64,000 nt of DNA from Acidobacteriota bacterium (GTDB lineage: Bacteria; Acidobacteriota; Terriglobia; Bryobacterales; Bryobacteraceae), in contig JAFDVZ010000002.1 of NCBI GenBank assembly GCA_018268715.1, forward strand, positions 119,632 to 183,631, in the 5' to 3' direction. Below are positions 1 through 64,000 of this stretch, one piece after another. Position 1 is the stretch's first letter, and each line of letters starts with the position of its first letter. The notes beneath the pieces were generated by a model, which saw nothing but the letters and a program-made list of their open reading frames with translations, did not search any database and was not told the DNA's origin. Position numbers and translations under genes: made by a program.

Positions 1-603
1 ATCAACCCCAAGGGCCGGAGCTCCAACTGGTCGAACCTGGTCAGCATGCGGGTATATGAACCGCTGGCGACGCCCGCGAACGTCAAGGCGGCGTCGGATC
101 CCAAGGGCGCGCTCGTGACGTGGGAGAGCGCTGAAAACTCGTTCCGGATTTTCCGGAAAGGACCCAATGAGAAGGATTCGGTCGAGGTCGGAACCAGCAC
201 AGCGCGGACGTTTCTCGACGCCGGCGCGCAATTCGGAGCCGCTTATGAGTACACGGTGCAGGCGGTTCACGAACACGCCCAAAGCGGCCGTTCCCAACCG
301 GTCGTCTTCACTCCGAAGGACGAGTTCCCGCCCGAGCCCCCCGCCGGACTGACGGCGGTGGCCGGCATCGGCGCCATCGAACTGGTCTGGGACCGCAACA
401 CCGAGCCGGATCTGCGCGGTTACCGCGTCTACCGCGCCAACGAAAACGGCGCTTTCGCGCGCGTCGCCGAGCTCATTGAGACGCCCGCCTATAGCGATCG
501 CGCCGTCGAATCCGGAAAGAAGTACCGCTATGCGATTTCGGCGGTCGACCAGTCCGGCAACGAAAGCAAACAATCCGTCGCGGCCGAAGCCGCCGCCCCC
601 TGA
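1..603 (+). CDS. Fibronectin type III domain protein, C-terminal part (5' end outside window)
   Basis: The reading frame is open from base 1 and ends in TGA at 601-603, so the gene began upstream and only its C-terminal ~200 residues are visible. Two fibronectin-III-like beta-sandwich repeats can be seen. The second runs from about 'PPAGLTAVAGIGAIELVWD' through 'DLRGYRVYRA' to 'YRYAISAVDQSGNES', the typical W..Y.V.R / Y.Y.V.AVD pattern. Such repeats usually occur in exported or surface proteins of this phylum, often lipoproteins, but the signal region is not in the window. No catalytic domain is visible. The next gene starts 3 bases after the stop, so co-transcription is likely. Confidence 0.8.
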   Translation: MNPKGRSSNWSNLVSMRVYEPLATPANVKAASDPKGALVTWESAENSFRIFRKGPNEKDSVEVGTSTARTFLDAGAQFGAAYEYTVQAVHEHAQSGRSQPVVFTPKDEFPPEPPAGLTAVAGIGAIELVWDRNTEPDLRGYRVYRANENGAFARVAELIETPAYSDRAVESGKKYRYAISAVDQSGNESKQSVAAEAAAP

Positions 604-606
604 ACC

Positions 607-1344
607 ATGGCCAGAATCCGCTACTCACTGAATCGCGACATCGCGCCCACCACGCCCGACACTTCGGAAGTTCTCTACGGCGACGCCGCCAGCGTCGATC
701 CGAGTGAAGTCCGCCTGCTGCCGCCGTGCGCTCCGACCAAGATCGTGTGCGTCGGCCGCAACTATCCCGAGCACGCCCGCGAACTGGGCAACGAAGTGCC
801 GGTGGAGCCGCTCATCTTCCTGAAGCCGCCATCGTCGCTGATCGCGAGCGGGGACTCGATCGTCTATCCCGCCCTGTCTCAACGCGTCGATTTCGAAGGC
901 GAACTGGGCGTGATCATCGGACGGCGCGCGCGTCACGTTCCCGCGGCCTCCGCCATGGATTACGTGCTCGGCTACACATGTATGAACGACGTGACCGCAC
1001 GCGACCTGCAACGCAAGGACGGCCAGTGGACCCGCGGCAAAGGTTTCGACACATTCTGCGCGGCCGGACCGGTGATGGTCCCCAAGGAGCAGGTGACGCT
1101 GGCCGACCTGCGGGTGGTGACGCGCCTGGATGGCGTCGTGAAACAGGACGGCTGGGCCGGCGACATGCTGTTTCCGGTGGACGTGGTGATCGCCTATGTG
1201 AGCGCCTTCATGACGCTGGAGCCGGGCGACCTGATCGCCACCGGCACGCCGCCCGGAGTGGGCTCCATGCTGCCCGGATCGACCGTACAGGTGGAGATCG
1301 CGGGGATCGGCCTGCTTGAAAACACCGTGGTCCAGGCGAACTGA
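607..1344 (+). CDS. Fumarylacetoacetate hydrolase (FAH) family protein
   Basis: A 245-residue cytoplasmic enzyme of the FAH superfamily, which hydrolyses or isomerises beta-diketo acids using a divalent metal. The fold signature is clear: 'KIVCVGRNYPEHARELGN', 'PLIFLKPPSS', the acidic metal ligands in 'DFEGELGVIIG' with the later Asp in 'MNDVTARDLQ', and the terminal 'GDLIATGTPPGVG'. The length matches the short FAH form (HpcE C-half, YcgM-like acylpyruvases). The substrate cannot be read from sequence; acylpyruvate hydrolase or oxaloacetate tautomerase are as likely as aromatic catabolism. It lies 3 bases after the fibronectin-III gene and 11 before the next one, forming a short operon. Confidence 0.92.
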   Translation: MARIRYSLNRDIAPTTPDTSEVLYGDAASVDPSEVRLLPPCAPTKIVCVGRNYPEHARELGNEVPVEPLIFLKPPSSLIASGDSIVYPALSQRVDFEGELGVIIGRRARHVPAASAMDYVLGYTCMNDVTARDLQRKDGQWTRGKGFDTFCAAGPVMVPKEQVTLADLRVVTRLDGVVKQDGWAGDMLFPVDVVIAYVSAFMTLEPGDLIATGTPPGVGSMLPGSTVQVEIAGIGLLENTVVQAN

Positions 1345-1355
1345 CGGGAACGGCC

Positions 1356-1751
1356 ATGTCCAGCGCTGATTGGCAACTGACGGGACTGGCGGTGTTCGCC
1401 GCGCTCATGTTTGCGCTCGCCGTCTGGGTTCTGTTCCTGCGCAAGGAATCGCCGGAGAGGCGGGAAAAGCGCCGGCGCAATCACGTGAACCTGCATGGCC
1501 GGCTGGCAGACGGCATTCTGACCGATGTGGACGCCGACACATTGTATTACACATATTCGGTGGCCGGCGTCGACTATCAGACCTCGCAGGATGTCCAGGC
1601 TCTGGCGGCCGGACTTCCCGCTGAGCGCGAGCGTTTGATCGGGCCGGTTACACTGAAGTATTTGCCCCGGTATCCGGCCAACTCCATCGTGGTGTGCGAA
1701 AGCTGGTCGGGGTTGCGAATCATCATCAACAAGGAGACTGTATTCAAATGA
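1356..1751 (+). CDS. Small membrane protein, DUF3592-like
   Basis: A 131-residue protein with one N-terminal membrane segment ('LAVFAALMFALAVWVLFL', about residues 10-28), a basic stop-transfer stretch (KESPERREKRRRN), then a soluble beta-rich part. That part has a 'YYTYSVAGVDYQ' strand and a 'LKYLPRYPANSIV' motif, both reminiscent of DUF3592-type domains. The orientation is probably N-out with the basic stretch inside. Its TGA overlaps the ATG of the next gene (ATGA at 1748-1751), suggesting translational coupling. No catalytic residues are recognisable; the family assignment is tentative. Confidence 0.75.
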   Translation: MSSADWQLTGLAVFAALMFALAVWVLFLRKESPERREKRRRNHVNLHGRLADGILTDVDADTLYYTYSVAGVDYQTSQDVQALAAGLPAERERLIGPVTLKYLPRYPANSIVVCESWSGLRIIINKETVFK

Positions 1752-2131
1752 CGACCCGCAAAATGCTGACGGGAACGATGGGCGCCATTCTGTTGTTCGG
1801 CGCCGGGATCCTGGTGGGGGCGAACAAGTTCGGTCAACCGAAATCGGTGCTGCACGTGATCACCGTGCGGTGGAAGGCCGATTCGACCGAGGCCCAACGG
1901 CAGGCCGCCATTCAGGGCGTGGCGAAGATGGCGGCGGATTCGCCCGGCATCAAGAACGTCTGGCTGAAGACGTTGAAGGTGCAGGGGGAAAACTATAACG
2001 CCGCTTTCGTGATGGAGTTCCAGGACGCCAAGGCGTTTGAGGCGTACGCCAACTCGCCCGCGCACAAGGCCTGGGAGGAAGTGTACCTGCCGATCCGCGA
2101 CCGTAGCACCACCCACGACATCACCAACTAG
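1748..2131 (+). CDS. Membrane-anchored Dabb (stress-responsive alpha/beta barrel) domain protein
   Basis: 127 residues. I chose the ATG at 1748 because it overlaps the upstream stop (ATGA) and places an N-terminal hydrophobic anchor at residues 7-25 (MLTGTMGAILLFGAGILVGA). The rest is a Dabb ferredoxin-like domain with 'SVLHVITVRWKADSTEAQ', 'MAADSPGIKNVWLKT' and 'FVMEFQDAKAFEAYANSPAH'. Dabb proteins are usually small soluble dimers (for example polyketide cyclases or stress proteins). An export or anchor sequence is uncommon and suggests a periplasmic role. An intrinsic terminator follows directly. Confidence 0.85.
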   Translation: MTTRKMLTGTMGAILLFGAGILVGANKFGQPKSVLHVITVRWKADSTEAQRQAAIQGVAKMAADSPGIKNVWLKTLKVQGENYNAAFVMEFQDAKAFEAYANSPAHKAWEEVYLPIRDRSTTHDITN

Positions 2132-2145
2132 TCCTCGCGTGTGAC

Positions 2146-2174
2146 GGCGCGGGCCCACCCGGCTCGCGCCTTTT
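2146..2174 (+). terminator. Intrinsic terminator
   Basis: GGCGCGGGC (2146-2154) pairs with GCTCGCGCC (2162-2170), a 9-bp stem with one G-T pair and a 7-nt loop, followed immediately by TTTT. It lies 15 bases after the Dabb gene and before the MFS gene, so it closes the first operon of the window. Confidence 0.75.
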
Positions 2175-2206
2175 CGGACCGCGGCATCTGATACGCTGAT
2201 AGGTCC

Positions 2207-3469
2207 ATGGAAAAATCCGGTCGCGCGCCCTCGGGCCACTTCCGCTGGACTATCTGCGCCCTCCTCTTTTTCGCCACCACCGTCAATTACGCCGATCGCC
2301 AGATTCTCGGAATGCTGGCGCCGACGCTGCAGAAGGAGATCGGGTGGGACGAGGCGCAGTACGGCCTGATCGTCACGGCCTTCCAGACCGCCTACGCGCT
2401 GGGCCTGATCGGCATCGGACGGTTCATCGACGTGGTGGGCACGCGCCTTGGCTACGCGGTGACGCTCGCATGGTGGAGCGTCGCGACGATGGCGCATGGC
2501 CTGGTCGGGTCGGTCTCCGGCTTCAGCGCGATGCGCTTCCTGCTGGGCCTGGGCGAATCGGGCAACTTCCCGGCGGCTGTGAAGACCGTCGCCGAATGGT
2601 TCCCCAAGAAGGAGCGCGCCCTCGCCACCGGCATCTTCAACTCCGGGTCGAACGTCGGAGCGATCCTGGTGCCGCTGATCATCCCCTGGCTGACGCTCCG
2701 CTTCGGATGGCGTTGGGCGTTCGTCGGGCTGGGTGGCGCGGGGCTGCTGTGGCTCATCGGATGGTTCGCGCTGTACCGGCCGCCGGAGGAGCATCCGCGG
2801 CTGAGTCCGGCAGAGCTCGACTACATCCGCAGCGATCCTCCGGAGCCCACCGAATCGATCCCGTGGTCGCGCCTCATCTCCAACCGGCCCGTCTGGGGAC
2901 TGGTGATCGCGCGCTTCCTGACTGACCCGGTCTGGTGGTTCTATCTTTACTGGACGCCCAAGTTCCTAAACTCCCAATTCGGGCTGAAGCTCGACCAGTT
3001 GGGCGTTCCGGTGGCGCTGATGTACCTGTTCGGCAACACGGGCGGCATCTGCGGAGGGTGGCTCTCGGCGTACTTCATCCGGCGCGGCCGCGCCAATACG
3101 ACGGCTCGTAAGCTGGCGATGCTGGTGTGCGCGGTGGCGGTTGTCCCCATCGTGTTCGCGGCGCGCACCGGCGACCAATGGGTGGCGGTGGGCCTGATCG
3201 CCCTGGCGATGGCGGCCCATCAGGGCTGGGCGGCGAACGTCTTCACCATCGTCTCCGACACGTTCCCGAAACAGGCGGTCAGCTCCGTGGTGGGCATCTG
3301 CGGCTTCGGCGGCGCGGTGGGCGGGATGCTGGTGGCGAGCGCGGTCGGCCTGATCCTGCAGGCCACCGGAAGCTATCTGCTGATCTTCGGCCTGGCCGGC
3401 GGAATGTACCTGCTGGGATTGGGCATCATTCAATTGATGGACCGCAGAAGCGACGCCGTCACTCGATAA
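2207..3469 (+). CDS. MFS transporter, hexuronate/anion-cation symporter (ExuT/ACS) type
   Basis: A 420-residue inner-membrane carrier with about 12 hydrophobic segments. The ACS-family signatures are present: 'NYADRQILGMLAPTLQKE' in TM1, 'GRFIDVVGTRLGY' in loop 2-3, and 'RFLLGLGESGNFPAAVKTV' plus 'EWFPKKERALATGIFNSG' around TM4-5, the classical hexuronate/glucarate transporter pattern. It probably imports sugar acids. The neighbouring exported glycoside-hydrolase-like proteins and the mannonate-dehydratase-like enzyme at 12.2 kb fit a uronate diet, though this is inference. Its 3' end overlaps the convergent gene at 3459-3469 by 11 bases. Confidence 0.92.
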   Translation: MEKSGRAPSGHFRWTICALLFFATTVNYADRQILGMLAPTLQKEIGWDEAQYGLIVTAFQTAYALGLIGIGRFIDVVGTRLGYAVTLAWWSVATMAHGLVGSVSGFSAMRFLLGLGESGNFPAAVKTVAEWFPKKERALATGIFNSGSNVGAILVPLIIPWLTLRFGWRWAFVGLGGAGLLWLIGWFALYRPPEEHPRLSPAELDYIRSDPPEPTESIPWSRLISNRPVWGLVIARFLTDPVWWFYLYWTPKFLNSQFGLKLDQLGVPVALMYLFGNTGGICGGWLSAYFIRRGRANTTARKLAMLVCAVAVVPIVFAARTGDQWVAVGLIALAMAAHQGWAANVFTIVSDTFPKQAVSSVVGICGFGGAVGGMLVASAVGLILQATGSYLLIFGLAGGMYLLGLGIIQLMDRRSDAVTR

Positions 3470-5669
3470 CCGCCAGCTCGTGATCCGCGATTGAACGGAC
3501 CTCGAACCGTACGCGACCGCCGTCGACTTTGGCCTCGGCGCCGGATCCCGCCACCATGAGGCGCACCGACGAGCCTGAAACGTCCTTCGGCAGGCGGACG
3601 CGGACCTCCAACGGCCCGACCGGAACCAGATCGTCGATTGGCGCGCGGCCCGTCCCGGCGGACGTCAGGTTCACCAGGTGCAGGATCAACCGTCCGGGTT
3701 GGGCGTACAGGCTGCAATCGACCCGCCCATGGCCTTGGACCTCGAGCGGGACCGCGTCGCCCAGCGCCCAGCGCACCAGGTTGGCGAGCAGATCGCCGTG
3801 ATCCACCATGCCGTCGCGGGCATAGCGGCGGTCCAGATCTGCGGCTAGGTAGGCTGTGCGCCCCTTCACCACCAGTCCCGGAATATCGGTCTTGGGCTGG
3901 CGCATCCAGGACGTTTCCGGCGGGAAGATCGGGAACTCGGGCACGAAGGTCGCCAGCACGTTGGCGGATGGATCCGCGCGAAGTCCGGCCAGCACGCCTC
4001 CGAACGGGACGATGTCGGTCTCGTCGAAGCCTTTCAGGATCGGGTGGCGAGTGCCGGACACCGCCGGTTCGTCCGCGATATGAGGCCCCGGCGCCTGCCG
4101 CCGCAACTCCGGCGCCAGGCGAAGGTAGGTGTGGACGTTGGCGATTGCGCTCTTGCGGTCCGGCGCTCCAGCCCGATGCGCGCCGAACAGGTCCGCCAGG
4201 GCGAAGTCGGGTCGCGCGGCGCCGGATTCGTCGTAGAGGCTCGTGGATCCGGTTGCGATCAGACGCCCGCCGTTCGCCACAAAGTCGCGCACGGCGGCGC
4301 ACTGGGCCTCCGACATCGCGGCGATTTCGGGCAGGATCAACGCCTTCAGATTCGCCGCTTCGCGCGCCACGTGGTCAATGTGTACCGGCGCGTACGGGAT
4401 CCGGGCCTTCAACAACGCCTCGGTGAAGCCGCGATAGGGCGCCTCCACCAACTCGGCGGCTTCATTGCGGCCGAAGACGTCGGTGTTGCGCTGCGACCAT
4501 ACGACGCCGACGTTGGCCACCAGCCGCCGATTCACCAGGTAGCGTTCATTGTCGCGATAGAAGCGCATCATCGGCTCGGCGGTGCGGTACATGCGCCGGT
4601 CCTCGTGATAGGCCGCGATGTGGTGCCACCAGGGCTGCAAGCCGCCGGCGAAACCCTCGGCCATCCACAGGCGGGCCTCGGCGGCGGGCTTCGCGGCCAT
4701 GCGGAACGACACTCGTCCGCCGGCGTGGTACATGGCCATGCTTTCGGGGATCAGCTTGTCCCACCCCATAACGCCGTGGATCAGCTTGCCCGCGTCGGCG
4801 TTCTCCTCGAAACCGGCCGCGCCGCGCGCCTGGTGATCGAGCATCAGGATCTCGGCCCGCTCCCAGATGGCCCTGGAATCACGGAAGGAGCGGCTCTGCG
4901 CGGCCAGCGACCCACTGTTCATGCCAATCCACAGGCAGTCGGCCCCGCCGGCGGCCTTCGTGACGCGGTTGTTCAGGTCCCAGATTTCCACGCGGCGGGC
5001 GTAGTTCCACTCGATCCAGCGCCGGAAAACCGGATTGTCCCAATCGTGCTTCCGCGGCAGCGCCTGCCCCGCCGTGTCGCGGAACTTCCGGGCGCAGTTG
5101 TCGCAATAGCAGATCATGTCGCGGGAAAGTCCGCTCCAACTGTTATCGGTCAACCCTTCCGGCTTGCTGCGACCGATAATTTCCCGCATCACCTCGGGAA
5201 TGTACTCGTCATAGTAGGCTGAGTTGACGCAGGTGACGTACTTGTCGGCCGCGCGGTAGGGCCGGCCCTCGATATCTCGCGTGAACCAATCGCGGTGAGC
5301 CTGGTAGAAATCCTCCGCGGCCCGGTTGGAGTCCATGCGGGCCAGCACCACCAGACCGACGGAGTGCGCGGCCGCGGCTAACTCGCCGTATAAGTCGCGA
5401 TCGCCGAGAAACTCCGCCCGGTGTTGCAGGGGGAACTTACTCGGGTAATACGCCACGATGCCGCCCGCGTTGATGATAACTCCCTGCGTGTAAGTCCGCT
5501 TCCAGAAGTCGCGCCACCACGCGACGTCGTAGCGGACCGGGTCCTTCTCCGTTACATTGGTCTGGCCCCAGCGATACGTGCGCCGATACCAGGGCCCGGC
5601 CGAGGCCGCGCCGGCGCGCGCGGGAACCAGCAGGGAGGCGGCGCTGGCGGTGAATTCACGGCGGGTCAT
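3459..5669 (-). CDS. Exported putative glycoside hydrolase with beta-galactosidase-trimerisation-like domain
   Basis: A 736-residue protein starting MTRREFTASAASLL, a Tat-like signal, so it is probably periplasmic. Residues ~30-340 look like a TIM barrel of the uncharacterised glycoside-hydrolase class found in Planctomycetes and Acidobacteria: 'YTQGVIINAGGIVAYYPSKF', 'LARMDSNRA', 'YVTCVNSAYYDEYIPEV', a Trp/Asp cluster 'LTDNSWSGLSRD' and a paired-cysteine 'MICYCDNCARKFRD'. Residues ~390-500 ('VGVVWSQRNTDVFGRN', 'LKALILPEIAAMSEAQCAAV') resemble the GH42 trimerisation (GATase-like) domain. The C-terminus is beta-rich. It overlaps the upstream gene by 4 bases (ATGA at 5666-5669), so the two are made together. 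The catalytic acids are not certain and the substrate is unknown. Confidence 0.85.
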   Translation of the reverse strand: MTRREFTASAASLLVPARAGAASAGPWYRRTYRWGQTNVTEKDPVRYDVAWWRDFWKRTYTQGVIINAGGIVAYYPSKFPLQHRAEFLGDRDLYGELAAAAHSVGLVVLARMDSNRAAEDFYQAHRDWFTRDIEGRPYRAADKYVTCVNSAYYDEYIPEVMREIIGRSKPEGLTDNSWSGLSRDMICYCDNCARKFRDTAGQALPRKHDWDNPVFRRWIEWNYARRVEIWDLNNRVTKAAGGADCLWIGMNSGSLAAQSRSFRDSRAIWERAEILMLDHQARGAAGFEENADAGKLIHGVMGWDKLIPESMAMYHAGGRVSFRMAAKPAAEARLWMAEGFAGGLQPWWHHIAAYHEDRRMYRTAEPMMRFYRDNERYLVNRRLVANVGVVWSQRNTDVFGRNEAAELVEAPYRGFTEALLKARIPYAPVHIDHVAREAANLKALILPEIAAMSEAQCAAVRDFVANGGRLIATGSTSLYDESGAARPDFALADLFGAHRAGAPDRKSAIANVHTYLRLAPELRRQAPGPHIADEPAVSGTRHPILKGFDETDIVPFGGVLAGLRADPSANVLATFVPEFPIFPPETSWMRQPKTDIPGLVVKGRTAYLAADLDRRYARDGMVDHGDLLANLVRWALGDAVPLEVQGHGRVDCSLYAQPGRLILHLVNLTSAGTGRAPIDDLVPVGPLEVRVRLPKDVSGSSVRLMVAGSGAEAKVDGGRVRFEVRSIADHELAVIE

Positions 5670-7150
5670 ACGAGTTTCAACTCCCGGACGGCGTCGCCCG
5701 CCGCGCTCAGGTTGGCGAGCTTCATTTCAGAGTACTTGCGCGAGAGCAGCACCCCGTGGGCGCCCGCTTTGAAAGCCGCGAGCACGGCGTCCTTGGTGCC
5801 TTTGGGAGTGCTCTTGCTGTTCCGGTCGCCGGTCGGAATGTCGATGTCGATGCCGGGCCAGATCAGAGTCTGGGAGCCGGCCGCGCCATCCATGGCTCGC
5901 TTGGTCTCGCGATAGACGTAGTCGGCCGACAGACCCGTGAACGGGATCTGTTCATAACCACGCTCGCGGTAATTCATGACTCGGTATTCGAAGTCGAGGA
6001 TTTCCTGTTTGGGAAGATCGGCGTAGATGTCGCCCCCAACGCTGTCGATGTAACCCGCCATCCGCTCGCCCGCGCAGTTGTGATAGATCACCATCTTCAG
6101 GAAGTCGGAGCATTTGGCTAACTCAGTCAAATCCTGCTGCGCTCGGTAGAACGGGCTGAACGAGTTGTTATGCCAGATGTGCCAGCCCACTTGCAGGCCG
6201 GGCTTGGCGGCGTGCCCCCGCTCCCGCATGCCGGCGTAGATTTCACGCAACCCGTCGTGCCAGAACTGTTCCCAAGCCAGGATTTCCGGGTATCGCATCA
6301 GGATTCGCCAGAACGTGACGTAGGCCCCGTCCACCGGCCGCTTTCCCGCGCGGGTCGCGCGCACGTACTTCTCGAGCTCGAGATAGCCGTCGCGCACCCG
6401 ATCGAACCGTATTCCCTGGACCCGCGCCTTCTTCTCGCAGAACTCGCAGAAGCAGCCCACCGCGCCGGGATCGCTCGATTGTCCGCCGTGGTTTGCGCCA
6501 AGCGCCAGGCCCAACGCCCCATGGCGTTCCGATCCCCACATCACGCCGTCGATGTCGTAGGAGCGAGCGTAGTCCTCCACCAGCCCATAAAGGAAGTTGC
6601 GATGGTGCGGGTTGTTGACGCAGACGCGGCGCGCCCGCCGGCCGTGAAGGTCCACCTCCTGGAGCTTCTCGATGCCGGGCAGGTCGTAGCGCCAGACATC
6701 CTCGCTCCACAGGATCACCTTCATGCCCCGCTTCTTCGCCTCCGGCAGGACCTCCGCCACGATGTCGAGCGAACCGTGGTCGGGCGCGCGCGTCGCCTCG
6801 GGCTTCACCCCGGTGTCTTTGTAGAACTGCGTGTGAACCGTCGCGTAGTTGCCGCCGTGAAAGTCGAGATCGTACTGCTGCTTGCCATGGTCCGGCAGCG
6901 GCTGCCCGGGAACCTGCCGTCCCGCGATGCCGCGCCCATAGGTGAACGTAGCGAGAAACGGAGTGTTGACGGCGCCGCGCTCCTGCAAGATGTCGAGCAC
7001 GCGGCCCGTGCCCTCATCGACGAAAGAAACTGCGCCGGCCTGGATGCCGATCATCTTCTTCTGGGCCGGAGGGGCGGGACCAGGCTCGGCGAGCGCGGAG
7101 ACGGGTAACGCCGCGAGGCCGGCGGTGAGGAACTCTCTTCGATTGGACAT
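5666..7150 (-). CDS. Exported TIM-barrel protein, putative glycoside hydrolase
   Basis: 494 residues with a twin-arginine start (MSNRREFLTAGLAALPVSALA). The body reads as a TIM barrel with alternating strands such as 'MKVILWSEDVWRYDLPG', 'IDGVMWGSERHGALG', 'LQVGWHIWHNNSFSPFYRA' and 'LIWPGIDIDIPTGDRN'. A 'CFCEFCEKKARVQG' paired-cysteine stretch resembles the CYCDNC motif of the downstream gene, so the two proteins are probably related or share a fold. Possible catalytic acids are the Glu of 'WGSERHG' and Asp residues near 'PGIDIDIP', but this is a guess. The last 4 bases overlap the start of the next gene, implying an operon. No precise family can be named. Confidence 0.82.
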   Translation of the reverse strand: MSNRREFLTAGLAALPVSALAEPGPAPPAQKKMIGIQAGAVSFVDEGTGRVLDILQERGAVNTPFLATFTYGRGIAGRQVPGQPLPDHGKQQYDLDFHGGNYATVHTQFYKDTGVKPEATRAPDHGSLDIVAEVLPEAKKRGMKVILWSEDVWRYDLPGIEKLQEVDLHGRRARRVCVNNPHHRNFLYGLVEDYARSYDIDGVMWGSERHGALGLALGANHGGQSSDPGAVGCFCEFCEKKARVQGIRFDRVRDGYLELEKYVRATRAGKRPVDGAYVTFWRILMRYPEILAWEQFWHDGLREIYAGMRERGHAAKPGLQVGWHIWHNNSFSPFYRAQQDLTELAKCSDFLKMVIYHNCAGERMAGYIDSVGGDIYADLPKQEILDFEYRVMNYRERGYEQIPFTGLSADYVYRETKRAMDGAAGSQTLIWPGIDIDIPTGDRNSKSTPKGTKDAVLAAFKAGAHGVLLSRKYSEMKLANLSAAGDAVRELKLV

Positions 7151-7205
7151 GGTTCGCTAGGCGTAACTTATCACCCGGCGGCGATCCGGACAACGTTTGC
7201 ACGTT

Positions 7206-8711
7206 TCAGCGCGACAGACGATTCGCCGCGGCATTCACGGAGTCCGCCAGGCGTCCCTGGTTTCCCTGCTTACGGTTCTCCTCCTGCAACGCCTTGAGAA
7301 TGCCGAGCGCCTGCCGGCGGTCTCCCCGGCCTTCCAGGTAGCGGGCGTGGATGTACTCGCGGACCTCCGGGCGCTGGGAGTGGTCCTCGTCCAGCCACTC
7401 AAAGGTCGCCCAGCCGTCAGCGGGGGGAACCGCCGTCAGCGCCTCCTCGAGTTGCGCCTCGCCGTACATCGTCGCGTTGAAGTTCTGGAGGATGCGGCGT
7501 TTCAGGCGTGCGGTCATCGACTCTCCACCCGCCCGCATCTGGTTCGCCAGCCGAACGGCGGCCGCCGTGATGCCGGGTTGCGGACTGTCGGTCAGCACTC
7601 CCAACTGCATGGCGCGCACCAGCGGCCGCTCCTGTCCGGTTCGCACCGCGGCGTCGAAGTGCGCCAGGGCTTTCTCGACGCTCCCGCCGTTCTGCAGTAG
7701 CCAATTGCCGAGCATGGCGTTGGCAAACACGTTCGATGGGTCGATCTCCAACGCCCGCCGGAGCGCTTGCTCCGCCTCGGGGCCGAACTCCTTGGCCGCA
7801 ATGTGCCGATTCAGCCAACGCGCCCAACCGATGTGCGCCAGGATCGTGGCTGCGCGTGGCCCCGCCTCGCCTGCCCGGGCCAACCCGGCCTCGAGGGCGT
7901 TGAGAATCGTGGAAATCGGAGGTCCCGCGACGTCTTCCGGCCGCTGTCCCTCGGAGATCGTCACACGGAAGTTCTCCGCCCATCGCATGGCCGCATCCAC
8001 TTCGCCGTCCAGCGCCGCCGGATCGGTCGGGGCCAGTTTCAGGACTTCTTCGTACGTGCGAAATGCCCTCTCGTGGGCGCCAAGGCTCGTCTGCGTACGA
8101 GCGGTCGCCATCAGTTGCGCAATCCGCGGATCCGCCGTGGGAGCGTTCGCCTTCGGCTGGCGCGGACCAGGCCTCAGCCATAGCAACAACCCGAGAACGA
8201 GCACGGCGGCGCCCGCCAGCAAAGCGGCCCAGAATCGCCACTGCGTGCGCGAGCCCAACGCCTTCTGGAGCCTGCCGCAATCGTCTTTGAAGGACGAGTC
8301 GCGCAGCTCGACAGCCTCCCGTAAAGCAAGCTCCGCGATGCTCGCTGGCAGGTTGTTCAACTCCTCGGGCCTGGCGCCGCCGACCAACACGGGAATCACC
8401 CGAGTCTTCCGTTTCAACGCGGCCCCGACCTCGTGGACCACGTAATCGGGCTGCGACTGGGAGGCGCGTTCCTGGAGAATCTCAAACCATCGCGGCCCGA
8501 TGACCACCAGCACCGCCTGGCATTGTCCGATCGTATGGTCAATGGCGTCCGCGAAGTTCGAACCCGGTTCGATGTCCTCCACGTCCATAAAGACTCGCGA
8601 AGCCCCAAAGGCCTCCGTCAGGTGGTCGCAGAGACGCCCGGCGTAAGGCGCCGAATCGTCGCGCCGGTAGCTGATGAAGATGCTGTCCGTTGCCCGTCCC
8701 TCTTCGGGCAA
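7206..8711 (-). CDS. TIR domain - transmembrane - TPR-like repeat protein
   Basis: About 501 residues from a TTG at 8711. The frame stays open to 8795, but that would overlap the upstream gene by 62 bases and adds a Pro/Ser-rich tail, so the shorter form is preferred although no Shine-Dalgarno is obvious. Residues ~10-125 form a TIR domain: 'SIFISYRRDDSAPYAGRL', 'VFMDVEDIEPGSNF', 'QAVLVVIGPRWFEIL', 'VVHEVGAALKRKTRVIPVLV'. The Glu at ~94 sits where NAD-cleaving bacterial TIRs carry their catalytic Glu. One membrane helix follows at ~160-180 (WAALLAGAAVLVLGLLLWLR), then TPR-like helical repeats ('LGAHERAFRTYEEVLKLAPT', 'AEQALRRALEIDPSNVFANA'). The TIR is therefore cytoplasmic and the repeats are likely periplasmic. 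Signalling and immune roles are both possible. Confidence 0.88.
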   Translation of the reverse strand: MPEEGRATDSIFISYRRDDSAPYAGRLCDHLTEAFGASRVFMDVEDIEPGSNFADAIDHTIGQCQAVLVVIGPRWFEILQERASQSQPDYVVHEVGAALKRKTRVIPVLVGGARPEELNNLPASIAELALREAVELRDSSFKDDCGRLQKALGSRTQWRFWAALLAGAAVLVLGLLLWLRPGPRQPKANAPTADPRIAQLMATARTQTSLGAHERAFRTYEEVLKLAPTDPAALDGEVDAAMRWAENFRVTISEGQRPEDVAGPPISTILNALEAGLARAGEAGPRAATILAHIGWARWLNRHIAAKEFGPEAEQALRRALEIDPSNVFANAMLGNWLLQNGGSVEKALAHFDAAVRTGQERPLVRAMQLGVLTDSPQPGITAAAVRLANQMRAGGESMTARLKRRILQNFNATMYGEAQLEEALTAVPPADGWATFEWLDEDHSQRPEVREYIHARYLEGRGDRRQALGILKALQEENRKQGNQGRLADSVNAAANRLSR

Positions 8712-8733
8712 TTGTAGCCGGTTCGGCGGAGGA

Positions 8734-9648
8734 CTAGGCGAACGTGACCCCAGCCCCGGCCGCGACCTTCCGGATGTAGGCGGCGCCTTCCGCATACTCC
8801 TCGGCGGTCTTGAGATGCTCGAGCATCAACGGCGCATCCACCGGCAGCGCGGCCACGCAGTTCAGATAGGCTGCGTAGTCGACCTTCCCCCGTCCCGGAA
8901 TCACCTCCTGAAAGTGGACATTCAGTTCCGTGATCCAGGAGAGATCCTTGGCGTGGCACGACGTGATCCATTGTCCCAGCTTGGCGAAGCACTCCTTGAT
9001 GAAGGCGGCGTTCTCGTAGAAACGGGTGGGACAGTTGATGCCGTTGCAGACGTCCATGTGGACGCCAAAAGCCTTCCGGTCCACCGCCTTGATCAGTCTG
9101 AGGTAGCTGTCCGGACCATCCGGGATATTCCAGCCCATCATCTCGACGGTGAATTTCGTCCGTGTCGGCTTCGCCTGGTCGATCAGCTTCCGGCAGTTCT
9201 CCACGGTTGCGTCGAAAAACTTCCTGGAAAGGTTGTCGGGGTGGGGACCGTACCAGACCTTGTCGTCGTAGGAGCCGGCAATATCAACGCAACACCGGGC
9301 GCCGATGGCGTCGGCCAGCGCCAGCCGCTCGGCGACGTAGGCGAGATTCTTGGCGCGCTTGTCCGGGTCGGGATCAAGCAGGTTGACCCACGCGCCCACC
9401 TCGGCGATGACGACGTTTTCGGCCGCGAACGCCTTCTCGATGGCCGCGATCCGTTCACGGTCGCCGGGCTTCACCGCCGGGCAGTAAGCGGCCGAGTAGC
9501 CCAGCTTCCGGTGCTCTCGCGCCAGTTCGGCGGGGTCGTCCGATTTGAGGAAGATCGGGCCTCCCAGGCGCACAGGCCGGTTCTGCCTGGAGGCCGCCAT
9601 CAGCGCGGGCGCGGCGGCTAGGGAAGTTACAAGGCTGCGACGGGTCAC
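8734..9648 (-). CDS. Exported sugar phosphate isomerase/epimerase-like TIM barrel protein
   Basis: 304 residues starting MTRRSLVTSLAAAPALMAAS, a Tat/Sec-type signal on a family (AP-endonuclease-2/xylose-isomerase-like barrel, IolE/Hyi relatives) that is normally cytoplasmic. Barrel landmarks are 'LGYSAAYCPAVKPGDRERI', 'VVIAEVGAWVNLLDPDP', 'ARCCVDIAGSYDDKVWYGP', 'KFTVEMMGWNIPDGPDSY', 'FGVHMDVCNGINCPTRF' and 'WITSCHAKDLS'. The Glu, Asp/His, His and late Glu expected to bind a divalent metal are present (E of VEMMGW, D of HMDVCN, H of SCHAKD, E of LMLEHL). It lies directly upstream of the TIR gene. The substrate is unknown; a keto-sugar epimerase is the family expectation. Confidence 0.88.
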   Translation of the reverse strand: MTRRSLVTSLAAAPALMAASRQNRPVRLGGPIFLKSDDPAELAREHRKLGYSAAYCPAVKPGDRERIAAIEKAFAAENVVIAEVGAWVNLLDPDPDKRAKNLAYVAERLALADAIGARCCVDIAGSYDDKVWYGPHPDNLSRKFFDATVENCRKLIDQAKPTRTKFTVEMMGWNIPDGPDSYLRLIKAVDRKAFGVHMDVCNGINCPTRFYENAAFIKECFAKLGQWITSCHAKDLSWITELNVHFQEVIPGRGKVDYAAYLNCVAALPVDAPLMLEHLKTAEEYAEGAAYIRKVAAGAGVTFA

Positions 9649-9666
9649 GACGCGATTGTATCGCCG

Positions 9667-10332
9667 TCAGACCATGTTCGGTATCTTGATGATCTTCTTC
9701 TGAATCGCGTACTGCACCAACTGCGCCTTGTTGTGAATGTCGAGCTTCCGCATCAGGTTGAACTTGTGCGCTTCGACGGTCTTCACGCTGAGGTTCAGAT
9801 CGCAGGCGATCTCCTTCACCGAGTTGCCCTCGGCGAGCATCTTCAGCACCTCGCGTTCGCGCGTGGTCAACGTGGCGAACCGCGGCAGGCGGTTGGCCGA
9901 CTTGATGCGGGAGCGGAAATCGTCCACCAGTTGCGAGAGCATGCGGGGGCTCAGATAGCTGCCGCCCCGGCAGATGTCGCGAACGGCGGCCACCAGTTGC
10001 GCCGACGGGCTGTCTTTCAGCACGTACCCGCTTGCGCCGACCTCCATTCCCTCCACCAGATAGTCCTCGTCGTCGTACATGGTGAGGAAAAGAACCTTCG
10101 TCTCCGGACGGTTCTTCTTGATCTGGCGCGTGGCCTCGAAACTGCTTAGTCCGGGCATGCCGATGTCCATCAGCACGACGTCGGGCCGCACTTCGGCCGC
10201 TTTCTCCACCGCGTCGCCGCCGTTGGAGGCTTCTCCCACCACTTCCATGTCCAATTCAGCGGAGATGAGTGTTCTGATGCCCTGGCGGAACAAGGTATGA
10301 TCGTCCGCCAACATAATTCGAATCTTGGCCAT
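9667..10332 (-). CDS. NarL/FixJ-family response regulator
   Basis: 221 residues from the ATG at 10332; longer forms extend into the kinase gene. The receiver domain is residues ~4-120, with acidic residues 'LADDHTLFRQG', phospho-acceptor Asp56 in 'PDVVLMDIGMPG' and Lys in 'VLKDSPS'. The LuxR-type helix-turn-helix is residues ~155-215: 'LTTREREVLKMLAEGNS', 'VKEIACDLNLSVKTVEAHKF'. It should be phosphorylated by the adjacent kinase and act as a DNA-binding transcription factor. The kinase gene ends 46 bases upstream of this start, so the two form an operon. Candidate binding sites lie beyond the kinase gene (see 12106-12135). Confidence 0.95.
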   Translation of the reverse strand: MAKIRIMLADDHTLFRQGIRTLISAELDMEVVGEASNGGDAVEKAAEVRPDVVLMDIGMPGLSSFEATRQIKKNRPETKVLFLTMYDDEDYLVEGMEVGASGYVLKDSPSAQLVAAVRDICRGGSYLSPRMLSQLVDDFRSRIKSANRLPRFATLTTREREVLKMLAEGNSVKEIACDLNLSVKTVEAHKFNLMRKLDIHNKAQLVQYAIQKKIIKIPNMV

Positions 10333-10378
10333 GTGCCTGGACCTCGCTACTGTTCGCGCTGCGCCACAATCCGCGCGC

Positions 10379-12070
10379 CTACCCCAACACCGCCGCGGTA
10401 CGCCCGACCACGGTCTCCGTTCCCGCCGACCCCCGGACACATCCGTCCGAGCCCCGACGCTTCCCTTCCTTGGAAATCGGCAGTTCGATCCAAATCTTGG
10501 TGCCCCGTTCGCGTTTCTGCGCCTCGGGAAAACTCTGAATCCGGAAAGTACCGCCCAACAGTGCGACCCGCTCCCGCATTCCCGACAGGCCAAACGACTC
10601 TCGCCTGGCCAGCGCCTCGTCCACCCGGAAGCCCACACCGTTGTCTTCTACATGCAGCCTCACCCTTCCATCGGTTGAAGAGACGGAAAGGTTTACATTC
10701 GTCGCTCCGGAATGCTTGGCGATATTGTTGAAACACTCCTGCACCAGCCGGTACACGATGATTTCGGTGTTCTGCGGAAGGCTCCCCAGCCGCGACAGAT
10801 GCAGCCGGACCCGCGCCGTGTGGATGCGGCGGAACCGGTTCACCAACTGCCGCAGCGCGGCCCCCAAACCCAATTGCTCCAACACCGCCGGACTCAGCGC
10901 CGCGATCAGCCGTCGCATCTCGAGGATGGTCTTTTCGGTCAGATCCCGCGTTTCCGCCAGCTTGTCCTTCCACTCGCGTTCGCGCTCCGGCATGCTCTGC
11001 TCGAGCATCTCCATCTGCAGGCGGACGCACAACAGCGATTGGCCGGTCTCATCATGCAATTCGCGGCTGATGCGCCGGCGCTCCATCTCCTCGACGTGCA
11101 GCATGTGCTCGGCCAGTTGCCGCACCTGCTCCTCGCGCGCCGCCAGATCCTCCATCAGGCGCGCCTTCTCGGCGGCCATCATGCAACGCTCGGCCGCCGC
11201 CGACAGCAACTCCTGCTCCCGCGGAAGCCATTCGTAGGTGCGCGCGAACCCCAGTTGCAGGACGCCAAAGGTCCCGCCCTCGGACGCCAGCGGAACCGAC
11301 CAGCAGCTCCGATACCGTTGTTTCCAAGCCGGGTCGAGGAAATATCCGGGCGGGGACTGCGCCGAATCCAGGTATTTCGGCGACGACAGCCGCCGCCTCA
11401 GCGCCGGAGTCGCCTCCACCGCCGTCTTCGGCTTCCGGCACTGCGCGCCCGCTTTCCACTCCCATTCGCCTGTCTGCGCGTTCAGCAGGTACAAATGGCC
11501 GGCGTCGGCGCTGCAAACCGGCACCATGGTGGCCACGAAACGCTTCAGCAGATCGTCCAGATTCCGCGACTCGAGCTCAGCCCGAAACAGCTCGTAAAAC
11601 GCCTGCGTTTCGGCTTCCCGGACCTGGTAGTAGGCGTTATTCAAGGTCAGGATCACGCAAAAATGAAGCTGGTCCCGCACCCATCGAAAGTTGGTGATTT
11701 CATTGGGGAAATGATCCCGGACCATGGGCGCGAGCAGGGCGTCGTACTCCTGCAGCGCGGCCACGATGGCGCTCGGCGGCAGGTTCAACTTCGCCAGCCG
11801 CCGGCCGTGATACTCCACGTTTTCGATGAACTTGAGCGGCGGCCGGCGTTGGACCAGAATCCGCGCCGCCGCGCCCAGCGTGATGGCCGCCAGCGCGATC
11901 CGCTGCTTCTTCTCGTAGCGAAGCCCCTTCAGCCGCGCCACAAATTTCTTCTCCAACCGGTCCGCATGCGGCGCCAGCAGTTCACTCAGCCGGCGCAGAT
12001 GCACCTTCAGCTGATCGCTGAGCACATCCGCGGCATCCGCAAGTTGCGGTGAAAGCTCGGTGTTTTGCAC
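10379..12070 (-). CDS. Sensor histidine kinase with GAF-like domain (HisKA_3 class)
   Basis: 563 residues from a GTG at 12070. No membrane segment is seen, so it is probably cytoplasmic. The N-terminal ~180 residues form a helical domain that resembles RsbR-type sensory modules. A GAF-like domain follows at ~180-315 ('FVATMVPVCSADAGHLYLLN', 'YRSCWSVPLASEGGTFGVLQ'), then a coiled coil, then HisKA_3 with the phospho-acceptor His in 'RRISRELHDETGQSL'. The HATPase shows N-box 'LVQECFNNIAKHSGATN', 'VEDNGVGF' and 'GLSGMRERVALLGG'. The tail after ~540 is low complexity. It pairs with the NarL-type regulator downstream, and its GAF domain has Cys residues that could sense a ligand or metal centre, which is speculative. 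Confidence 0.94.
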   Translation of the reverse strand: MQNTELSPQLADAADVLSDQLKVHLRRLSELLAPHADRLEKKFVARLKGLRYEKKQRIALAAITLGAAARILVQRRPPLKFIENVEYHGRRLAKLNLPPSAIVAALQEYDALLAPMVRDHFPNEITNFRWVRDQLHFCVILTLNNAYYQVREAETQAFYELFRAELESRNLDDLLKRFVATMVPVCSADAGHLYLLNAQTGEWEWKAGAQCRKPKTAVEATPALRRRLSSPKYLDSAQSPPGYFLDPAWKQRYRSCWSVPLASEGGTFGVLQLGFARTYEWLPREQELLSAAAERCMMAAEKARLMEDLAAREEQVRQLAEHMLHVEEMERRRISRELHDETGQSLLCVRLQMEMLEQSMPEREREWKDKLAETRDLTEKTILEMRRLIAALSPAVLEQLGLGAALRQLVNRFRRIHTARVRLHLSRLGSLPQNTEIIVYRLVQECFNNIAKHSGATNVNLSVSSTDGRVRLHVEDNGVGFRVDEALARRESFGLSGMRERVALLGGTFRIQSFPEAQKRERGTKIWIELPISKEGKRRGSDGCVRGSAGTETVVGRTAAVLG

Positions 12071-12215
12071 CTGAGTTCCGAATCGGCCGAATAGGGGGTT
12101 CCCTTTAGGTAATCCCTAGGGTCAGATTACTCCTAGAACGTTAACCGTCAACCTATAGTACCCCGACCTACCCGCGCCGCCATATAATCCTATTCGGACC
12201 CAGGAGCGCCACCAC
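12071..12215. promoter_or_regulatory. Divergent intergenic region with candidate operator and -10 element
   Basis: This 145-base gap separates the histidine kinase (reverse) and the enolase-superfamily gene (forward). At 12106-12135 there is an imperfect inverted repeat, TAGG-TAATC against GATTA-CTCCTA. Its right arm contains TACTCCT (12128-12134), which fits the NarL-type heptamer TACYYMT; the left arm read on the reverse strand gives TACCTAA, a 6/7 match. A TATAAT hexamer lies at 12183-12188 upstream of the forward gene, but no convincing -35 box was found. Regulation by the adjacent NarL-family regulator is an inference. Confidence 0.45.
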
Positions 12216-13511
12216 ATGCTACGTCGTGACTTCACCCGCGCCGCCCTGTTGATCGCGGCCGAACGCTACGCCCGCGCCGCCAAGGGACTGGCCCCACTGA
12301 AGATCGCCGAAGTCCGCGTGATCCCGACCAGCGCCGGACATCACTACCAGTGGGTCTTCGTGAAGATCCTCACCAGCGAGCCCGGATTGTACGGCATCGG
12401 ATCGGCCAGCAACGTCCACAACGCCGCCGCCGTGGTGACCGCCATCCGCGAAAATTACGCCAAATTCTGGACCGGCAAGGATCCCGACCGTATCGAAGAC
12501 CTCTGGCAGAGCACCAACGTCCGCACCTACTGGCGTAACAGCGCCATCCAGAACAACGCCCTGAGCGCGCTCGACATGGCGCTGTGGGACATCAAGGCCA
12601 AGCGCGCCGGCATGCCGCTCTACGACCTATTGGGCGGCAAGGTGCGCGACGCCGTCGCCATCTACGCCCACGCCGACGGACGCGACCGCGACGAGGTGGT
12701 CGACAACGTCCGCAAGTACATGGAGGAGGGCTACCGCCACGTCCGCGCGCAAATGGGCGGCTACGGCGGCGGCGGGATGATCGCTCCCGGCAAGGGCAGC
12801 CGTCCCCGAGACGGATTCCAGGGGCCGGCCTTCGACGAGGACGTTTATCTGAACGAGATCCCGAAACTGTTCGACTACCTGCGGGCAAAGCTCGGCGCAG
12901 AGGTCAAGCTCCTGCACGACGTCCATGAGCACCTGACGCCCACCGCCGCCGTCGAATTCGCCAAACGCATGGAGCCCTACCGCATGTTCTTCGTCGAGGA
13001 CATCCTGCCGCCCGAACAGATCGACTGGTTCCGCCGCATCAAGCAGGTCTCCACCACCCCGATGGCCATGGGCGAAATCTTCACCAGCCCTCGCGAATAC
13101 GCGCCCCTGATCAGCGAGCGGGTGATCGACTTCGTCCGTTGCCGCGTCTCCCAGGTGGGCGGAGTCACCGCCGCCCGCAAGATTGCGGCCCTCTGCGAGG
13201 ACTTCGGCGTGCGGACCGCCTGGCAGGAAGGTGGCGACAACGACCCGGTCAACCAACTGGCCGCCTATCACGTCGACCTCACCATCCCGGCGTTCGGCAT
13301 CCAGGAAGAAAACCACTTCCCCGCCAGCGTGCACGAGTTGATGCCCGGAACCTGCGAACTCCGCGGCGGATACCTCTACGGGAACGGCCAGCCGGGCCTC
13401 GGCGTCGACATCGACGAGAAGGCCGCCCTAAAGCTTCCGCTCGAGCCCATGCCCCCCGGCGACAACTGGACCACGGTTCGCGGCATGGACGGTGCAATCG
13501 TCAATCCCTAG
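12216..13511 (+). CDS. Enolase-superfamily dehydratase, D-mannonate dehydratase (ManD/RspA)-like, with export-like N-terminus
   Basis: 431 residues. After an ~25-residue RR-containing leader (MLRRDFTRAALLIAAERYA) the protein follows the ManD subgroup of the mandelate racemase/enolase superfamily, which dehydrates sugar acids such as D-mannonate to 2-keto-3-deoxy acids. Metal ligands fall at Asp235 ('LLHDVHEH'), Glu261 ('FFVEDILPP') and Glu287 ('MAMGEIF'), spaced 26 and 26 as in characterised ManD proteins, and His237 is present. The lid and barrel start are intact ('NVRTYWRNSAIQNNALSALD'). The C-terminal 'EGGDNDPVNQLA' replaces the usual H-G-P-x-D form, so activity on mannonate itself is uncertain. 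The leader suggests Tat export, unusual for this family. Confidence 0.9.
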   Translation: MLRRDFTRAALLIAAERYARAAKGLAPLKIAEVRVIPTSAGHHYQWVFVKILTSEPGLYGIGSASNVHNAAAVVTAIRENYAKFWTGKDPDRIEDLWQSTNVRTYWRNSAIQNNALSALDMALWDIKAKRAGMPLYDLLGGKVRDAVAIYAHADGRDRDEVVDNVRKYMEEGYRHVRAQMGGYGGGGMIAPGKGSRPRDGFQGPAFDEDVYLNEIPKLFDYLRAKLGAEVKLLHDVHEHLTPTAAVEFAKRMEPYRMFFVEDILPPEQIDWFRRIKQVSTTPMAMGEIFTSPREYAPLISERVIDFVRCRVSQVGGVTAARKIAALCEDFGVRTAWQEGGDNDPVNQLAAYHVDLTIPAFGIQEENHFPASVHELMPGTCELRGGYLYGNGQPGLGVDIDEKAALKLPLEPMPPGDNWTTVRGMDGAIVNP

Positions 13512-13813
13512 ACGACAACGCCCGGGCGTAACAGTAATATAAGGTGGCGCGCGACTCGCCGGCGCCGGCCAAAACTGTAATACACCTTACTATCCGAGGC
13601 CCAAAGGCCTACTATTTCCAGCCCGAATTCCCGGCACGGCGTCCCCGCCTATGCTACCCTCGTGGATTAGGAACGCCCCGATCCTTCCCTGGCAGTCGCT
13701 GATCACGTCCTGTATCCGTCGCGTGCTCGCGGTCGGCGGGACTCCTCCCACCCGTTCAGGTATCCTCGTTGGGGCGTCCTGGGTGAATTTAAGGAACCGG
13801 AAACAACGTTTCG
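13512..13813. other. Intergenic region upstream of mreB
   Basis: No gene is supported in these 302 bases. Two short structures are seen: TAAGGTG (13540-13546) facing CACCTTA (13583-13589), with AACAGTAATA/AACTGTAATA copies beside each arm, and a small AGGCC-CAAA-GGCCT stem near 13596-13609. No T-run follows either one. The stretch before mreB ends in 'AAGGAACCGG', a plausible ribosome binding region. A mreB promoter must lie here, but I could not pick convincing -35 and -10 boxes. Confidence 0.4.
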
Positions 13814-14839
13814 ATGAACCTCCGTTCTCTTTTTTGTCTCTTCTCGTCGGATCTGGCGATCGATCTGGGCACCGCCAACACCCTCGTCTTCGCCAAAACC
13901 AAGGGCATTGTAGTCAACGAACCTTCGATCGTAGCGATTAACAAAAACACTGGAGAAGTGGAAGCGGTCGGCAAGGAGGCCAAGGAAATGCTCGGCCGCA
14001 CGCCGGGCAACATCGTCGCCATCCGGCCCATGAAGGACGGCGTCATCGCCGACTTCAAGGTCACCGAGCGCATGCTGAACTACTTCATTCAGAAGGCGCA
14101 CGGCCGCAAGATGCTGGTGCACCCGCGAATCGTCATCGGCGTGCCCAGCGAAATCACGCAGGTGGAAAAGCGCGCGGTCATCGATTCGGCCTACCGCGCC
14201 AAGGCGAGCGAAGTGCACCTGGTGGAGCAGGCCATGGTGGCCGCCATCGGCGCCGGACTCCCCATTACGGAGCCCTCCGGCAACATGGTGGTGGACATCG
14301 GCGGCGGCACCACCGACGTCGCCGTCATCTCGCTGTCGGGCATCGTCTACTCGCGTTCGGTCCGCGTGGCCGGCAATGAGATGGACGACGCCATCATGCA
14401 GTACCTCAAGCGCAAGTACAACCTGCTGATCGGCGAGCGCACGGCGGAAGCCATCAAGATGCAGGTCGGCTCCGCCTACCCCCTTGAAAAGCCGCTCACC
14501 ATGGAGATCAAGGGCCGCAACCTGATCGAGGGCGTGCCGAAGACGGTAGCGGTCGACGACACCGAAATCCGTGAGGCGCTGGCCGAATGCGTCGCGACCA
14601 TAATGAACGCCATCCGCGTGGCGCTCGAGCGTACGCCTCCGGAACTGTCGGCCGACATCTCCGACCGCGGCATCGTGCTCACCGGCGGCGGGGCCCTGCT
14701 CAAAAACCTGGACAAGCGCATCCGCGAGGAGACCGGCCTGCCCGTCTCCATCGCCGAGGATCCGCTCGCCTCGGTGGTGCTCGGAACCGGTAAAATGCTG
14801 ACCGATTTCAAACTGCTCCGGCGTATTGCGATTGAATAG
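13814..14839 (+). CDS. mreB: Rod shape-determining protein MreB
   Basis: 341 residues, the standard MreB length. This actin-like ATPase assembles membrane-bound filaments that guide lateral peptidoglycan synthesis. The actin-fold motifs are intact: phosphate 1 'DLAIDLGTANTLVF', connect 1, phosphate 2 'MVVDIGGGTTDVAVISL', and the adenosine motif 'GIVLTGGGALLKNLD'. It is first in the block mreB-mreC-mreD-mrdA-rodA, so the whole elongation machinery is co-encoded. The start is set by the ATG after an AAGGAA stretch; the N-terminus 'MNLRSLFCLFSSDLAID' carries the short amphipathic/hydrophobic leader typical of bacterial MreB. Confidence 0.98.
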   Translation: MNLRSLFCLFSSDLAIDLGTANTLVFAKTKGIVVNEPSIVAINKNTGEVEAVGKEAKEMLGRTPGNIVAIRPMKDGVIADFKVTERMLNYFIQKAHGRKMLVHPRIVIGVPSEITQVEKRAVIDSAYRAKASEVHLVEQAMVAAIGAGLPITEPSGNMVVDIGGGTTDVAVISLSGIVYSRSVRVAGNEMDDAIMQYLKRKYNLLIGERTAEAIKMQVGSAYPLEKPLTMEIKGRNLIEGVPKTVAVDDTEIREALAECVATIMNAIRVALERTPPELSADISDRGIVLTGGGALLKNLDKRIREETGLPVSIAEDPLASVVLGTGKMLTDFKLLRRIAIE

Positions 14840-14891
14840 GTCCGGCTCGCGCGGCGTAAGTTCGCGTTACGCTGTAAGCTAGAGCGTCACG

Positions 14892-16058
14892 ATGGAAGTG
14901 TTACTCAGCAGGTTTCGGAACTTGATGGTCCTTGCGATCGTCATCGCCCTGCAACTGCTGCTGCTCGCATATCAGGTGAAGACCGGCAGCGATGTCCCGC
15001 TGATCCGCGTGTGGGCGGTCACCGCCATCACTCCCGCCGCCCGCGGCGTGGAGATGGCGCGCAGCGGCACCACCGGATTCTTCAGCGACTACTTCTTCCT
15101 GCTTGACGTTCGCGACGAAAACCACAAACTGAAGGCGGAGCTCGACCGCACCAAGCTCGAAAACCAGTTCCTGAAGACCGAGCTGTCGACGGCCGATCGC
15201 GCCCGCGCCCTGGCGCAATTCCAGCAGCGCTCGCCGTCCAAGACCATGCCCGCCCGCATCATCGGCAACGGCACCGGCGCCAACTCGAAGGTGGTGTTCA
15301 TCGATCGCGGCTCCTCGAGCGGCGTCGAAAAGGGCATGGCCGTCATCACGCCGGACGGGATCGTCGGAAAGGTGATCCAGGCGTATCCTACCGCCGCCCA
15401 GGTCCTGCTGATCACGGACTCCACGTTCGCCGCCGGCGTCATCTCGCAGAAGAACCGCGTGCACGGGACCATCCGCGGGCAGGGAGGCCCCACCTGCACG
15501 GTCGAATACGTCCAGAATGAAGAGAAGGTGGATAAGGACGAGTGGTTCTTCACCTCCGGAGACGATCGCGTCTTCCCGAAAGGTCTCCCCGTGGGACAGG
15601 CCGCCGTCGTGCGGCAGGGACGCGCCACCAAGGAAATCTTCGTGGCGCCCAGCGGTTTGCAGGGCGGCTTTGAGGAGGTTCTGGTGGTGCTCGAAGGCGT
15701 CCACCAGCTCATACCCGATCCAGCCCAGGCCGGCGCGAGCCTGCACATTATGCCGCCGCCTCCCGCGGACGCCACCACGCCCAACTCCTCCACCGCCGTC
15801 GCGCCCGGCTCCGGCACCGACGCCGACCGCCTGATGGACAAGTACAAGAAGATCGGTACAGTGGAGGGAGTGCAATACGGCTCCGGCGGACGCTCTCCGA
15901 ACTTCAATATCGATCCTGACCGGGTCCGCGCCCAGCAGCAGCAACAACAGCAGCAACAGGCCGCCGGCGCCGCCAGCGGGGGCCAGCAGCAACCCGCGCC
16001 CGTGAATCCTCCGGCGCCGGGCGCGGCGGCGGAGCGAAAGGTCCCGGAACGTCCCTGA
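14892..16058 (+). CDS. mreC: Rod shape-determining protein MreC
   Basis: 388 residues. A single N-terminal membrane anchor at ~9-27 (LMVLAIVIALQLLLLAYQV) is followed by a dimerising coiled coil around 70-110 and the MreC beta domain ('GTGANSKVVFIDRGSSSGVE', 'GMAVITPDGIVGKVIQ', 'VLLITDSTFAAGV'). It lies in the periplasm and links MreB/MreD to PBP2. Unlike most MreC proteins it has a ~100-residue C-terminal tail rich in Pro, Ala and Gln, including a nine-Gln run encoded by CAG/CAA repeats near 15931-15960, likely disordered and prone to length change. It is 52 bases after mreB and in the same operon. Confidence 0.97.
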   Translation: MEVLLSRFRNLMVLAIVIALQLLLLAYQVKTGSDVPLIRVWAVTAITPAARGVEMARSGTTGFFSDYFFLLDVRDENHKLKAELDRTKLENQFLKTELSTADRARALAQFQQRSPSKTMPARIIGNGTGANSKVVFIDRGSSSGVEKGMAVITPDGIVGKVIQAYPTAAQVLLITDSTFAAGVISQKNRVHGTIRGQGGPTCTVEYVQNEEKVDKDEWFFTSGDDRVFPKGLPVGQAAVVRQGRATKEIFVAPSGLQGGFEEVLVVLEGVHQLIPDPAQAGASLHIMPPPPADATTPNSSTAVAPGSGTDADRLMDKYKKIGTVEGVQYGSGGRSPNFNIDPDRVRAQQQQQQQQQAAGAASGGQQQPAPVNPPAPGAAAERKVPERP

Positions 16059-16064
16059 TCCCCA

Positions 16065-16604
16065 GTGCCGATGACTGAATACAGCGGGCCGATCCTGGCC
16101 GAGGGCTCTCGAAAGAGCCGGATTTCGAAAGTCCGGCCGTGGGTGGTGGTGTTGGCGCCGCTGCTCGCCATCCTGTTTCAGGTCTACGTCCCGCAGCTTT
16201 TCTCCTACCTGTCGTACCTGGAGCTGCCGCTGCTGGTAACCGTGTACTTCTCCCTCCAGAAGCGCTCACAACTGGCCGGCACGCTGTTTGGCGCCTCGGT
16301 CGGCCTGATTCAGGATTCGCTCTCGCACCTGCCCATCGGCATGTTCGGCATCGTCAAGACGCTGGTGGGCTACTTCGCGGGCTCGCTCAGCCTGCGCTTC
16401 GACGTGGAGAACCCGTTCATCCGGTTCATCCTGTCGTTTTTCTTTTTCTTCTTCCACCAGTTCTTCTACTGGGTGCTGGCGCGCGCGCTGCTCGGCCAGT
16501 TGATCGACTTCAACCCGGTTCAGAATCTCGTCTTCGGCCTGCTGAACGCGGCCGTTGCGATACCGCTGTTCCTGATCTTGGATAAACTGAAGGTAACTGA
16601 GTAA
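16065..16604 (+). CDS. mreD: Rod shape-determining protein MreD
   Basis: 179 residues from a GTG at 16065, with an in-frame ATG two codons later at 16071 as the alternative. It is a polytopic inner-membrane protein of the elongasome with about five hydrophobic segments, for example 'VVVLAPLLAILFQVYVPQLF', 'FILSFFFFFFHQFFYWVLA' and 'LLNAAVAIPLFLILDKL'. The cytoplasmic N-terminus is basic. Sequence similarity in this family is weak, so the identification rests mainly on topology, length and its place between mreC (6 bases upstream) and mrdA (18 bases downstream). Confidence 0.92.
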   Translation: MPMTEYSGPILAEGSRKSRISKVRPWVVVLAPLLAILFQVYVPQLFSYLSYLELPLLVTVYFSLQKRSQLAGTLFGASVGLIQDSLSHLPIGMFGIVKTLVGYFAGSLSLRFDVENPFIRFILSFFFFFFHQFFYWVLARALLGQLIDFNPVQNLVFGLLNAAVAIPLFLILDKLKVTE

Positions 16605-16622
16605 GCGGGCGACCGGATAGCT

Positions 16623-18587
16623 GTGAAACCGCTCGATACAGAACGTCACGACGAAGAACTGCGGCAGCATGCGGAGCCGCCCCGCCTTCTGCGCGACGAC
16701 ACCAAGTTCGCCTCCGGCAAGATCGCCTTCTTCCAATACATCACCGTCGCCATCTTCGTCTTCCTGATCGCCAGCTTCTGGGATCTCCAGGTCAGCAATC
16801 CGGAAATCTACAGCGAAGCGGCGCTCCGCAACAGCGTCAAGTCGCTGCCGATCCTCGCCCCGCGTGGCAAGATCCTCGACCGCGACGGCCGCCTGATCGT
16901 CGACAATCACGCCTCGTTCACCCTGATCCTGAACCGCCAGTTGCTCAAGCAGGAGCATCTGCGCCCCATCGCCGACGGCCTCAACATCGATTACGACGAA
17001 CTGGTCGCCAAGGTCCGCCGCTTCTCCTCCCGGCCCAAGTACGACCGCATGGTGGTGAAGCAGGAGCTCACCCGCGCCGACGTCGCCTTCGTCACCGCCC
17101 ACAGCGATCCGTCGACCTTCCCGGAAATGGAGCTGATCCAGGCCTACCGGCGGCTCTACCCGCACGACGGCCTCGCCGCCCACGTCATCGGCTACGTCGG
17201 CGAAGTCAGCGAGCTGGAGCTCGATTCAGCCGACTTCGCCAAGTACAACCAGGGCGACGTCATCGGAAAGGCGGGCCTCGAGCGCCAGTACAACGATGTG
17301 CTGATCGGCTCCGACGGCCAGTATCAGGTGCGCGTCGACAATCTCGGCCACGAACGCGAAGAAATCGGACGCAAGGAGGCGGTTCCCGGCCAGAGCCTGC
17401 AGCTCACCCTCGACCTCGACCTGCAAGCGGTGGCCGAACTCGCCATGGACGGCAAGCGGGGCGCCGTGGTGGCTCTCGATCCCCGCACCGGTGAAGTGCT
17501 CGCGATGGTGAGCCGTCCCACCTTCGACGCCAGCATGTTCGCCGGCCGTTTCAGCACCGCGGACTGGGCCAAGATCGCCAACGACCCTGACAAACCCCTG
17601 CTGAATCGCGCGATTCAGGCGCAGAAGGCGCCCGGGTCTACTTTCAAGCCCATCATGGCCATCGCCGGCCTTGAAACCGGGGACATCGACGACGGCTTCC
17701 GCGTCCACTGTTCCGGCGGAGCGTACTTCTACGGCCACCCATTCAAGTGCCACATCAAGACCGGCCACGGCGACACCGACCTGCACAAGGCCATCGCCCA
17801 GTCCTGCGACGTCTTCTTCTATAACGTCGGCAACCGCATGGGCATCGATAAGATCGCGCAGTACGCCGAGGCCCTCGGCCTTGGACACAAGACCGGCATC
17901 GACCTGCCCGCCGAGGCCAGCGGTCTCATTCCGTCGTCGAAGTGGAAGATGCGCACGTTCCGGCAGAAATGGTACGCCGGCGAGACCATCTCCGTCTCGA
18001 TCGGACAGGGCCAAACCGTGGTGACGCCCCTGCAACTGGCCGCCGCCATCGGGGCGCTGTCGATGGGCGGCGAGCTGCATAAACCCCACCTGCTGCTCGG
18101 TAAGAACGACGCGGGCTCCCGGTTCGATTTGAAGGCCGAAAACGTGAGCCGGGTGGTGAGCGGGATGTCCGCGGTGGTCAACGAATGGGGCACCGGCACC
18201 ATAGCCCGGCTGCCCGGCATCGAGGTTTGCGGCAAGACCGGCACCGCCCAGCTCGCCTCGAACGAGTACCTGAAGGCCAACAAGGCGAACCTCGGCCAGT
18301 CCATGCAGGACGACGCCTGGTTTGTCGGGTTTGCGCCCCGCCACAATCCGGAGATCGTGGTGGTGGCCTATTACGAAAACGGCGTCCACGGCATCCGCGC
18401 CGCCCCTATCGTCCGCGACGTGATCAAGTCCTACTTCGACAAGAAGGTCCGCAAGCAGCAACTCGAGGTGGCCAAGAACTCCGTCCCGCAACTGCTGCCG
18501 CGCCCGGCGACGGATCAGCCCACGGTGGCCGGTCCGCCGGAGGTCCTCGAGCCTCGCAAGAAGGAAGAGCCGGAGATCATCGAGTAA
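16623..18587 (+). CDS. mrdA: Penicillin-binding protein 2, elongation-specific transpeptidase
   Basis: 654 residues from a GTG. One N-terminal membrane helix (~38-55) precedes the pedestal/dimerisation domain ('LPILAPRGKILDRDGRLIVD') and the transpeptidase domain. The catalytic motifs are S339-T-F-K in 'KAPGSTFKPIMAI', SCD in 'IAQSCDVFFYNVGN', and KTG in 'EVCGKTGTAQLAS'. It crosslinks peptidoglycan in the periplasm during elongation together with the RodA glycosyltransferase encoded next. The C-terminal ~45 residues after the domain are Pro/Glu-rich and variable. The TAA stop overlaps the rodA ATG (TAATG, 18585-18589), so the two synthases are translationally coupled. Confidence 0.97.
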   Translation: MKPLDTERHDEELRQHAEPPRLLRDDTKFASGKIAFFQYITVAIFVFLIASFWDLQVSNPEIYSEAALRNSVKSLPILAPRGKILDRDGRLIVDNHASFTLILNRQLLKQEHLRPIADGLNIDYDELVAKVRRFSSRPKYDRMVVKQELTRADVAFVTAHSDPSTFPEMELIQAYRRLYPHDGLAAHVIGYVGEVSELELDSADFAKYNQGDVIGKAGLERQYNDVLIGSDGQYQVRVDNLGHEREEIGRKEAVPGQSLQLTLDLDLQAVAELAMDGKRGAVVALDPRTGEVLAMVSRPTFDASMFAGRFSTADWAKIANDPDKPLLNRAIQAQKAPGSTFKPIMAIAGLETGDIDDGFRVHCSGGAYFYGHPFKCHIKTGHGDTDLHKAIAQSCDVFFYNVGNRMGIDKIAQYAEALGLGHKTGIDLPAEASGLIPSSKWKMRTFRQKWYAGETISVSIGQGQTVVTPLQLAAAIGALSMGGELHKPHLLLGKNDAGSRFDLKAENVSRVVSGMSAVVNEWGTGTIARLPGIEVCGKTGTAQLASNEYLKANKANLGQSMQDDAWFVGFAPRHNPEIVVVAYYENGVHGIRAAPIVRDVIKSYFDKKVRKQQLEVAKNSVPQLLPRPATDQPTVAGPPEVLEPRKKEEPEIIE

Positions 18588-19678
18588 TGGCGCAGTACCG
18601 CTCGCTCCGCGACTTCGACTGGGTAATTCTCATCCTGACGCTGGTGATTTCGGCCGCCGGAGTCCTACAGATTTACAGCGCCACGCACGATACTCCCAAG
18701 TGGGAGGACGCCTGGTGGAAACAGGTGGTCTGGATCTTTCTCGGTCTCGTGCTCATGTGGGTGGCCACTCAGATCGATTACCACTCCCTGCTCGGCCAGG
18801 TGCCCGTCCTGTACGCGGCCACCGTGGCTTTGCTACTTGGCACTTATCTCGTCGGAACGGTTATCTTTGGATCGAGACGCTGGATTGGAGTCGGCGCCTT
18901 CAAACTACAGGTCTCGGAATTCGCCAAATTAGTGATAATATTGCTGGTAGCCCGATACTTGTCGGAGCTTAAGGGAGACTCGCTGGAAGGTAAGGAGCTC
19001 CTGAAGCTAGCCGGATTGATCGGGATCCCGCTGGTGCTGGTGCTGAGACAGCCTGATCTGGGGACCTCCCTCACGTATACTCCGGTCCTCGCGGTCGGCG
19101 TCTTTCTGGCGGGTTTGCGTTGGAAGCAGATCGCGATCGCGGTCTTGGCTTTCGCCCTGGCTTCGCCAATCGTGTACTTCTCGCTGCAGGATTATCAGAA
19201 GGCTCGGTTGGTCAGCTTCGTGGATCCCGCCAAGGATCCCAAGGGCAAAGGTTATCAGGTGATCCAATCGAAGATCGCCATCGGCCAGGGAGAGATGTGG
19301 GGACGGGGCGTCACTAAGGGGTCGCAAACCCAGCTCCGGTTCCTGCCCGTGCCGCATACGGATTTCATTTTCTCCGCCTTTGCGGAAGAACACGGGTTCG
19401 TCGGCGTGGTCGTGATTTTAGGGCTGTATTTTCTGCTGTTGATGCAGATTGTGCAGAATGCGCAACTGGCCCCGGACCGGGCCGGCTTGTATATCTGCAT
19501 GGGGATCGCCGCCCTCCTGTTGTTCCACGTTCTCGTCAACGTGGGAATGGCGGTGGGCCGGATGCCTGTGACCGGCATTCCGCTTCCGCTGATGAGTTCG
19601 GGCGGGTCCAATACGTTGTCGATGTATCTGATGCTGGGGCTGGTGAACAATGTCCGGCTTCGGCGATTTGTTAACTGA
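18587..19678 (+). CDS. rodA: Peptidoglycan glycosyltransferase RodA (SEDS family)
   Basis: 363 residues starting at the ATG overlapping the mrdA stop; longer in-frame starts lie inside mrdA and are rejected. About ten membrane helices are seen. SEDS hallmarks include 'IVISAAGVLQIYSAT'-type TM1, 'GSRRWIGVGAFKLQVSEFAK', 'LRQPDLGTSLTYTPVLAVG' with the catalytic-site Asp in RQPDLG, 'VTKGSQTQLRFLPVPHTDFI', 'FAEEHGFVG', and 'GIPLPLMSSGGSNTLS' near the end. It polymerises lipid II for side-wall growth with PBP2 and MreBCD. The GC is visibly lower in its middle third (around 18,880-18,960) than in mrdA. Confidence 0.97.
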   Translation: MAQYRSLRDFDWVILILTLVISAAGVLQIYSATHDTPKWEDAWWKQVVWIFLGLVLMWVATQIDYHSLLGQVPVLYAATVALLLGTYLVGTVIFGSRRWIGVGAFKLQVSEFAKLVIILLVARYLSELKGDSLEGKELLKLAGLIGIPLVLVLRQPDLGTSLTYTPVLAVGVFLAGLRWKQIAIAVLAFALASPIVYFSLQDYQKARLVSFVDPAKDPKGKGYQVIQSKIAIGQGEMWGRGVTKGSQTQLRFLPVPHTDFIFSAFAEEHGFVGVVVILGLYFLLLMQIVQNAQLAPDRAGLYICMGIAALLLFHVLVNVGMAVGRMPVTGIPLPLMSSGGSNTLSMYLMLGLVNNVRLRRFVN

Positions 19679-19944
19679 GAGTAGACCAGCACTGGTCCTC
19701 CAGTCAGTGACTCGGAGAGAGAGCAGTTGCGCTCTGGAACGAAATTCTAACGGGCAGGCTTTTGGCTGGATGACCGCGGACCCTCGGGAAGTTGGCCGCG
19801 AAGGAGACTCCGGCAGCCGTGCTCACCGGGTTTTTTCAGGAAGGTGTTGAAGTAATTCCACCTTCGGAGCGTTGACATACAGTCGTTAACCGGGCTCTGT
19901 TCTCCCCGCGGCGCTGGCGCCGGACCATGCTACGGGAGAAATGC
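19679..19944. other. rodA-rng intergenic region
   Basis: These 266 bases hold no supported gene. A small perfect stem GACCA-GCAC-TGGTC sits at about 19,683-19,696, just after rodA. A T6 run at 19831-19836 follows 'CCGG...CCGG' and could be a weak terminator, though the stem is only 4 bp. A TTGACA hexamer at 19872-19877 might be the -35 box of an rng promoter, but the hexamer 17 bases on (CTCTGT) is a poor -10. The length leaves room for a structured 5' leader on the RNase G mRNA, where autoregulation is known in E. coli rne. Confidence 0.35.
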
Positions 19945-22593
19945 ATGGGCAAAGAACTGGTGATTTCCGCCAATCGCCACGAGACCAAGGTGGCGATCCT
20001 TGAGGACGACCAGCTCGTCGAAGTTTATTTCCAGCGTTCGAATGAATACTCGCTCGCTGGCAGCATCCATAAAGGCCGCGTCACACGGGTGCTTCCCGGG
20101 ATGCAGTCCGCGTTCGTCGATCTGGGACTCGAACGCGACACCTTCTTATACGTCTCCGACTTCTTTGAGGAGAACGGCGACGATATCGACCGCATCTCCG
20201 ACGACCGCGATCGGGAACGCGAACGGGCCCCGCGCCAGGAGCGCGTCATCGCCCCGCCCCCGCCGCCTGTCGTCGAGGAGATCGAGGCCGTCGTAGTCGA
20301 GGAGCCCCCCGCCGCCCCCGTCGAGGAGGCCGAACCCCAACCGCTCGCCGCCGTTTCCGCCCCGCCGCCTCACGCCGATCGCGGCGCCGGTGAGGAATCG
20401 GGCGACAACCGCGACCGTCGCGGACGCCGCTCGCGCCGCCGCCGGAATCGCGGCCGCGGATTCCCCGAGTCGAAGTACGCCGCCCCCCATACCGGCGCCG
20501 CTCCCGTCGAATCCGACGTTGAACCCGAACGCGAGCCCGTCGTCGAGGAGCCGGAAGACGAAAGCAGCTTTGCCGTCCTGCCCGGCGAGTCGCTCGCCAA
20601 GTACCGCCACGACTCCGCCTCCGAAGCCGATGAGCCGGAAGACGGCGAGGAGACCTCCGCGACGTCGGAATCCGTCGAGCCCGAGCCCGAGCCGGAACCC
20701 GTCGCCGCCGAAGAACCGGTCGTCGCCGCACCGTCCGAAGACGCGCTGCCGGCCGACATCGCCGTAATCGCCAACGACAACCCGGAGGAACTGCCGCCGG
20801 CCAACGCCATCCCGGACGCCCCCGCCCATCACGCCGCAAAGATCATCGGCCCCGTCGCGCCGGAGCCGGAGCCAGAGCCCGAACCGGAACCCGTCGCCGC
20901 CGCGCCCGTCGAAGCCGCCGAGCCGGTCGAGACCCTGGAAGCCGATGAGGTCGCCGAGCTTCTCGAAGCGAGCGACGTTGAAGCCGACGATGTCGAAGCC
21001 GCCGAAATCGAAGTCGAAGTGGAAGCCCTGATCGCCGACGAGTTCATCGACTCCGACGGCATGCCGGAGGAGTCCGAAGCGGCCTCCCTCCCCGATCGCA
21101 TCGAGGATGACGACGAGGACCGCGAAATCCAGGCCCTGATCCTCGACGGCCACGCCGAGGAGCCGTCCTCGGAAGAAGCGTCCGCCCCCATGACGGCCAA
21201 CGTCCGCGAGCAGAATCCCCGCTACATGCACCGCGTGTCGCGCCGGATGCGCCGCCGGATGCGCGGCCCAGGCCCCGAAAACTCGGTGGCGCAGCCCGTC
21301 GCCCCGGCCCCGCCGCCGCGCCAGGAAGCCCGCCCCGAACATCGCCCCGCCCCGCGCGCCGAACGGCCCGAACGCGGCGACCGCACCCCCACCCCCTCCA
21401 TCACCGACCTGTTGAAGGAAGGCCAGGAGATCCTGGTCCAGATCGCCAAGGAACCCCTCGGCCAGAAGGGCGCGCGCATCACCTCGCACATCGCCCTGCC
21501 CGGCCGCTACGTCGTCTACATGCCCACGCTCGACCACATGGGCGTGTCGCGCAAGATCGCCAGCGACGATGAACGCCTGCGCCTGAAGAAGGTGCTGCAA
21601 AAGGCGCGCGTCGGCCTGTCCGGCGGCTTCATCATCCGCACGGCCGGGGAAGGGAAGTCGGAGGAGGACATCGCCGCCGACATGAGCTTCCTCGCCAACC
21701 TCTGGCTCGACATCCGCCAGAAGGCCGAAAAGCGCCCCGCCCCCGCCCTGCTCCACCACGACCTCGACATCGTCCAGCGCGTGCTGCGCGACCAGGTGAA
21801 CGACACCTTCAAGTCCGTGTGGGTGGATAGCGAAGAGGTGTACGAACGCATCGTCCGCTTCCTCCAGCGCTTCCAGCCGACCATCGTCACCCGCGTCAAG
21901 CTGTACACCCGGCCCGCCCCCATCTTCGACGCCTTCAACATCACCGCCGAACTCGAAAAGGCCCTGCGTCCGAAGGTGTGGCTCAAATCCGGCGGCTACA
22001 TCGTCATCAATCAGACCGAGGCGCTGGTGGCCATCGACGTCAACACCGGCAAGTTCGTCGGCAAGTCGAATCGCCTGGAAGACACCATCGTCAAGACCAA
22101 CACGGAAGCGGTGAAGGAGATCGTCCGCCAGGTCCGCCTGCGCGACCTCGGCGGCATCATCGTCATCGACTTCATCGACATGGACGAGCGCAAGAACCGC
22201 CAGAAGGTGATGCAGGCGCTCGAAGAAGCCATGCGATCGGACCGCGCGCCCTACAAGATCCTCCAGTTCAACGATTTCGGCCTGGTGGCGATCACCCGCA
22301 AGCGCGTCAAGCAGAGCCTCGAACGCACGCTGTGCTCGCCCTGCCCCTACTGCGAAGGCGCGGGCTACGTGAAGAGCGTCCAGACCATCATCGGCGAGAT
22401 CCTCCAGGAGGCCAACAAGATCGCCCGCGCCGTCGAAGGCCAGAACGTGGTGCTGCGCGTTCACCCGGACGTCGCCAAGGTCCTCAAGTCGAACTCCAAC
22501 CGGTATCTGGAGGAGCTCGAAGAGATCCTGAAGCGGCCCGTGCTGGTCACCAGCGACCCGGCCATCCACCACGAGAAGTACGACCTGGCCTAG
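19945..22593 (+). CDS. rng: Ribonuclease E/G family protein (RNase G) with a ~400-residue insertion in the S1 domain
   Basis: 882 residues from the ATG at 19945, preceded by GGGAGAA at good spacing; an ATG at 19927 lacks this. The endoribonuclease processes rRNA and mRNA. The S1 domain begins normally ('GSIHKGRVTRVLPGMQSAFV', 'DTFLYVSDFF', to ~76), is interrupted from ~80 to ~483 by Pro/Glu/Asp/Ala/Arg-rich sequence with PEPEPEPE runs and Arg blocks (RRGRRSRRRRNRGRG, RRMRRRMRG), then resumes with 'ITDLLKEGQEILVQIAKEPL'. The catalytic core is intact: 'VAIDVNTGKFVG', 'GGIIVIDFIDMDERKNR', and the Zn-link CPYC in 'CSPCPYCEGAGYV'. Without the insertion the protein is RNase G-sized. A hypothetical gene follows after one base. 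Confidence 0.95.
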   Translation: MGKELVISANRHETKVAILEDDQLVEVYFQRSNEYSLAGSIHKGRVTRVLPGMQSAFVDLGLERDTFLYVSDFFEENGDDIDRISDDRDRERERAPRQERVIAPPPPPVVEEIEAVVVEEPPAAPVEEAEPQPLAAVSAPPPHADRGAGEESGDNRDRRGRRSRRRRNRGRGFPESKYAAPHTGAAPVESDVEPEREPVVEEPEDESSFAVLPGESLAKYRHDSASEADEPEDGEETSATSESVEPEPEPEPVAAEEPVVAAPSEDALPADIAVIANDNPEELPPANAIPDAPAHHAAKIIGPVAPEPEPEPEPEPVAAAPVEAAEPVETLEADEVAELLEASDVEADDVEAAEIEVEVEALIADEFIDSDGMPEESEAASLPDRIEDDDEDREIQALILDGHAEEPSSEEASAPMTANVREQNPRYMHRVSRRMRRRMRGPGPENSVAQPVAPAPPPRQEARPEHRPAPRAERPERGDRTPTPSITDLLKEGQEILVQIAKEPLGQKGARITSHIALPGRYVVYMPTLDHMGVSRKIASDDERLRLKKVLQKARVGLSGGFIIRTAGEGKSEEDIAADMSFLANLWLDIRQKAEKRPAPALLHHDLDIVQRVLRDQVNDTFKSVWVDSEEVYERIVRFLQRFQPTIVTRVKLYTRPAPIFDAFNITAELEKALRPKVWLKSGGYIVINQTEALVAIDVNTGKFVGKSNRLEDTIVKTNTEAVKEIVRQVRLRDLGGIIVIDFIDMDERKNRQKVMQALEEAMRSDRAPYKILQFNDFGLVAITRKRVKQSLERTLCSPCPYCEGAGYVKSVQTIIGEILQEANKIARAVEGQNVVLRVHPDVAKVLKSNSNRYLEELEEILKRPVLVTSDPAIHHEKYDLA

Positions 22594-22594
22594 C

Positions 22595-23434
22595 ATGATC
22601 CGAACCGCCGGCCGGCTCATCCCCGGCCTCGCTCTCTTCCTGTGCGCCGCCAGCGCACAGGAAGTCACGGTCTATTCCGAGTTCACCCGCATCGACCCGT
22701 TTGGCAAGCCCGTCCGCGCCGACCGTGGCGCCCAGCCTCCCCGGGAAATCCTCTCCCCCGCCATGCCCCGCGGCGCGTTCTCGAGCTTCCGCCTGGTGGT
22801 GGAAGGCCAACCGGGCGCGAAGTACACGGTGGACATCGCCCAGAATCCCGACGACGCCGTTCACGTCACCGCCTACCGCGAAAAGTACGCGAAACTGGGC
22901 GGCGAGTGGGTCCCCGACGCCCTCGAACCCGTAAAGCTCCCCTACGACGGCGTGTTCGGCGACTCCGGCGCCCCCGCTCAGACAGCGCAATCGTTCTGGA
23001 TCGACATGCTGGCCGACCGCCAGGCCCCCGTGCGCCGCATCAAGGTGGAGCCGCAGGTTTACATCGATGACGGCTGGCTGCGTTACCCGATGGAGGTTCG
23101 CGTCACGGAGCCGGTGCTTGGCCCCACGCCCGTCGCCCATGTCCCCGGCGCCTCGGACATCGGACTGCCGCTCTCAGCGTCCGCCCTGTCCGCCTGGGCC
23201 GCCCTGGCCTGCAAAACCCCCGTCCGCAACACTGCGGAACCCACCATCCGCAGCCTGATCGCCCGCAACGTCGCCCAGGATTTCCGATTCGCCGGCGGCA
23301 TCCCCCCGAAGCCACTGTTGCGCCTGGCGGGAGCCTTGGACCGCGCCGCCCTCTGCCGCGCCTCGAAGCCGCCGCGCCGCGATTCCGAGGAGTACCTTAA
23401 GGTGCGCGACACCCTAATCGGCGCCCGGGAATAG
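22595..23434 (+). CDS. Exported protein of unknown function
   Basis: 279 residues starting one base after the rng stop (TAG-C-ATG). The N-terminus MIRTAGRLIPGLALFLCAASAQ is a Sec signal with a probable cleavage after ASA, so the mature protein is periplasmic. A beta-rich region follows ('RGAFSSFRLVVEGQ', 'KYTVDIAQNPDDAVHVTAYR', 'RRIKVEPQVYIDDGWLRYPM') with a C-terminal helical part around 'PTIRSLIARNVAQDF'. I recognise no family and see no catalytic motif. Three Cys in the mature part (CKT, LCRAS and the signal) could allow a disulphide. Location after rng suggests co-transcription but gives no functional hint. Confidence 0.8.
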   Translation: MIRTAGRLIPGLALFLCAASAQEVTVYSEFTRIDPFGKPVRADRGAQPPREILSPAMPRGAFSSFRLVVEGQPGAKYTVDIAQNPDDAVHVTAYREKYAKLGGEWVPDALEPVKLPYDGVFGDSGAPAQTAQSFWIDMLADRQAPVRRIKVEPQVYIDDGWLRYPMEVRVTEPVLGPTPVAHVPGASDIGLPLSASALSAWAALACKTPVRNTAEPTIRSLIARNVAQDFRFAGGIPPKPLLRLAGALDRAALCRASKPPRRDSEEYLKVRDTLIGARE

Positions 23435-24334
23435 CAGCGCGCCCACATAATCGGCCGCGAAGTCGATAAACGCCCGCACGCGTTTCGGGACCCGTCGCTG
23501 CACCGGATACACGACATAGGCCGCGAGATCCCGCCCCCGCCATCCTTCGAGCACCCGCACCAGCGCCCCCGAAGCCAGGTCTTCCGCGATCAGCCATTCC
23601 GGCAGCACGGCCACGCCCAGCCCCATCCTCGCCGCCTCCCGCAGGCTGGTGACGCCCTCGGAAATCATCACCGGCTGCAGTGGAATCCGCTCCTCCCGCC
23701 CATCCCCGCATAGCGTCACACTGCGCCCGCCATCGAACTGCGCGCCCGCCAGGTTCAGCCAGGGCCACTCCGCCAGCTCCGCCGGCCCCGCCGCCGGCCT
23801 CCGCGAATTCACCAGCGCCGGGGAAGCGGCCACCCAGCGCCGCATCCGTCCCAGCCGTCGAGCCACCACCGCGTCATCGGCCATCTCCCCCGCCACGATC
23901 CCGACATCCCGCCCTTCTTCGATCATGTGGACCGGCCGGTTCGAATACGCCAGATCCGCCGTCACCCCCGGATTCGCCTGTATGAAACTCGCAAGCAGCC
24001 GGCTGACCACGCTTTGTCCGAAATCGATGGTGGCGAACAGCCGTATGTGCCCCCGCAACCCCGTCTGGTCGGTCTTCAGCCGTTGCGCGGCGTCCTCGGC
24101 CAGCGCAAGCAGCGAGCGGGCGTCGTCCAGCACCTGCCGCCCCGAAGGCGTCAGGCTCATGCGATGCGTATCCCGGAGCAGTAGTTGCGCCCCACTCCGT
24201 TCTTCCAGCGTCTGAAGCTGCCGGCTGAGCGTCGGCTGCGTCACCCCCAGCGTCCGCGCCGCCGCCGAGATGCTGCCGCTCTCCACCACGCGAACAAACG
24301 CCCGCAACAGCGGCAGGTCTTCAAACGGTGTCAT
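23414..24334 (-). CDS. LysR-family transcriptional regulator
   Basis: 306 residues. The N-terminal winged helix-turn-helix is classical: 'RAFVRVVESGSISAAARTLG', 'VTQPTLSRQLQTLEERSGAQ'. The periplasmic-binding-like effector domain covers ~90-300 ('GHIRLFATIDFGQSVVSRLL', 'VGIVAGEMADDAVVARRLG', 'GLGVAVLPEWL'). It is divergent from the SDR gene 72 bases away, the usual arrangement in which a LysR regulator controls its neighbour and itself. A candidate box lies in the gap. Its 3' end overlaps the preceding convergent gene by 21 bases (23414-23434). The effector is unknown. Confidence 0.94.
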   Translation of the reverse strand: MTPFEDLPLLRAFVRVVESGSISAAARTLGVTQPTLSRQLQTLEERSGAQLLLRDTHRMSLTPSGRQVLDDARSLLALAEDAAQRLKTDQTGLRGHIRLFATIDFGQSVVSRLLASFIQANPGVTADLAYSNRPVHMIEEGRDVGIVAGEMADDAVVARRLGRMRRWVAASPALVNSRRPAAGPAELAEWPWLNLAGAQFDGGRSVTLCGDGREERIPLQPVMISEGVTSLREAARMGLGVAVLPEWLIAEDLASGALVRVLEGWRGRDLAAYVVYPVQRRVPKRVRAFIDFAADYVGALLFPGAD

Positions 24335-24342
24335 GCAGTCTT

Positions 24343-24359
24343 AGAATATCCGTCATTCT
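24343..24359. promoter_or_regulatory. Candidate LysR-type operator (AGAAT-N7-ATTCT)
   Basis: A perfect 5-bp inverted repeat with 7-base spacing lies between the divergent lysR and SDR genes, 9 bases before the regulator's start codon. It contains the T-N11-A core expected of LysR-type boxes. Only one such site was noticed in this 72-base gap. Confidence 0.5.
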
Positions 24360-24406
24360 GTTCATACGTCTACCAAATATAGCCGCACTCCGGCATCATC
24401 GAAAGC

Positions 24407-25150
24407 ATGAACAACTCAAACAAGGTCGCCATCGTCACCGGGGCCTCCCGGGGCATTGGAGCCGCCATCGCCCAGCGTCTAGCCGCCCAGGGCGTCATCG
24501 TTATAGTCAACTACGCCGGCCGGTCCGCCGACGCCGAAGCCGTCGTCAACCGGATCCGCGCCTCCGGAGGCCAGGCCGTCGCCTTCCGGGCCGACGTCGC
24601 GAAACCCGCCGAAGTAGCGGCCCTGTTCGATCAGGCCATCACGCTGTTTGGCGGCGTCGACATCCTGGTGAACAACGCGGGGATCATGCCGCCCAACCTG
24701 CCCCGCCTGGCCGACACCGACGACGACCAATTCGACCGCCTGGTCGCCGTCAACTTCAAGGGCACGTTCAACACCCTCCGCGCCGCAGCGAAGAAACTGC
24801 GGGACGGCGGCCGCATCATCAACTTTTCATCGAGCGTCCGCAAGCTGGCCCTGCCCGGCTATTCCGTCTACGCCGCCACCAAGGCGGCCGTCGAGACCCT
24901 CACGCTGATCTTCGCCAGGGAGCTGCGGGGAAGGAACATCACCGTCAACGCCGTAGCCCCCGGACCCACCGCCACCGAGCTCTTCCTGAACGGCAAAACG
25001 GACGTGCAGGTTCAGACGCTCGCCAAGATGCCGCCGCTCGAACGGCTGGCCACGCCCCAGGACATCGCCGCCGTGGTGGCGTTCCTCGCGGGTCCCGACG
25101 GCGGCTGGATCAACGGACAAACCCTCTACGCAAACGGCGGCATCGCCTGA
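24407..25150 (+). CDS. Short-chain dehydrogenase/reductase (classical SDR)
   Basis: 247 residues, the usual classical-SDR length. The NAD(P)-binding motif 'VAIVTGASRGIGAAIAQ' (TGxxxGxG), structural 'NNAG' in 'ILVNNAGIMPP', catalytic Ser in 'IINFSSSVRKLAL', and Tyr-x3-Lys in 'GYSVYAATKAAVETLT' are all in place, followed by 'NAVAPGPTATELF'. The Arg-rich 'YAGRSAD' after beta-2 suggests NADP preference. It resembles 3-oxoacyl-ACP-reductase-like SDRs acting on small carbonyls. It is divergent from, and probably controlled by, the LysR regulator. Confidence 0.94.
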   Translation: MNNSNKVAIVTGASRGIGAAIAQRLAAQGVIVIVNYAGRSADAEAVVNRIRASGGQAVAFRADVAKPAEVAALFDQAITLFGGVDILVNNAGIMPPNLPRLADTDDDQFDRLVAVNFKGTFNTLRAAAKKLRDGGRIINFSSSVRKLALPGYSVYAATKAAVETLTLIFARELRGRNITVNAVAPGPTATELFLNGKTDVQVQTLAKMPPLERLATPQDIAAVVAFLAGPDGGWINGQTLYANGGIA

Positions 25151-25250
25151 GCCGGCGGCTCGGCAACTGGGCCTTACGCCGCTACCTGCTGGGGCTAGCC
25201 TATCGTGGAAATCCTAAGAGAAGACGGGACTTAAACCGGGACTCACGATA

Positions 25251-25271
25251 CGGAACTCCGCGCGAGTTCCG
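25251..25271 (+). other. Perfect hairpin, CGGAACTC-N5-GAGTTCCG
   Basis: An 8-bp perfect stem with a 5-base loop lies in the 147-base gap between the SDR gene and the zinc-ribbon gene. No T-run follows, so it is either a weak terminator of the SDR transcript or an RNA structure or operator in the leader of the next gene, whose start is 27 bases downstream. Confidence 0.4.
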
Positions 25272-25297
25272 CTGATCGATCCAAGCGAGGTATTGAA

Positions 25298-25522
25298 ATG
25301 CACACGTGTCCGAAGTGCGGCCGCAAGGATTCGCGGCCGTCGATGCGATCGGGGCTGACGGACTTCTTCCTGCGCGTGGTCCTGCTCTCCCCCTTCCGCT
25401 GCCGTCGTTGCCGCGAGCGTTTCTACCGGTTTGCGCTTCCCGGTTCGACGAAGTACGTCTTCCGCTCGAGCTATATGTGGTCGAACGCGGATAGCGCCGC
25501 CCACGGCCAGGGGCGCGCCTGA
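25298..25522 (+). CDS. Small zinc-ribbon protein
   Basis: 74 residues with two paired-cysteine knuckles, CPKC at residues 4-7 and CRRC at ~35-38, that should bind one zinc. The stretch between them (GLTDFFLRVVLLSPF) is hydrophobic, and the rest is basic. Such short zinc ribbons are found in Acidobacteria but have no assigned role; nucleic acid or protein binding is a guess. AGCGAGG at 25,283-25,289 is a usable ribosome binding site for the ATG at 25298. It ends only 4 bases before the convergent stop of the next gene. Confidence 0.7.
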   Translation: MHTCPKCGRKDSRPSMRSGLTDFFLRVVLLSPFRCRRCRERFYRFALPGSTKYVFRSSYMWSNADSAAHGQGRA

Positions 25523-25526
25523 CGCC

Positions 25527-26768
25527 CTACTTCGCAAATCCCGAAATATCGACCAGATAGAGCTGCCGGCCATTGCCGGCGTGTGTCGAATCGATGGTGA
25601 CCTTGGTTCCATCCCGGCTGAACCGCGGATGCAGGTCACAGCGCCACTCGCCCGTGTACACGGGGTCCGAATGGAAGTCGCCGAGCGGGATCCTGCGCCC
25701 GCTCGCGACTTCGTACAGGTACAGGTGCTGTAGCCGTTCCTTGTCCGGATACGTGTCGTTCAAAATCCACCGGTTGCCCGGCAGGTAGGTGCAGTGCCCG
25801 TTGACGGTCATCACCGTCTCGCCCACCACTTCGACGCCACCGGAGCGGTCCTCGTAGAGGTAGAACCGTTCCCCATGCGACGGGTGCAGTGCCCAGGCGA
25901 GCACATGGGAAGGATCGCGCCAGATGAAGTGCGAAGTGCCGCCGTAAGGATCGAGCACAAACAGGTCGGTCCCATCGCTTTTGGCGGTGAACATCCGTGT
26001 TCCGAACCCCTTACCCTGTTTGGGCCCGCGCCACCGGTGCAGGAAGATGAACCGCGACCCATCCGGGGAAACCAGCAGGTGGTTGAACCAATGGACGGCC
26101 TGCGGCTCCCAGGGCGAATGGAGGTTGGGGACAGCGGCCGCCTGTTCGAGCGAGATCAGCAGCCGTTCCCGTCCCGTGGCGAGATCGATGCGCCAGATGC
26201 CGACCTCCTTAGGCGCCCGCTGATCCTCGAAGGGGTCCACGACGCCGGCATACCCATAGCCCGGCCGGGTGCGATTCAGCCGCCGGAAGTCCGGGTAGAC
26301 CGCCCATTCCCCATCGGGACTGATCCCATAAACCGGCCCCGGCAACGTTCGTTTCTTGCCGGTCTTGACATCCACCACGCGCGAGACAAACCGTCCATCC
26401 TCGCGATCATTCCAGACCACCTGGCTCGACCCTCCGGGCAGCCACTGTAGCATGGCGCCCTGCTGCCAATTCCAGGCCCGCGACTCCCCGAGGTCGATCC
26501 AGCGGTCGCCATCGTTGAGATCGACCATCCCGACGCGAATGACATCATCGCCGCGGGGCGACCGGCTCTCGAAGTCGACCTGATGCGCAAGCACGTAGCG
26601 ATTCGCGGGATCGAACTGCAGCTTGTCGTAATAGGCGAACCAATGAAACCGCGGCCCGCGAGTAATCGCACGCAGGGGAGCATTGGCGCCGCGCAGCAGG
26701 GCAGCAGCGCCCAGTCCAGCAGCGCAGAACCGTCGTCGGGAGAGTGAAGAATCCGAGCGATGAGGCAT
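25527..26768 (-). CDS. Exported TolB-like beta-propeller protein
   Basis: 413 residues with a Tat-like leader ([19 protein letters not shown]), so probably exported folded. The body has repeated propeller-blade patterns with Asp/Gly turns: '[19 protein letters not shown]', '[15 protein letters not shown]', '[14 protein letters not shown]', '[16 protein letters not shown]', '[15 protein letters not shown]'. The arrangement resembles WD40-like PD40/TolB-N blades and exported oligogalacturonate-lyase-like propellers. The last strand may bear a catalytic His/Asp set ('[18 protein letters not shown]'), but an enzymatic function is not shown. No neighbours in the same direction; likely monocistronic. 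Confidence 0.85.
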
Positions 26769-26890
26769 GGTAGGAACAATCCGAAACCATCATAGTGCGG
26801 CGGCGGCAAGGCCGGGCAGCCGCGCATGGTACACTGAGGAAGTCGCCGGGCAACCGGCGTCGTCCCATCCGCGCGCACACGCGAGACCCC

Positions 26891-26980
26891 GGAGAGATGG
26901 CCGAGTGGTTGAAGGCGCACGCTTGGAAAGCGTGTATAGGGGAAACTCTATCGAGGGTTCGAATCCCTCTCTCTCCGCCA
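26891..26980 (+). tRNA. tRNA-Ser (anticodon GGA)
   Basis: 90 bases including an encoded CCA. The acceptor GGAGAGA pairs with TCTCTCC; the D arm is GCC..GGC; the anticodon stem CACGC/GCGTG encloses TTGGAAA with anticodon GGA (reads UCC/UCU); the variable arm is long (TATAGGG..CTCTATC region), as expected for class II tRNA-Ser; the T arm GAGGG-TTCGAAT-CCCTC is perfect; the discriminator is G. Bacterial tRNA-Ser genes are frequent integration sites for islands, and atypical DNA follows. Confidence 0.97.
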
Positions 26981-27019
26981 GTTTAGAATCAACAGCTTAT
27001 AACTTCGTCGGAAGAATCC

Positions 27020-27037
27020 GTGGGCAACGGTGGGCAA
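27020..27037 (+). repeat. Tandem GTGGGCAA direct repeat beside the tRNA
   Basis: GTGGGCAA occurs at 27020-27027 and again at 27030-27037, a 10-base period (one helical turn), 40 bases after the tRNA-Ser end. This spacing and location suit arm-type integrase or excisionase sites of a tRNA-targeting element. No integrase gene remains nearby, so this is only a candidate attachment-site relic. Confidence 0.4.
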
Positions 27038-27084
27038 TACCGATGTTACACAGAGGCCGCAGTGTGGCTTTAAACCTCTAGAAT

Positions 27085-27675
27085 CTACCCCTGTTCGGCA
27101 TGTCCCTCGGGGGGAGACGCCAGCGCCATGAGGTTGTCATACGACCAGATCCGGACATAGATAGCCATGTTGTCCGGGAATGGCAGTTCGTGGAGTAGGT
27201 ATCGCCGCAAAGGTTTCTCGTAAGGCCCCAAAGTGATGTGTATTCCGGAGGAATAGGGCAGCAACTTCCATGTGCGGACGGCAGCCCTCCAAAAGATGCT
27301 TGCTGCGAAGTATATCAGTGCTTCGCGGTCAATTTCCTGTACTTTGTCCGTGGAATAGAGTGCGAAGTCATCATGCGAATAAATCGGCTCTACGGCTTTC
27401 AGAACATCTCTCAGCCTGAAGGACCCATCGGCGCGACTATAATTGGCTAGAACCCAATCCTCTCCGCCGGTCCTGAACCTCGTCTCGCATTTCTCGCACA
27501 GCAGAGGAATTTTCAACTGTCTCGACGTATGCCCGTGCCGCTCGTCGTAGATAAAGACGGGGTCAGGCTTCGGTTCCTTGGATGATCGAAGGACTAGGTA
27601 CACGGCTCTCGGAAGCAAGTGGCTGTCGCACAGGGGTCGGAAGAGCCCGCACAGCCCGCACTCGCCGTGGACCAT
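27085..27675 (-). CDS. HNH-like Cys/His zinc-binding protein of unknown function
   Basis: 196 residues. The N-terminal 70 residues hold a Cys-x2-Cys (CGLC), then 'CDSHLLPRAVYL', then a second Cys-x2-Cys in 'LLCEKCETRFRTGGEDWVL'. This C..C/SHxxP/C..C layout is typical of small HNH-like zinc-finger proteins often found in genomic islands. The C-terminal half is helical ('DREALIYFAASIFWRAAVRT'). Catalytic status is unclear, because only one clear His lies in the knuckle. Its DNA is visibly less GC-rich than the surroundings (28 G+C in the 60 bases 27,301-27,360 by hand count), pointing to recent acquisition. It sits next to the tRNA-Ser repeat region and alone on its strand. Confidence 0.8.
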   Translation of the reverse strand: MVHGECGLCGLFRPLCDSHLLPRAVYLVLRSSKEPKPDPVFIYDERHGHTSRQLKIPLLCEKCETRFRTGGEDWVLANYSRADGSFRLRDVLKAVEPIYSHDDFALYSTDKVQEIDREALIYFAASIFWRAAVRTWKLLPYSSGIHITLGPYEKPLRRYLLHELPFPDNMAIYVRIWSYDNLMALASPPEGHAEQG

Positions 27676-28097
27676 GCGCCCGAGTCTATCACGCGGTTAT
27701 CCACCTCGCGATTTCGCGCAGAAGGATTAGGCCCACTGGCGCCTCGACGCACTGGACAGCGATGGTCCCGCGCGTTGAGAACTGGCAATCGTCAGACCGC
27801 GTGGAAGGAGCTTGCGGCCGGTGTATGTTGGCGACACTGCCAACGAATCTCGGATGATGTCCGAACTATCGAGCCGTGGCTTTGCCCACTGGGATGCAGC
27901 CCAACAAATTGAGCGGCAGATGTTGGGACGCTTCAGGTTCGCGATCCGCCGGCGTAACGCCGAACAGCAGACCCGTCCCGCCGCCTGGCCCCAAGCGCGA
28001 GCCGCAGGCCGATCTCCTGTAGCCTCTGCATGGTTGAATAGCTGACCGCCGCGTACAGGCCGGCCGCGGTTTGCAGGGCATCCTGCTACGCCGCCGC
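27676..28097. other. Gene-poor region containing a degraded gene
   Basis: 422 bases without an intact gene. The distal part carries the ABC permease remnant described separately; the proximal 250 bases show only short unconvincing frames on both strands with no start signals or recognisable motifs. The loss of coding pattern between two intact genes fits decay after an insertion at the tRNA. Confidence 0.5.
27933..28085 (-). pseudogene. Remnant of a MacB/FtsX-like ABC transporter permease (C-terminal fragment)
   Basis: Read on the reverse strand from 28085, the frame gives ALQTAAGLYAAVSYSTMQ followed by RLQEIGLRLALGARRRD. This matches the well-known C-terminal signature of MacB/FtsX-type permeases of Acidobacteria ('GLYGVxxYSVxQRTxEIGIRMALGA'). 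An in-frame TAG lies immediately before the fragment. After the 'LGARRRD' the pattern is lost and a TGA follows at 27933-27935. Only about 35 family-like residues survive, so this is a relic, not a gene. Identification is from memory of the motif, not a search. Confidence 0.6.
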
Positions 28098-29417
28098 TCA
28101 GTAATTCTTCGCCCGCTCCACGCGAGCCCGTTGCGACCGTCCCATCGCCTTTACCCCCGCAAGCGACGGGTCCTGCCGAGCCAGCACATCCAGGTTCGCG
28201 GCCACCTTGGCCACCGCGCGCGCCATGTCCCGGACATCCTCCTCCGGCCCAATCAAGCAGAACTGGAACAGCCACACCGCCTCGTGGTAGGCCGCCCGCT
28301 CCGACACCGGGCAGCACGCCGTCGAATACTCCACCGCCACATCCCGTCCCGCTGCCAATTGCGGACAGTTGGCGGGAGTCGCATAGAACAGGTCGCTGCG
28401 ATAGACGGCCTCATAGAACCGCCCATCGCACGGGACGCCCTCCTTCTCAAGCGCGGCGACAAACAGATCGCGGTGCGGCGCGGGTTTTCCCGGCTCCGGC
28501 CGGTATTGGAACACGTAGCAGTAGTTGGTGGGCGAGGTCATGGCGGGCTGCGCCGGCAGCACCCGCACGCAGGGAATCTCCGACAGCAATTCGCCCAGCA
28601 GCGCCGCATGGGCCGCCCGGCGCTCCCGCAACTCCGGCAGCATCTCGATCTGCCCGATCAGCAGCGCAATCTGCAAATCGGTCATGCGGTAGTTCAGCCC
28701 GATCATCCGCCGCCCGTACTGGTCGGTGAGGCTCGCCCGCCCGCAGTTCACCACCGTCTGCAGCGCCTCGTAATATTCCAGGCTGTTGGTGGTCACCAAG
28801 CCGCCCTCGCCCGCCGTCATGAGCTTGCTCTCCTGCAAGCTGAAGCAGCCGAGATCGCCGATCGCCCCCGCCCCACGCCCCTTGTAGGCCCCGCCATGGG
28901 CGTGGGCGCAGTCCTCGATGATCTTCAATCCGTGTTCCGCCGCCACAGCCGCCAGCGCATCCATATCGGTGAAGCGCATCGCCAGGTGCACCGGCACAAT
29001 CGCCTTGGTGCGCGGCGTAATCGCCCGCCGCACGCTCTCCGGATCCAGGCAATACGTGTCCGGATCGATATCGGCGAACACCGGCACGGCCCCCATGGCG
29101 AGCGCGGCCGTCGCCGTCCCATCCCAGGTATAGGCGGGCACGATCACCTCATCGCCGAATCCGATTCCCGCCGCCTGTAGCGCTGCAGTAATCGCTACCG
29201 TCCCATTTACGAGCGGCAAAACGTACCGGACACCGTGCAAATCGGCGAACCGCTTACAGAAATCCTGTGCCAGCGCGGTCGGCAGCGGGAAACCGCCCCA
29301 GTGACGGCTCTCCACCACCTTCGCGATGCGCTCGAGATCCGACGGCCGGTACTGCGGCCAGGGCGAAAACGGGGTCCGGCGGACGGGATCGCCGCCCAAA
29401 ATGGCAAGTTGGCTCAT
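28098..29417 (-). CDS. DegT/DnrJ/EryC1/StrS-family PLP aminotransferase
   Basis: 439 residues, fold-type I PLP enzyme. The expected elements are present: 'LPLVNGTVAITAALQAAGIG' (phosphate/PLP binding), 'VIVPAYTWDGTATA', Asp of 'IIEDCAHAHGGAYKG', and the Schiff-base Lys198 in 'FSLQESKLMTAGEGG'. This family transfers amino groups to keto-sugars or keto-inositols for antibiotic, LPS or cell-wall sugar synthesis. The neighbouring region is carbohydrate-related but no nucleotide-sugar pathway is encoded, so the substrate is open. It is divergent from the large GH2 gene, with 76 bases between. Confidence 0.93.
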   Translation of the reverse strand: MSQLAILGGDPVRRTPFSPWPQYRPSDLERIAKVVESRHWGGFPLPTALAQDFCKRFADLHGVRYVLPLVNGTVAITAALQAAGIGFGDEVIVPAYTWDGTATAALAMGAVPVFADIDPDTYCLDPESVRRAITPRTKAIVPVHLAMRFTDMDALAAVAAEHGLKIIEDCAHAHGGAYKGRGAGAIGDLGCFSLQESKLMTAGEGGLVTTNSLEYYEALQTVVNCGRASLTDQYGRRMIGLNYRMTDLQIALLIGQIEMLPELRERRAAHAALLGELLSEIPCVRVLPAQPAMTSPTNYCYVFQYRPEPGKPAPHRDLFVAALEKEGVPCDGRFYEAVYRSDLFYATPANCPQLAAGRDVAVEYSTACCPVSERAAYHEAVWLFQFCLIGPEEDVRDMARAVAKVAANLDVLARQDPSLAGVKAMGRSQRARVERAKNY

Positions 29418-29493
29418 GAAACCTCAAAAAACTGGAACGGGCGTTTCACTTTTTACTTGAACATACGCTAAAGTGGATGCCGCGGCAACTCCC

Positions 29494-32400
29494 ATGCGCG
29501 TTCTCCTGCTTCCACTCCTTTTGGCGGCGACGGCGGCCGCCGCCCAAACCTATGCGGTACAGGTCGAAGAACCGACCGGTATCTATCGCAGAATCAACGA
29601 GATAGTGGCTGTTCCACTGGAGAAGGTGGGCGGTCATTCGCAAGGATACACGGTCGTTGACCCCGCTGGCCGGGAACTCGTCTGGCAGGCCTCTGGCGGA
29701 CAGTTGTTGTTTGAGGCGTCGGTAATTCCGGGCGAGTTACCGGTGTACAAAATATCCTGTTGTGACGCGAAAACGGCCCATTTTCGCAATTTAGTGGTCG
29801 CAAAACGTGTCGGAATGCGTCGTTTAGAGCTCGGAAACGTGCATTTTCGTGCACTTTTTGACGTCGAAAATGGCAGTTTCGTCGAGGTCTACAGCCTGCG
29901 GGCGGGTCCGCAGCGGTCGCTGAACCTGGTCGAGACTACCCCGGAAGGCCAGGACGCCCTCAAGGGCGACGTCCATGAGGATGTGCCGGAGGCGAAGACG
30001 TTCTCGCCGGCCCCAGTTCCGGGCATCGAGGGACCGAATTCCGGCTGGAGCGGGCTGGGCGCCGGGCGGTTCACGAATGTCGAAATCGTCGAGGCCGGGC
30101 CGCTACGGGGCCGGATCCGGCTTTCCCGGGCGGGCGAAACGCAGGAGATCGTGTGGACCGCCACCGGGGCCTGGTTCCGTTGGAAGGCGGCGCGCGGGTT
30201 CCGGTTCACGGCCGTTTCGGCGACGCCCTACCTGCCGTTCAACCGGGTGCTCGATGGCGCGGAAATTGGTTTTCCGGACGGGCCGGGCAGTCCGGAGCCC
30301 ACGCCGAACCAGATCGGCCCGCGGAACTGGCCGTCGCTGCCGGGCGGGCACATCGTGTACTACCAGCGCGAGGAGGATTACGGGGCGCTCGGGATCGTCG
30401 CGCTCGATCCGGCGCTGAAATGGCGCGGGGTGGGGACGCGGCGGTTCATCGCCGAGAAGGGGGCTGGGGAGGCGGAGATCGCCGTCACGTTTCCGGCTTG
30501 GGCGGGCTCGGACACCGTGCTCGAGGCGCGGAAAGAGTACCGGATGCTGAAGCAGCCGCTACTGGTCCAGGTTTCGAAGGCGGGCGAGGGGACCGTGGAA
30601 GTGAAGGAGCCGGCCCAGCGCGAGCCGGCCGCCGTCCAGGACCACGCCTCGGCGACGCCCTTCAGCCCGGTGACGCTCAGCCTGGATGGGGAGTGGGAGC
30701 TGGCGTTCTGCGAGAAGGGTGAGGGTCCGCCGAAGGAGGGCTGGCGGCGGGTGACGGTCCCGGGAACGGTCCACACGCAGTGGCTCGACCCGTCGAAGAT
30801 CTACTCGCATGAGGCGGAGTGGCTCAGCTACAAGGAGTGGTGGTACCGGCGGACGGTGAATGTCCCGGACGCCTGGCGCGACCGGCGGTTGCGGCTCCAG
30901 TTCGACGCCACCGACTACTACGCCGATACCTACGTCAACGGCGAATACGTCGGCCGGCACGAGGGCTACATCGACCCATATGAATATGATGTGACCGGGC
31001 GGCTGCACACCGGGGCGAACGAGGTGATGGTCCGGGTGTGGACGCCGGTCAGCTACTACTGGCGGCACCGGCCCTACACGATCAAGGGCGCCTACGGGGC
31101 CGTCGATCAGAAGCCGGACGATATCACCGCGCTGGGGATCACACGGTCGGCGCGGATTGTCGCCGGAGACCGGGCCGTGATCCGCGACGTGGCGGTGAAT
31201 ACGCGCCTGGATGGGGCGGCGGGCGTGGTCGAGGTCACGGTGGCCGCGGAATTGCCGGCCGATAGCCAGTACCGCTGGGAGGTATCGCTTGCGCCGCGGA
31301 ACTTTTCCTCAAGCGAACGCTACCAGGTACGCGCGGAGGCCGGCGCGGACCCGCAAACGCTCGCGATTCGCGTCGAAAAGCCGCATCTGTGGTGGACGCG
31401 GGATCATGGCCTGCCGAACCTGTACACGCTCGAGGTGCGCCTGATCGATGGCTCCGGGCGAGCGGTGGACGGGCGCACGATGGCGGCCGGCATCCGCGAG
31501 ATCGAGAAGATCGGCTGGGACTTCTACCTGAACCGGAAGCGGATGTTCATCCGGGGCACCAACTACTACGATGTCATCTACATGTCGACCATGAACCGCG
31601 CCTCCTACGAGCGCGATTTGAAGCTCATGATCGGCATGAACATCAACATGATCCGGCTGCACTGCCACTTCAGCAAACCGGAGTTCTACGACATCGCCGA
31701 CGAACAGGGCATCCTCATCTGGCAGGACTTTCTGGAGGCCTGGTATCCGCATGACGTCGCTTTCGCCCAACGCGCCGCCGCCCTTTATGACAACCATGTG
31801 CGCTATGTCCGCAATCATCCTTCGGTGGCGATCTGGATCACTAGCGACGAGGAAGACTTCACCAATTACCACCAGGTGACCAAGCACCTGGCGCCACGGC
31901 CCTTCTTTCTGGACCCGCAGCATCGGGCCGTACACCGCTCCACCGGGCGGTTCGGCGATTCGCACGTCTACCATGGCTGGTACAACGGCACGATCTGGCA
32001 GTACACCAGGATGACCGAAGCCTTCGTTTCCGAGCTGGGCGCCACGAGTTTGCCCAACTACGACACGTTGGTGAAGTTTATGGGCGATCAGTGGCCTATT
32101 CGGGACCACGAAGCGGAGTGGATCTGGCGGAAGTTGCAGATTCCCGAGGCCATGCGGGCCTGGGGGGATCCGGGCTCGATGTCCATGCGCGAGTATATTC
32201 CGCAAACGCAGGCTTACGTCGCCCGGCTGTTCCAGATCGCGCTCGAACGCATGCGGGAGCGCAAGGGCGAGGGCGCGGGCGGCGTGCTGCACTTCCACGC
32301 GCTCGATATCTGGCCTTCGGTCACCATGGCCGCGATCGACTGGGAACGGGTTCCGACCAAGGTCTGGGACACGGTCCGGCGCAGCTTTGAACCCGTCGCG

Positions 32401-32706
32401 GCGCTGTTTCAGTACGACCGCGACGTGTGGAAGCCGGGGGAGCGGTTCGCCTGCGGGCTGTGGGCGGTGAATGACCGGTGGACGGCGGTGAATGGCGCGA
32501 GCTTGCGGTGGACGATTGAAGACGCGACGGGGAAGGCGTTGAAGAGCGGGGCGATTCCGGTGTCGATGGCGGCGGATTCGGCGGCCCGCGTGGGGACGGC
32601 CGAGTGGGTGGCGGGCGCCGCTGGGGCGTACCGGCTACGGGCTGGAATTGTCGGAGCTGACGGGGCGGCGGTTTCGGAGAATCTGTATGAGTTCGCGGTC
32701 CGGTAA
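29494..32706 (+). CDS. Exported glycoside hydrolase family 2 protein with extra N-terminal domain
   Basis: 1070 residues from the ATG at 29494, which gives a clean Sec signal (MRVLLLPLLLAATAAAA); a GTG at 29473 only adds seven residues. Residues ~20-380 are a beta-rich domain I cannot assign. From ~400 the GH2 layout appears: sugar-binding jelly roll ('TLSLDGEWELAFCEKG', 'DATDYYADTYVNGEYVGRHE'), Ig-like domain, and TIM barrel ('MFIRGTNYYDVIYM', 'NMIRLHCHFSKPEFYD', 'YVRNHPSVAIWITSDEED'). The acid/base is Glu786, preceded by Asp785 where GH2 enzymes have Asn; the nucleophile is probably Glu847 in 'EAFVSELGATS'. It likely acts on beta-mannosides or related glycans in the periplasm. Its last 20 bases overlap the next gene. 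Confidence 0.9.
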   Translation: MRVLLLPLLLAATAAAAQTYAVQVEEPTGIYRRINEIVAVPLEKVGGHSQGYTVVDPAGRELVWQASGGQLLFEASVIPGELPVYKISCCDAKTAHFRNLVVAKRVGMRRLELGNVHFRALFDVENGSFVEVYSLRAGPQRSLNLVETTPEGQDALKGDVHEDVPEAKTFSPAPVPGIEGPNSGWSGLGAGRFTNVEIVEAGPLRGRIRLSRAGETQEIVWTATGAWFRWKAARGFRFTAVSATPYLPFNRVLDGAEIGFPDGPGSPEPTPNQIGPRNWPSLPGGHIVYYQREEDYGALGIVALDPALKWRGVGTRRFIAEKGAGEAEIAVTFPAWAGSDTVLEARKEYRMLKQPLLVQVSKAGEGTVEVKEPAQREPAAVQDHASATPFSPVTLSLDGEWELAFCEKGEGPPKEGWRRVTVPGTVHTQWLDPSKIYSHEAEWLSYKEWWYRRTVNVPDAWRDRRLRLQFDATDYYADTYVNGEYVGRHEGYIDPYEYDVTGRLHTGANEVMVRVWTPVSYYWRHRPYTIKGAYGAVDQKPDDITALGITRSARIVAGDRAVIRDVAVNTRLDGAAGVVEVTVAAELPADSQYRWEVSLAPRNFSSSERYQVRAEAGADPQTLAIRVEKPHLWWTRDHGLPNLYTLEVRLIDGSGRAVDGRTMAAGIREIEKIGWDFYLNRKRMFIRGTNYYDVIYMSTMNRASYERDLKLMIGMNINMIRLHCHFSKPEFYDIADEQGILIWQDFLEAWYPHDVAFAQRAAALYDNHVRYVRNHPSVAIWITSDEEDFTNYHQVTKHLAPRPFFLDPQHRAVHRSTGRFGDSHVYHGWYNGTIWQYTRMTEAFVSELGATSLPNYDTLVKFMGDQWPIRDHEAEWIWRKLQIPEAMRAWGDPGSMSMREYIPQTQAYVARLFQIALERMRERKGEGAGGVLHFHALDIWPSVTMAAIDWERVPTKVWDTVRRSFEPVAALFQYDRDVWKPGERFACGLWAVNDRWTAVNGASLRWTIEDATGKALKSGAIPVSMAADSAARVGTAEWVAGAAGAYRLRAGIVGADGAAVSENLYEFAVR

Positions 32707-34684
32707 GTTGGGCGAGTGGCCTTCCATCGCGCTCGCGATGCTGTCGCTGTCGATCGGGTGGGGCATCCGCGGCAACTTCGGGCATGAGTTCGGCGCGATG
32801 ATGCCCGGGTTGCTGTGCGCGGTGGCCGTCGCCCTGTGCTCGGCGCGGCGGGATTGGCGGGAACGGGTCCTCTACTTCGGCTTCTTTGGGTCCATCGGGT
32901 GGGGGTTCGGCGGGTCCGTCGCCTATATGCCCACCATGAGCTACGCACAGAGCGGACACCTGCCCACGCAGCTTTATGGCTGGTTCAGCGTCTTCGTGGT
33001 CGGGTTCCTGTGGGCTTCCATGGGCGGCGCGGGAACGGCCTACGCCGCTGTCGAAACGCGGGAGCGGCTGACCGCCGTGTTCCGGCCCTTCTGCTGGGTG
33101 CTGGCCGCCTGGACCATCGAATACTTCATCGGCGAGCGGCTGGAAGGGCTGTTCGCTTCGGGCTTCGACTCGACCGACCTGCGGCAGGATAACCCGTTCT
33201 ATTGGCTCGACAGCGAGTGGATGGAGGCGAATTGGGCCCTGCTGGGGCTGGGGCTTTACGAACTGTGGGACCGACGGTTCAAGGACATCCACTGGATGGC
33301 CGCTTTCGGCGCGGCGGGCGCCGCCGTGGGCTGGGCGCTTCAGGCCGGGCTTCGAGTGACGGGACTGTTGGGGCCGATGCTGGCCTTTCTGGTGCGGCCG
33401 CTGGGCGACCCCACCGCTATCAGCCGCGCCACCGGGCAGCCGATTGGCGACGCCCCGTTCATGACCAACTGGCCGCAGATCTTCACGCAGTTGGGCGATC
33501 ACTTCGGCTGGACGATGGGTCTGATCCTGGGCGTCGCCGTGTTCTTCTGGCGCTATGGGCGCTGGGCGAACGGCGCCTCGCTAATCCTGCACATCGTCAT
33601 CGGCAGCTATGTGGTGTTTCTGCTGTTGCCGGTGCTGGGCGCGTGCTGGGCGGGCGGGGTCGGCGGCATACGGTTGCAGCCTCCGCGCGGCGACAGTTGG
33701 GCCAACATCCTGGGGTGCTTCGCCGGGACGCTGGTGTACGTGTTCCGTAACCGGCTGCAGCCGGTGGCGTATGTCTCCATCATGTCGGGCTTTTTCGGCG
33801 GGCTGGGCTTTGTGGCGGCGGAGTTCGTCAAGATCCTGGCCGTCGCGCCGGGCAATCCCGTCATCAGCCAGGATGCGACGTGGCTGGCCCGCTGGGCGCA
33901 CTGGCATTCGTCGAACTGGCACAGCCTGATCGCCGAACAGGGCGTCGGGCTGCTGTATGGCCTGGCGATCGTACTGCCGATGGCGATGCTCGCGCGGCGG
34001 CTGCCGATTGCGCCCGAGGAGGCGCGCGTCCACCGCTGGACCGAGGGCTTTTCCGTCTTCTTCGCTTTCGGAGTCCTACTCTACGTGAACATGGTGAAGA
34101 ACGTGGAGGACTGGACGCGGGTCCGCGACGGCCATTCCGCGCTGCCGGCGTTCATGAAGGCTCCGCTGATCCCGCAGATCGAGCTTTCGGCGCTGGGCTG
34201 GTTCAACCTCACCTACCTGCTGATGGCCGCGTGCCTGGCGGGGATGTTGTGGATGCACTATCGCCGCCGGCTGGAGTTCGTGCCCGCCTCCTGGACCGGC
34301 AAAGGCCAACTGTTCTACCTGCTGTTCCTGTGGGCCATTCTGGTTATGAACTGGGAGCGGGCCGTGGTAGCCTTTAACGAAAAGCGGCTCGACACCGAGT
34401 GGATCCTGTTCGTGAACGGTGTGATCGCTTCGTGGCTGATCGCTTGTTTCGTAAGGGCCCAGGATCGCGCTGACGATCCCCAGCCCGCGTCCCTGCGGCC
34501 CCTGGCCCGCAAGACCCTGTTGGCCGGAGCGTGCGCACTCCTGGCCGCAACCGTAATCTTCACCGCCGTGCACCGTTCCCTGTACAACGGCCAGCGCGAC
34601 GGATTCGGAGGCAGGAACCTCCGTTTCGGACCCGATGCGGACTGGCGGACGGCGCCGACATTGCTTCATCACCGGCATCCCTAA
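32687..34684 (+). CDS. Polytopic membrane protein of unknown function, coupled to GH2 gene
   Basis: 665 residues from the ATG at 32687, inside the last codons of the GH2 gene; an in-frame TTG at 32648 is less likely. About 14 hydrophobic segments are visible, e.g. 'SIALAMLSLSIGWGIRG', 'LYFGFFGSIGWGFGGSVAYM', 'LILHIVIGSYVVFLLLPVLG', 'LFYLLFLWAILVMNWERAVV'. Short polar loops are Trp/His-rich ('RWAHWHSSNWHSL', 'WLDSEWMEANW'). I recognise no transporter or glycosyltransferase motif. The overlapping start indicates translational coupling to the exported GH2 enzyme, so it may handle or sense its product or modify a glycan, but this is inference only. Confidence 0.82.
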   Translation: MSSRSGKLGEWPSIALAMLSLSIGWGIRGNFGHEFGAMMPGLLCAVAVALCSARRDWRERVLYFGFFGSIGWGFGGSVAYMPTMSYAQSGHLPTQLYGWFSVFVVGFLWASMGGAGTAYAAVETRERLTAVFRPFCWVLAAWTIEYFIGERLEGLFASGFDSTDLRQDNPFYWLDSEWMEANWALLGLGLYELWDRRFKDIHWMAAFGAAGAAVGWALQAGLRVTGLLGPMLAFLVRPLGDPTAISRATGQPIGDAPFMTNWPQIFTQLGDHFGWTMGLILGVAVFFWRYGRWANGASLILHIVIGSYVVFLLLPVLGACWAGGVGGIRLQPPRGDSWANILGCFAGTLVYVFRNRLQPVAYVSIMSGFFGGLGFVAAEFVKILAVAPGNPVISQDATWLARWAHWHSSNWHSLIAEQGVGLLYGLAIVLPMAMLARRLPIAPEEARVHRWTEGFSVFFAFGVLLYVNMVKNVEDWTRVRDGHSALPAFMKAPLIPQIELSALGWFNLTYLLMAACLAGMLWMHYRRRLEFVPASWTGKGQLFYLLFLWAILVMNWERAVVAFNEKRLDTEWILFVNGVIASWLIACFVRAQDRADDPQPASLRPLARKTLLAGACALLAATVIFTAVHRSLYNGQRDGFGGRNLRFGPDADWRTAPTLLHHRHP

Positions 34685-34717
34685 TGAATCCGATGTGATC
34701 GATCGGGTTGGTCCCAT

Positions 34718-34746
34718 TTGACAGCCTCTTCGTTCAGAGTTACACT
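34718..34746 (+). promoter_or_regulatory. Sigma70-like promoter upstream of the TonB-dependent receptor
   Basis: TTGACA at 34718-34723, a 17-base spacer, then TACACT at 34741-34746, a near-consensus housekeeping promoter. Transcription would start around 34,753, leaving a ~100-base leader that includes a small ACCTG-TTTCGA-CAGGT hairpin at 34818-34833 just before the ribosome binding region. Confidence 0.65.
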
Positions 34747-34853
34747 CAATCGCAGTTTTTCAACATGGGTCTGAGAATTACGGAATTGCGTTTCAATTTA
34801 TTGACAGTCCGCTTAAACCTGTTTCGACAGGTGGACCTGGAGTGCTTCACCGC

Positions 34854-37800
34854 ATGAGAACCCACAGCAAAGTCGCGATATCCCTGCTCCTGCCCGCCGC
34901 GCTCAGCGTGTTCGGCCAGGAATACCGTGCGACGCTCAGCGGCGACGTCACCGACCCGACCGGCGCTTCCGTCGCCGGCGCCAAGGTGATTGCTCGCAGC
35001 GTGGAACGGAACGTTCCATACGAAGGCGTCACGAACTCGACCGGCCGCTATGTGATTCAGTTCCTGCTCCCCGGCTCCTATACGGTGACGGTGGAACAGC
35101 CGGGATTCAAGAAGTACCTGCGCGAGGGGCTGGTGCTGCTCGCCTCCGATAAAGCCGTTGCCGATATCAAGCTGGAAGTCGGTGCGACGGCCGATTCGGT
35201 GACGGTGACGGCCGATGTCTCCGCGCTGCAAACCGAGTCGGCCACGCGCCAGGCCACCATCGAGAACAAGATTCTCGAGCAGGTGCCGTCGGGCGGCCGC
35301 AACATTTACGCGCTTGAATATAACGAGCCGGGCGTGCTGAAGACGAGCACGTACTGGGGCTCCATGGAGCTGTATGCGTTCGGCAACGTGAACGGCGTGG
35401 CCATCAGCGGCGGCAAGCAGGGCGAGAACGAAACGGTGCTCGACGGGGTGACCAACACCAAGAGCGACCGCGGCGTGGCCTTTGTCCCGAATATCGCCGC
35501 GACGCAGGAATTCACCATCCAGACCAACTCCTACGACGCGCAGTTCGGGCGCGTGGGCGGCGGCGTGATGATGATCAACCTGAAGTCGGGCGCGAACCAG
35601 TTGCACGGACAGTTGTACGAGTTCTTCAAGAACGATAAGTTCCGCACGGGCGAATGGAACGACAACGCCAACGGCCTGGAAAAGACGCCCTTCAAGAACA
35701 ACACGTTCGGCTTCGAAGTGGACGGGCCGGTGTTTATCCCGAAAGTCTACGACGGCCGCAACAAGATGTTCTTCATGCTGTCGCTCGAGGGCCTGCGGGA
35801 GCACAACCCGGGCAGCCCGGTGGGCACGAACCTGCCGCAGCCGTCGCAGTTGACGGGCGACTTTTCGAAGCTGAACAACGGCACGAGCACGGTGGCGATC
35901 TACGATCCGCTGACCACCACCCTGGGCGCCGACGGCAAGACGTACAGCCGCACAGTGTTCCCAGGCAACATCATCCCGTCGAGCCGGATCAGCGCCGTGG
36001 CGGCGAAGATCGCATCCTTCTATCCGACACCGAACCGGCCGGGCGTGGGCGCGATGCTGACCAGCAACTATGAGAAGCTGCTGCCATCGACCAACAGCTA
36101 TGATTCGTGGCTCGGCAAGATGGACTATGTGTTCAACGAGAAGAGCCGCGTCAGCTTCCATTACGGCCAGACGCCGTGGTTGAACTACTCGAAGCTGGTG
36201 TGGGGCAACAACGCCGCCGAACCCAGCACGGAGTGGCCTTCGACGCGCATCCCGCGCACCTGGGCGGCGGACTGGACCTACACCGTCACGCCGGCCATGG
36301 TGTTCAACCTGCGCGCCGGCCTGGGCCGCTACGAAGGACAGGGCGGCAACACGTTCGGCAACAACTTCGACCCGACCACGCTGGGCTTCCCGAGCGCGCT
36401 GGTGTCGCAGTTCCGCCGCGGCGTGTACCCGCGCTTCAACATCGACGGCTATTCGCCGATCGGATCGTCGGGCGTGTACAACTACTCGACGCAGGACGTT
36501 TACAGCCTGCAGCCGAACATGAGCTGGTCGCGCGGCAAGCACCTGCTGAAGTTCGGCGCCGAGTTCCGCCGTTACAACGACACGTCGAACAATCCGGGGC
36601 TGGCGAGCGGCCAGTATAACTTCAGCACGCTGTGGACGCAGGCCAATCCGTTCCAGGCCGACGCCAATTCGGGCAACGGCTTCGCCACCTTCCTGCTGGG
36701 CTATCCGACCGGCGGCAACGTGGACAACAACGTGAGCCCGGCGTTCCGCTCCCACTACTACGCGCTGTTTTTGCAGGACGACTTCAAGGTGAGCCCGAAG
36801 CTGACGTTGAACCTGGGCCTGCGGTGGGATTATGAGACGCCTCGCACGGAGCGCCACAACCAGATGATCGGCGGATTCGCGTTCAACCAGGCGAGTCCGA
36901 TCGCGGCGGCCGTGAAGGCGGCCGATGGAGCTTCGAACTGCCCCGCCTGCGCGGCGGGATTGACCGGCGGCCTGCTCTACGCGGGCAGCGGCGGGCTTTC
37001 GAGCTACGCCTTTGAACCGAAGAAGTCCGACTTCCAGCCTCGCATCGGCGCGGCCTACCGCTTCAGCGACAAGCTGGTGTTCCGCGGCGGTTATGCGTTG
37101 AGCTATCTGGGGCAGAACTCGAATGGTCCGCAGACGGGGTATAGCCAGTCGACCTCGCTCGTGAGTTCGCTGGACGGCAACCTGACGCCGGCGGTGACGC
37201 TGAGCGATCCGTACCCCGCCAAGATCTTCCCGAGCGGGCTGCTGAAGCCGGTGGGCGCGGGCAACGGGCTGTCCACCAACCTGGGCACCAGCGTGACGTT
37301 CCAATACCGGGACCGGGCGCTGCCGTACTCGCAGCAGTATTCGGCGGGATTCCAGTATCAGCTTCCGGGCAACTGGGTGGTGGACGCTTCCTATGTGGGC
37401 AACATCACCAAGCGGCTGCCGGTCAGCCTGGCGTTGAACTTCATTCCTGCCAGCGTGCTGACCAGCCTGCCGGTGGACCAGCGCAGCGCCTACTTCACCA
37501 AGGCCGTGACCAATCCGATGAAGGGCCTGTTGCCCGGCACGGGGTTGAACGGCGCGACGGTGCCGATGCAACAGTTGCTGTACGCCTATCCGCAGTATTC
37601 GGGCGTGACGGAGACCGATGTGCCGATCGGGTCGCAACGTTATGACGGGTTGCAGATGAAGGTCAGCCACCGGTTGGCGAAGGGTCTGACCATGACCGCT
37701 TCGTTCACCGCTTCGAAGACCTTGCAGCGGCTGAATGTGCTGAACGCGCAGGATGCGAATTTGCAGGACATTCTGTCGACGCCGCTCGAAAAGCGGCTGA

Positions 37801-38387
37801 CGCAGTACGATGTGCCGAAGCAGTTCTCGCTGATCGGTTCCTACGATCTGCCGGTGGGCCGCAACCGCACGTTCGGCCGCGATATGAACAAGTGGCTGGA
37901 CGCGGTGGTGGGCGGCTGGACGGCCTCGGGCGCGTGGAACTCGCATTCGGGCTTCCCGATTCCGTTCCCGAACGCGGCTCCGCTGAGCGCCGGCACGGCC
38001 AAGTGGAGCGATTCGCAACGCGACGAGTACGCCCGCCAGCACGGCGACGCGCAGTTCGACGTAACCAACGATCCGTACTTCAACATCACGAAGTTCCCGA
38101 CCAAGGCGCAGGCCTCGTTCACGCTTCGCAACTTCCCGACGTACTTCCCCGATGTGCGCACCCGGCCGATGAATATCGGCGATGTGTCGCTGTCGAAGAC
38201 GTTCTCGTTGAAGGAGCGGATGAAGCTGGAGATCCGCGCCGACGCGCATAACGTGGGCAACTTCCCGTGGTTCTCAAAGGCGGTGAGCTACACCAATAAC
38301 GTGACCAGCTCGCAGTTCGGCTTCCTGGAGAACGACGAGGAGAACGAACAACGCATCATTGTGTTTGTGGCGAAGATCGTGTTCTAA
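34854..38387 (+). CDS. Oar-type TonB-dependent receptor with N-terminal carboxypeptidase-regulatory-like domain
   Basis: 1177 residues from the ATG at 34854 (GGAG at 34839-34842); a GTG at 34842 is the alternative. A Sec signal (ISLLLPAALSVFGQ) leads into a CarboxypepD_reg domain ('YRATLSGDVTDPTGASVAGA', 'NSTGRYVIQFLLPGSYTVT'), a plug-like region ('LETDGVTNTKS'-type loops, 'YDAQFGRVGGGVMMINLKSG') and a long beta barrel ending in aromatic FVAKIVF for BAM insertion. It is an outer-membrane receptor of the kind multiplied in Solibacter relatives. No SusD-like lipoprotein is adjacent. It is the only gene here with a clear strong promoter and probably takes up oligosaccharides or other large substrates. 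Confidence 0.93.
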   Translation: MRTHSKVAISLLLPAALSVFGQEYRATLSGDVTDPTGASVAGAKVIARSVERNVPYEGVTNSTGRYVIQFLLPGSYTVTVEQPGFKKYLREGLVLLASDKAVADIKLEVGATADSVTVTADVSALQTESATRQATIENKILEQVPSGGRNIYALEYNEPGVLKTSTYWGSMELYAFGNVNGVAISGGKQGENETVLDGVTNTKSDRGVAFVPNIAATQEFTIQTNSYDAQFGRVGGGVMMINLKSGANQLHGQLYEFFKNDKFRTGEWNDNANGLEKTPFKNNTFGFEVDGPVFIPKVYDGRNKMFFMLSLEGLREHNPGSPVGTNLPQPSQLTGDFSKLNNGTSTVAIYDPLTTTLGADGKTYSRTVFPGNIIPSSRISAVAAKIASFYPTPNRPGVGAMLTSNYEKLLPSTNSYDSWLGKMDYVFNEKSRVSFHYGQTPWLNYSKLVWGNNAAEPSTEWPSTRIPRTWAADWTYTVTPAMVFNLRAGLGRYEGQGGNTFGNNFDPTTLGFPSALVSQFRRGVYPRFNIDGYSPIGSSGVYNYSTQDVYSLQPNMSWSRGKHLLKFGAEFRRYNDTSNNPGLASGQYNFSTLWTQANPFQADANSGNGFATFLLGYPTGGNVDNNVSPAFRSHYYALFLQDDFKVSPKLTLNLGLRWDYETPRTERHNQMIGGFAFNQASPIAAAVKAADGASNCPACAAGLTGGLLYAGSGGLSSYAFEPKKSDFQPRIGAAYRFSDKLVFRGGYALSYLGQNSNGPQTGYSQSTSLVSSLDGNLTPAVTLSDPYPAKIFPSGLLKPVGAGNGLSTNLGTSVTFQYRDRALPYSQQYSAGFQYQLPGNWVVDASYVGNITKRLPVSLALNFIPASVLTSLPVDQRSAYFTKAVTNPMKGLLPGTGLNGATVPMQQLLYAYPQYSGVTETDVPIGSQRYDGLQMKVSHRLAKGLTMTASFTASKTLQRLNVLNAQDANLQDILSTPLEKRLTQYDVPKQFSLIGSYDLPVGRNRTFGRDMNKWLDAVVGGWTASGAWNSHSGFPIPFPNAAPLSAGTAKWSDSQRDEYARQHGDAQFDVTNDPYFNITKFPTKAQASFTLRNFPTYFPDVRTRPMNIGDVSLSKTFSLKERMKLEIRADAHNVGNFPWFSKAVSYTNNVTSSQFGFLENDEENEQRIIVFVAKIVF

Positions 38388-38403
38388 GTGGGTGAGAAAG
38401 GGC

Positions 38404-38429
38404 GTGGGGCGGGCTTCGGTCCGCCCCAC
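38404..38429 (+). other. UUCG-capped GC-rich hairpin between receptor and PIG-L genes
   Basis: GTGGGGCGGGC pairs with GTCCGCCCCAC around a TTCG tetraloop: an 11-bp stem with one G-T pair, closed by C-G, a very stable C(UUCG)G hairpin. No T-run follows. It starts 17 bases after the receptor stop and ends 6 bases before the PIG-L ATG, so it may protect the receptor mRNA 3' end or dampen downstream translation. Confidence 0.7.
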
Positions 38430-38435
38430 CATCGT

Positions 38436-39252
<817 letters not shown>

Positions 39253-39266
<14 letters not shown>

Positions 39267-40131
39267 GGCGGAAGGGCTTCAGCTCGACGAGCAGGATTCC
39301 GGCCAGGATCAGCACCGCTCCGAAAGTGGCGCGCGCGGTCAGCGTTTCGCCCGCGACCAGGAACGACGTGATCCAGGCGAAGACCGGTTCGAGCGCGAAG
39401 ATCAGGGCCGTGCGGGTGGGCGTGGTGAACTGCTGCGCCCAGCTCTGAATCGAGAAGGCCAGCGCCGTCGCAAGCAGGCTGGTGACGCCGAGCGCGGCGA
39501 CGACTCCGGTGGTGAGCACGAAGCGCGGAGTTTCCACCCACCAGAACGTCAGCGCGCCGATCACCGCGCCGGTGGCGATCTGATTCACCGCCAGCGTCTC
39601 ATAGGACATCGTGCCCGAGAAGTGGCCGAGCACCAGGATGTGGGCGGCGTAGGCCACCGTGCAGCCGAGCACCAGCAGGTCTCCGACGCCGATGGAGAGG
39701 CTGAAGGAGTTGAGCGTCATCATCGCCATTCCAACGGCCGAGGCGATGACGCCCGCGGCTTCGGATAACTGCGGCATGCGGCGGCGCAGGATCGCGTTGA
39801 ACACCGGCACCAGCACGATGTAGAAGCCGGTGATGAAGCCCGCCTTGGCCGCCGTGGTGTAGCGCAGACCCATGGTCTGCAGCACGTATCCGCTGAACAG
39901 GCAGAAGCCGACCAGGGCGCCGATGGCGAGTTCGCGCTTCCGATTGCGCGGGAAGTGCGAGCCGCGGCCGCGAAAGACGAACCACAGGGCGATGGCCGCG
40001 AGCGCGAACCGCAAGGTCAGGAACAGCATGGTGGAGACGGCGTTCAGCGCCTCCTTCACCAGGACGAAGGTCGCGCCCCAGATCAGGCAGACGCCGGTCA
40101 GGGCCAGGTCGGCTTTCCAGCGCTGGCTCAT
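39253..40131 (-). CDS. EamA/DMT-superfamily transporter
   Basis: 292 residues from the ATG at 40131, which overlaps the stop of the upstream peptidase gene (ATGA). Ten hydrophobic helices in two EamA repeats are visible, each starting with the typical 'ALTGVCLIWGATFVLVKEAL' and 'LLVLGCTVAYAAHILVLGHF' patterns, and 'ALEPVFAWITSFLVAGETLT' near the end. DMT carriers export or import small metabolites such as amino acids. Coupling to the M20 peptidase suggests an amino acid or peptide product, though this is inference. Basic C-terminus LLVELKPFRLSTG, cytoplasmic. Confidence 0.92.
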
Positions 40132-41363
40132 CCGATTTCGCGGGCCAATAGGTGGAGGGCCAGCAGGATTCGCCGCAAGCCGAATTCGCGGCCGTCGGGA
40201 TGGAACCATTCGGCGGGAGTGTGCGCGCCTCCGCCTTGTCCGCCGGCGCCGATGGAGACCGCGTTCAGGCCGAGCGACAGCGGGATGTTGGCGTCGGTGG
40301 ACGCGCAGTCGAGCCGCGAGCGGATGGCCAGGTGCTGATCGACCGCTCGCATCACCGCCAGGATGTAGGCGCCGTCGGCGAGCTGGCCGCCGGGGCGGGA
40401 TCCGATTTCCTTGATCCGGCCCGAGACCTTGCCGCCGGAAGCGCGCTCGTTCTCGACTTCGAGCGCCTTTTCGACGCAGGAGGTGAGGAACGAGGCGAGT
40501 TCGTTGATGCGGGCGGCGCTCTCGGAGCGGATGTCGATTTTGGCGCGCGCCTGGCTGGGGATCGAGTTGATGCTCGAGCCGCCTTCGACGACGCCGAAGT
40601 TGAAGGAGGTGCGGGGCGAGGAGCCGCCGTTCTGCCCCTTGTCGGTGAACAGCGTGATGGCGCGGCTCAACGCGTGGACCGGGTTGCCGATGCCGTAGTC
40701 GCTCCAGCTATGGCCGCCGGGGCCGGTGATGCTGACATCGAAGCGGCGGCTGGCGAGCGCTTGCCAGGTGATGTGGTCGGTGCTGGGACCGTCGAGGATC
40801 AGGAACGAGCGGATGCGCGCGGCGAGCGGGGAACGGCACAGGTAGCGCATGCCGCTCAGGTTGCCCTCGCCTTCTTCGCCGACGTTTGCCACCAGCGTCA
40901 ACGGCACGGCGGGCCGCGTGGAGCCGGCGCGCAGGGCGGCCGCTATGGCCAACAGCGCGGCCAGTCCGGCGCCGTTGTCGGAAACGCCGGGACCGTGAAA
41001 TGTTCCATCGGGGGTGACGTTCACGTCGTCGATGGAGCGCGGGCTGAGCACGGTGTCGAGATGGGCGGTGAGCGCGACGACAGGACCGTCGTAGCCGGGG
41101 TTCAGGTGCGCCACGACGTTGCCCGAACGGTCGAGTTGGGCGTCACAGCCGAGCGCGCGGAACTGTTCGAGCATCCACTCGGCGCGCTTCTGTTCGAAGA
41201 AGGTGGGGGCGGCGACGCGGCACAGTTGCAGGTGGCGCTCGTTGATCCACTGGCGCTCGCGCTGCACCCATTGAAGGCACTCGCGCACGGCGGGCTGCGA
41301 CGCGAGTTCGGAGACCTCCGCGGAGGCGACGCCGTTTCGTGACTGTGGCTGGGGAGCGCCCAT
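40128..41363 (-). CDS. M20-family metallopeptidase
   Basis: 411 residues starting at the ATG at 41363; the long upstream open frame runs antisense to the next gene and is discarded. M20 zinc-dependent amino/tri-peptidases and deacylases have two domains. Metal ligands are His101 and Asp103 in 'VALTAHLDTVLSPR', Asp129 in 'GPGVSDNGAGLAAL', and Glu163/Glu164 in 'VANVGEEGEGN'. The dimerisation domain includes 'SITGPGGHSWSDYG'. C-terminal His in 'GGGAHTPAEW' completes the site. No signal is seen, so cytoplasmic; a peptidase T-like role is likely. Overlaps the EamA gene by 4 bases. Confidence 0.93.
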   Translation of the reverse strand: MGAPQPQSRNGVASAEVSELASQPAVRECLQWVQRERQWINERHLQLCRVAAPTFFEQKRAEWMLEQFRALGCDAQLDRSGNVVAHLNPGYDGPVVALTAHLDTVLSPRSIDDVNVTPDGTFHGPGVSDNGAGLAALLAIAAALRAGSTRPAVPLTLVANVGEEGEGNLSGMRYLCRSPLAARIRSFLILDGPSTDHITWQALASRRFDVSITGPGGHSWSDYGIGNPVHALSRAITLFTDKGQNGGSSPRTSFNFGVVEGGSSINSIPSQARAKIDIRSESAARINELASFLTSCVEKALEVENERASGGKVSGRIKEIGSRPGGQLADGAYILAVMRAVDQHLAIRSRLDCASTDANIPLSLGLNAVSIGAGGQGGGAHTPAEWFHPDGREFGLRRILLALHLLAREIG

Positions 41364-41408
41364 TCCTTCTGACCAGTGTAGCGTGGGGGATACAATTGGA
41401 GTCGCAAA

Positions 41409-43409
41409 ATGCTCACATTGTCGCGGCCGGGCAGTGGATTCCGGCGCTGTGCGATCGTCCTCATCTGCCTGCTCCCGCTGCCAGCGGCCGAAATCGTCGT
41501 GACCTCCGGCTCGCGCGTCGTCATTGACGATCGTGAACCGCTCGCCCTCCGTAAGGCCGCCGCGGACCTGAGTTCCGACCTCGCGAAAACGCTCGGGACA
41601 TCGGGCGCCCGGGGCCCATCCATCGTCGTGGCGCTCGACTTCAATCTGCCGTCGACGATCGCGCGCCCCCAGGCCGCTGAGGCGTCGCGCATCGTGGCGA
41701 CGCGGTCGACGGTGGTGCTGACGGGGGCCGACACGCGCGGCGCCATTTACGCCGTGTACGAGTTCTCGCGCCGCTGGCTCGGCGTCGACCCGCTGTGGTT
41801 CTGGACGGACCATCCGCCCGCGCGCCGCCGCGACGTCCACCTGGAAGCCGGCGCGGTGATCGACATCCCACCGCCCGTGTTCCGGCGCCGCGGATGGTTC
41901 ATCAATGACGAGGACCTGCTCACCGGATGGCGCCCGGGCGCGGCCGACGGAACGGGCATTTCGCTGGCGGCATGGGACCGCATCTTCGAGGCGCTGTTGC
42001 GCCTGCGTGGGAACATGATCGTGCCCGGCACCTTCATCTTCCCTGATGAGCCGCAGGTGCGCGCCGCCTCGGACCGCGGGCTCATCGTGTCCCAGCATCA
42101 CATCGAAGTGCTCGGCGCGAACACGTGGCGTTGGCCGGAGGATCAGCCCTATTCCTTCGCCACGCATCCGGAGATTCTGTCGCGTGCGTGGCGCAATTCG
42201 ATGCTCGGTTATCGGCCCGATCAGGAGGTCATCTGGACGGTAGGCTATCGGGGCCGTCACGATCGAGCTTTCTGGGAGGACGACCCGGGCATTCCGCCCA
42301 CCGATGAGGCTCGCGCCGCCACGATTCGCCGCGCCATCGACCGCCAGATGGAGATCGTGCGCGCCGCGCGACGCGATCCGATGTTCATCATGAATGCGTG
42401 GGACGAGGCCGTTCCGCTCATCGAGAAGGGCCTGCTGAAACTGCCCGCCGGGGTGACCTTGGTGTGGCCCGACAACGGACACGGCGTCATTCGCGACGGC
42501 GGACGCATCGCGAAAGGGCAGGGGGTTTACTATCACACGGCGATGCACAATTTCGTCGCGAACCAGTTGACCGAGATGGTTCCGCTCGAGCGCATCGAAC
42601 GCGAATTGACGCGGGCCGCGCGCGCCGGCGCCACCGAGTATCTGCTGGTGAACGTCAGCGACGTGCGTCCTTATCCGATGACCACGCGCGCCGTGATGGA
42701 GATCGGCGAGCGCGGCGCGGACTGGTCCGCCGCCAGTTATCTCGACCGTTGGTCCCGCGAGGAGTTCGGCGACAAAGCGGCCGCGGCGATCGCGGACTAC
42801 TATCGCGCCTACTTCGCCGCCCCCGGCCGCTACGGCCCGGCCGAGCACCAAACCCTATCCGATACGGCCTATCAGAACTACCTGCGCTTCATCCTGGTTT
42901 CGATCATCAAGGGCAAGCCCGAACTCAGCGCCCGCTTCGTGCGCATCGCCGATTGGGACGCATGGCTGGCGCGCGTCACTCAGGCCGCAAGGGAGGCGGA
43001 GCCTCGCTGGGCCGCGGCGCGGGCGAAAGCCGGGAAGGCCGCCGCCCTCATCCCACCGGACCGCCGTCCATTCTTCCAATCGCACGTGTTGACGCAGTTG
43101 GCGATTCACGAACATTCCAACCGTGCATTGTTGTTGGGAGCGGAATCGAAAATCGAGGCGGCGATCGCGGAACTGGAGCAGGTGCTCGACGCGTTCAAGG
43201 CCGCCGAATACGGCCCCTGGAAGGGCTTCTACGAGGGAGACCGCTTCGATAACGTGCGCGAAACGCTCGCGCTGGCGCGGGCGGCGAAGGCGAAGCTCCA
43301 GGGGCGGCCGATCCCTGCGGGCCTGCGGGTGGAGGCGCTCCCGGTGGACCCGTACCACTGGATCAAGGCCTACCAGGGCAGGCGGCGCGTCGACGTAAGC
43401 GCGAGATAG
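41409..43409 (+). CDS. Exported GH115-like protein (alpha-glucuronidase family)
   Basis: 666 residues with a signal peptide (IVLICLLPLPAA, cleaved before EIVVT). The order of blocks fits glycoside hydrolase family 115, which removes (4-O-methyl)glucuronic acid from xylan: 'VVLTGADTRGAIYAVYEFSR', 'PPPVFRRRGWFINDEDLLTG', 'IFEALLRLRGNMIVPGTFIF', 'RGLIVSQHHIEVLGANTWRW', 'NDNGHGVIRDGGR'-type block, and 'EYLLVNVSDVRPYPM'. It is shorter than many GH115 proteins and lacks an obvious C-terminal extension. The probable catalytic acids lie near NDED and NAWDEAV. A glucuronoxylan link would fit the hexuronate transporter and ManD-like gene of this window. It is divergent from the peptidase gene. Confidence 0.88.
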   Translation: MLTLSRPGSGFRRCAIVLICLLPLPAAEIVVTSGSRVVIDDREPLALRKAAADLSSDLAKTLGTSGARGPSIVVALDFNLPSTIARPQAAEASRIVATRSTVVLTGADTRGAIYAVYEFSRRWLGVDPLWFWTDHPPARRRDVHLEAGAVIDIPPPVFRRRGWFINDEDLLTGWRPGAADGTGISLAAWDRIFEALLRLRGNMIVPGTFIFPDEPQVRAASDRGLIVSQHHIEVLGANTWRWPEDQPYSFATHPEILSRAWRNSMLGYRPDQEVIWTVGYRGRHDRAFWEDDPGIPPTDEARAATIRRAIDRQMEIVRAARRDPMFIMNAWDEAVPLIEKGLLKLPAGVTLVWPDNGHGVIRDGGRIAKGQGVYYHTAMHNFVANQLTEMVPLERIERELTRAARAGATEYLLVNVSDVRPYPMTTRAVMEIGERGADWSAASYLDRWSREEFGDKAAAAIADYYRAYFAAPGRYGPAEHQTLSDTAYQNYLRFILVSIIKGKPELSARFVRIADWDAWLARVTQAAREAEPRWAAARAKAGKAAALIPPDRRPFFQSHVLTQLAIHEHSNRALLLGAESKIEAAIAELEQVLDAFKAAEYGPWKGFYEGDRFDNVRETLALARAAKAKLQGRPIPAGLRVEALPVDPYHWIKAYQGRRRVDVSAR

Positions 43410-43432
43410 CGAGCCGGCTCGCTCAGAAAAGA

Positions 43433-43477
43433 AAAACCCTCCGCGAGCCGCTCGAAATCAGGCTCGCGGAGGGTTTT
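43433..43477. terminator. Bidirectional intrinsic terminator
   Basis: AAAACCCTCCGCGAGCC (43433-43449) pairs perfectly with GGCTCGCGGAGGGTTTT (43461-43477), a 17-bp stem with an 11-base loop. The T-tract follows on both strands because the stem ends in A/T, so it serves the forward GH115 gene and the reverse ahpD gene. A smaller palindrome GCGAGCCGGCTCGC lies just upstream at 43410-43423. Confidence 0.9.
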
Positions 43478-43490
43478 GGATGGAAGCGGA

Positions 43491-44024
43491 TTACGCCGCC
43501 GCGACCGCTTCGGCGTCCAGGACGCCCGCGATCGCGTGCAGCACGGAAGCGATGCGCACCGCGGCCAGGATCGTCTCTTCCGAAACGCCCTTGTCGCGAA
43601 CCACCTTCTCGTGCGAAGCCGCGCACACGTGACAGTTGTTGATGGCGGAAACCGCCGTGCACCACAGCTCGAAGTCCACCGGATCCGAGCCGTGTCCACG
43701 AATGATCTGCATCCGCAACCGCGCCGGAATCGTCGCGTACTTCGAGTTATCGGTCATGTGCAGGAACCGGTAGTACACGTTGTTCATGCCCATGATCGCC
43801 GCCGCGGCCTTGGCTGCATCGAACGCCTGCGGCGTCAGATGCTGCTTCGCTTCGCCGAGAATAGCGGCCGTCACGTCCACGTTGCGGCTCGCCATCGCGC
43901 ACGCCACAGCCGCGCCCCAGGTCTGCTGCTCCGTCAGTTCGACCTGCCGAAGCACGCTCGAAAGATTCAGCTTCAGATCCTTGGCGTACGCCGGCAGCTT
44001 CTCGCCTAACTGTTCGACGGTCAT
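43491..44024 (-). CDS. ahpD: Alkyl hydroperoxide reductase AhpD-like carboxymuconolactone decarboxylase family protein
   Basis: 177 residues from the ATG at 44024, which overlaps the ahpC stop (ATGA). The AhpD catalytic arrangement E-x11-C-x2-C-x3-H is exact: Glu119, Cys131, Cys134 and His138 in 'LWCTAVSAINNCHVCAASH'. AhpD is a cytoplasmic thiol oxidoreductase that reduces AhpC (in mycobacteria through lipoylated proteins), replacing AhpF. No ahpF is present here. The peroxide-inducible operon perR-ahpC-ahpD thus forms a complete peroxide-reducing pair. Confidence 0.95.
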   Translation of the reverse strand: MTVEQLGEKLPAYAKDLKLNLSSVLRQVELTEQQTWGAAVACAMASRNVDVTAAILGEAKQHLTPQAFDAAKAAAAIMGMNNVYYRFLHMTDNSKYATIPARLRMQIIRGHGSDPVDFELWCTAVSAINNCHVCAASHEKVVRDKGVSEETILAAVRIASVLHAIAGVLDAEAVAAA

Positions 44025-44560
44025 CCGACTTTGATCGTCGCCTCGCCCTTCTGCCAGTTGCAGGGGCACAGTTCATCGGACTGCAGCGCGTCGAGCACGC
44101 GGAGCACTTCCTGCGGGTTGCGGCCCACCGACAGATCGGTGACCATGACGAAACGGATGACGCCCTGCGGATCCACGATGAAGGTGGCGCGCTGCGCGAC
44201 GCCGGCGCCGGGGTCCAGGATGCCGAGCGCGGTGGTCAGCTCATGCTTCACATCGGCCAGCATCGGGAAGGGCAGGTCCTTCAGGTCCGGGTGATGCGTG
44301 CGCCAGGCGTGATGCACGAACTCGGAATCCGTGCTGCCGCCCAGCACCTGCGCGTCGCGATCGGCGAATTCCTTGTTGGCCTTGCCGAAGGCCGCGATTT
44401 CAGTCGGGCACACGAAGGTGAAATCCTTCGGCCAGAAGAAATAGACTTTCCACTTGCCTTCGAAATCGTTGTTGGTGATTTCCTTGAAGGCGCTCTTCAT
44501 ATCCAGGGCCACGGTCGCCGTGACCGAGTAGGCGGGGAACTTCTGTCCAACTCCAAGCAT
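44021..44560 (-). CDS. ahpC: Peroxiredoxin AhpC
   Basis: 179 residues. The peroxidatic Cys51 is in 'FFWPKDFTFVCPTEIAAFGK' with Thr and Arg partners ('AQRATFIVDPQGVIRFV'), and resolving Cys165/Cys167 are in 'SDELCPCNW' near the C-terminus. It reduces H2O2 and organic peroxides in the cytoplasm using the AhpD partner encoded next. The shape (VGQKFPAYSVTAT start, ~180 residues) is the AhpC-type 2-Cys class. It begins 15 bases after the perR stop, in the same operon, so it should be induced by peroxide when PerR is inactivated. Confidence 0.96.
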   Translation of the reverse strand: MLGVGQKFPAYSVTATVALDMKSAFKEITNNDFEGKWKVYFFWPKDFTFVCPTEIAAFGKANKEFADRDAQVLGGSTDSEFVHHAWRTHHPDLKDLPFPMLADVKHELTTALGILDPGAGVAQRATFIVDPQGVIRFVMVTDLSVGRNPQEVLRVLDALQSDELCPCNWQKGEATIKVG

Positions 44561-44575
44561 GTTTGTGATTGGCTC

Positions 44576-45031
44576 CTATGTCGTTAAAGATGACTGCTGT
44601 TTGGCGCACGATGCGCAAATCCCGATGAACTCCACGTTCTGGCGCTCCAGCCGGAACCCGCGGGGCAAGCGTCCCGTGTAACTCGCCGGCGCGACGTCCG
44701 GCTCGTCCAGGTCCACGATGTTACGGCACACGCGGCACACTAGATGATGATGCGGCTCCAGTCTCGCGTCAAGCCGCAGGGATCCGTGATGCAGGCTGAC
44801 CTCGTTCAGCATCCCCGCTTCGAGAAACGTCTTGATGTTCTTGTAGACGGTGCCGAGCGAGATCGAAGGGATCCGCGCGCGTACGGACTCGTAAATCGCC
44901 TCGGGCGTGGGATGGTCCTTGGCCGTCACCAGCGCCTGATAGATGACCTGCCGCTGATGCGTGCAGGCGAGGCCGTGACGCTGCGAGAGGTCGCGGAACA
45001 TCGCCGTAAAGTCGCCGGACGACTGGGTCAT
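44576..45031 (-). CDS. perR: Fur-family repressor, PerR-like peroxide sensor
   Basis: 151 residues. Winged helix ('ACTHQRQVIYQALVTAKDHP', 'ISLGTVYKNIKTFLEAGML') followed by the metal-binding dimer domain: 'EPHHHLVCRVCRNIVDLDEP' and terminal 'IGICASCAK', two Cys-x2-Cys sets for structural zinc and a His-rich regulatory site. Assignment as PerR over Fur or Zur rests on the operon with ahpC and ahpD and on the PerR-type box in its promoter. The start at 45031 lies only ~2 bases from the predicted transcript start; an ATG at 45001 is an alternative. Confidence 0.9.
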   Translation of the reverse strand: MTQSSGDFTAMFRDLSQRHGLACTHQRQVIYQALVTAKDHPTPEAIYESVRARIPSISLGTVYKNIKTFLEAGMLNEVSLHHGSLRLDARLEPHHHLVCRVCRNIVDLDEPDVAPASYTGRLPRGFRLERQNVEFIGICASCAKQQSSLTT

Positions 45032-45039
45032 CTGAACCC

Positions 45040-45078
45040 ATTACACGATAATTATTATCGTTTGTCAACTATTATCGT
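45040..45078 (-). promoter_or_regulatory. perR-ahpC-ahpD promoter with PerR-type box inside the spacer
   Basis: On the reverse strand: TTGACA at 45068-45063, a 17-base spacer, then TGTAAT at 45045-45040. The spacer is almost wholly the palindrome ACGATAAT-T-ATTATCGT (45045-45061), a 17-bp perfect inverted repeat of PerR/Fur type. A second half-site ATTATCGT lies at 45071-45078. A bound dimer would cover both the -35 and -10 region, so repression is by direct exclusion of RNA polymerase. Confidence 0.8.
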
Positions 45079-45103
45079 TCGGTAGCGCTTCTGAAACGGG
45101 ACC

Positions 45104-45910
45104 CTAACGCGACGTCGCCTCCCCTTCCAGCAACTGCCGCGACCGCGACTTTGTCGCCCGCCCCTCGATCCACAGCCGCAACCCCGTGGGCAGCTTCGGC
45201 AGCAGAAACGCAACCAACTTGTACTGCCACCCCGGCACCACGAACAGCTTCCCGCGATCGAGCCCCCGTAGCGAGGCGTCCACCACATCCTCCGCCGTCA
45301 ACCACACGCTCTTCGGCCCCAGCCTCTCTCGCTTCACGCCCAGCACATCGTGAAACTCTGAATAGGTGTAACCCGGGCACAACGACTGCACCTTCACCGC
45401 GGAATTCGCCGCCTTCAACTCAAGCGCCAGCGTTTCCGTGAAGTACGCCATCCACGATTTCGTCGAGCAGTAGCTGGCATTGCCCGCGCTGCGAACGAAC
45501 GAGGCGATGGAGGCCACGTTGATCACGCCGCCCCGCCCGCGCGCCGTCATCCCGCCCAGCGCCGCGTGCGTCAATTGCATGGTGGCCATCACGTGAACCC
45601 GGTGCATGGACTCCTGGCTTTCCAGGCTCGCCGTCCAGAACAACCCTTTCGTGCCGAACCCCGCATTGTTCACCAACAGCTCCAAGCGCGGCTCGGCGCC
45701 CAGCTTCGCCGCCAGCGTCTTCACGGCGGAGTCGTCGGCCAGGTCCGCCGCCACAATCTCGCACGGCGTTCCCAACTCGGCGGCCAACTGCTCCAGCCGC
45801 TCCCGCCGCCGCGCCACAAGGATCAGATCGTGCGTCGCCGCCAGTCGTCGAGCAAACGTCGCGCCGATGCCGCTCGACGCGCCCGTGATCGCGGCCACCG
45901 GCCTAGCCAC
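45104..45910 (-). CDS. Short-chain dehydrogenase/reductase
   Basis: 268 residues from a GTG at 45910, preceded by AGGGGG at good spacing; the frame extends further upstream but would overlap the tfoX-domain gene much more. NADP-binding 'AAITGASSGIGATFARRLA', 'LLVNNAGFGTKG', catalytic Ser in 'GVINVASIASFVR', and Tyr-x3-Lys in 'SYCSTKSWMAYF', all typical of the DltE/YqjQ-type SDR group. The C-terminus (about 45,150-45,260) has a hydrophobic/amphipathic stretch 'WQYKLVAFLLPKLPTGLRLW'. Substrate unknown. It starts 8 bases inside the end of the upstream gene. Confidence 0.9.
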   Translation of the reverse strand: MARPVAAITGASSGIGATFARRLAATHDLILVARRRERLEQLAAELGTPCEIVAADLADDSAVKTLAAKLGAEPRLELLVNNAGFGTKGLFWTASLESQESMHRVHVMATMQLTHAALGGMTARGRGGVINVASIASFVRSAGNASYCSTKSWMAYFTETLALELKAANSAVKVQSLCPGYTYSEFHDVLGVKRERLGPKSVWLTAEDVVDASLRGLDRGKLFVVPGWQYKLVAFLLPKLPTGLRLWIEGRATKSRSRQLLEGEATSR

Positions 45911-46271
45911 GCTGGACCCCCTTGCGCCGGGCCGGCTTCTTCTTCGATGCCCCACGCTGGGCCGCCGCCACTGCCGCCCGCCCCCAATCGAGCAGCACAT
46001 CGCGATCCTCAAAGAACTCCGGCGGAGGCGTGTAATAACTCATGGTGTCGGCCCGGTCCGCATAGGGCTGGAAGGCCTTCAAACCGGCCGCTTCAAAGCG
46101 TGGCCGCGTCTCGGCATCGGCCTTCAGATAGAGCACATTGTCCGCGATCAGCGCGAACGGAAGCCCCCCGCAATACAACATGTGGCCGCCGAACATCGCG
46201 CGCGTCGCGATGTCGCCCAGCGGTGCGCACTGCTCCACGATGAACTCCACGTACTCCGCCCTGTTCCTCAT
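45903..46271 (-). CDS. TfoX N-terminal domain protein
   Basis: 122 residues. The TfoX_N domain is clear from 'TRAMFGGHMLYCGGLPFALI', 'NVLYLKADAETRPRFEAAG', 'MSYYTPPPEFFED'. The full competence regulator TfoX/Sxy has a second domain, which is absent, so a competence role is not implied; many short family members are of unknown function. The C-terminus is basic (KKKPARRKG). It lies 3 bases after the RNB gene and overlaps the SDR gene by 8 bases, so the three are probably one transcript. Confidence 0.88.
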   Translation of the reverse strand: MRNRAEYVEFIVEQCAPLGDIATRAMFGGHMLYCGGLPFALIADNVLYLKADAETRPRFEAAGLKAFQPYADRADTMSYYTPPPEFFEDRDVLLDWGRAAVAAAQRGASKKKPARRKGVQRG

Positions 46272-46274
46272 CCC

Positions 46275-47726
46275 CTACCTTTCAAAATCGATGAATCCCT
46301 GCTCCACATCGACATCGCACAGCCTGACACGAATCGTATCGCCAACGTCGAGCCCGTGCTCGCCCCGCATCAGCCGTCCCTCCACCGGCGGATTCACCAC
46401 GCGCACGAACACGCCCTTGGGACGAACGCCCGTCACCACTGCGTCGAAGCTCTCGCCGATGCGCCCGGCCAGCGCCACGGCGGCCAGACGTTTGTTCATG
46501 GTGCGCTCCACCTTGCGGGCCGCATCTTCTTTCAATGTGCAGTTTCGAGCGATGGCGGCCAGTTCGTCCTCCGAGTACGGCGGCGCCGCCCGGTCGATCG
46601 CCGCCTTCACCAGCCTCTGCGTCACGACATCGGCAAAGCGCCGGTTGGGCGCGGTGGAGTGCGTGTAATCATGCGTGGCGAGCCCGAAGTGCCCATCGCC
46701 ATCCTCGCCCGGACGCACCATCACGTACTCGCCCGGCCCCATCAACTTCATCACCGCCAGCGAAACATCGGCGTAATGCAGCGGATCGGCCGCGCGCCGT
46801 TCAACCAAAAATGCCGACAGCGCCCGCGAATCCGCCTCCTCCGGCAACCGGCAGCCATTCCGCCGAGCCAGCTCCACAATGCGCGGCCACCGCTCCGGCG
46901 ACCTCACCACCCTGCGAATCGACGCCACGCCCGCCGCCTCCAGCGTCCGCGCCATCACCTGATTCGCCGCCACCATGAAATCCTCAATCAGCGCGCTCGC
47001 CCGATTCTTGCGCCGCACGCCGATGCCTTCCACCTTCCCATCACTCACAATCGGCCGGCTCTCCACGCGTTCGAACTCCAGCGCGCCCGCCTCGCGCCGG
47101 CCCATCCGCAGCGCCGCGGCCGCCTCGTCCTGCCAGCGCAACTGCGACTCCAGGCCGGGCCACGCCGCCACCTTCTTGGGAGCCTCCGCCGACCCTTCCA
47201 GCCACGGCCCAACGCCCTCATAAGTCAGTTGCGCCCGATTTCGAACCAGCGCCCGATACACCTCCACCCGCGTGACGCCGCCCCGCGCGTCCACCACGAA
47301 GTCCATCACCACGGCCACCCGATCCTGTCCTTCATTTAAGGAGGTGATGCCGGTGGACAGCTCCGAGGGCAGCATCGGGAAGGTCCGCACATGCGTGTAC
47401 ACCGACGTAGTCTGGCTCCGCGCATGCGCATCGATCGCCGATCCTGACGCCACCGTAGCGTCCACATCGGCGATTCCCACCCTGACCCGAACTCCTTCTG
47501 CGGTCCGCTCGGCGACCTCAATCTGATCCAGATCGCGCGAGGTCTCATTGTCGATCGAGGACCAGAGGAAGGCGCGTAAATCGCGTACACTGTACGCGTC
47601 AACTGCCGGCCGCCGGACGATTTCTTCCACTTCTTTCGCGATTTCCGGCGGAAAATCGGGCGAAAAGCCCTCGTGAATCATCTCCGCCCGAGCGCTCGCC
47701 GCCAGGTCGAATCCGTTGTCGGACAT
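46275..47726 (-). CDS. RNB-domain ribonuclease (RNase II/R family, short form)
   Basis: 483 residues from the ATG at 47726. The RNB core dominates: 'LWSSIDNETSRDLDQIEVAE', 'VGIADVDATVASGSAIDAHA', 'YTHVRTFPMLPSELSTGITS', 'GLATHDYTHSTAPNRRFAD', then an S1-like C-terminus ('ESFDAVVTGVRPKGVFVRVV'). It should be a cytoplasmic 3'-5' exonuclease, but the cold-shock domains of RNase II/R are missing. Of the four catalytic aspartates, Asp59, Asp65 and Asp67 are kept while the fourth is Gln68. This DLDQ form seems to be a subfamily hallmark, so activity is likely altered or tuned, not necessarily lost. Confidence 0.9.
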   Translation of the reverse strand: MSDNGFDLAASARAEMIHEGFSPDFPPEIAKEVEEIVRRPAVDAYSVRDLRAFLWSSIDNETSRDLDQIEVAERTAEGVRVRVGIADVDATVASGSAIDAHARSQTTSVYTHVRTFPMLPSELSTGITSLNEGQDRVAVVMDFVVDARGGVTRVEVYRALVRNRAQLTYEGVGPWLEGSAEAPKKVAAWPGLESQLRWQDEAAAALRMGRREAGALEFERVESRPIVSDGKVEGIGVRRKNRASALIEDFMVAANQVMARTLEAAGVASIRRVVRSPERWPRIVELARRNGCRLPEEADSRALSAFLVERRAADPLHYADVSLAVMKLMGPGEYVMVRPGEDGDGHFGLATHDYTHSTAPNRRFADVVTQRLVKAAIDRAAPPYSEDELAAIARNCTLKEDAARKVERTMNKRLAAVALAGRIGESFDAVVTGVRPKGVFVRVVNPPVEGRLMRGEHGLDVGDTIRVRLCDVDVEQGFIDFER

Positions 47727-47801
47727 CGCTCGAAGCCTAACACGCGGCGCAGGTGGCGCGCGACGCTCGCCGCAGCAAACATGCAGCAAAACCGGCGTCT
47801 T

Positions 47802-47838
47802 GAGTTACCACCGTTAAGCACCTTACGGTCGTAAACTC
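47802..47838. promoter_or_regulatory. Large imperfect inverted repeat upstream of the beta-oxidation operon
   Basis: The 17-base arm at 47802-47818 and the 17-base arm at 47822-47838 are near-complements around a CAC centre (GAGTT-AC..CCGTTAAG against CTTACGGT..GTAAACTC). They differ by two shifted bases and one mismatch. It sits in the 167-base divergent gap, 56 bases before the start of the 3-hydroxyacyl-CoA dehydrogenase gene. The size suits a TetR/FadR-type operator or a strong cruciform; which one is not known. Confidence 0.5.
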
Positions 47839-47893
47839 GACAAGCCACCATTACGTTTTGAATCGCGGTAAACTTCACGCTGGGATTGGACTA

Positions 47894-50227
47894 ATGAATA
47901 CACTACGCAGTGTCGCCATTCTCGGGGCCGGCACCATGGGTTCGCGAATCGCCGCGCACTTTGCCAACGCTGGCATCCCCGCAGTCCTCTTGGACATCGT
48001 TCTTCCCGACCAGCCCAATCGCAACGCCGCCGCGATGAAGGGCATCGAGAATGCCGCCAAACAAAAGCCCGCCGGGTTCTTTATCGACAGCGCCGTTCCC
48101 CTGGTAAAGCCCGGCAATTTCGATGACAACCTGGATTGGTTGTCGCAGTGCGATTGGATTATTGAAGCCGTCGTCGAGAACCTGAAACTGAAGCGCGACC
48201 TGTGGTCCCGCGTCGACAAAGTCCGCAAGCCCGACGCCATCCTCTCCACCAACACCAGCGGCATCCCGCTCGCGCAGATCGTCGAAGGCTTCTCCGACAG
48301 CTTCCGCAAGCAGTTTCTCGGAACGCACTTCTTCAACCCGCCCCGCTACCTGCACCTGCTCGAGCTCATCCCCGGCCCCGACACCGATCCCGCCGTGCTC
48401 GACTTTGTGGCGAAGTTCTCCGATCGCCATTTAGGCAAAGGCGTCGTCCCCTGCAAGGACACGCCGAACTTCATCGCCAACCGCATCGGCAGCTTCGTCG
48501 GCGCCACGGTGCAGAAGGTCATGATGGAGGGCGACTACACGATCGAAGAGGTCGACGCGCTGACCGGTTCCCTGATCGGTCTGCCCAGCACCGCCAGCTT
48601 CCGCCTCCTTGATCTGGTGGGCCTCGACGTCTGGCAATTCGTCGGCGAAAACCTGTACCACGCCGTCCCCAACGACCCCTGGCGCGACCGCTTCATGATG
48701 CCCGAGTTCCACAAGAAGATGATCGCCAACAAGTGGCTCGGCGATAAGACGGGACAAGGCTATTACAAGAAGGTGGGCAAGGGCGAGGATCGCCAGATCT
48801 TCGCCATCGACTGGAAGACGCTCGAGTATCACCCGGTCGCCAAGCCCAAGTTCCCCGCCACCGAAGCGGCCAAGCAGATTGAGGATCTCCCCACCCGCCT
48901 GCGCACGCTGGTGGCCGGCAAGGACCGAGCCGGCGAGTTCCTGTGGAAGGTCTTCAGCGACATCTTCCTCTACTCCGCCTCCATGGTCCCCGAGATCTCG
49001 GACCGCATCGTCGAGATCGATCGCGCCATGCGCTGGGGCTACGCGCACACCTTCGGCCCCTTCGAACTGTGGGACGCGCTCGGCTTTGAAGCGGTCTGCA
49101 AGCGCATCGAATCGGAAGGCCGCGCGCTGCCCGACAACATCAACCGCGTGCGCGACGCCGGCGCCAGGTCGCTCTACCGCTACGCCGACAAGGACGGCCA
49201 GCCCAAGACGCAGTACATCGACCTGTCGAAGATCGAATACCGCGACCTTGAGGACCGCCCCGGCATCATCCAACTCCAGGACGTCAAGCGCGCCCGCGGC
49301 GTCGTGAAGGAGAACCCCGGCGCATCGTTGATCGACCTGGGCGACGGCGTGCTCTGCTGCGAATTCCACAGCAAGATGAACACCGTCGGCGAGGATGTCG
49401 TGCGCATGCTGCAAGCCGGCATCGACGAAACCGCGCGCAACTTCGAGGCCATGGTGGTCGCCAACCAGGGCGACAACTTCAGCGTCGGCGCGAACCTCAT
49501 GATGGTGCTGATCGCGGCCATGGAAGGCGAGTGGGACGAGCTGAACACCATGATCCACGCCTTCCAGCAGGTGAACATGGCGTTGAAGTACGCGCCGAAG
49601 CCGGTGGTGGTGGCGCCGTTCTCGCGCACCCTCGGCGGCGGCTGCGAAATCACGCTGCACGGCGCCCGCGCGCAGGCCTCCGCGGAGACCTACATCGGTC
49701 TGGTGGAAGTGGGCGTCGGCGTCATCCCCGGCGGCGGCGGCTGCAAGGAACTGCTTGCGCGACTCAAGGATCCGCGCAAGGTCTTCGAACTGATCGGGTT
49801 CGCCAAAGTGGCCACCAGCGCGGAGGAGGCGAAGAAGCTCGGCCTGCTGAACCGCACCGACCGTATCTCGATGAACCCCGAACGGCTCATCGGCGACGCC
49901 AAGGATCTGGCGCTCTCGCTCGCCACCGACTACGTGCCCGGCGTGCCGCGCACCGACATCAAGGTGGGCGGCGACTCCGTGCTCGCCATGTTGAAGGTCG
50001 GCGCCTGGACCGCCCATCAGGGCGGCTACATCAGCGATCACGACCTGTTGATCGCCAACAAGCTCGCCTACATTCTGTCGGGCGGCAATCTCACCGGAGA
50101 GCACCAGGTCTCCGAACAATATCTGCTCGATCTGGAGCGTGAAGCCTTCCTCAGCCTCTGCGGCCATCCGAAGACGATGGCCCGCATGCAGCACATGCTC
50201 AAGACCGGGAAACCGCTGCGGAACTAA
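47894..50227 (+). CDS. Bifunctional 3-hydroxyacyl-CoA dehydrogenase / enoyl-CoA hydratase (FadN-like)
   Basis: 777 residues from the ATG at 47894. The N-terminal NAD-binding half starts '[20 protein letters not shown]' and includes '[17 protein letters not shown]'-type and '[20 protein letters not shown]' motifs with the catalytic His of 3-hydroxyacyl-CoA dehydrogenase. The crotonase half is C-terminal ('[19 protein letters not shown]', '[20 protein letters not shown]'), so the order is dehydrogenase-hydratase as in Bacillus FadN, not as in E. coli FadB. It catalyses steps 2 and 3 of beta-oxidation in the cytoplasm. Thiolase and acyl-CoA dehydrogenase genes follow, 26 and 16 bases apart. Confidence 0.95.
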
Positions 50228-50253
50228 CAAGGGAACCAGGGGAGACAGATCAC

Positions 50254-51432
50254 ATGCAAGAAGCCGTTATCATCGATTGCCTGCGAACCGCCATCGGCAA
50301 GGCGCCGAAAGGCTCGCTCCGCAACACCCGGCCCGACGACATGGCCGCCGCGGTCATCAATGAGTTGTTCAACCGCTATCCCCAGGCGCCCAAGGAGGAA
50401 GTGGACGACGTCATCCTGGGCTGCGCCATGCCGGAAGCCGAACAGGGCATGAACGTGGCCCGCGTGGCCGCCATGCGCGCCGGCCTTCCCGACATCGTGC
50501 CCGCCGTCACCGTCAACCGTTTCTGCTCATCGGGCCTGCAATCCATCGCCATGGCCGCCGATCGCATCCGCGCCGGATCCGCGCAGTTCATCCTGGCGGG
50601 CGGCGCCGAATCGATGAGCATGGTCCCCATGACCGGCCACAAGTTCGCGCCGAACCCGCTGCTGGTGGACACCTACCCGCAGATCTACATGGGCATGGGA
50701 CTCACCGCGGAACAGGTCTACCGCAAGTACGGCATCGGGCGCGACAAGGCCGACGCCTTCGCCCTCCGCAGTCATCAAAACGCGCTGAAGGCCCAGTTTG
50801 AAGGCAAATTCGACAACGAGATCGTCCCGCTTGAAATCTCCACGACGACGCTCAACGGCGCCGGTAAGCCGAAGACGTCGACCATGACGTTCAAGAAGGA
50901 TGAAGGTCCGCGCGCCGACTCGACGCTCGAAGCGCTCGCCAAGCTGAAGCCTGTCTTCCACGCGCAGGGCACGGTGACGGCCGGCAATTCGTCGCAGACC
51001 AGCGACGGCGCGGCCATGTCCATCGTGATGTCGGAAAAGCGCGCCCGGGAGCTCGGCCTGACTCCCAAGGCCCGCTTTGTCAGCTTCGCGGTGGGCGGCG
51101 TCCCGCCGGAGATCATGGGCATTGGACCGGTGGTGGCCATCCCCAAGGCGCTGGCGCTGGCCGGCCTGAAACTCGACCAGATTGATGTGATCGAATTGAA
51201 TGAAGCTTTCGCGGTGCAGGCGCTGGCCGTCATCGAGCAGACCGGCCTGAACCCCGACAAGGTGAACGTGAATGGCGGCGCCATCGCGCTCGGGCATCCG
51301 TTGGGATGCACCGGCGCGAAGCTGACAGCCACGCTGCTGCGCGAGCTGGAGCGCCGGAACGCCAGATACGGCATGGTGACGATGTGCATCGGAGGCGGCC
51401 AGGGAGCCGCCGGCATTTTCGAGAGGATGTAA
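50254..51432 (+). CDS. fadA: Acetyl-CoA acyltransferase (3-ketoacyl-CoA thiolase)
   Basis: 392 residues, the usual thiolase length. The nucleophilic Cys is in '[19 protein letters not shown]', the acid/base Cys in '[18 protein letters not shown]', and the oxyanion His/Asn in '[15 protein letters not shown]', plus the terminal '[18 protein letters not shown]'. It carries out the last step of beta-oxidation, releasing acetyl-CoA. A GGGGAG ribosome binding site precedes the ATG. It is the middle gene of the three-gene operon. Confidence 0.96.
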
Positions 51433-51448
51433 CTCGACGAGGTAATCT

Positions 51449-53239
51449 ATGGCGACTACAACGTTTCCTATTGCCAAGCCAAAAGGCGGCGCCTTCTTAC
51501 TCGAACAGCGCCAGCCTCACGAAGTCTTCACCCCCGAAGACTTCACGGACGAGCATCGAGCCATAGGCCGCGCGACGGCCGAGTTCTTTGCCAAGGAAGT
51601 GGCGCCCCACCTGGACACCATACAGTATGAGGATAAGAGCGTCGCCGTGGGCATCATGCGCAAGTCCGGCGAACTCGGCCTCACGGGCGTCATCATCCCC
51701 GAAAAGTTCGGCGGAATGGAGATGGACCTCACGTCCATGATGATCGTCGGCGAGAACATCGCCGGCGACGGCTCCTACGCCGGATGGCACGCCGCGCACA
51801 CCGGCATCGGCACGCTGCCCATCCTCCTGTTCGGCACGGAAGAGCAGAAGGCCAAATATCTGCCCAAGCTCGCCAGCGCCGAGTGGGTGGGCGCCTATTG
51901 CCTCAGCGAACCGCAGGCCGGCTCCGACGCGCTCGCCATCAAGACCCGCGCCGAGCTGTCGCCCGACGGCAAGCACTACATCCTGAACGGGCAGAAGATG
52001 TGGATCACCAACGGCGGCTATGCCGACCTGTACACCATCTTCGCCAAGATCGACGGCGAGAAGTTCACCGCCTTCATCGTCGAACGCAGCTTCCCCGGCG
52101 TGCAGCCTGGCGCCGAGGAGAAGAAGATGGGCATCCGCGGCAGTTCCACCACGCCCATCTTCCTCGACAACGTGAAGGTGCCCGTCGAAAACGTGCTCGG
52201 CGAAATCGGGCGCGGCCACATCATCGCCTTCAACATCCTGAACCTCGGCCGTCTGAAGCTGGGCCCGCTCGCCATCGGCGGCTGCAAGGATGTCATCGCC
52301 ATCGCCGCCAAGTACGCCAAGGAGCGCAAGGCCTTCGGCAAAACCATCTCGGCCTTCGGCATGATCCAGCAGAAGCTGGCCGAAATGGCGATCCGCACTT
52401 ACATCGGCGAGTCGATGAGTTATCGCGTGGTGGGCATGATCGAAAGCCATCTCGAGAACTTCTCGTGGGACGCTCCCGACGCCGCCCAGACCAAGCTCAA
52501 GGCCGTTGAAGAATACGCCACCGAATCGTCCTATGTGAAGGTGTTCGCCAGCGAGGTGCTGGATTTCGTCGTCGACGAAGGCGTCCAGATCCACGGCGGC
52601 TACGGCTTCCATCAGGACTACGCGGTGGAGCGCGCCTATCGCGACAGCCGCATCAATCGCATCTTCGAAGGCACCAATGAGATCAACCGTCTGCTCGCCA
52701 CGGGCATGCTGCTGAAGCGCGCCCAGCGCGGCGCCCTGCCCTTGGTGCAGGCCGTCATGAAGCTGCAGAACGAGCTGCTCTCGCCGCCCGAATTGAACCT
52801 CGGCGGACCGGTGGGACCCTTCGTCGCCGAAACCAAGCTGGTGGAGAACGCCAAGAAGATCGGCCTCATGACGCTGGGCATCGCGTTCCAGAAGTACATG
52901 ACCACCATCGACGAACAGCAGGAGCTGCTCGCCTCCATCACCGACATCATGATGAACGCCTTCGCCATGGAGTCGGGCCTGCTGCGCGCGCAGAAGATCG
53001 CCGCCTCCGGCAAGAACGCCCAGAACGCCACGGAGATGGCGGCCGTGTTCTGCCGTGAAGCGATGGACTCCATCGAAGCCGCCGCCAAGGTGGCGCTCGC
53101 CAACTGCCAGGAAGGCGACGCCCTGCGCATGAGCCTTGCCGTGCTGAAGCGCTTCGCCAAATACGAGCCCATCGACGCCATCAAGCTGCGGCGCAACATC
53201 GCCGCCCGCGTCCTTGAGACCGGCAAGTACACGGTCTAG
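51449..53239 (+). CDS. Acyl-CoA dehydrogenase with C-terminal extension
   Basis: 596 residues, longer than the ~380 of short-chain enzymes and like VLCAD/ACAD9-type forms. FAD-binding core: 'GVIIPEKFGGMEMDLTSMMI', 'YCLSEPQAGSDALAIKTRAE', 'KMWITNGGYADLYTIFAKI', then 'VQIHGGYGFHQDYAVERAYR' and 'RINRIFEGTNEINRLLATGM' with the catalytic-Glu region. The extra ~170 residues ('LVQAVMKLQNELLSPPELNL' on) are helical and may bind the membrane or form a second domain. It catalyses the first beta-oxidation step in the cytoplasm, passing electrons to ETF. Third gene of the operon. Confidence 0.95.
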   Translation: MATTTFPIAKPKGGAFLLEQRQPHEVFTPEDFTDEHRAIGRATAEFFAKEVAPHLDTIQYEDKSVAVGIMRKSGELGLTGVIIPEKFGGMEMDLTSMMIVGENIAGDGSYAGWHAAHTGIGTLPILLFGTEEQKAKYLPKLASAEWVGAYCLSEPQAGSDALAIKTRAELSPDGKHYILNGQKMWITNGGYADLYTIFAKIDGEKFTAFIVERSFPGVQPGAEEKKMGIRGSSTTPIFLDNVKVPVENVLGEIGRGHIIAFNILNLGRLKLGPLAIGGCKDVIAIAAKYAKERKAFGKTISAFGMIQQKLAEMAIRTYIGESMSYRVVGMIESHLENFSWDAPDAAQTKLKAVEEYATESSYVKVFASEVLDFVVDEGVQIHGGYGFHQDYAVERAYRDSRINRIFEGTNEINRLLATGMLLKRAQRGALPLVQAVMKLQNELLSPPELNLGGPVGPFVAETKLVENAKKIGLMTLGIAFQKYMTTIDEQQELLASITDIMMNAFAMESGLLRAQKIAASGKNAQNATEMAAVFCREAMDSIEAAAKVALANCQEGDALRMSLAVLKRFAKYEPIDAIKLRRNIAARVLETGKYTV

Positions 53240-53244
53240 CCGGT

Positions 53245-53730
53245 TTGCCGCAACCTTCCAACACGGGGCGGACCGACAAGGCCCGCCCCGTCATCGTGAT
53301 TCTGGTCGGCCTTCCCGCCTCGGGCAAGTCCACCTGGCTTGCCCGCAACGGGCATAATTCGCTGTCGAGCGACGCCATCCGCGGCCTGCTCGCCGACGAC
53401 GTCACCGATCAGACCATCCATCGCCGGGTCTTCGCCGCGCTCCGCTATCTGCTGAAACATCGTCTCGAGTTAGGCCGCCCGGTCACCTACATCGACGCCA
53501 CCAGCCTGACTCCCCGCGAGCGCCGTCCTTACATCAAGTTAGCCGAGTTATACGACTGCGATATCGAGGCCGTCTTCTTCGACACGCCTCTTTCGGTCTG
53601 CCTCGCCCGCAACCGCGCCCGCCGGCGCGTGGTCCCCGACGAAGTCATCGTCGACATGTCCCGCCGCCTCACCCCGCCCACCCCGGCCGAAGGGTTCCGC
53701 CACATCCGCACCGTCGGCGAATCGCGCTGA
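53245..53730 (+). CDS. P-loop kinase, polynucleotide-kinase-like AAA
   Basis: 161 residues from a TTG at 53245. A GTG at 53296 would start the protein as 'MILVGLPASGKSTW', a typical family N-terminus, and would leave the stable hairpin at 53263-53291 outside the gene, so the start is open. Walker A is GLPASGKST, then 'SSDAIRGLLADDVTDQTIHR' and 'VTYIDATSLTPRERRPYIKL' with the Arg lid 'CLARNRARRRVVPDEVI' as in T4 PNK-type kinases. It phosphorylates an unknown small molecule or nucleic acid end; kinase-only, without the phosphatase half. It may be read through from the beta-oxidation operon. Confidence 0.85.
   Translation: MPQPSNTGRTDKARPVIVILVGLPASGKSTWLARNGHNSLSSDAIRGLLADDVTDQTIHRRVFAALRYLLKHRLELGRPVTYIDATSLTPRERRPYIKLAELYDCDIEAVFFDTPLSVCLARNRARRRVVPDEVIVDMSRRLTPPTPAEGFRHIRTVGESR
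53263..53291 (+). other. GC-rich hairpin between acyl-CoA dehydrogenase and kinase coding
   Basis: ACGGGGCGG (53263-53271) pairs with CCGCCCCGT (53283-53291), a 9-bp perfect stem with an 11-base loop and no T-run. It is similar in sequence to the hairpin at 38404-38429 (both contain GGGGCGG..CCGCCCC). It may end or protect the acyl-CoA dehydrogenase mRNA. Confidence 0.6.
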
Positions 53731-53788
53731 AAACCGCCCCGGCGCCTCAGAATCTTCGGGCATACAATGGTCGGGGAGTTTGCACACC

Positions 53789-54697
53789 TTGATTATTCGA
53801 AAAGGCACAATCGCGCTAGGCGCATTCGCCGCCATGCTCCTAGTCTCCGCTCCGGCGCGCGCCCAGTTGTTCACCCTCACCAAGGAGCAACTGGTTGAAC
53901 TCACCCCTCAGAATCCCTTCGGCCGTTTCCCCGATGGCCGTCCGAAGGTCCCCGACGAACTGCTCGAACGGGCCAAGGGACTCTCCGCCGAAGAGGTGTG
54001 GGGCGTATTGCCCGGCAAGCAGTACCGCAATCAATACGAAGACGGTTTTCAGATCCTGCATCCTGAAAAGAAGCTCATCGGCCGCGTCGTCACGGCCCAG
54101 TTCATGCCCGCCCGGCCCGACGTCGACCAGGTGATCCGCGACCGCGCCAAGGCCAAGGGCATCGAACGCTGGGGTAACCAGACGGTCATCGACATGCTTC
54201 AGCCCGGCGACGTCCTGGTGGTCGACCTGTTCGGCAAGAAGGAGGGCGGCACCATGGTCGGCGACAATCTCTTCTACTACATCCAGAAAGCCACCAAGGG
54301 CGGCGGCCTCATCGTCGACGGCAGCATCCGCGACCTCACCGGCATCGCCGACATGAGCATGCCCGCCTACTTCCGCGCCGTCCACCCGACCCCCATCGGC
54401 AACGCCACCCTCACCGCCATCAACGTCCCCGTCCGCATCGGCAACGTCACTGTCATGCCCGGCGACATCGCTTTCGGCGATCGCGAAGGAATCTACTTCA
54501 TTCCGCCTCAGTTCATGAAGGAAGTTCTCGATAAAGCCGACGAAACCCACATCCACGACGAATGGACCCGCAAGAAGTTCGATGAGGACAAGTACAAGTC
54601 GAGCGATATCTACGGCAGTCCCCGAGACCCCGAATTGAAGAAGGAATACCAGGAGTACCTGAAGAAGCGCCTGGCCGAAATTCGCGGCGGTAAGTAG
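53789..54697 (+). CDS. Exported RraA-like / HMG-aldolase-fold protein
   Basis: 302 residues from a TTG at 53789, chosen because GGGGAG (53773-53778) is then 10 bases away; a TTG at 53780 would sit on top of it. The N-terminus has a signal peptide (IALGAFAAMLLVSAPARA). The body carries the RraA/4-hydroxy-4-methyl-2-oxoglutarate aldolase signature: 'MVGDNLFYYIQKATKGGGLI', 'VDGSIRDLTGIADMSMPAYF' (DGxxRD), and 'VMPGDIAFGDREGIYFIPPQ'. In that family the Arg-Asp pair binds substrate and a divalent metal. The family is normally cytoplasmic, so export is notable. An AB hydrolase gene follows 120 bases on. Confidence 0.88.
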   Translation: MIIRKGTIALGAFAAMLLVSAPARAQLFTLTKEQLVELTPQNPFGRFPDGRPKVPDELLERAKGLSAEEVWGVLPGKQYRNQYEDGFQILHPEKKLIGRVVTAQFMPARPDVDQVIRDRAKAKGIERWGNQTVIDMLQPGDVLVVDLFGKKEGGTMVGDNLFYYIQKATKGGGLIVDGSIRDLTGIADMSMPAYFRAVHPTPIGNATLTAINVPVRIGNVTVMPGDIAFGDREGIYFIPPQFMKEVLDKADETHIHDEWTRKKFDEDKYKSSDIYGSPRDPELKKEYQEYLKKRLAEIRGGK

Positions 54698-54817
54698 AAA
54701 AACCTCCGCCGTCGCGCAACGCGAGCCCCCGGGCGAGCGTCATATCGATCATGCAGGGGTGTATGTCCTTGGCGTACTTCGCTGAACCCTCACCCCTGCT
54801 TTTCGTATCAATAGGAT

Positions 54818-56626
54818 ATGGCGCTCAGGGTCTGGATCGCGATCGTAACGGCCTCTCTCTGCCTCGCCTCGGGCTTCCCCGATTTTGACGTTCGCAACGT
54901 CGAACTGCCCGATCCCAAGACCCACTTCCGGATGCCGTCCTACAAGTCGCGGGCCGAATGGCTCGCCCGCAAGGACCAACTCCGCAAGCAGATTCTGTCC
55001 GCCGCCGGCCTGTTGCCGATGCCCGCGAAGAACCCCTTGCGGGCCATGATTCTCAAGACGCACGACCGGGGCGATTACTCGATCCAGGTGGTGTTGCTTG
55101 AGACATTTCCGGGCTATTACGTGGGCGGTAATCTGTACCGGCCCCTGCATTTGAAAGGGCCCGCGCCCGCCGTGCTGATTCCCCACGGCCACTGGAAAGG
55201 CGGACGTCTGGAGAATCTGCCGTCCTATTCGGTGCCCGCGCTCGGCATCAACCTGGCGCGGCAGGGCTACGTCGCCTTCGCCTACGACATGGCGGGGTAC
55301 AACGACACGCGGCAGACCCCGCACGACTTTTCCGGCTGGCAGGAGGACCTGTGGTCGTTCCACCCCATGGGCCTGCAACTGTGGAACTCCATCCGCGCCA
55401 TCGATTATCTGGAATCCCTGCGCGACGTCGACTCGAAGCGCATCGCCATGACCGGCGCCTCCGGCGGCGGCACCCAAACATTTCTACTGACCGCCGTTGA
55501 CGATCGCATTCGCTACGTGGCCCCGGTGAACATGGTGTCCGCCTACATGCAGGGCGGCGACCCCTGCGAGGAAGCGCCCGGCCTGCGCAACGGCGCCTTC
55601 AACGTCGAATTCGCCGCCATGGCCGCCCCGCGCCCCATGCTGGTGGTCTCATCGACGCGCGACTGGACCCGCCACACCCCGATTGAGGAGTTCCCCGCCA
55701 TCCGCAAGATCTACTCGCTGTTCGGCGCCGCCTCGGTGGTCCACAATGTCCACATCGAAGCCGAGCATAACTACAATCGCGAGAGCCGCGAGGCCGTCTA
55801 CCGCTTCTTCGCGGAGAACCTGCATCCGGAGCGCCCGAATCTGAAGGATCAGGACGTCGACGTCCCGCCGGACTCGGAGATGCTCGCCTTCTCCCGAAAT
55901 GAGCCGGTTCCCAACCTCCCCGGGTTTGACGAGGTGTTCGAGCGTTGGCGCGCCGCCTCCGTGCTCCAGATGCAATCGGTCACCGACGTCGGCCAGTTGC
56001 GCGAATCGCTCTCCTACGCGCTGGGCGCCGTGTGGCCGGCGCACGTCGACAGCCGCCGCTCCGGGGAACGCATCGTGCTCACCGGAACCGGCGCGGGAGA
56101 CCGCGTCACCGGCCGCTGGTTTCCCGGCAAGGGCAAGGCGGTGCTGGTGGTGCATCCGCTGGGCGTGCTGGCCGGCGTCCACATGAACGTCACCGAGGAG
56201 GCGCGCAAAGCCGGCCGCCCGGTCCTGGTGCTGGAGCCGTTCCGCAACAGCCCGACCCGCGCGGCCCGGCAGCAGGCCGATACCTATTTTCTTTCCTACA
56301 ACCGCACCGACGCCTCGCTGCGCGTGCAGGACATCCTCACCGCGCTCGCGTTTCTCAAGGCCCAGGTGCGCGGCACGCCGGAGGTGGTGGGGCTCGGCGA
56401 AGCGGGACCTTGGACCGTGTTCGCGGCCGCCGTCGCCCCGGTGCGCATCGATGTGCTCGCCGACCTCGACGGCTTCGGCGGATCGGATGAGGACTTTCGC
56501 AACCGTTTCTATGTCCCCGGCATCCAGCGCTCGGGCGGACTCATGACCGCGCTGCGCATCAACAACCACACCCGCGCCGCCTTCGAAACCAATCCGCAAC
56601 AGACCACCGGGCCCGGCGTCGAATAG
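54818..56626 (+). CDS. Exported alpha/beta hydrolase (acetyl xylan esterase-like)
   Basis: 602 residues with a short signal (WIAIVTASLCLASG). The alpha/beta hydrolase fold covers ~60-340: 'GYYVGGNLYRPLHLKGPAPA', oxyanion/HG block 'VLIPHGHWKGGRL', nucleophile Ser in 'RIAMTGASGGGTQTFLLTA' (G-x-S-x-G-G), acid near 'MLVVSSTRDWTRHTP' and catalytic His in 'VHIEAEHNYNRESREAV'. The second half (~370-600) looks like a degenerate second hydrolase-type domain without an obvious nucleophile. Such two-part proteins in Acidobacteria and Planctomycetes are annotated as acetyl xylan esterases or prolyl-oligopeptidase-like. A polysaccharide deacylase is the best guess. Confidence 0.88.
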   Translation: MALRVWIAIVTASLCLASGFPDFDVRNVELPDPKTHFRMPSYKSRAEWLARKDQLRKQILSAAGLLPMPAKNPLRAMILKTHDRGDYSIQVVLLETFPGYYVGGNLYRPLHLKGPAPAVLIPHGHWKGGRLENLPSYSVPALGINLARQGYVAFAYDMAGYNDTRQTPHDFSGWQEDLWSFHPMGLQLWNSIRAIDYLESLRDVDSKRIAMTGASGGGTQTFLLTAVDDRIRYVAPVNMVSAYMQGGDPCEEAPGLRNGAFNVEFAAMAAPRPMLVVSSTRDWTRHTPIEEFPAIRKIYSLFGAASVVHNVHIEAEHNYNRESREAVYRFFAENLHPERPNLKDQDVDVPPDSEMLAFSRNEPVPNLPGFDEVFERWRAASVLQMQSVTDVGQLRESLSYALGAVWPAHVDSRRSGERIVLTGTGAGDRVTGRWFPGKGKAVLVVHPLGVLAGVHMNVTEEARKAGRPVLVLEPFRNSPTRAARQQADTYFLSYNRTDASLRVQDILTALAFLKAQVRGTPEVVGLGEAGPWTVFAAAVAPVRIDVLADLDGFGGSDEDFRNRFYVPGIQRSGGLMTALRINNHTRAAFETNPQQTTGPGVE

Positions 56627-56671
56627 CCCGGGGGGCGTGGGCTATCATAGGGTCGAGCGCTCCGAACCATC

Positions 56672-57721
56672 ATGAAACTCACCGAAATTGCCGCCCGGCT
56701 CGGTTGCGAGCTGGTCGGCGACGGAGACGTTGAAATCACCGGCGTCTCGGGCATGGAACATGCCGGACCCAGCGAACTCACGTTCCTCTCGAATCCCAAA
56801 TACATCCACAAGGTCAAACACTCCCGGGCCGCCGCCATCCTGGTCGCCGAGCCCGTCAAGGATCATCCCATCCGCAGCCTGGTCTCGCGCAACCCGTACC
56901 TCGACTTCGCCCGCGCGCTCGAACTGTTCTACCAGCCGCCCAAGCCCGCGCCCGGCATTCACCCGCTCGCCTGGGTGGCCCCCACCGCCGTCATCGGAGA
57001 GAACGCCTCCATCGGCCCCTTCGCCTGTGTTGGGGAACACGTCCGCATCGGCCGCAACGCGGTCCTGCATCCGCACGCGGTCGTTTATGAAGGCGCCGTC
57101 ATCGGCGACGATTTCACCGCCCATTCCCACGCCGCGGTCCGCGAACACTGCCGCATCGGCTCTCGCGTGATCCTGCAGAACAACGTCGTCATCGGCGGCG
57201 ACGGATTCGGCTTCGCCAAGCGCGCCGACGGCACGCATTACAAGATCCCGCAATCCGGCCCGACCATTATTGAAGACGACGTCGAAATCCAGACGCTCAC
57301 CTCCGTCGACCGCGCCACGGTCGGCGAGACCCGCGTCAAGCGCGGCGCCAAGATCGACAGCCTGGTCCAGATCGGCCACGCCTGCGTTGTCGGAGAGGAC
57401 AACATCATCTGCGCGCAAACCGGCCTCGCCGGCAGCTCGATTCTCGAGAAGAACGTGCTGCTCGCCGGGCAGGTGGGCGTGTCCGGACATCTCACCATCC
57501 ACGACAACGCGATCGTCTACGCGCAGAGCGGCATCGGCGGCGACGTGGCCCCCGGGTCGGTCATTTCGGGCTCGCCCGCCTACGACAGCCGCGAATGGCT
57601 TCGCACCATCACCGCGCTGCCCCGCCTGCCGGAACTCCTGAGGACAGTGAGACAATTGACGAAGCGTCTCGAAAAACTGGAACAATCAGCCCAGAAGTCC
57701 GAAACCCAACCTCCTGAATGA
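56672..57721 (+). CDS. lpxD: UDP-3-O-acylglucosamine N-acyltransferase LpxD
   Basis: 349 residues, the normal LpxD length. N-terminal uridine-binding domain ('MKLTEIAARLGCELVGDGDV', 'LTFLSNPKYIHKVKHSRAAA'), then a left-handed beta helix of hexapeptide repeats ('AVIGENASIGPFACVGEHVR', 'VHPHAVVYEGAVIGD'-type), the catalytic His in 'IDSLVQIGHACVVGED', and a short helical C-terminus. It adds the second 3-hydroxyacyl chain in lipid A synthesis (cytoplasmic), showing a Gram-negative envelope. Usually lpxD lies with fabZ/lpxA; here it heads a different forward run and overlaps the next gene by 4 bases (ATGA, 57718-57721). Confidence 0.96.
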   Translation: MKLTEIAARLGCELVGDGDVEITGVSGMEHAGPSELTFLSNPKYIHKVKHSRAAAILVAEPVKDHPIRSLVSRNPYLDFARALELFYQPPKPAPGIHPLAWVAPTAVIGENASIGPFACVGEHVRIGRNAVLHPHAVVYEGAVIGDDFTAHSHAAVREHCRIGSRVILQNNVVIGGDGFGFAKRADGTHYKIPQSGPTIIEDDVEIQTLTSVDRATVGETRVKRGAKIDSLVQIGHACVVGEDNIICAQTGLAGSSILEKNVLLAGQVGVSGHLTIHDNAIVYAQSGIGGDVAPGSVISGSPAYDSREWLRTITALPRLPELLRTVRQLTKRLEKLEQSAQKSETQPPE

Positions 57722-58551
57722 GCGACAACAACCCGGCCCCCAACAAAGAAGAGATTCTGGACGCCATCAACGTCGCATACCGCCGTCCGGTCGCGTATCG
57801 CAACGAGGCGTTTCTCGATAGCCCCGACGCCCGGGGTCTGCGAATCCTCTCCGAGTACCTCGAGCCGCTCTCCCACTTCCGCGAAGCCAAGGTGCAGGAC
57901 ACGATCGTCTTTTTCGGGTCCGCGCGCATCCTGGAAATGGGCGCCATGGGACGTTACTACCGCGACGCGCGAACGCTCGCTCGCATCATCACCGAATGGA
58001 CCCGGACCATTGAGAGTCCCACTCACCGTTTCGTGGTGTGCTCGGGCGGCGGGCCGGGCATCATGGAGGCCGCCAACCGCGGCGCGCAGGACGCCGGCGG
58101 CAAGACCGTGGGCCTCAACATCGGCCTGCCCTTCGAACAGCGCCCGAATCCGTGGATCACGCCGGAACTCTCCTTCGAATTCCATTACTTCTTCATGCGG
58201 AAGTTCTGGTTCGCCTATCTCGCCAAGGCCCTGGTGGTCTTTCCCGGCGGATTCGGCACGCTCGACGAGATGACTGAGATCCTGACTCTCGCCCAGACGC
58301 AGAAGCTCGAAAGTAAGATCCTCATCCTGCTGTACGGCTCGAATTACTGGAAGGAAGTCATTAATTTCGACGCGCTGGCGAAATACGGCATGATCGCGCC
58401 GGAGGATATGGGTTTGTTCCAATACGCCGACGACCCGCAAACCGCCCTCCACCTGCTTCAGGACTGGCTGATCCGCCACTATCTCGAGCCCGACGCTCCG
58501 CTCTCCGGACCTCCGGCCAAGGCCCCCGCCATCGCCAAGTCCAGGGTCTAA
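57718..58551 (+). CDS. LOG-family protein (TIGR00730 type)
   Basis: 277 residues. Rossmann-like LOG/lysine-decarboxylase-fold motifs: 'VVCSGGGPGIMEAANRGAQD' (GGGxxGxM-like), 'LVVFPGGFGTLDEMTEILTL' (PGGxGTxxE), and 'KILILLYGSNYWKEVINFDA'. Homologues are cytokinin-activating nucleotide phosphoribohydrolases that cleave nucleoside 5'-monophosphates; the bacterial role is poorly known. Cytoplasmic. Starts inside the lpxD stop, so the two are translationally coupled. Confidence 0.93.
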   Translation: MSDNNPAPNKEEILDAINVAYRRPVAYRNEAFLDSPDARGLRILSEYLEPLSHFREAKVQDTIVFFGSARILEMGAMGRYYRDARTLARIITEWTRTIESPTHRFVVCSGGGPGIMEAANRGAQDAGGKTVGLNIGLPFEQRPNPWITPELSFEFHYFFMRKFWFAYLAKALVVFPGGFGTLDEMTEILTLAQTQKLESKILILLYGSNYWKEVINFDALAKYGMIAPEDMGLFQYADDPQTALHLLQDWLIRHYLEPDAPLSGPPAKAPAIAKSRV

Positions 58552-58553
58552 CC

Positions 58554-60512
58554 ATGCCGATTCCGCCCAAACTGAAGACCGTATACAGGCGGCTCGGCTG
58601 GGTGGATATCGCCTTTGTCGCGCTCGTCGCCGTCTATTCCGCGTTGCTGTTCGTGGCCCCGCGCAGCGGCTGGCGCCTGCTGGTTCAGTTTCTCGCCGTC
58701 GCCTTCGGCCTGTGGATCGGCACGCGGCTGATCCGCCTGGGGGTGAAGCGCGCCATCTGGCGTCTGCGCAACCGCCTGGTGGTCACCTATCTGTTCATCG
58801 CCGTGGTCCCGGTTCTGCTGATCGTCACGCTGGCCGGACTCGCGCTGTGGATGCTGACCACCCAGATCGCCGTCTATCTCGTCACCGGCGAGTTGGACCG
58901 GCGCATCGCGTCCTTGCAGATGGCCACCGACGCCATCCTGAACAGCGACACGCCGAGCCGCGTCGCGGTGATGCAGCGGATGGCCGAAATCGCCTACAAG
59001 GACCGCTTTCCCGGCATCGAAATGATGCTTCGCACCAGAAATGGCATCGACCGCTTCCCGGCCGACGGAACCTTTCCCCCGCCGCCCGAAGGCTGGGGCG
59101 CCATCTCGGGCCTGATGGTGCGCGGCGGCCACTTCTACGCCTGGTCGCACGGCAAGACCTTCGATGGCGACTTCACCATCGTGGCCCCTCTGTCCCGCGA
59201 GTACCTGGCCAACCTGGTGCCGAACCTCGGCGTCGTCCAACTGGTGGTGATTCGCAACGACGCGGCCAAGGGCTTCCGGCTCGACCGCGACTCCGACTAT
59301 CGCGACGACTCCGATCCGGCTTCGGGCAGCCTGCCGCCCAAGGCGAACCGCTTCGACGTCGAGGTGGACTGGCCCGCCGAAGTGCCCGTCGAGGTCTGGG
59401 AGTCGCCCGGGGCCGAGCTGAACGCCTGGCTGTACGTGCGCTCCCGTCCGTCGGCCGTCTATGGAGCGTTCTTCACGCGGAAAGCCGAGACCATGCGCGG
59501 CGATCTGCCGAGCGCCCTGGTCGCCATCGCCATCGCGTTCCTGGTGGTCGAACTGATGTCGCTGGTCGCGGGCATCTCGCTCACGCGAAGCATCACGCTC
59601 GCCATCCATCATCTGTATGAGGGCACGCGCCGAGTCATGCACGGCGATTTCAGCCATCGGATCGAGGTGCGCGGCAAGGACCAGCTAGCCGACCTGAGCA
59701 ACTCCTTCAACCTCATGACCGAGCGCATCGAGAACCTGCTGGTGGTGGCCAAGGAGAAGGAGCGCCTGCAGTCGGAGATCGAGATCGCCCGCGAGGTCCA
59801 GAACCAGCTCTATCCGAAAAAGGCGCCCGAGGTCCGGACGCTGCGCCTGACGGCGGTCTGCAAGCCGGCCCGCATGGTTTCCGGCGACTATTTCGACTAC
59901 GAGTGCGTCCGCGATTCGAAGCTCGCCCTCGCCATCGGCGATGTGGCCGGCAAGGGCATCTCCGCGGCGCTCCTGATGGCCACCCTGCAATCGTCGCTGC
60001 GCACCGAACTGCGGGGCGCCTTCGATGGCGGCGGGCCGGTCGCCATACCGTCCACCGCCGAGCTGGTGAGTCATCTGAACCGCCAGCTATACGCCTATAC
60101 GTCGCCCGAAAAGTACGCGACGTTCTATCTCGGAATCTACGACGAGATCGAGGGCGTGTTGCGGTACACCAACGCGGGCCACCTGCCGCCGATTCTGGTT
60201 CGCAACGGCCAGGCCACCCGCCTGAACGTGGACGGCACCGTGGTGGGCGCCTTCCCGTTCGCCCAGTACGACGAGAGCCGGATTCAACTGGACTCCGGCG
60301 ACCTGCTGGTCTGCTTCACCGACGGCGTCTCGGAGCCCGAGAACGAGTACGGCGAGATGTTCGGCGAGGAGCGGCTGGTGGAACTGGTCACCCGCAACGT
60401 TCACCGCGGCGACGACCAGATTGTCGCTTCCGTTATCGAGGCCGTCGAGCAGTGGACCGGGTCGCCCGAGTTGCAGGACGACATGACGTTGCTGCTGGCA
60501 AGGCGCAACTAG
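58554..60512 (+). CDS. Membrane PP2C-type (SpoIIE/RsbU) serine phosphatase with HAMP domain
   Basis: 652 residues, starting 2 bases after the LOG gene. Membrane helices are near residues 18-45 and 70-100, an extracytoplasmic sensor loop of ~200 residues follows, and a third helix at ~325-345 (LPSALVAIAIAFLVVELMSLV) leads to HAMP ('RSITLAIHHLYEGTRRVMHG'). A coiled coil precedes the SpoIIE-like PP2C domain: 'VSGDYFDYECVRDSKLALAI', 'GDVAGKGISAALLMATLQSS', 'YTNAGHLPPILVRNG', 'LLVCFTDGVSEPENEYGEMF', with metal Asp residues in GDVAGKG and FTDGVSE. It likely senses a periplasmic signal and dephosphorylates an anti-anti-sigma factor; no such partner is in this window. Confidence 0.94.
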   Translation: MPIPPKLKTVYRRLGWVDIAFVALVAVYSALLFVAPRSGWRLLVQFLAVAFGLWIGTRLIRLGVKRAIWRLRNRLVVTYLFIAVVPVLLIVTLAGLALWMLTTQIAVYLVTGELDRRIASLQMATDAILNSDTPSRVAVMQRMAEIAYKDRFPGIEMMLRTRNGIDRFPADGTFPPPPEGWGAISGLMVRGGHFYAWSHGKTFDGDFTIVAPLSREYLANLVPNLGVVQLVVIRNDAAKGFRLDRDSDYRDDSDPASGSLPPKANRFDVEVDWPAEVPVEVWESPGAELNAWLYVRSRPSAVYGAFFTRKAETMRGDLPSALVAIAIAFLVVELMSLVAGISLTRSITLAIHHLYEGTRRVMHGDFSHRIEVRGKDQLADLSNSFNLMTERIENLLVVAKEKERLQSEIEIAREVQNQLYPKKAPEVRTLRLTAVCKPARMVSGDYFDYECVRDSKLALAIGDVAGKGISAALLMATLQSSLRTELRGAFDGGGPVAIPSTAELVSHLNRQLYAYTSPEKYATFYLGIYDEIEGVLRYTNAGHLPPILVRNGQATRLNVDGTVVGAFPFAQYDESRIQLDSGDLLVCFTDGVSEPENEYGEMFGEERLVELVTRNVHRGDDQIVASVIEAVEQWTGSPELQDDMTLLLARRN

Positions 60513-60519
60513 GGCGGCC

Positions 60520-61533
60520 ATGGATCACTTCTCACGGCGGTTCGCCTTTCTGGGCGCCGCGATCCTGTTCGTCCTGCTGCTGGGCACGGTGGGGTTCAAG
60601 GTCATCGAAGGTTGGAGCCTGTTTGACTCCTTCTACATGACGCTGTTCACCATCACCACGGTGGGCTATTCGGAACTCCATGGGCTGAGCCAGGCGGGAC
60701 GGGTCTTTAACTCATTCCTGATCTTCTTCGGCGTCACCACCATGTTTCTGGCCGTCGGGCTGGTGACTCAGACCGCCATCGAACTCGAACTCCTGCAATA
60801 CTTCGGAAAGCGGCGCATTAAGAACATGATCGACCGTTTGCGCAACCATTACATCGTGTGCGGGTTCGGCCGCGTGGGCCGCGGCGCCGCCGAGGAACTG
60901 ACCCGGGCGGGGTCGCCCTTCGTCGTGGTGGACAGTTCGGAAGACCGGGTCAGCAGGGCGATCAAGGCCGGGATGCTGGCGGTGCTGGCCGACGCCACCC
61001 GCGACGACACGCTCCGCGAAGTCGGAATCGATCGCGCGAGCGGCCTGATCGCCACGTTGTCCTCCGACGCCGATAACCTCTTCGTGACCCTGTCGGCCAA
61101 GGGCCTGAATCCGGACATCGCCATCTGCGCGCGGGTGGCCGAAGAGGAGTCCGAACATAAGATGCGGCGGGCCGGCGCCTCCTTCGTCTTCGCGCCGTAT
61201 GACATCACGGGCCACCGCATGGCGCAGGCCATGCTGCGGCCGCACGTTTCGCAGTTCATCGACTTCACCACCAAGAACGTCGGCCTGAACGTCGGCATCG
61301 AACAGGTTCGCGTGGCCGAGTCCTGCGAGTTCGTCGACCGCACGTTGGCGCAGATGCAGGTGCGCCGGGAGTTAGGAGTTATCGTGTTGGCCATCCGCAA
61401 GGCTGACGGGGCCATGCAGTTCAATCCGCCGGCCGACGCCGTCATCAGCGGGGGCGATTACCTGATCGCCATGGGCGAGCAGGATAGCCTGCATCACCTG
61501 GAGCGGCTGCTCGCTCCGGAGGCGGGCGGATGA
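60520..61533 (+). CDS. Potassium channel with TrkA/RCK domains
   Basis: 337 residues. Two membrane helices flank a pore loop; the selectivity region reads 'LFTITTVGYSELHGLS', i.e. TVGYSE instead of the common TVGYGD. Cytoplasmic TrkA-N (Rossmann 'YIVCGFGRVGRGAAEELTRA', 'ADATRDDTLREVGIDRASGL') and TrkA-C ('GLNVGIEQVRVAESCEFVDR', 'LIAMGEQDSLHHLERLL') domains gate the channel by NAD(H)/ligand binding. It sits 7 bases after the phosphatase and overlaps the next gene by 4 bases, which suggests one operon of signalling, transport and repair genes. Confidence 0.93.
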   Translation: MDHFSRRFAFLGAAILFVLLLGTVGFKVIEGWSLFDSFYMTLFTITTVGYSELHGLSQAGRVFNSFLIFFGVTTMFLAVGLVTQTAIELELLQYFGKRRIKNMIDRLRNHYIVCGFGRVGRGAAEELTRAGSPFVVVDSSEDRVSRAIKAGMLAVLADATRDDTLREVGIDRASGLIATLSSDADNLFVTLSAKGLNPDIAICARVAEEESEHKMRRAGASFVFAPYDITGHRMAQAMLRPHVSQFIDFTTKNVGLNVGIEQVRVAESCEFVDRTLAQMQVRRELGVIVLAIRKADGAMQFNPPADAVISGGDYLIAMGEQDSLHHLERLLAPEAGG

Positions 61534-63041
61534 AGGTGCTGACCGCCGCCGAGATGCGGGAGGTGGACCGCCGCACCATTGAGGCCGGCATCCCGGGGCT
61601 GGTGCTGATGGAGAACGCCGGCAACCGGGTGGTGGACGCGCTGGTGGAACGCTACTCGCCGCTCGGGCGGCAGCGGATCGTCGTGTTCTGCGGAAAGGGC
61701 AACAACGGCGGCGATGGCTTCGTTATCGCGCGGCAGTTGCTGACCCGCTTCCGGCCCGCCCGGCTGGACGTGCTGCTGGCCGCCGACCCCGAGGAGCTTC
61801 AGGGCGACGCACGAAAGAACTACGAAATGTTCCTGGTAGCCGGCGGTTCGGTGGCGAAGGAACTGCCGGCCGAGGCCCACGCCGCGACGCTGGTCGTCGA
61901 CGCGCTGCTGGGCACGGGCATCCGAGGGCCGGCCCAGGGTCTGTACGCCGGCTTGATTGACCGGATCAACGGCGGCTTTCCGCACGCCGCCATCGTGGCC
62001 GTCGACATCCCGTCCGGGCTGCCGCATGAGCCGGCGGTGCGGGCCGACTGTACGGTGACCTTCGTCGCTCCGAAGATCGACCAGGTGCTGGGGCCCCAGT
62101 ACGAGCACAACGGCGAGCTGGTGGTGGGAGCCATTGGGGCGCCGGCGCATCTGCTCGATCCGATCCAACTGAACCTGACGGAGCCCTCCGACTTCGCGGA
62201 CCTTTTCAAGCCACGGCGCAGGAACTCGAACAAGGGCGTTTACGGGCACGCGCTGGTGGTGGCCGGGGCTCGCGGCAAGACGGGGGCCGCCGCGATGACG
62301 GGCGTCTCCGTTTTGAAGGCCGGCGCCGGGCTGGCGACGGTGGCGTCGGCCGAGTCGGCTATCTCAACCATCGCCGTCTATTCGCCTGAGTTAATGACGG
62401 CTCCGCTCGATGAGATCGAAGACGGAGCTATCTCGTCGATGGCTTACCGCCAGATCCGCAAGTTAGCCGAGGGTAAGACCGTCGCGGCGGTCGGACCGGG
62501 ATTGGGAACGAACCCATCGACGGTCCGGGTGGTCCGGCGACTGTTCGACGAGTTACCCATTCCGCTGGTCGTCGACGCCGACGGACTGAACGCGCTGGCC
62601 GGAACCGCCTTCCAGGGACCCGGTCCGCTGCGGGTGCTGACGCCGCATCCGGGCGAGATGTCGCGCCTGGCGGGGACGGCCACCGCCGAGGTTCAGGCTG
62701 ACCGGCTGGCGATGGCCCGCCGGTTCTCGGCCGAACGCAATGTCGTGCTGGTGCTGAAAGGCGACCGCACTATCACGGCCTTTCCCGATGGGAGGGCCTG
62801 GATCAATCCGACCGGCAGTCCCGCCCTATCCACCGGCGGCACGGGCGACATTCTGACCGGCCTGATCGCGGGCCTGCTGGCCCAGTTTCCCAACCAGCCC
62901 GAGCAGGCCGTTGTCGCGGCCGTCTGGCTGCACGGGAAGGCCGGCGAGCTGGGCGCCGCGGCCATCGGCGAGAAACCGTTTCTCGCCACTGACATCCTGA
63001 CTTACCTTCCGGAGGCGATGCGTGCCGTCCACCCGGTTTGA
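61530..63041 (+). CDS. nnr: Bifunctional NAD(P)H-hydrate epimerase / ADP- or ATP-dependent dehydratase
   Basis: 503 residues, the fused form. N-terminal YjeF epimerase domain (~1-215): 'MREVDRRTIEAGIPGLVLME', 'VVFCGKGNNGGDGFVIARQL', 'AAIVAVDIPSGLPHEPAVRA'. C-terminal carbohydrate-kinase-fold dehydratase (~225-500): 'KGVYGHALVVAGARGKTGAA', 'RVLTPHPGEMSRLAGT', 'LVLKGDRTITAFPDGRAWIN', 'PALSTGGTGDILTGLIAGLL'. It repairs damaged NAD(P)HX in the cytoplasm. It overlaps the tail of the K+ channel and is overlapped by tsaE at 63022-63041. Confidence 0.96.
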   Translation: MKVLTAAEMREVDRRTIEAGIPGLVLMENAGNRVVDALVERYSPLGRQRIVVFCGKGNNGGDGFVIARQLLTRFRPARLDVLLAADPEELQGDARKNYEMFLVAGGSVAKELPAEAHAATLVVDALLGTGIRGPAQGLYAGLIDRINGGFPHAAIVAVDIPSGLPHEPAVRADCTVTFVAPKIDQVLGPQYEHNGELVVGAIGAPAHLLDPIQLNLTEPSDFADLFKPRRRNSNKGVYGHALVVAGARGKTGAAAMTGVSVLKAGAGLATVASAESAISTIAVYSPELMTAPLDEIEDGAISSMAYRQIRKLAEGKTVAAVGPGLGTNPSTVRVVRRLFDELPIPLVVDADGLNALAGTAFQGPGPLRVLTPHPGEMSRLAGTATAEVQADRLAMARRFSAERNVVLVLKGDRTITAFPDGRAWINPTGSPALSTGGTGDILTGLIAGLLAQFPNQPEQAVVAAVWLHGKAGELGAAAIGEKPFLATDILTYLPEAMRAVHPV

Positions 63042-63444
63042 GACAGCGAGCGAGGACGAGACCATCGAGTTAGGTCGACGCATCGCCAGGGAGTTACCCT
63101 CGCGGGCCGTGATCCTTCTCATCGGCAACCTGGGCGCGGGCAAGACGACGCTCGCCAAGGGCATCGTGGAAGGCCTGGGCGCGGTCGCCGCCGATGAAGT
63201 GTCGAGCCCGACCTTCACGCTGATCCACGAATACAGCCCGCGGGTTTGTCACATCGACCTGTATCGCCTGGAGACGGCGGCCGAAGTGGCCACGCTCGGC
63301 CTGGACGAGCTGTTCGACCGCGACGCCGTAGTCCTGATAGAGTGGGGCGAGCGTTTCCCCGAGATCATGCCGGAGGATCGCATCGAAATCCGGCTGGAGC
63401 CTCGGGGCGACCAAGGACGCGAGATATTAGTTACAAAACCGTGA
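63022..63444 (+). CDS. tsaE: tRNA threonylcarbamoyladenosine synthesis ATPase TsaE
   Basis: 140 residues from a GTG at 63022, with GGAGG 6 bases upstream inside the nnr gene. P-loop 'VILLIGNLGAGKTTLAKGIV', switch/metal region 'VSSPTFTLIHEYSPRVCHID', and 'VVLIEWGERFPEIMPEDRIE' are the compact TsaE motifs. TsaE drives the TsaBD complex that makes t6A37 of ANN-decoding tRNAs. nnr-tsaE adjacency is widespread in bacteria and supports both assignments. Confidence 0.95.
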   Translation: MPSTRFETASEDETIELGRRIARELPSRAVILLIGNLGAGKTTLAKGIVEGLGAVAADEVSSPTFTLIHEYSPRVCHIDLYRLETAAEVATLGLDELFDRDAVVLIEWGERFPEIMPEDRIEIRLEPRGDQGREILVTKP

Positions 63445-63451
63445 ACTGACA

Positions 63452-64000
63452 ATGCAACTGAAACGACTAGGTAATAGCGACCTGGACTTGACTCCCATCG
63501 GCGTTGGCGCTTGGGCCATGGGAGGCGGAGGGTGGCAGTTCGCCTGGGGCCCCCAGGATGACAACGAGTCGATCGAGGCGATCCACGCGGCGCTGGACCA
63601 CGGCGTGAACTGGATCGACACGGCCGCCGTTTACGGACTGGGCCACTCCGAAGAAGTGGTGGCGAAGGCGCTGGAGGGCCGCTCGACGCGCCCCTACGTC
63701 TTCACCAAGTGCGAGCGCGTGTGGGATGAGAACGGCAAGATCGGGCCGTGTCTCAAGGCCGACTCAATCCGCGGCGAGTGCGAGCGGAGCCTGCGGCGGC
63801 TCAAGGTGGATGTGATCGACCTTTACCAGATCCACTGGCCGCAACCGGACGAGGACGTCGAAGAGGCCTGGACCACCCTGGCCGAGTTACAGCGCGAGGG
63901 CAAGGTGCGCTGGATCGGCGTTTCGAACTTCAACAAGCAGCAGATCGAGCGGTGCGAGCGGATCGCGCCGGTCACCTCGCTGCAACCGCCCTATTCGATG
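63452..64000 (+). CDS. Aldo/keto reductase, N-terminal part (3' end outside window)
   Basis: Begins with ATG at 63452, 7 bases after tsaE, and stays open to the last base; 183 residues visible. AKR fold: 'LGNSDLDLTPIGVGAWAMGG', catalytic Asp/Tyr in 'WIDTAAVYGLGHSEEVVAKA', Lys in 'YVFTKCERVWDENGK', His in 'DVIDLYQIHWPQPDEDVEEA', and 'RWIGVSNFNKQQIERCERIA'. The catalytic tetrad Asp-Tyr-Lys-His is complete. NADPH-dependent reduction of small carbonyls or sugars is expected; the exact substrate is unknown. Confidence 0.93.
   Translation, partial: MQLKRLGNSDLDLTPIGVGAWAMGGGGWQFAWGPQDDNESIEAIHAALDHGVNWIDTAAVYGLGHSEEVVAKALEGRSTRPYVFTKCERVWDENGKIGPCLKADSIRGECERSLRRLKVDVIDLYQIHWPQPDEDVEEAWTTLAELQREGKVRWIGVSNFNKQQIERCERIAPVTSLQPPYSM

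Follow-up and report, generated by a model that had tools for sequence, protein, structure and literature searches.

A putative PerR operator in the promoter spacer of a perR gene with a predicted near-leaderless start in Bryobacteraceae (Acidobacteriota)

Repressors that control their own operons have been described in several bacteria related to the present case by regulator, by gene order or by the start of the transcript. In Bacillus subtilis, PerR is a Fur-family peroxide sensor that controls ahpC and represses its own gene through the per box, TTATAATNATTATAA, a 7-1-7 palindrome (PMC3953959). In Rhodobacter sphaeroides, acuR-acuI-dddL is an experimentally established leaderless operon headed by its autorepressor; the start point has been mapped to the AUG itself, and translation of the repressor reaches approximately 7.5% of that of the next gene (PMC3017554). 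The perR gene of Leptospira interrogans (LMANv2_280031) is itself leaderless, its mapped transcript start lying 1 nt from the start codon by RNA-seq and 0 nt by 5´ RACE (PMC5243855, Table 1). A survey that is genome-wide and statistical rather than concerned with perR put the share of predicted leaderless genes at 9.7-19.4% in three of three Acidobacteria genomes (PMC3160421). Our search of the open-licence literature returned no paper on perR-ahpCD in Acidobacteria.

The locus studied here lies in a 64-kb stretch of DNA, analysed as a whole and referred to as the window, from the genome of a soil-type bacterium of the Bryobacteraceae (Acidobacteriota), in which perR heads the order perR-ahpC-ahpD. 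Each ingredient of its layout is known from other bacteria, and the combination is well conserved among relatives. The regulator shares its family and the same nine metal ligands with B. subtilis PerR, and the putative operator shares the 7-1-7 form, with arms CGATAAT as against TTATAAT in the B. subtilis per box; unlike in B. subtilis, perR heads an operon with ahpC and ahpD, and a near-leaderless start is predicted. The acuR operon is similar in having the autorepressor gene first, an inverted-repeat operator (8 bp) at its promoter and Shine-Dalgarno (SD) sites for the downstream genes (PMC3017554), and the window has the same arrangement of a repressor gene in first position with an operator overlapping its promoter, as judged by sequence only. 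AcuR, in contrast, is an acrylate-responsive protein of the TetR family, and the start point mapped for acuR is a predicted one for the window perR. L. interrogans perR offers a parallel for a transcript that begins next to the start codon, mapped there at 0-1 nt and predicted here, although it belongs to another phylum and its entry among the mapped starts carries no claim of a spacer operator or of a perR-ahpCD operon (PMC5243855).

Upstream of perR, direct reading of the minus strand gives in order TTGACA, the palindrome ACGATAATAATTATCGT, TGTAAT and an ATG at 45031-45029 (Table 1). The TTGACA-17-TGTAAT arrangement described in the first-pass annotation was borne out. The same annotation had a perfect 17-bp palindrome filling the spacer and the -10 ending 9 bases before the ATG. 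The palindrome is indeed perfect and covers the 17-nt spacer (45062-45046, minus strand) except for its first base, while its last base is already the first T of the -10; the spacing to the start codon is close, but 9 is the difference between coordinates, and the gap from the -10 to the ATG is 8 bases. A half-site upstream of the -35, likewise reported, is present at 45078-45071. It is otherwise seen only in L022, the one other genome of the genus examined, and is therefore probably dispensable and not a conserved part of the system.

Table 1. Features of the perR-ahpC-ahpD locus, listed in the direction of transcription (positions in the window).
Feature	Position	Strand	Basis
Extra PerR half-site ACGATAAT	45071..45078	-	Direct reading, upstream of -35
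-35 element TTGACA	45063..45068	-	Direct reading; TTGAC kept in aligned perR promoters of relatives
Putative PerR-type operator, 17-bp perfect palindrome ACGATAAT-A-ATTATCGT	45045..45061	-	In promoter spacer; position conserved in relatives
-10-like element TGTAAT	45040..45045	-	Direct reading; family consensus TTTAAT; 17-18 nt spacing conserved
Predicted transcription start region, 6-9 nt after -10	45031..45034	-	Inferred from promoter spacing
perR, Fur-family peroxide regulator, 151 aa, ATG at 45031	44576..45031	-	Pfam FUR; 2fe3; metal ligands
ahpC, AhpC/TSA peroxiredoxin	44021..44560	-	Pfam AhpC-TSA E=1.5e-35; 15 nt past perR stop; synteny with perR in relatives
ahpD, alkylhydroperoxidase	43491..44024	-	NCBIfam TIGR00777, 202 bits, above cut-off; synteny

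The palindrome has 2 matches in the 64-kb window (one site on both strands) compared to 0.03 expected in shuffles and is not due to chance. In the 7.63-Mb genome its 13-bp core, GATAATNATTATC, has no second exact copy, and one further place matches it with 1 mismatch. The 7-1-7 core of the operator reads CGATAAT-A-ATTATCG. When the PerR box is taken as a 7-1-7 inverted repeat related to TTATAATNATTATAA, CGATAATAATTATCG is such a repeat: its arms are perfectly symmetric and agree with the per box in their five inner bases (ATAAT/ATTAT). The palindrome was also considered as a terminator and rejected as such, being AT-rich, with no T run and no terminator call. The promoter is missed by a consensus scan that requires an A at hexamer position 2 of the -10, because TGTAAT has no A there; the same holds for the family consensus TTTAAT, and the transcription start point is less certain for this reason.

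The assignment of the first gene to PerR, proposed in the first-pass annotation, is supported by comparative evidence. The protein matches Pfam FUR with E=2.2e-23 (83.1 bits; cut-off 23.1), and its best match in the PDB is B. subtilis PerR (2fe3; E=7.2e-23). In the alignment to the latter, the regulatory-site ligands H37, D85, H91, H93 and D104 (5/5) and the Zn-site cysteines C96, C99, C136 and C139 (4/4) are identical. Asp104 is kept in all aligned perR relatives, among which position 85 is D or E, and Asp rather than Glu at position 104 has been reported to set PerR apart from Fur (PMC4866751). The best NCBIfam PerR model scores 98.6 bits and does not reach the equivalog cut-off of 180, which is an annotation threshold and not a biochemical definition, set for models named for other lineages; by this measure the protein is a divergent PerR.

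To follow conservation, perR orthologues were collected from genomes of the same family and from public genome contigs, covering Bryobacteraceae as well as other Acidobacteriota. The order perR-ahpC-ahpD is retained in most of the family members examined. The aligned upstream regions share a promoter whose spacer holds the box, with the consensus TTGACA-n-A-n-GATAATAATTATCG-TTTAAT. In 28 of 30 related perR loci the promoter and the spacer operator are found again, together with a start codon placed 5-14 nt past the -10. A composite promoter/operator pattern gave 14 matches in 150 family genomes, one per genome and by coordinates all immediately upstream of a perR orthologue, and this number is a lower bound for the layout since the strict pattern misses diverged boxes; the reversed pattern, used as a control, had 0 matches in the 150 genomes. 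Six composite matches were found in an order-level sample of 100 genomes, five being the same loci and one lying in another family of the order. The same layout is seen in Paracidobacterium acidisoli (L054). Covariation between the box arms in the relatives' perR promoters is at most slightly above base composition and not clear. The DNA and its translation show which elements are present, how well they are conserved, that they accompany perR, and that the metal ligands are there, and the conserved layout supports the earlier suggestion that an operator in the spacer would act by occlusion.

Variants of the arrangement were also observed. In two Bryobacter-like loci the perR box has changed at the same spacer position, to TTAGAATAATTCTAA, a perfect dyad, in L046 and to TTAGAAGAATTCTAA in L058; the specificity of PerR may have drifted along with its site. 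Among the Acidobacteriaceae perR loci (L062-L072), several (e.g., L066 and L068-L072) have TTGACA-16-TATAAT as the best promoter, with a box-like sequence overlapping the -10 and the start point, not the spacer, and an ATG approximately 18 nt downstream of the -10. In these loci the operator seems to be shifted relative to the promoter.

The position of the start codon was analysed in 30 perR loci having promoter and box, which are related and do not represent independent events. An in-frame ATG, GTG or TTG occurs 5-14 nt after the -10 in 28/30, compared to 2/30 in each of the other frames, and ATG alone occurs in 21 in the PerR frame vs. 0 and 0 in the others, a frame-to-frame contrast that does not depend on the independence of the loci. 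In nine loci the first base of the start codon is the seventh after the -10, where transcription canonically begins, and these would be truly leaderless. Between 14 and 29 residues precede aligned residue 20, yet the distance to the -10 stays short, which implies that the start codon follows the promoter. The leader predicted for the window perR is approximately 0-3 nt, and the conserved spacing strongly predicts a transcript that begins at the start codon or no more than a few nt away, in agreement with the near-leaderless start suggested at first pass. In 800 kb of stretches from the same genome (596 crude gene calls), the distance from strict -10-like hexamers to candidate starts has a peak at 6-8 nt, with 26 found vs. 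roughly 7 expected from distances 15-39; full -35/-10 pairs were too few to quantify in this count. A codon-position substitution test of the perR N-terminus (60/57/69 changes) gave weak evidence.

Translation from an internal in-frame ATG at 45001 would instead give a leader of approximately 30 nt and an ordinary led mRNA. The Fur domain match begins only at residue 19, as would suit such a start, whereas no evident SD-like sequence precedes it, many relatives (e.g., L023, L025, L041, L046, and L058) have the promoter-proximal start codon only, and the start codon stays close to the -10 although the N-terminal length varies. We regard the internal start as very unlikely; the ATG at 45031 is favoured because the start codon follows the promoter and in several relatives is the only one available. 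A longer leader could also arise from upstream. Minus-strand genes for RNase II-like, TfoX-N-domain and short-chain dehydrogenase proteins (45104-47789) run into perR, the gap is 72 nt, and no terminator-like site was found between these three same-strand genes and perR, so that read-through is possible and could yield an mRNA with a longer leader also carrying perR. That this is the main route to perR transcription, with the spacer promoter playing a minor part, would be in line with the weak -10 but is at odds with the relatives, where the promoter is conserved and stays in close register with the start codon, and we consider it unlikely.

The box could also be the operator of a different Fur-family protein, either an iron Fur or a second PerR-like protein, controlling perR-ahpCD externally. 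Classical Fur boxes, too, have GATAATNATTATC as their core, and the genome encodes three other Fur homologues, with Glu at position 104 in two and Asp in one. Against this, in the genomes compared the box goes with the perR orthologue alone, and no box comparable to the perR palindrome was found upstream of the three paralogues in this genome. There is little probability in external control of this kind, and PerR autoregulation is the best reading for the box given its exclusive link to perR and the paralogues without a comparable one. Two of the paralogue loci have features of their own. One Fur paralogue has different palindromes upstream (TGCGAATGATTCGCA and similar): L019 (C40:660996-661433) is preceded by three distinct 7-1-7 palindromes, TGCAACTGAGTTGCA, TGCGAATGATTCGCA and TGCGACTTAGTCGCA, within approximately 140 bp, resembling a multi-site autoregulatory region. 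L017 (C33:379272-379676) encodes a second PerR-like protein of the Glu85, Asp104 type, adjoins a divergent ferritin/Dps-like gene and has a TTGACA followed by TATTGCgtttGCAATA, perhaps another operator in a promoter spacer.

We think it probable that the locus is an autoregulated promoter of perR-ahpC-ahpD, at which PerR bound in the spacer blocks the polymerase and peroxide relieves the block, giving a near-leaderless perR and an SD-led ahpC. According to this model, a metal-loaded PerR dimer would bind the 7-1-7 palindrome filling the 17-nt spacer and exclude RNA polymerase by steric occlusion. Peroxide would oxidise the Fe site of PerR, causing it to leave the DNA, and the derepressed operon would provide AhpC and AhpD together with fresh PerR that restores repression. 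The transcript would begin approximately 0-3 nt before the perR ATG, resulting in a leaderless or near-leaderless perR mRNA, whereas ahpC would be read from an internal SD. The start codon of ahpD overlaps the stop codon of ahpC (ATGA), which suggests translational coupling of ahpD to ahpC. We infer the binding of PerR, the peroxide response, the transcript start and a lower translation of PerR from these features.

One consequence of leaderless translation may be to keep the repressor low relative to AhpC and AhpD. This is plausible because the acuR operon behaves in this way (PMC3017554) and because the SD match of ahpC is among the strongest 10% of local 20-mers in 22/25 relatives' loci; in the window the ahpC SD is AGGAG, approximately 12 nt from the ATG and at the 12% level, i.e., moderate and far from the ATG. 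A more tentative idea, which we find rather doubtful at present, is that PerR in Bryobacteraceae is a dedicated local switch with essentially one strong genomic operator, located in its own promoter, and with a conserved leaderless translation such that each derepression would yield much enzyme and little repressor. No second regulon target was found in this genome, where the other boxes at 2 mismatches (L002-L005) lie inside or very probably inside coding sequence; diverged targets are possible.

In conclusion, the perR promoter described here is a likely control point of the peroxide response in Acidobacteriota. It offers a clean, conserved and testable case, from a little-studied phylum, in which leaderless translation may set a low repressor-to-enzyme ratio in autorepressed operons.
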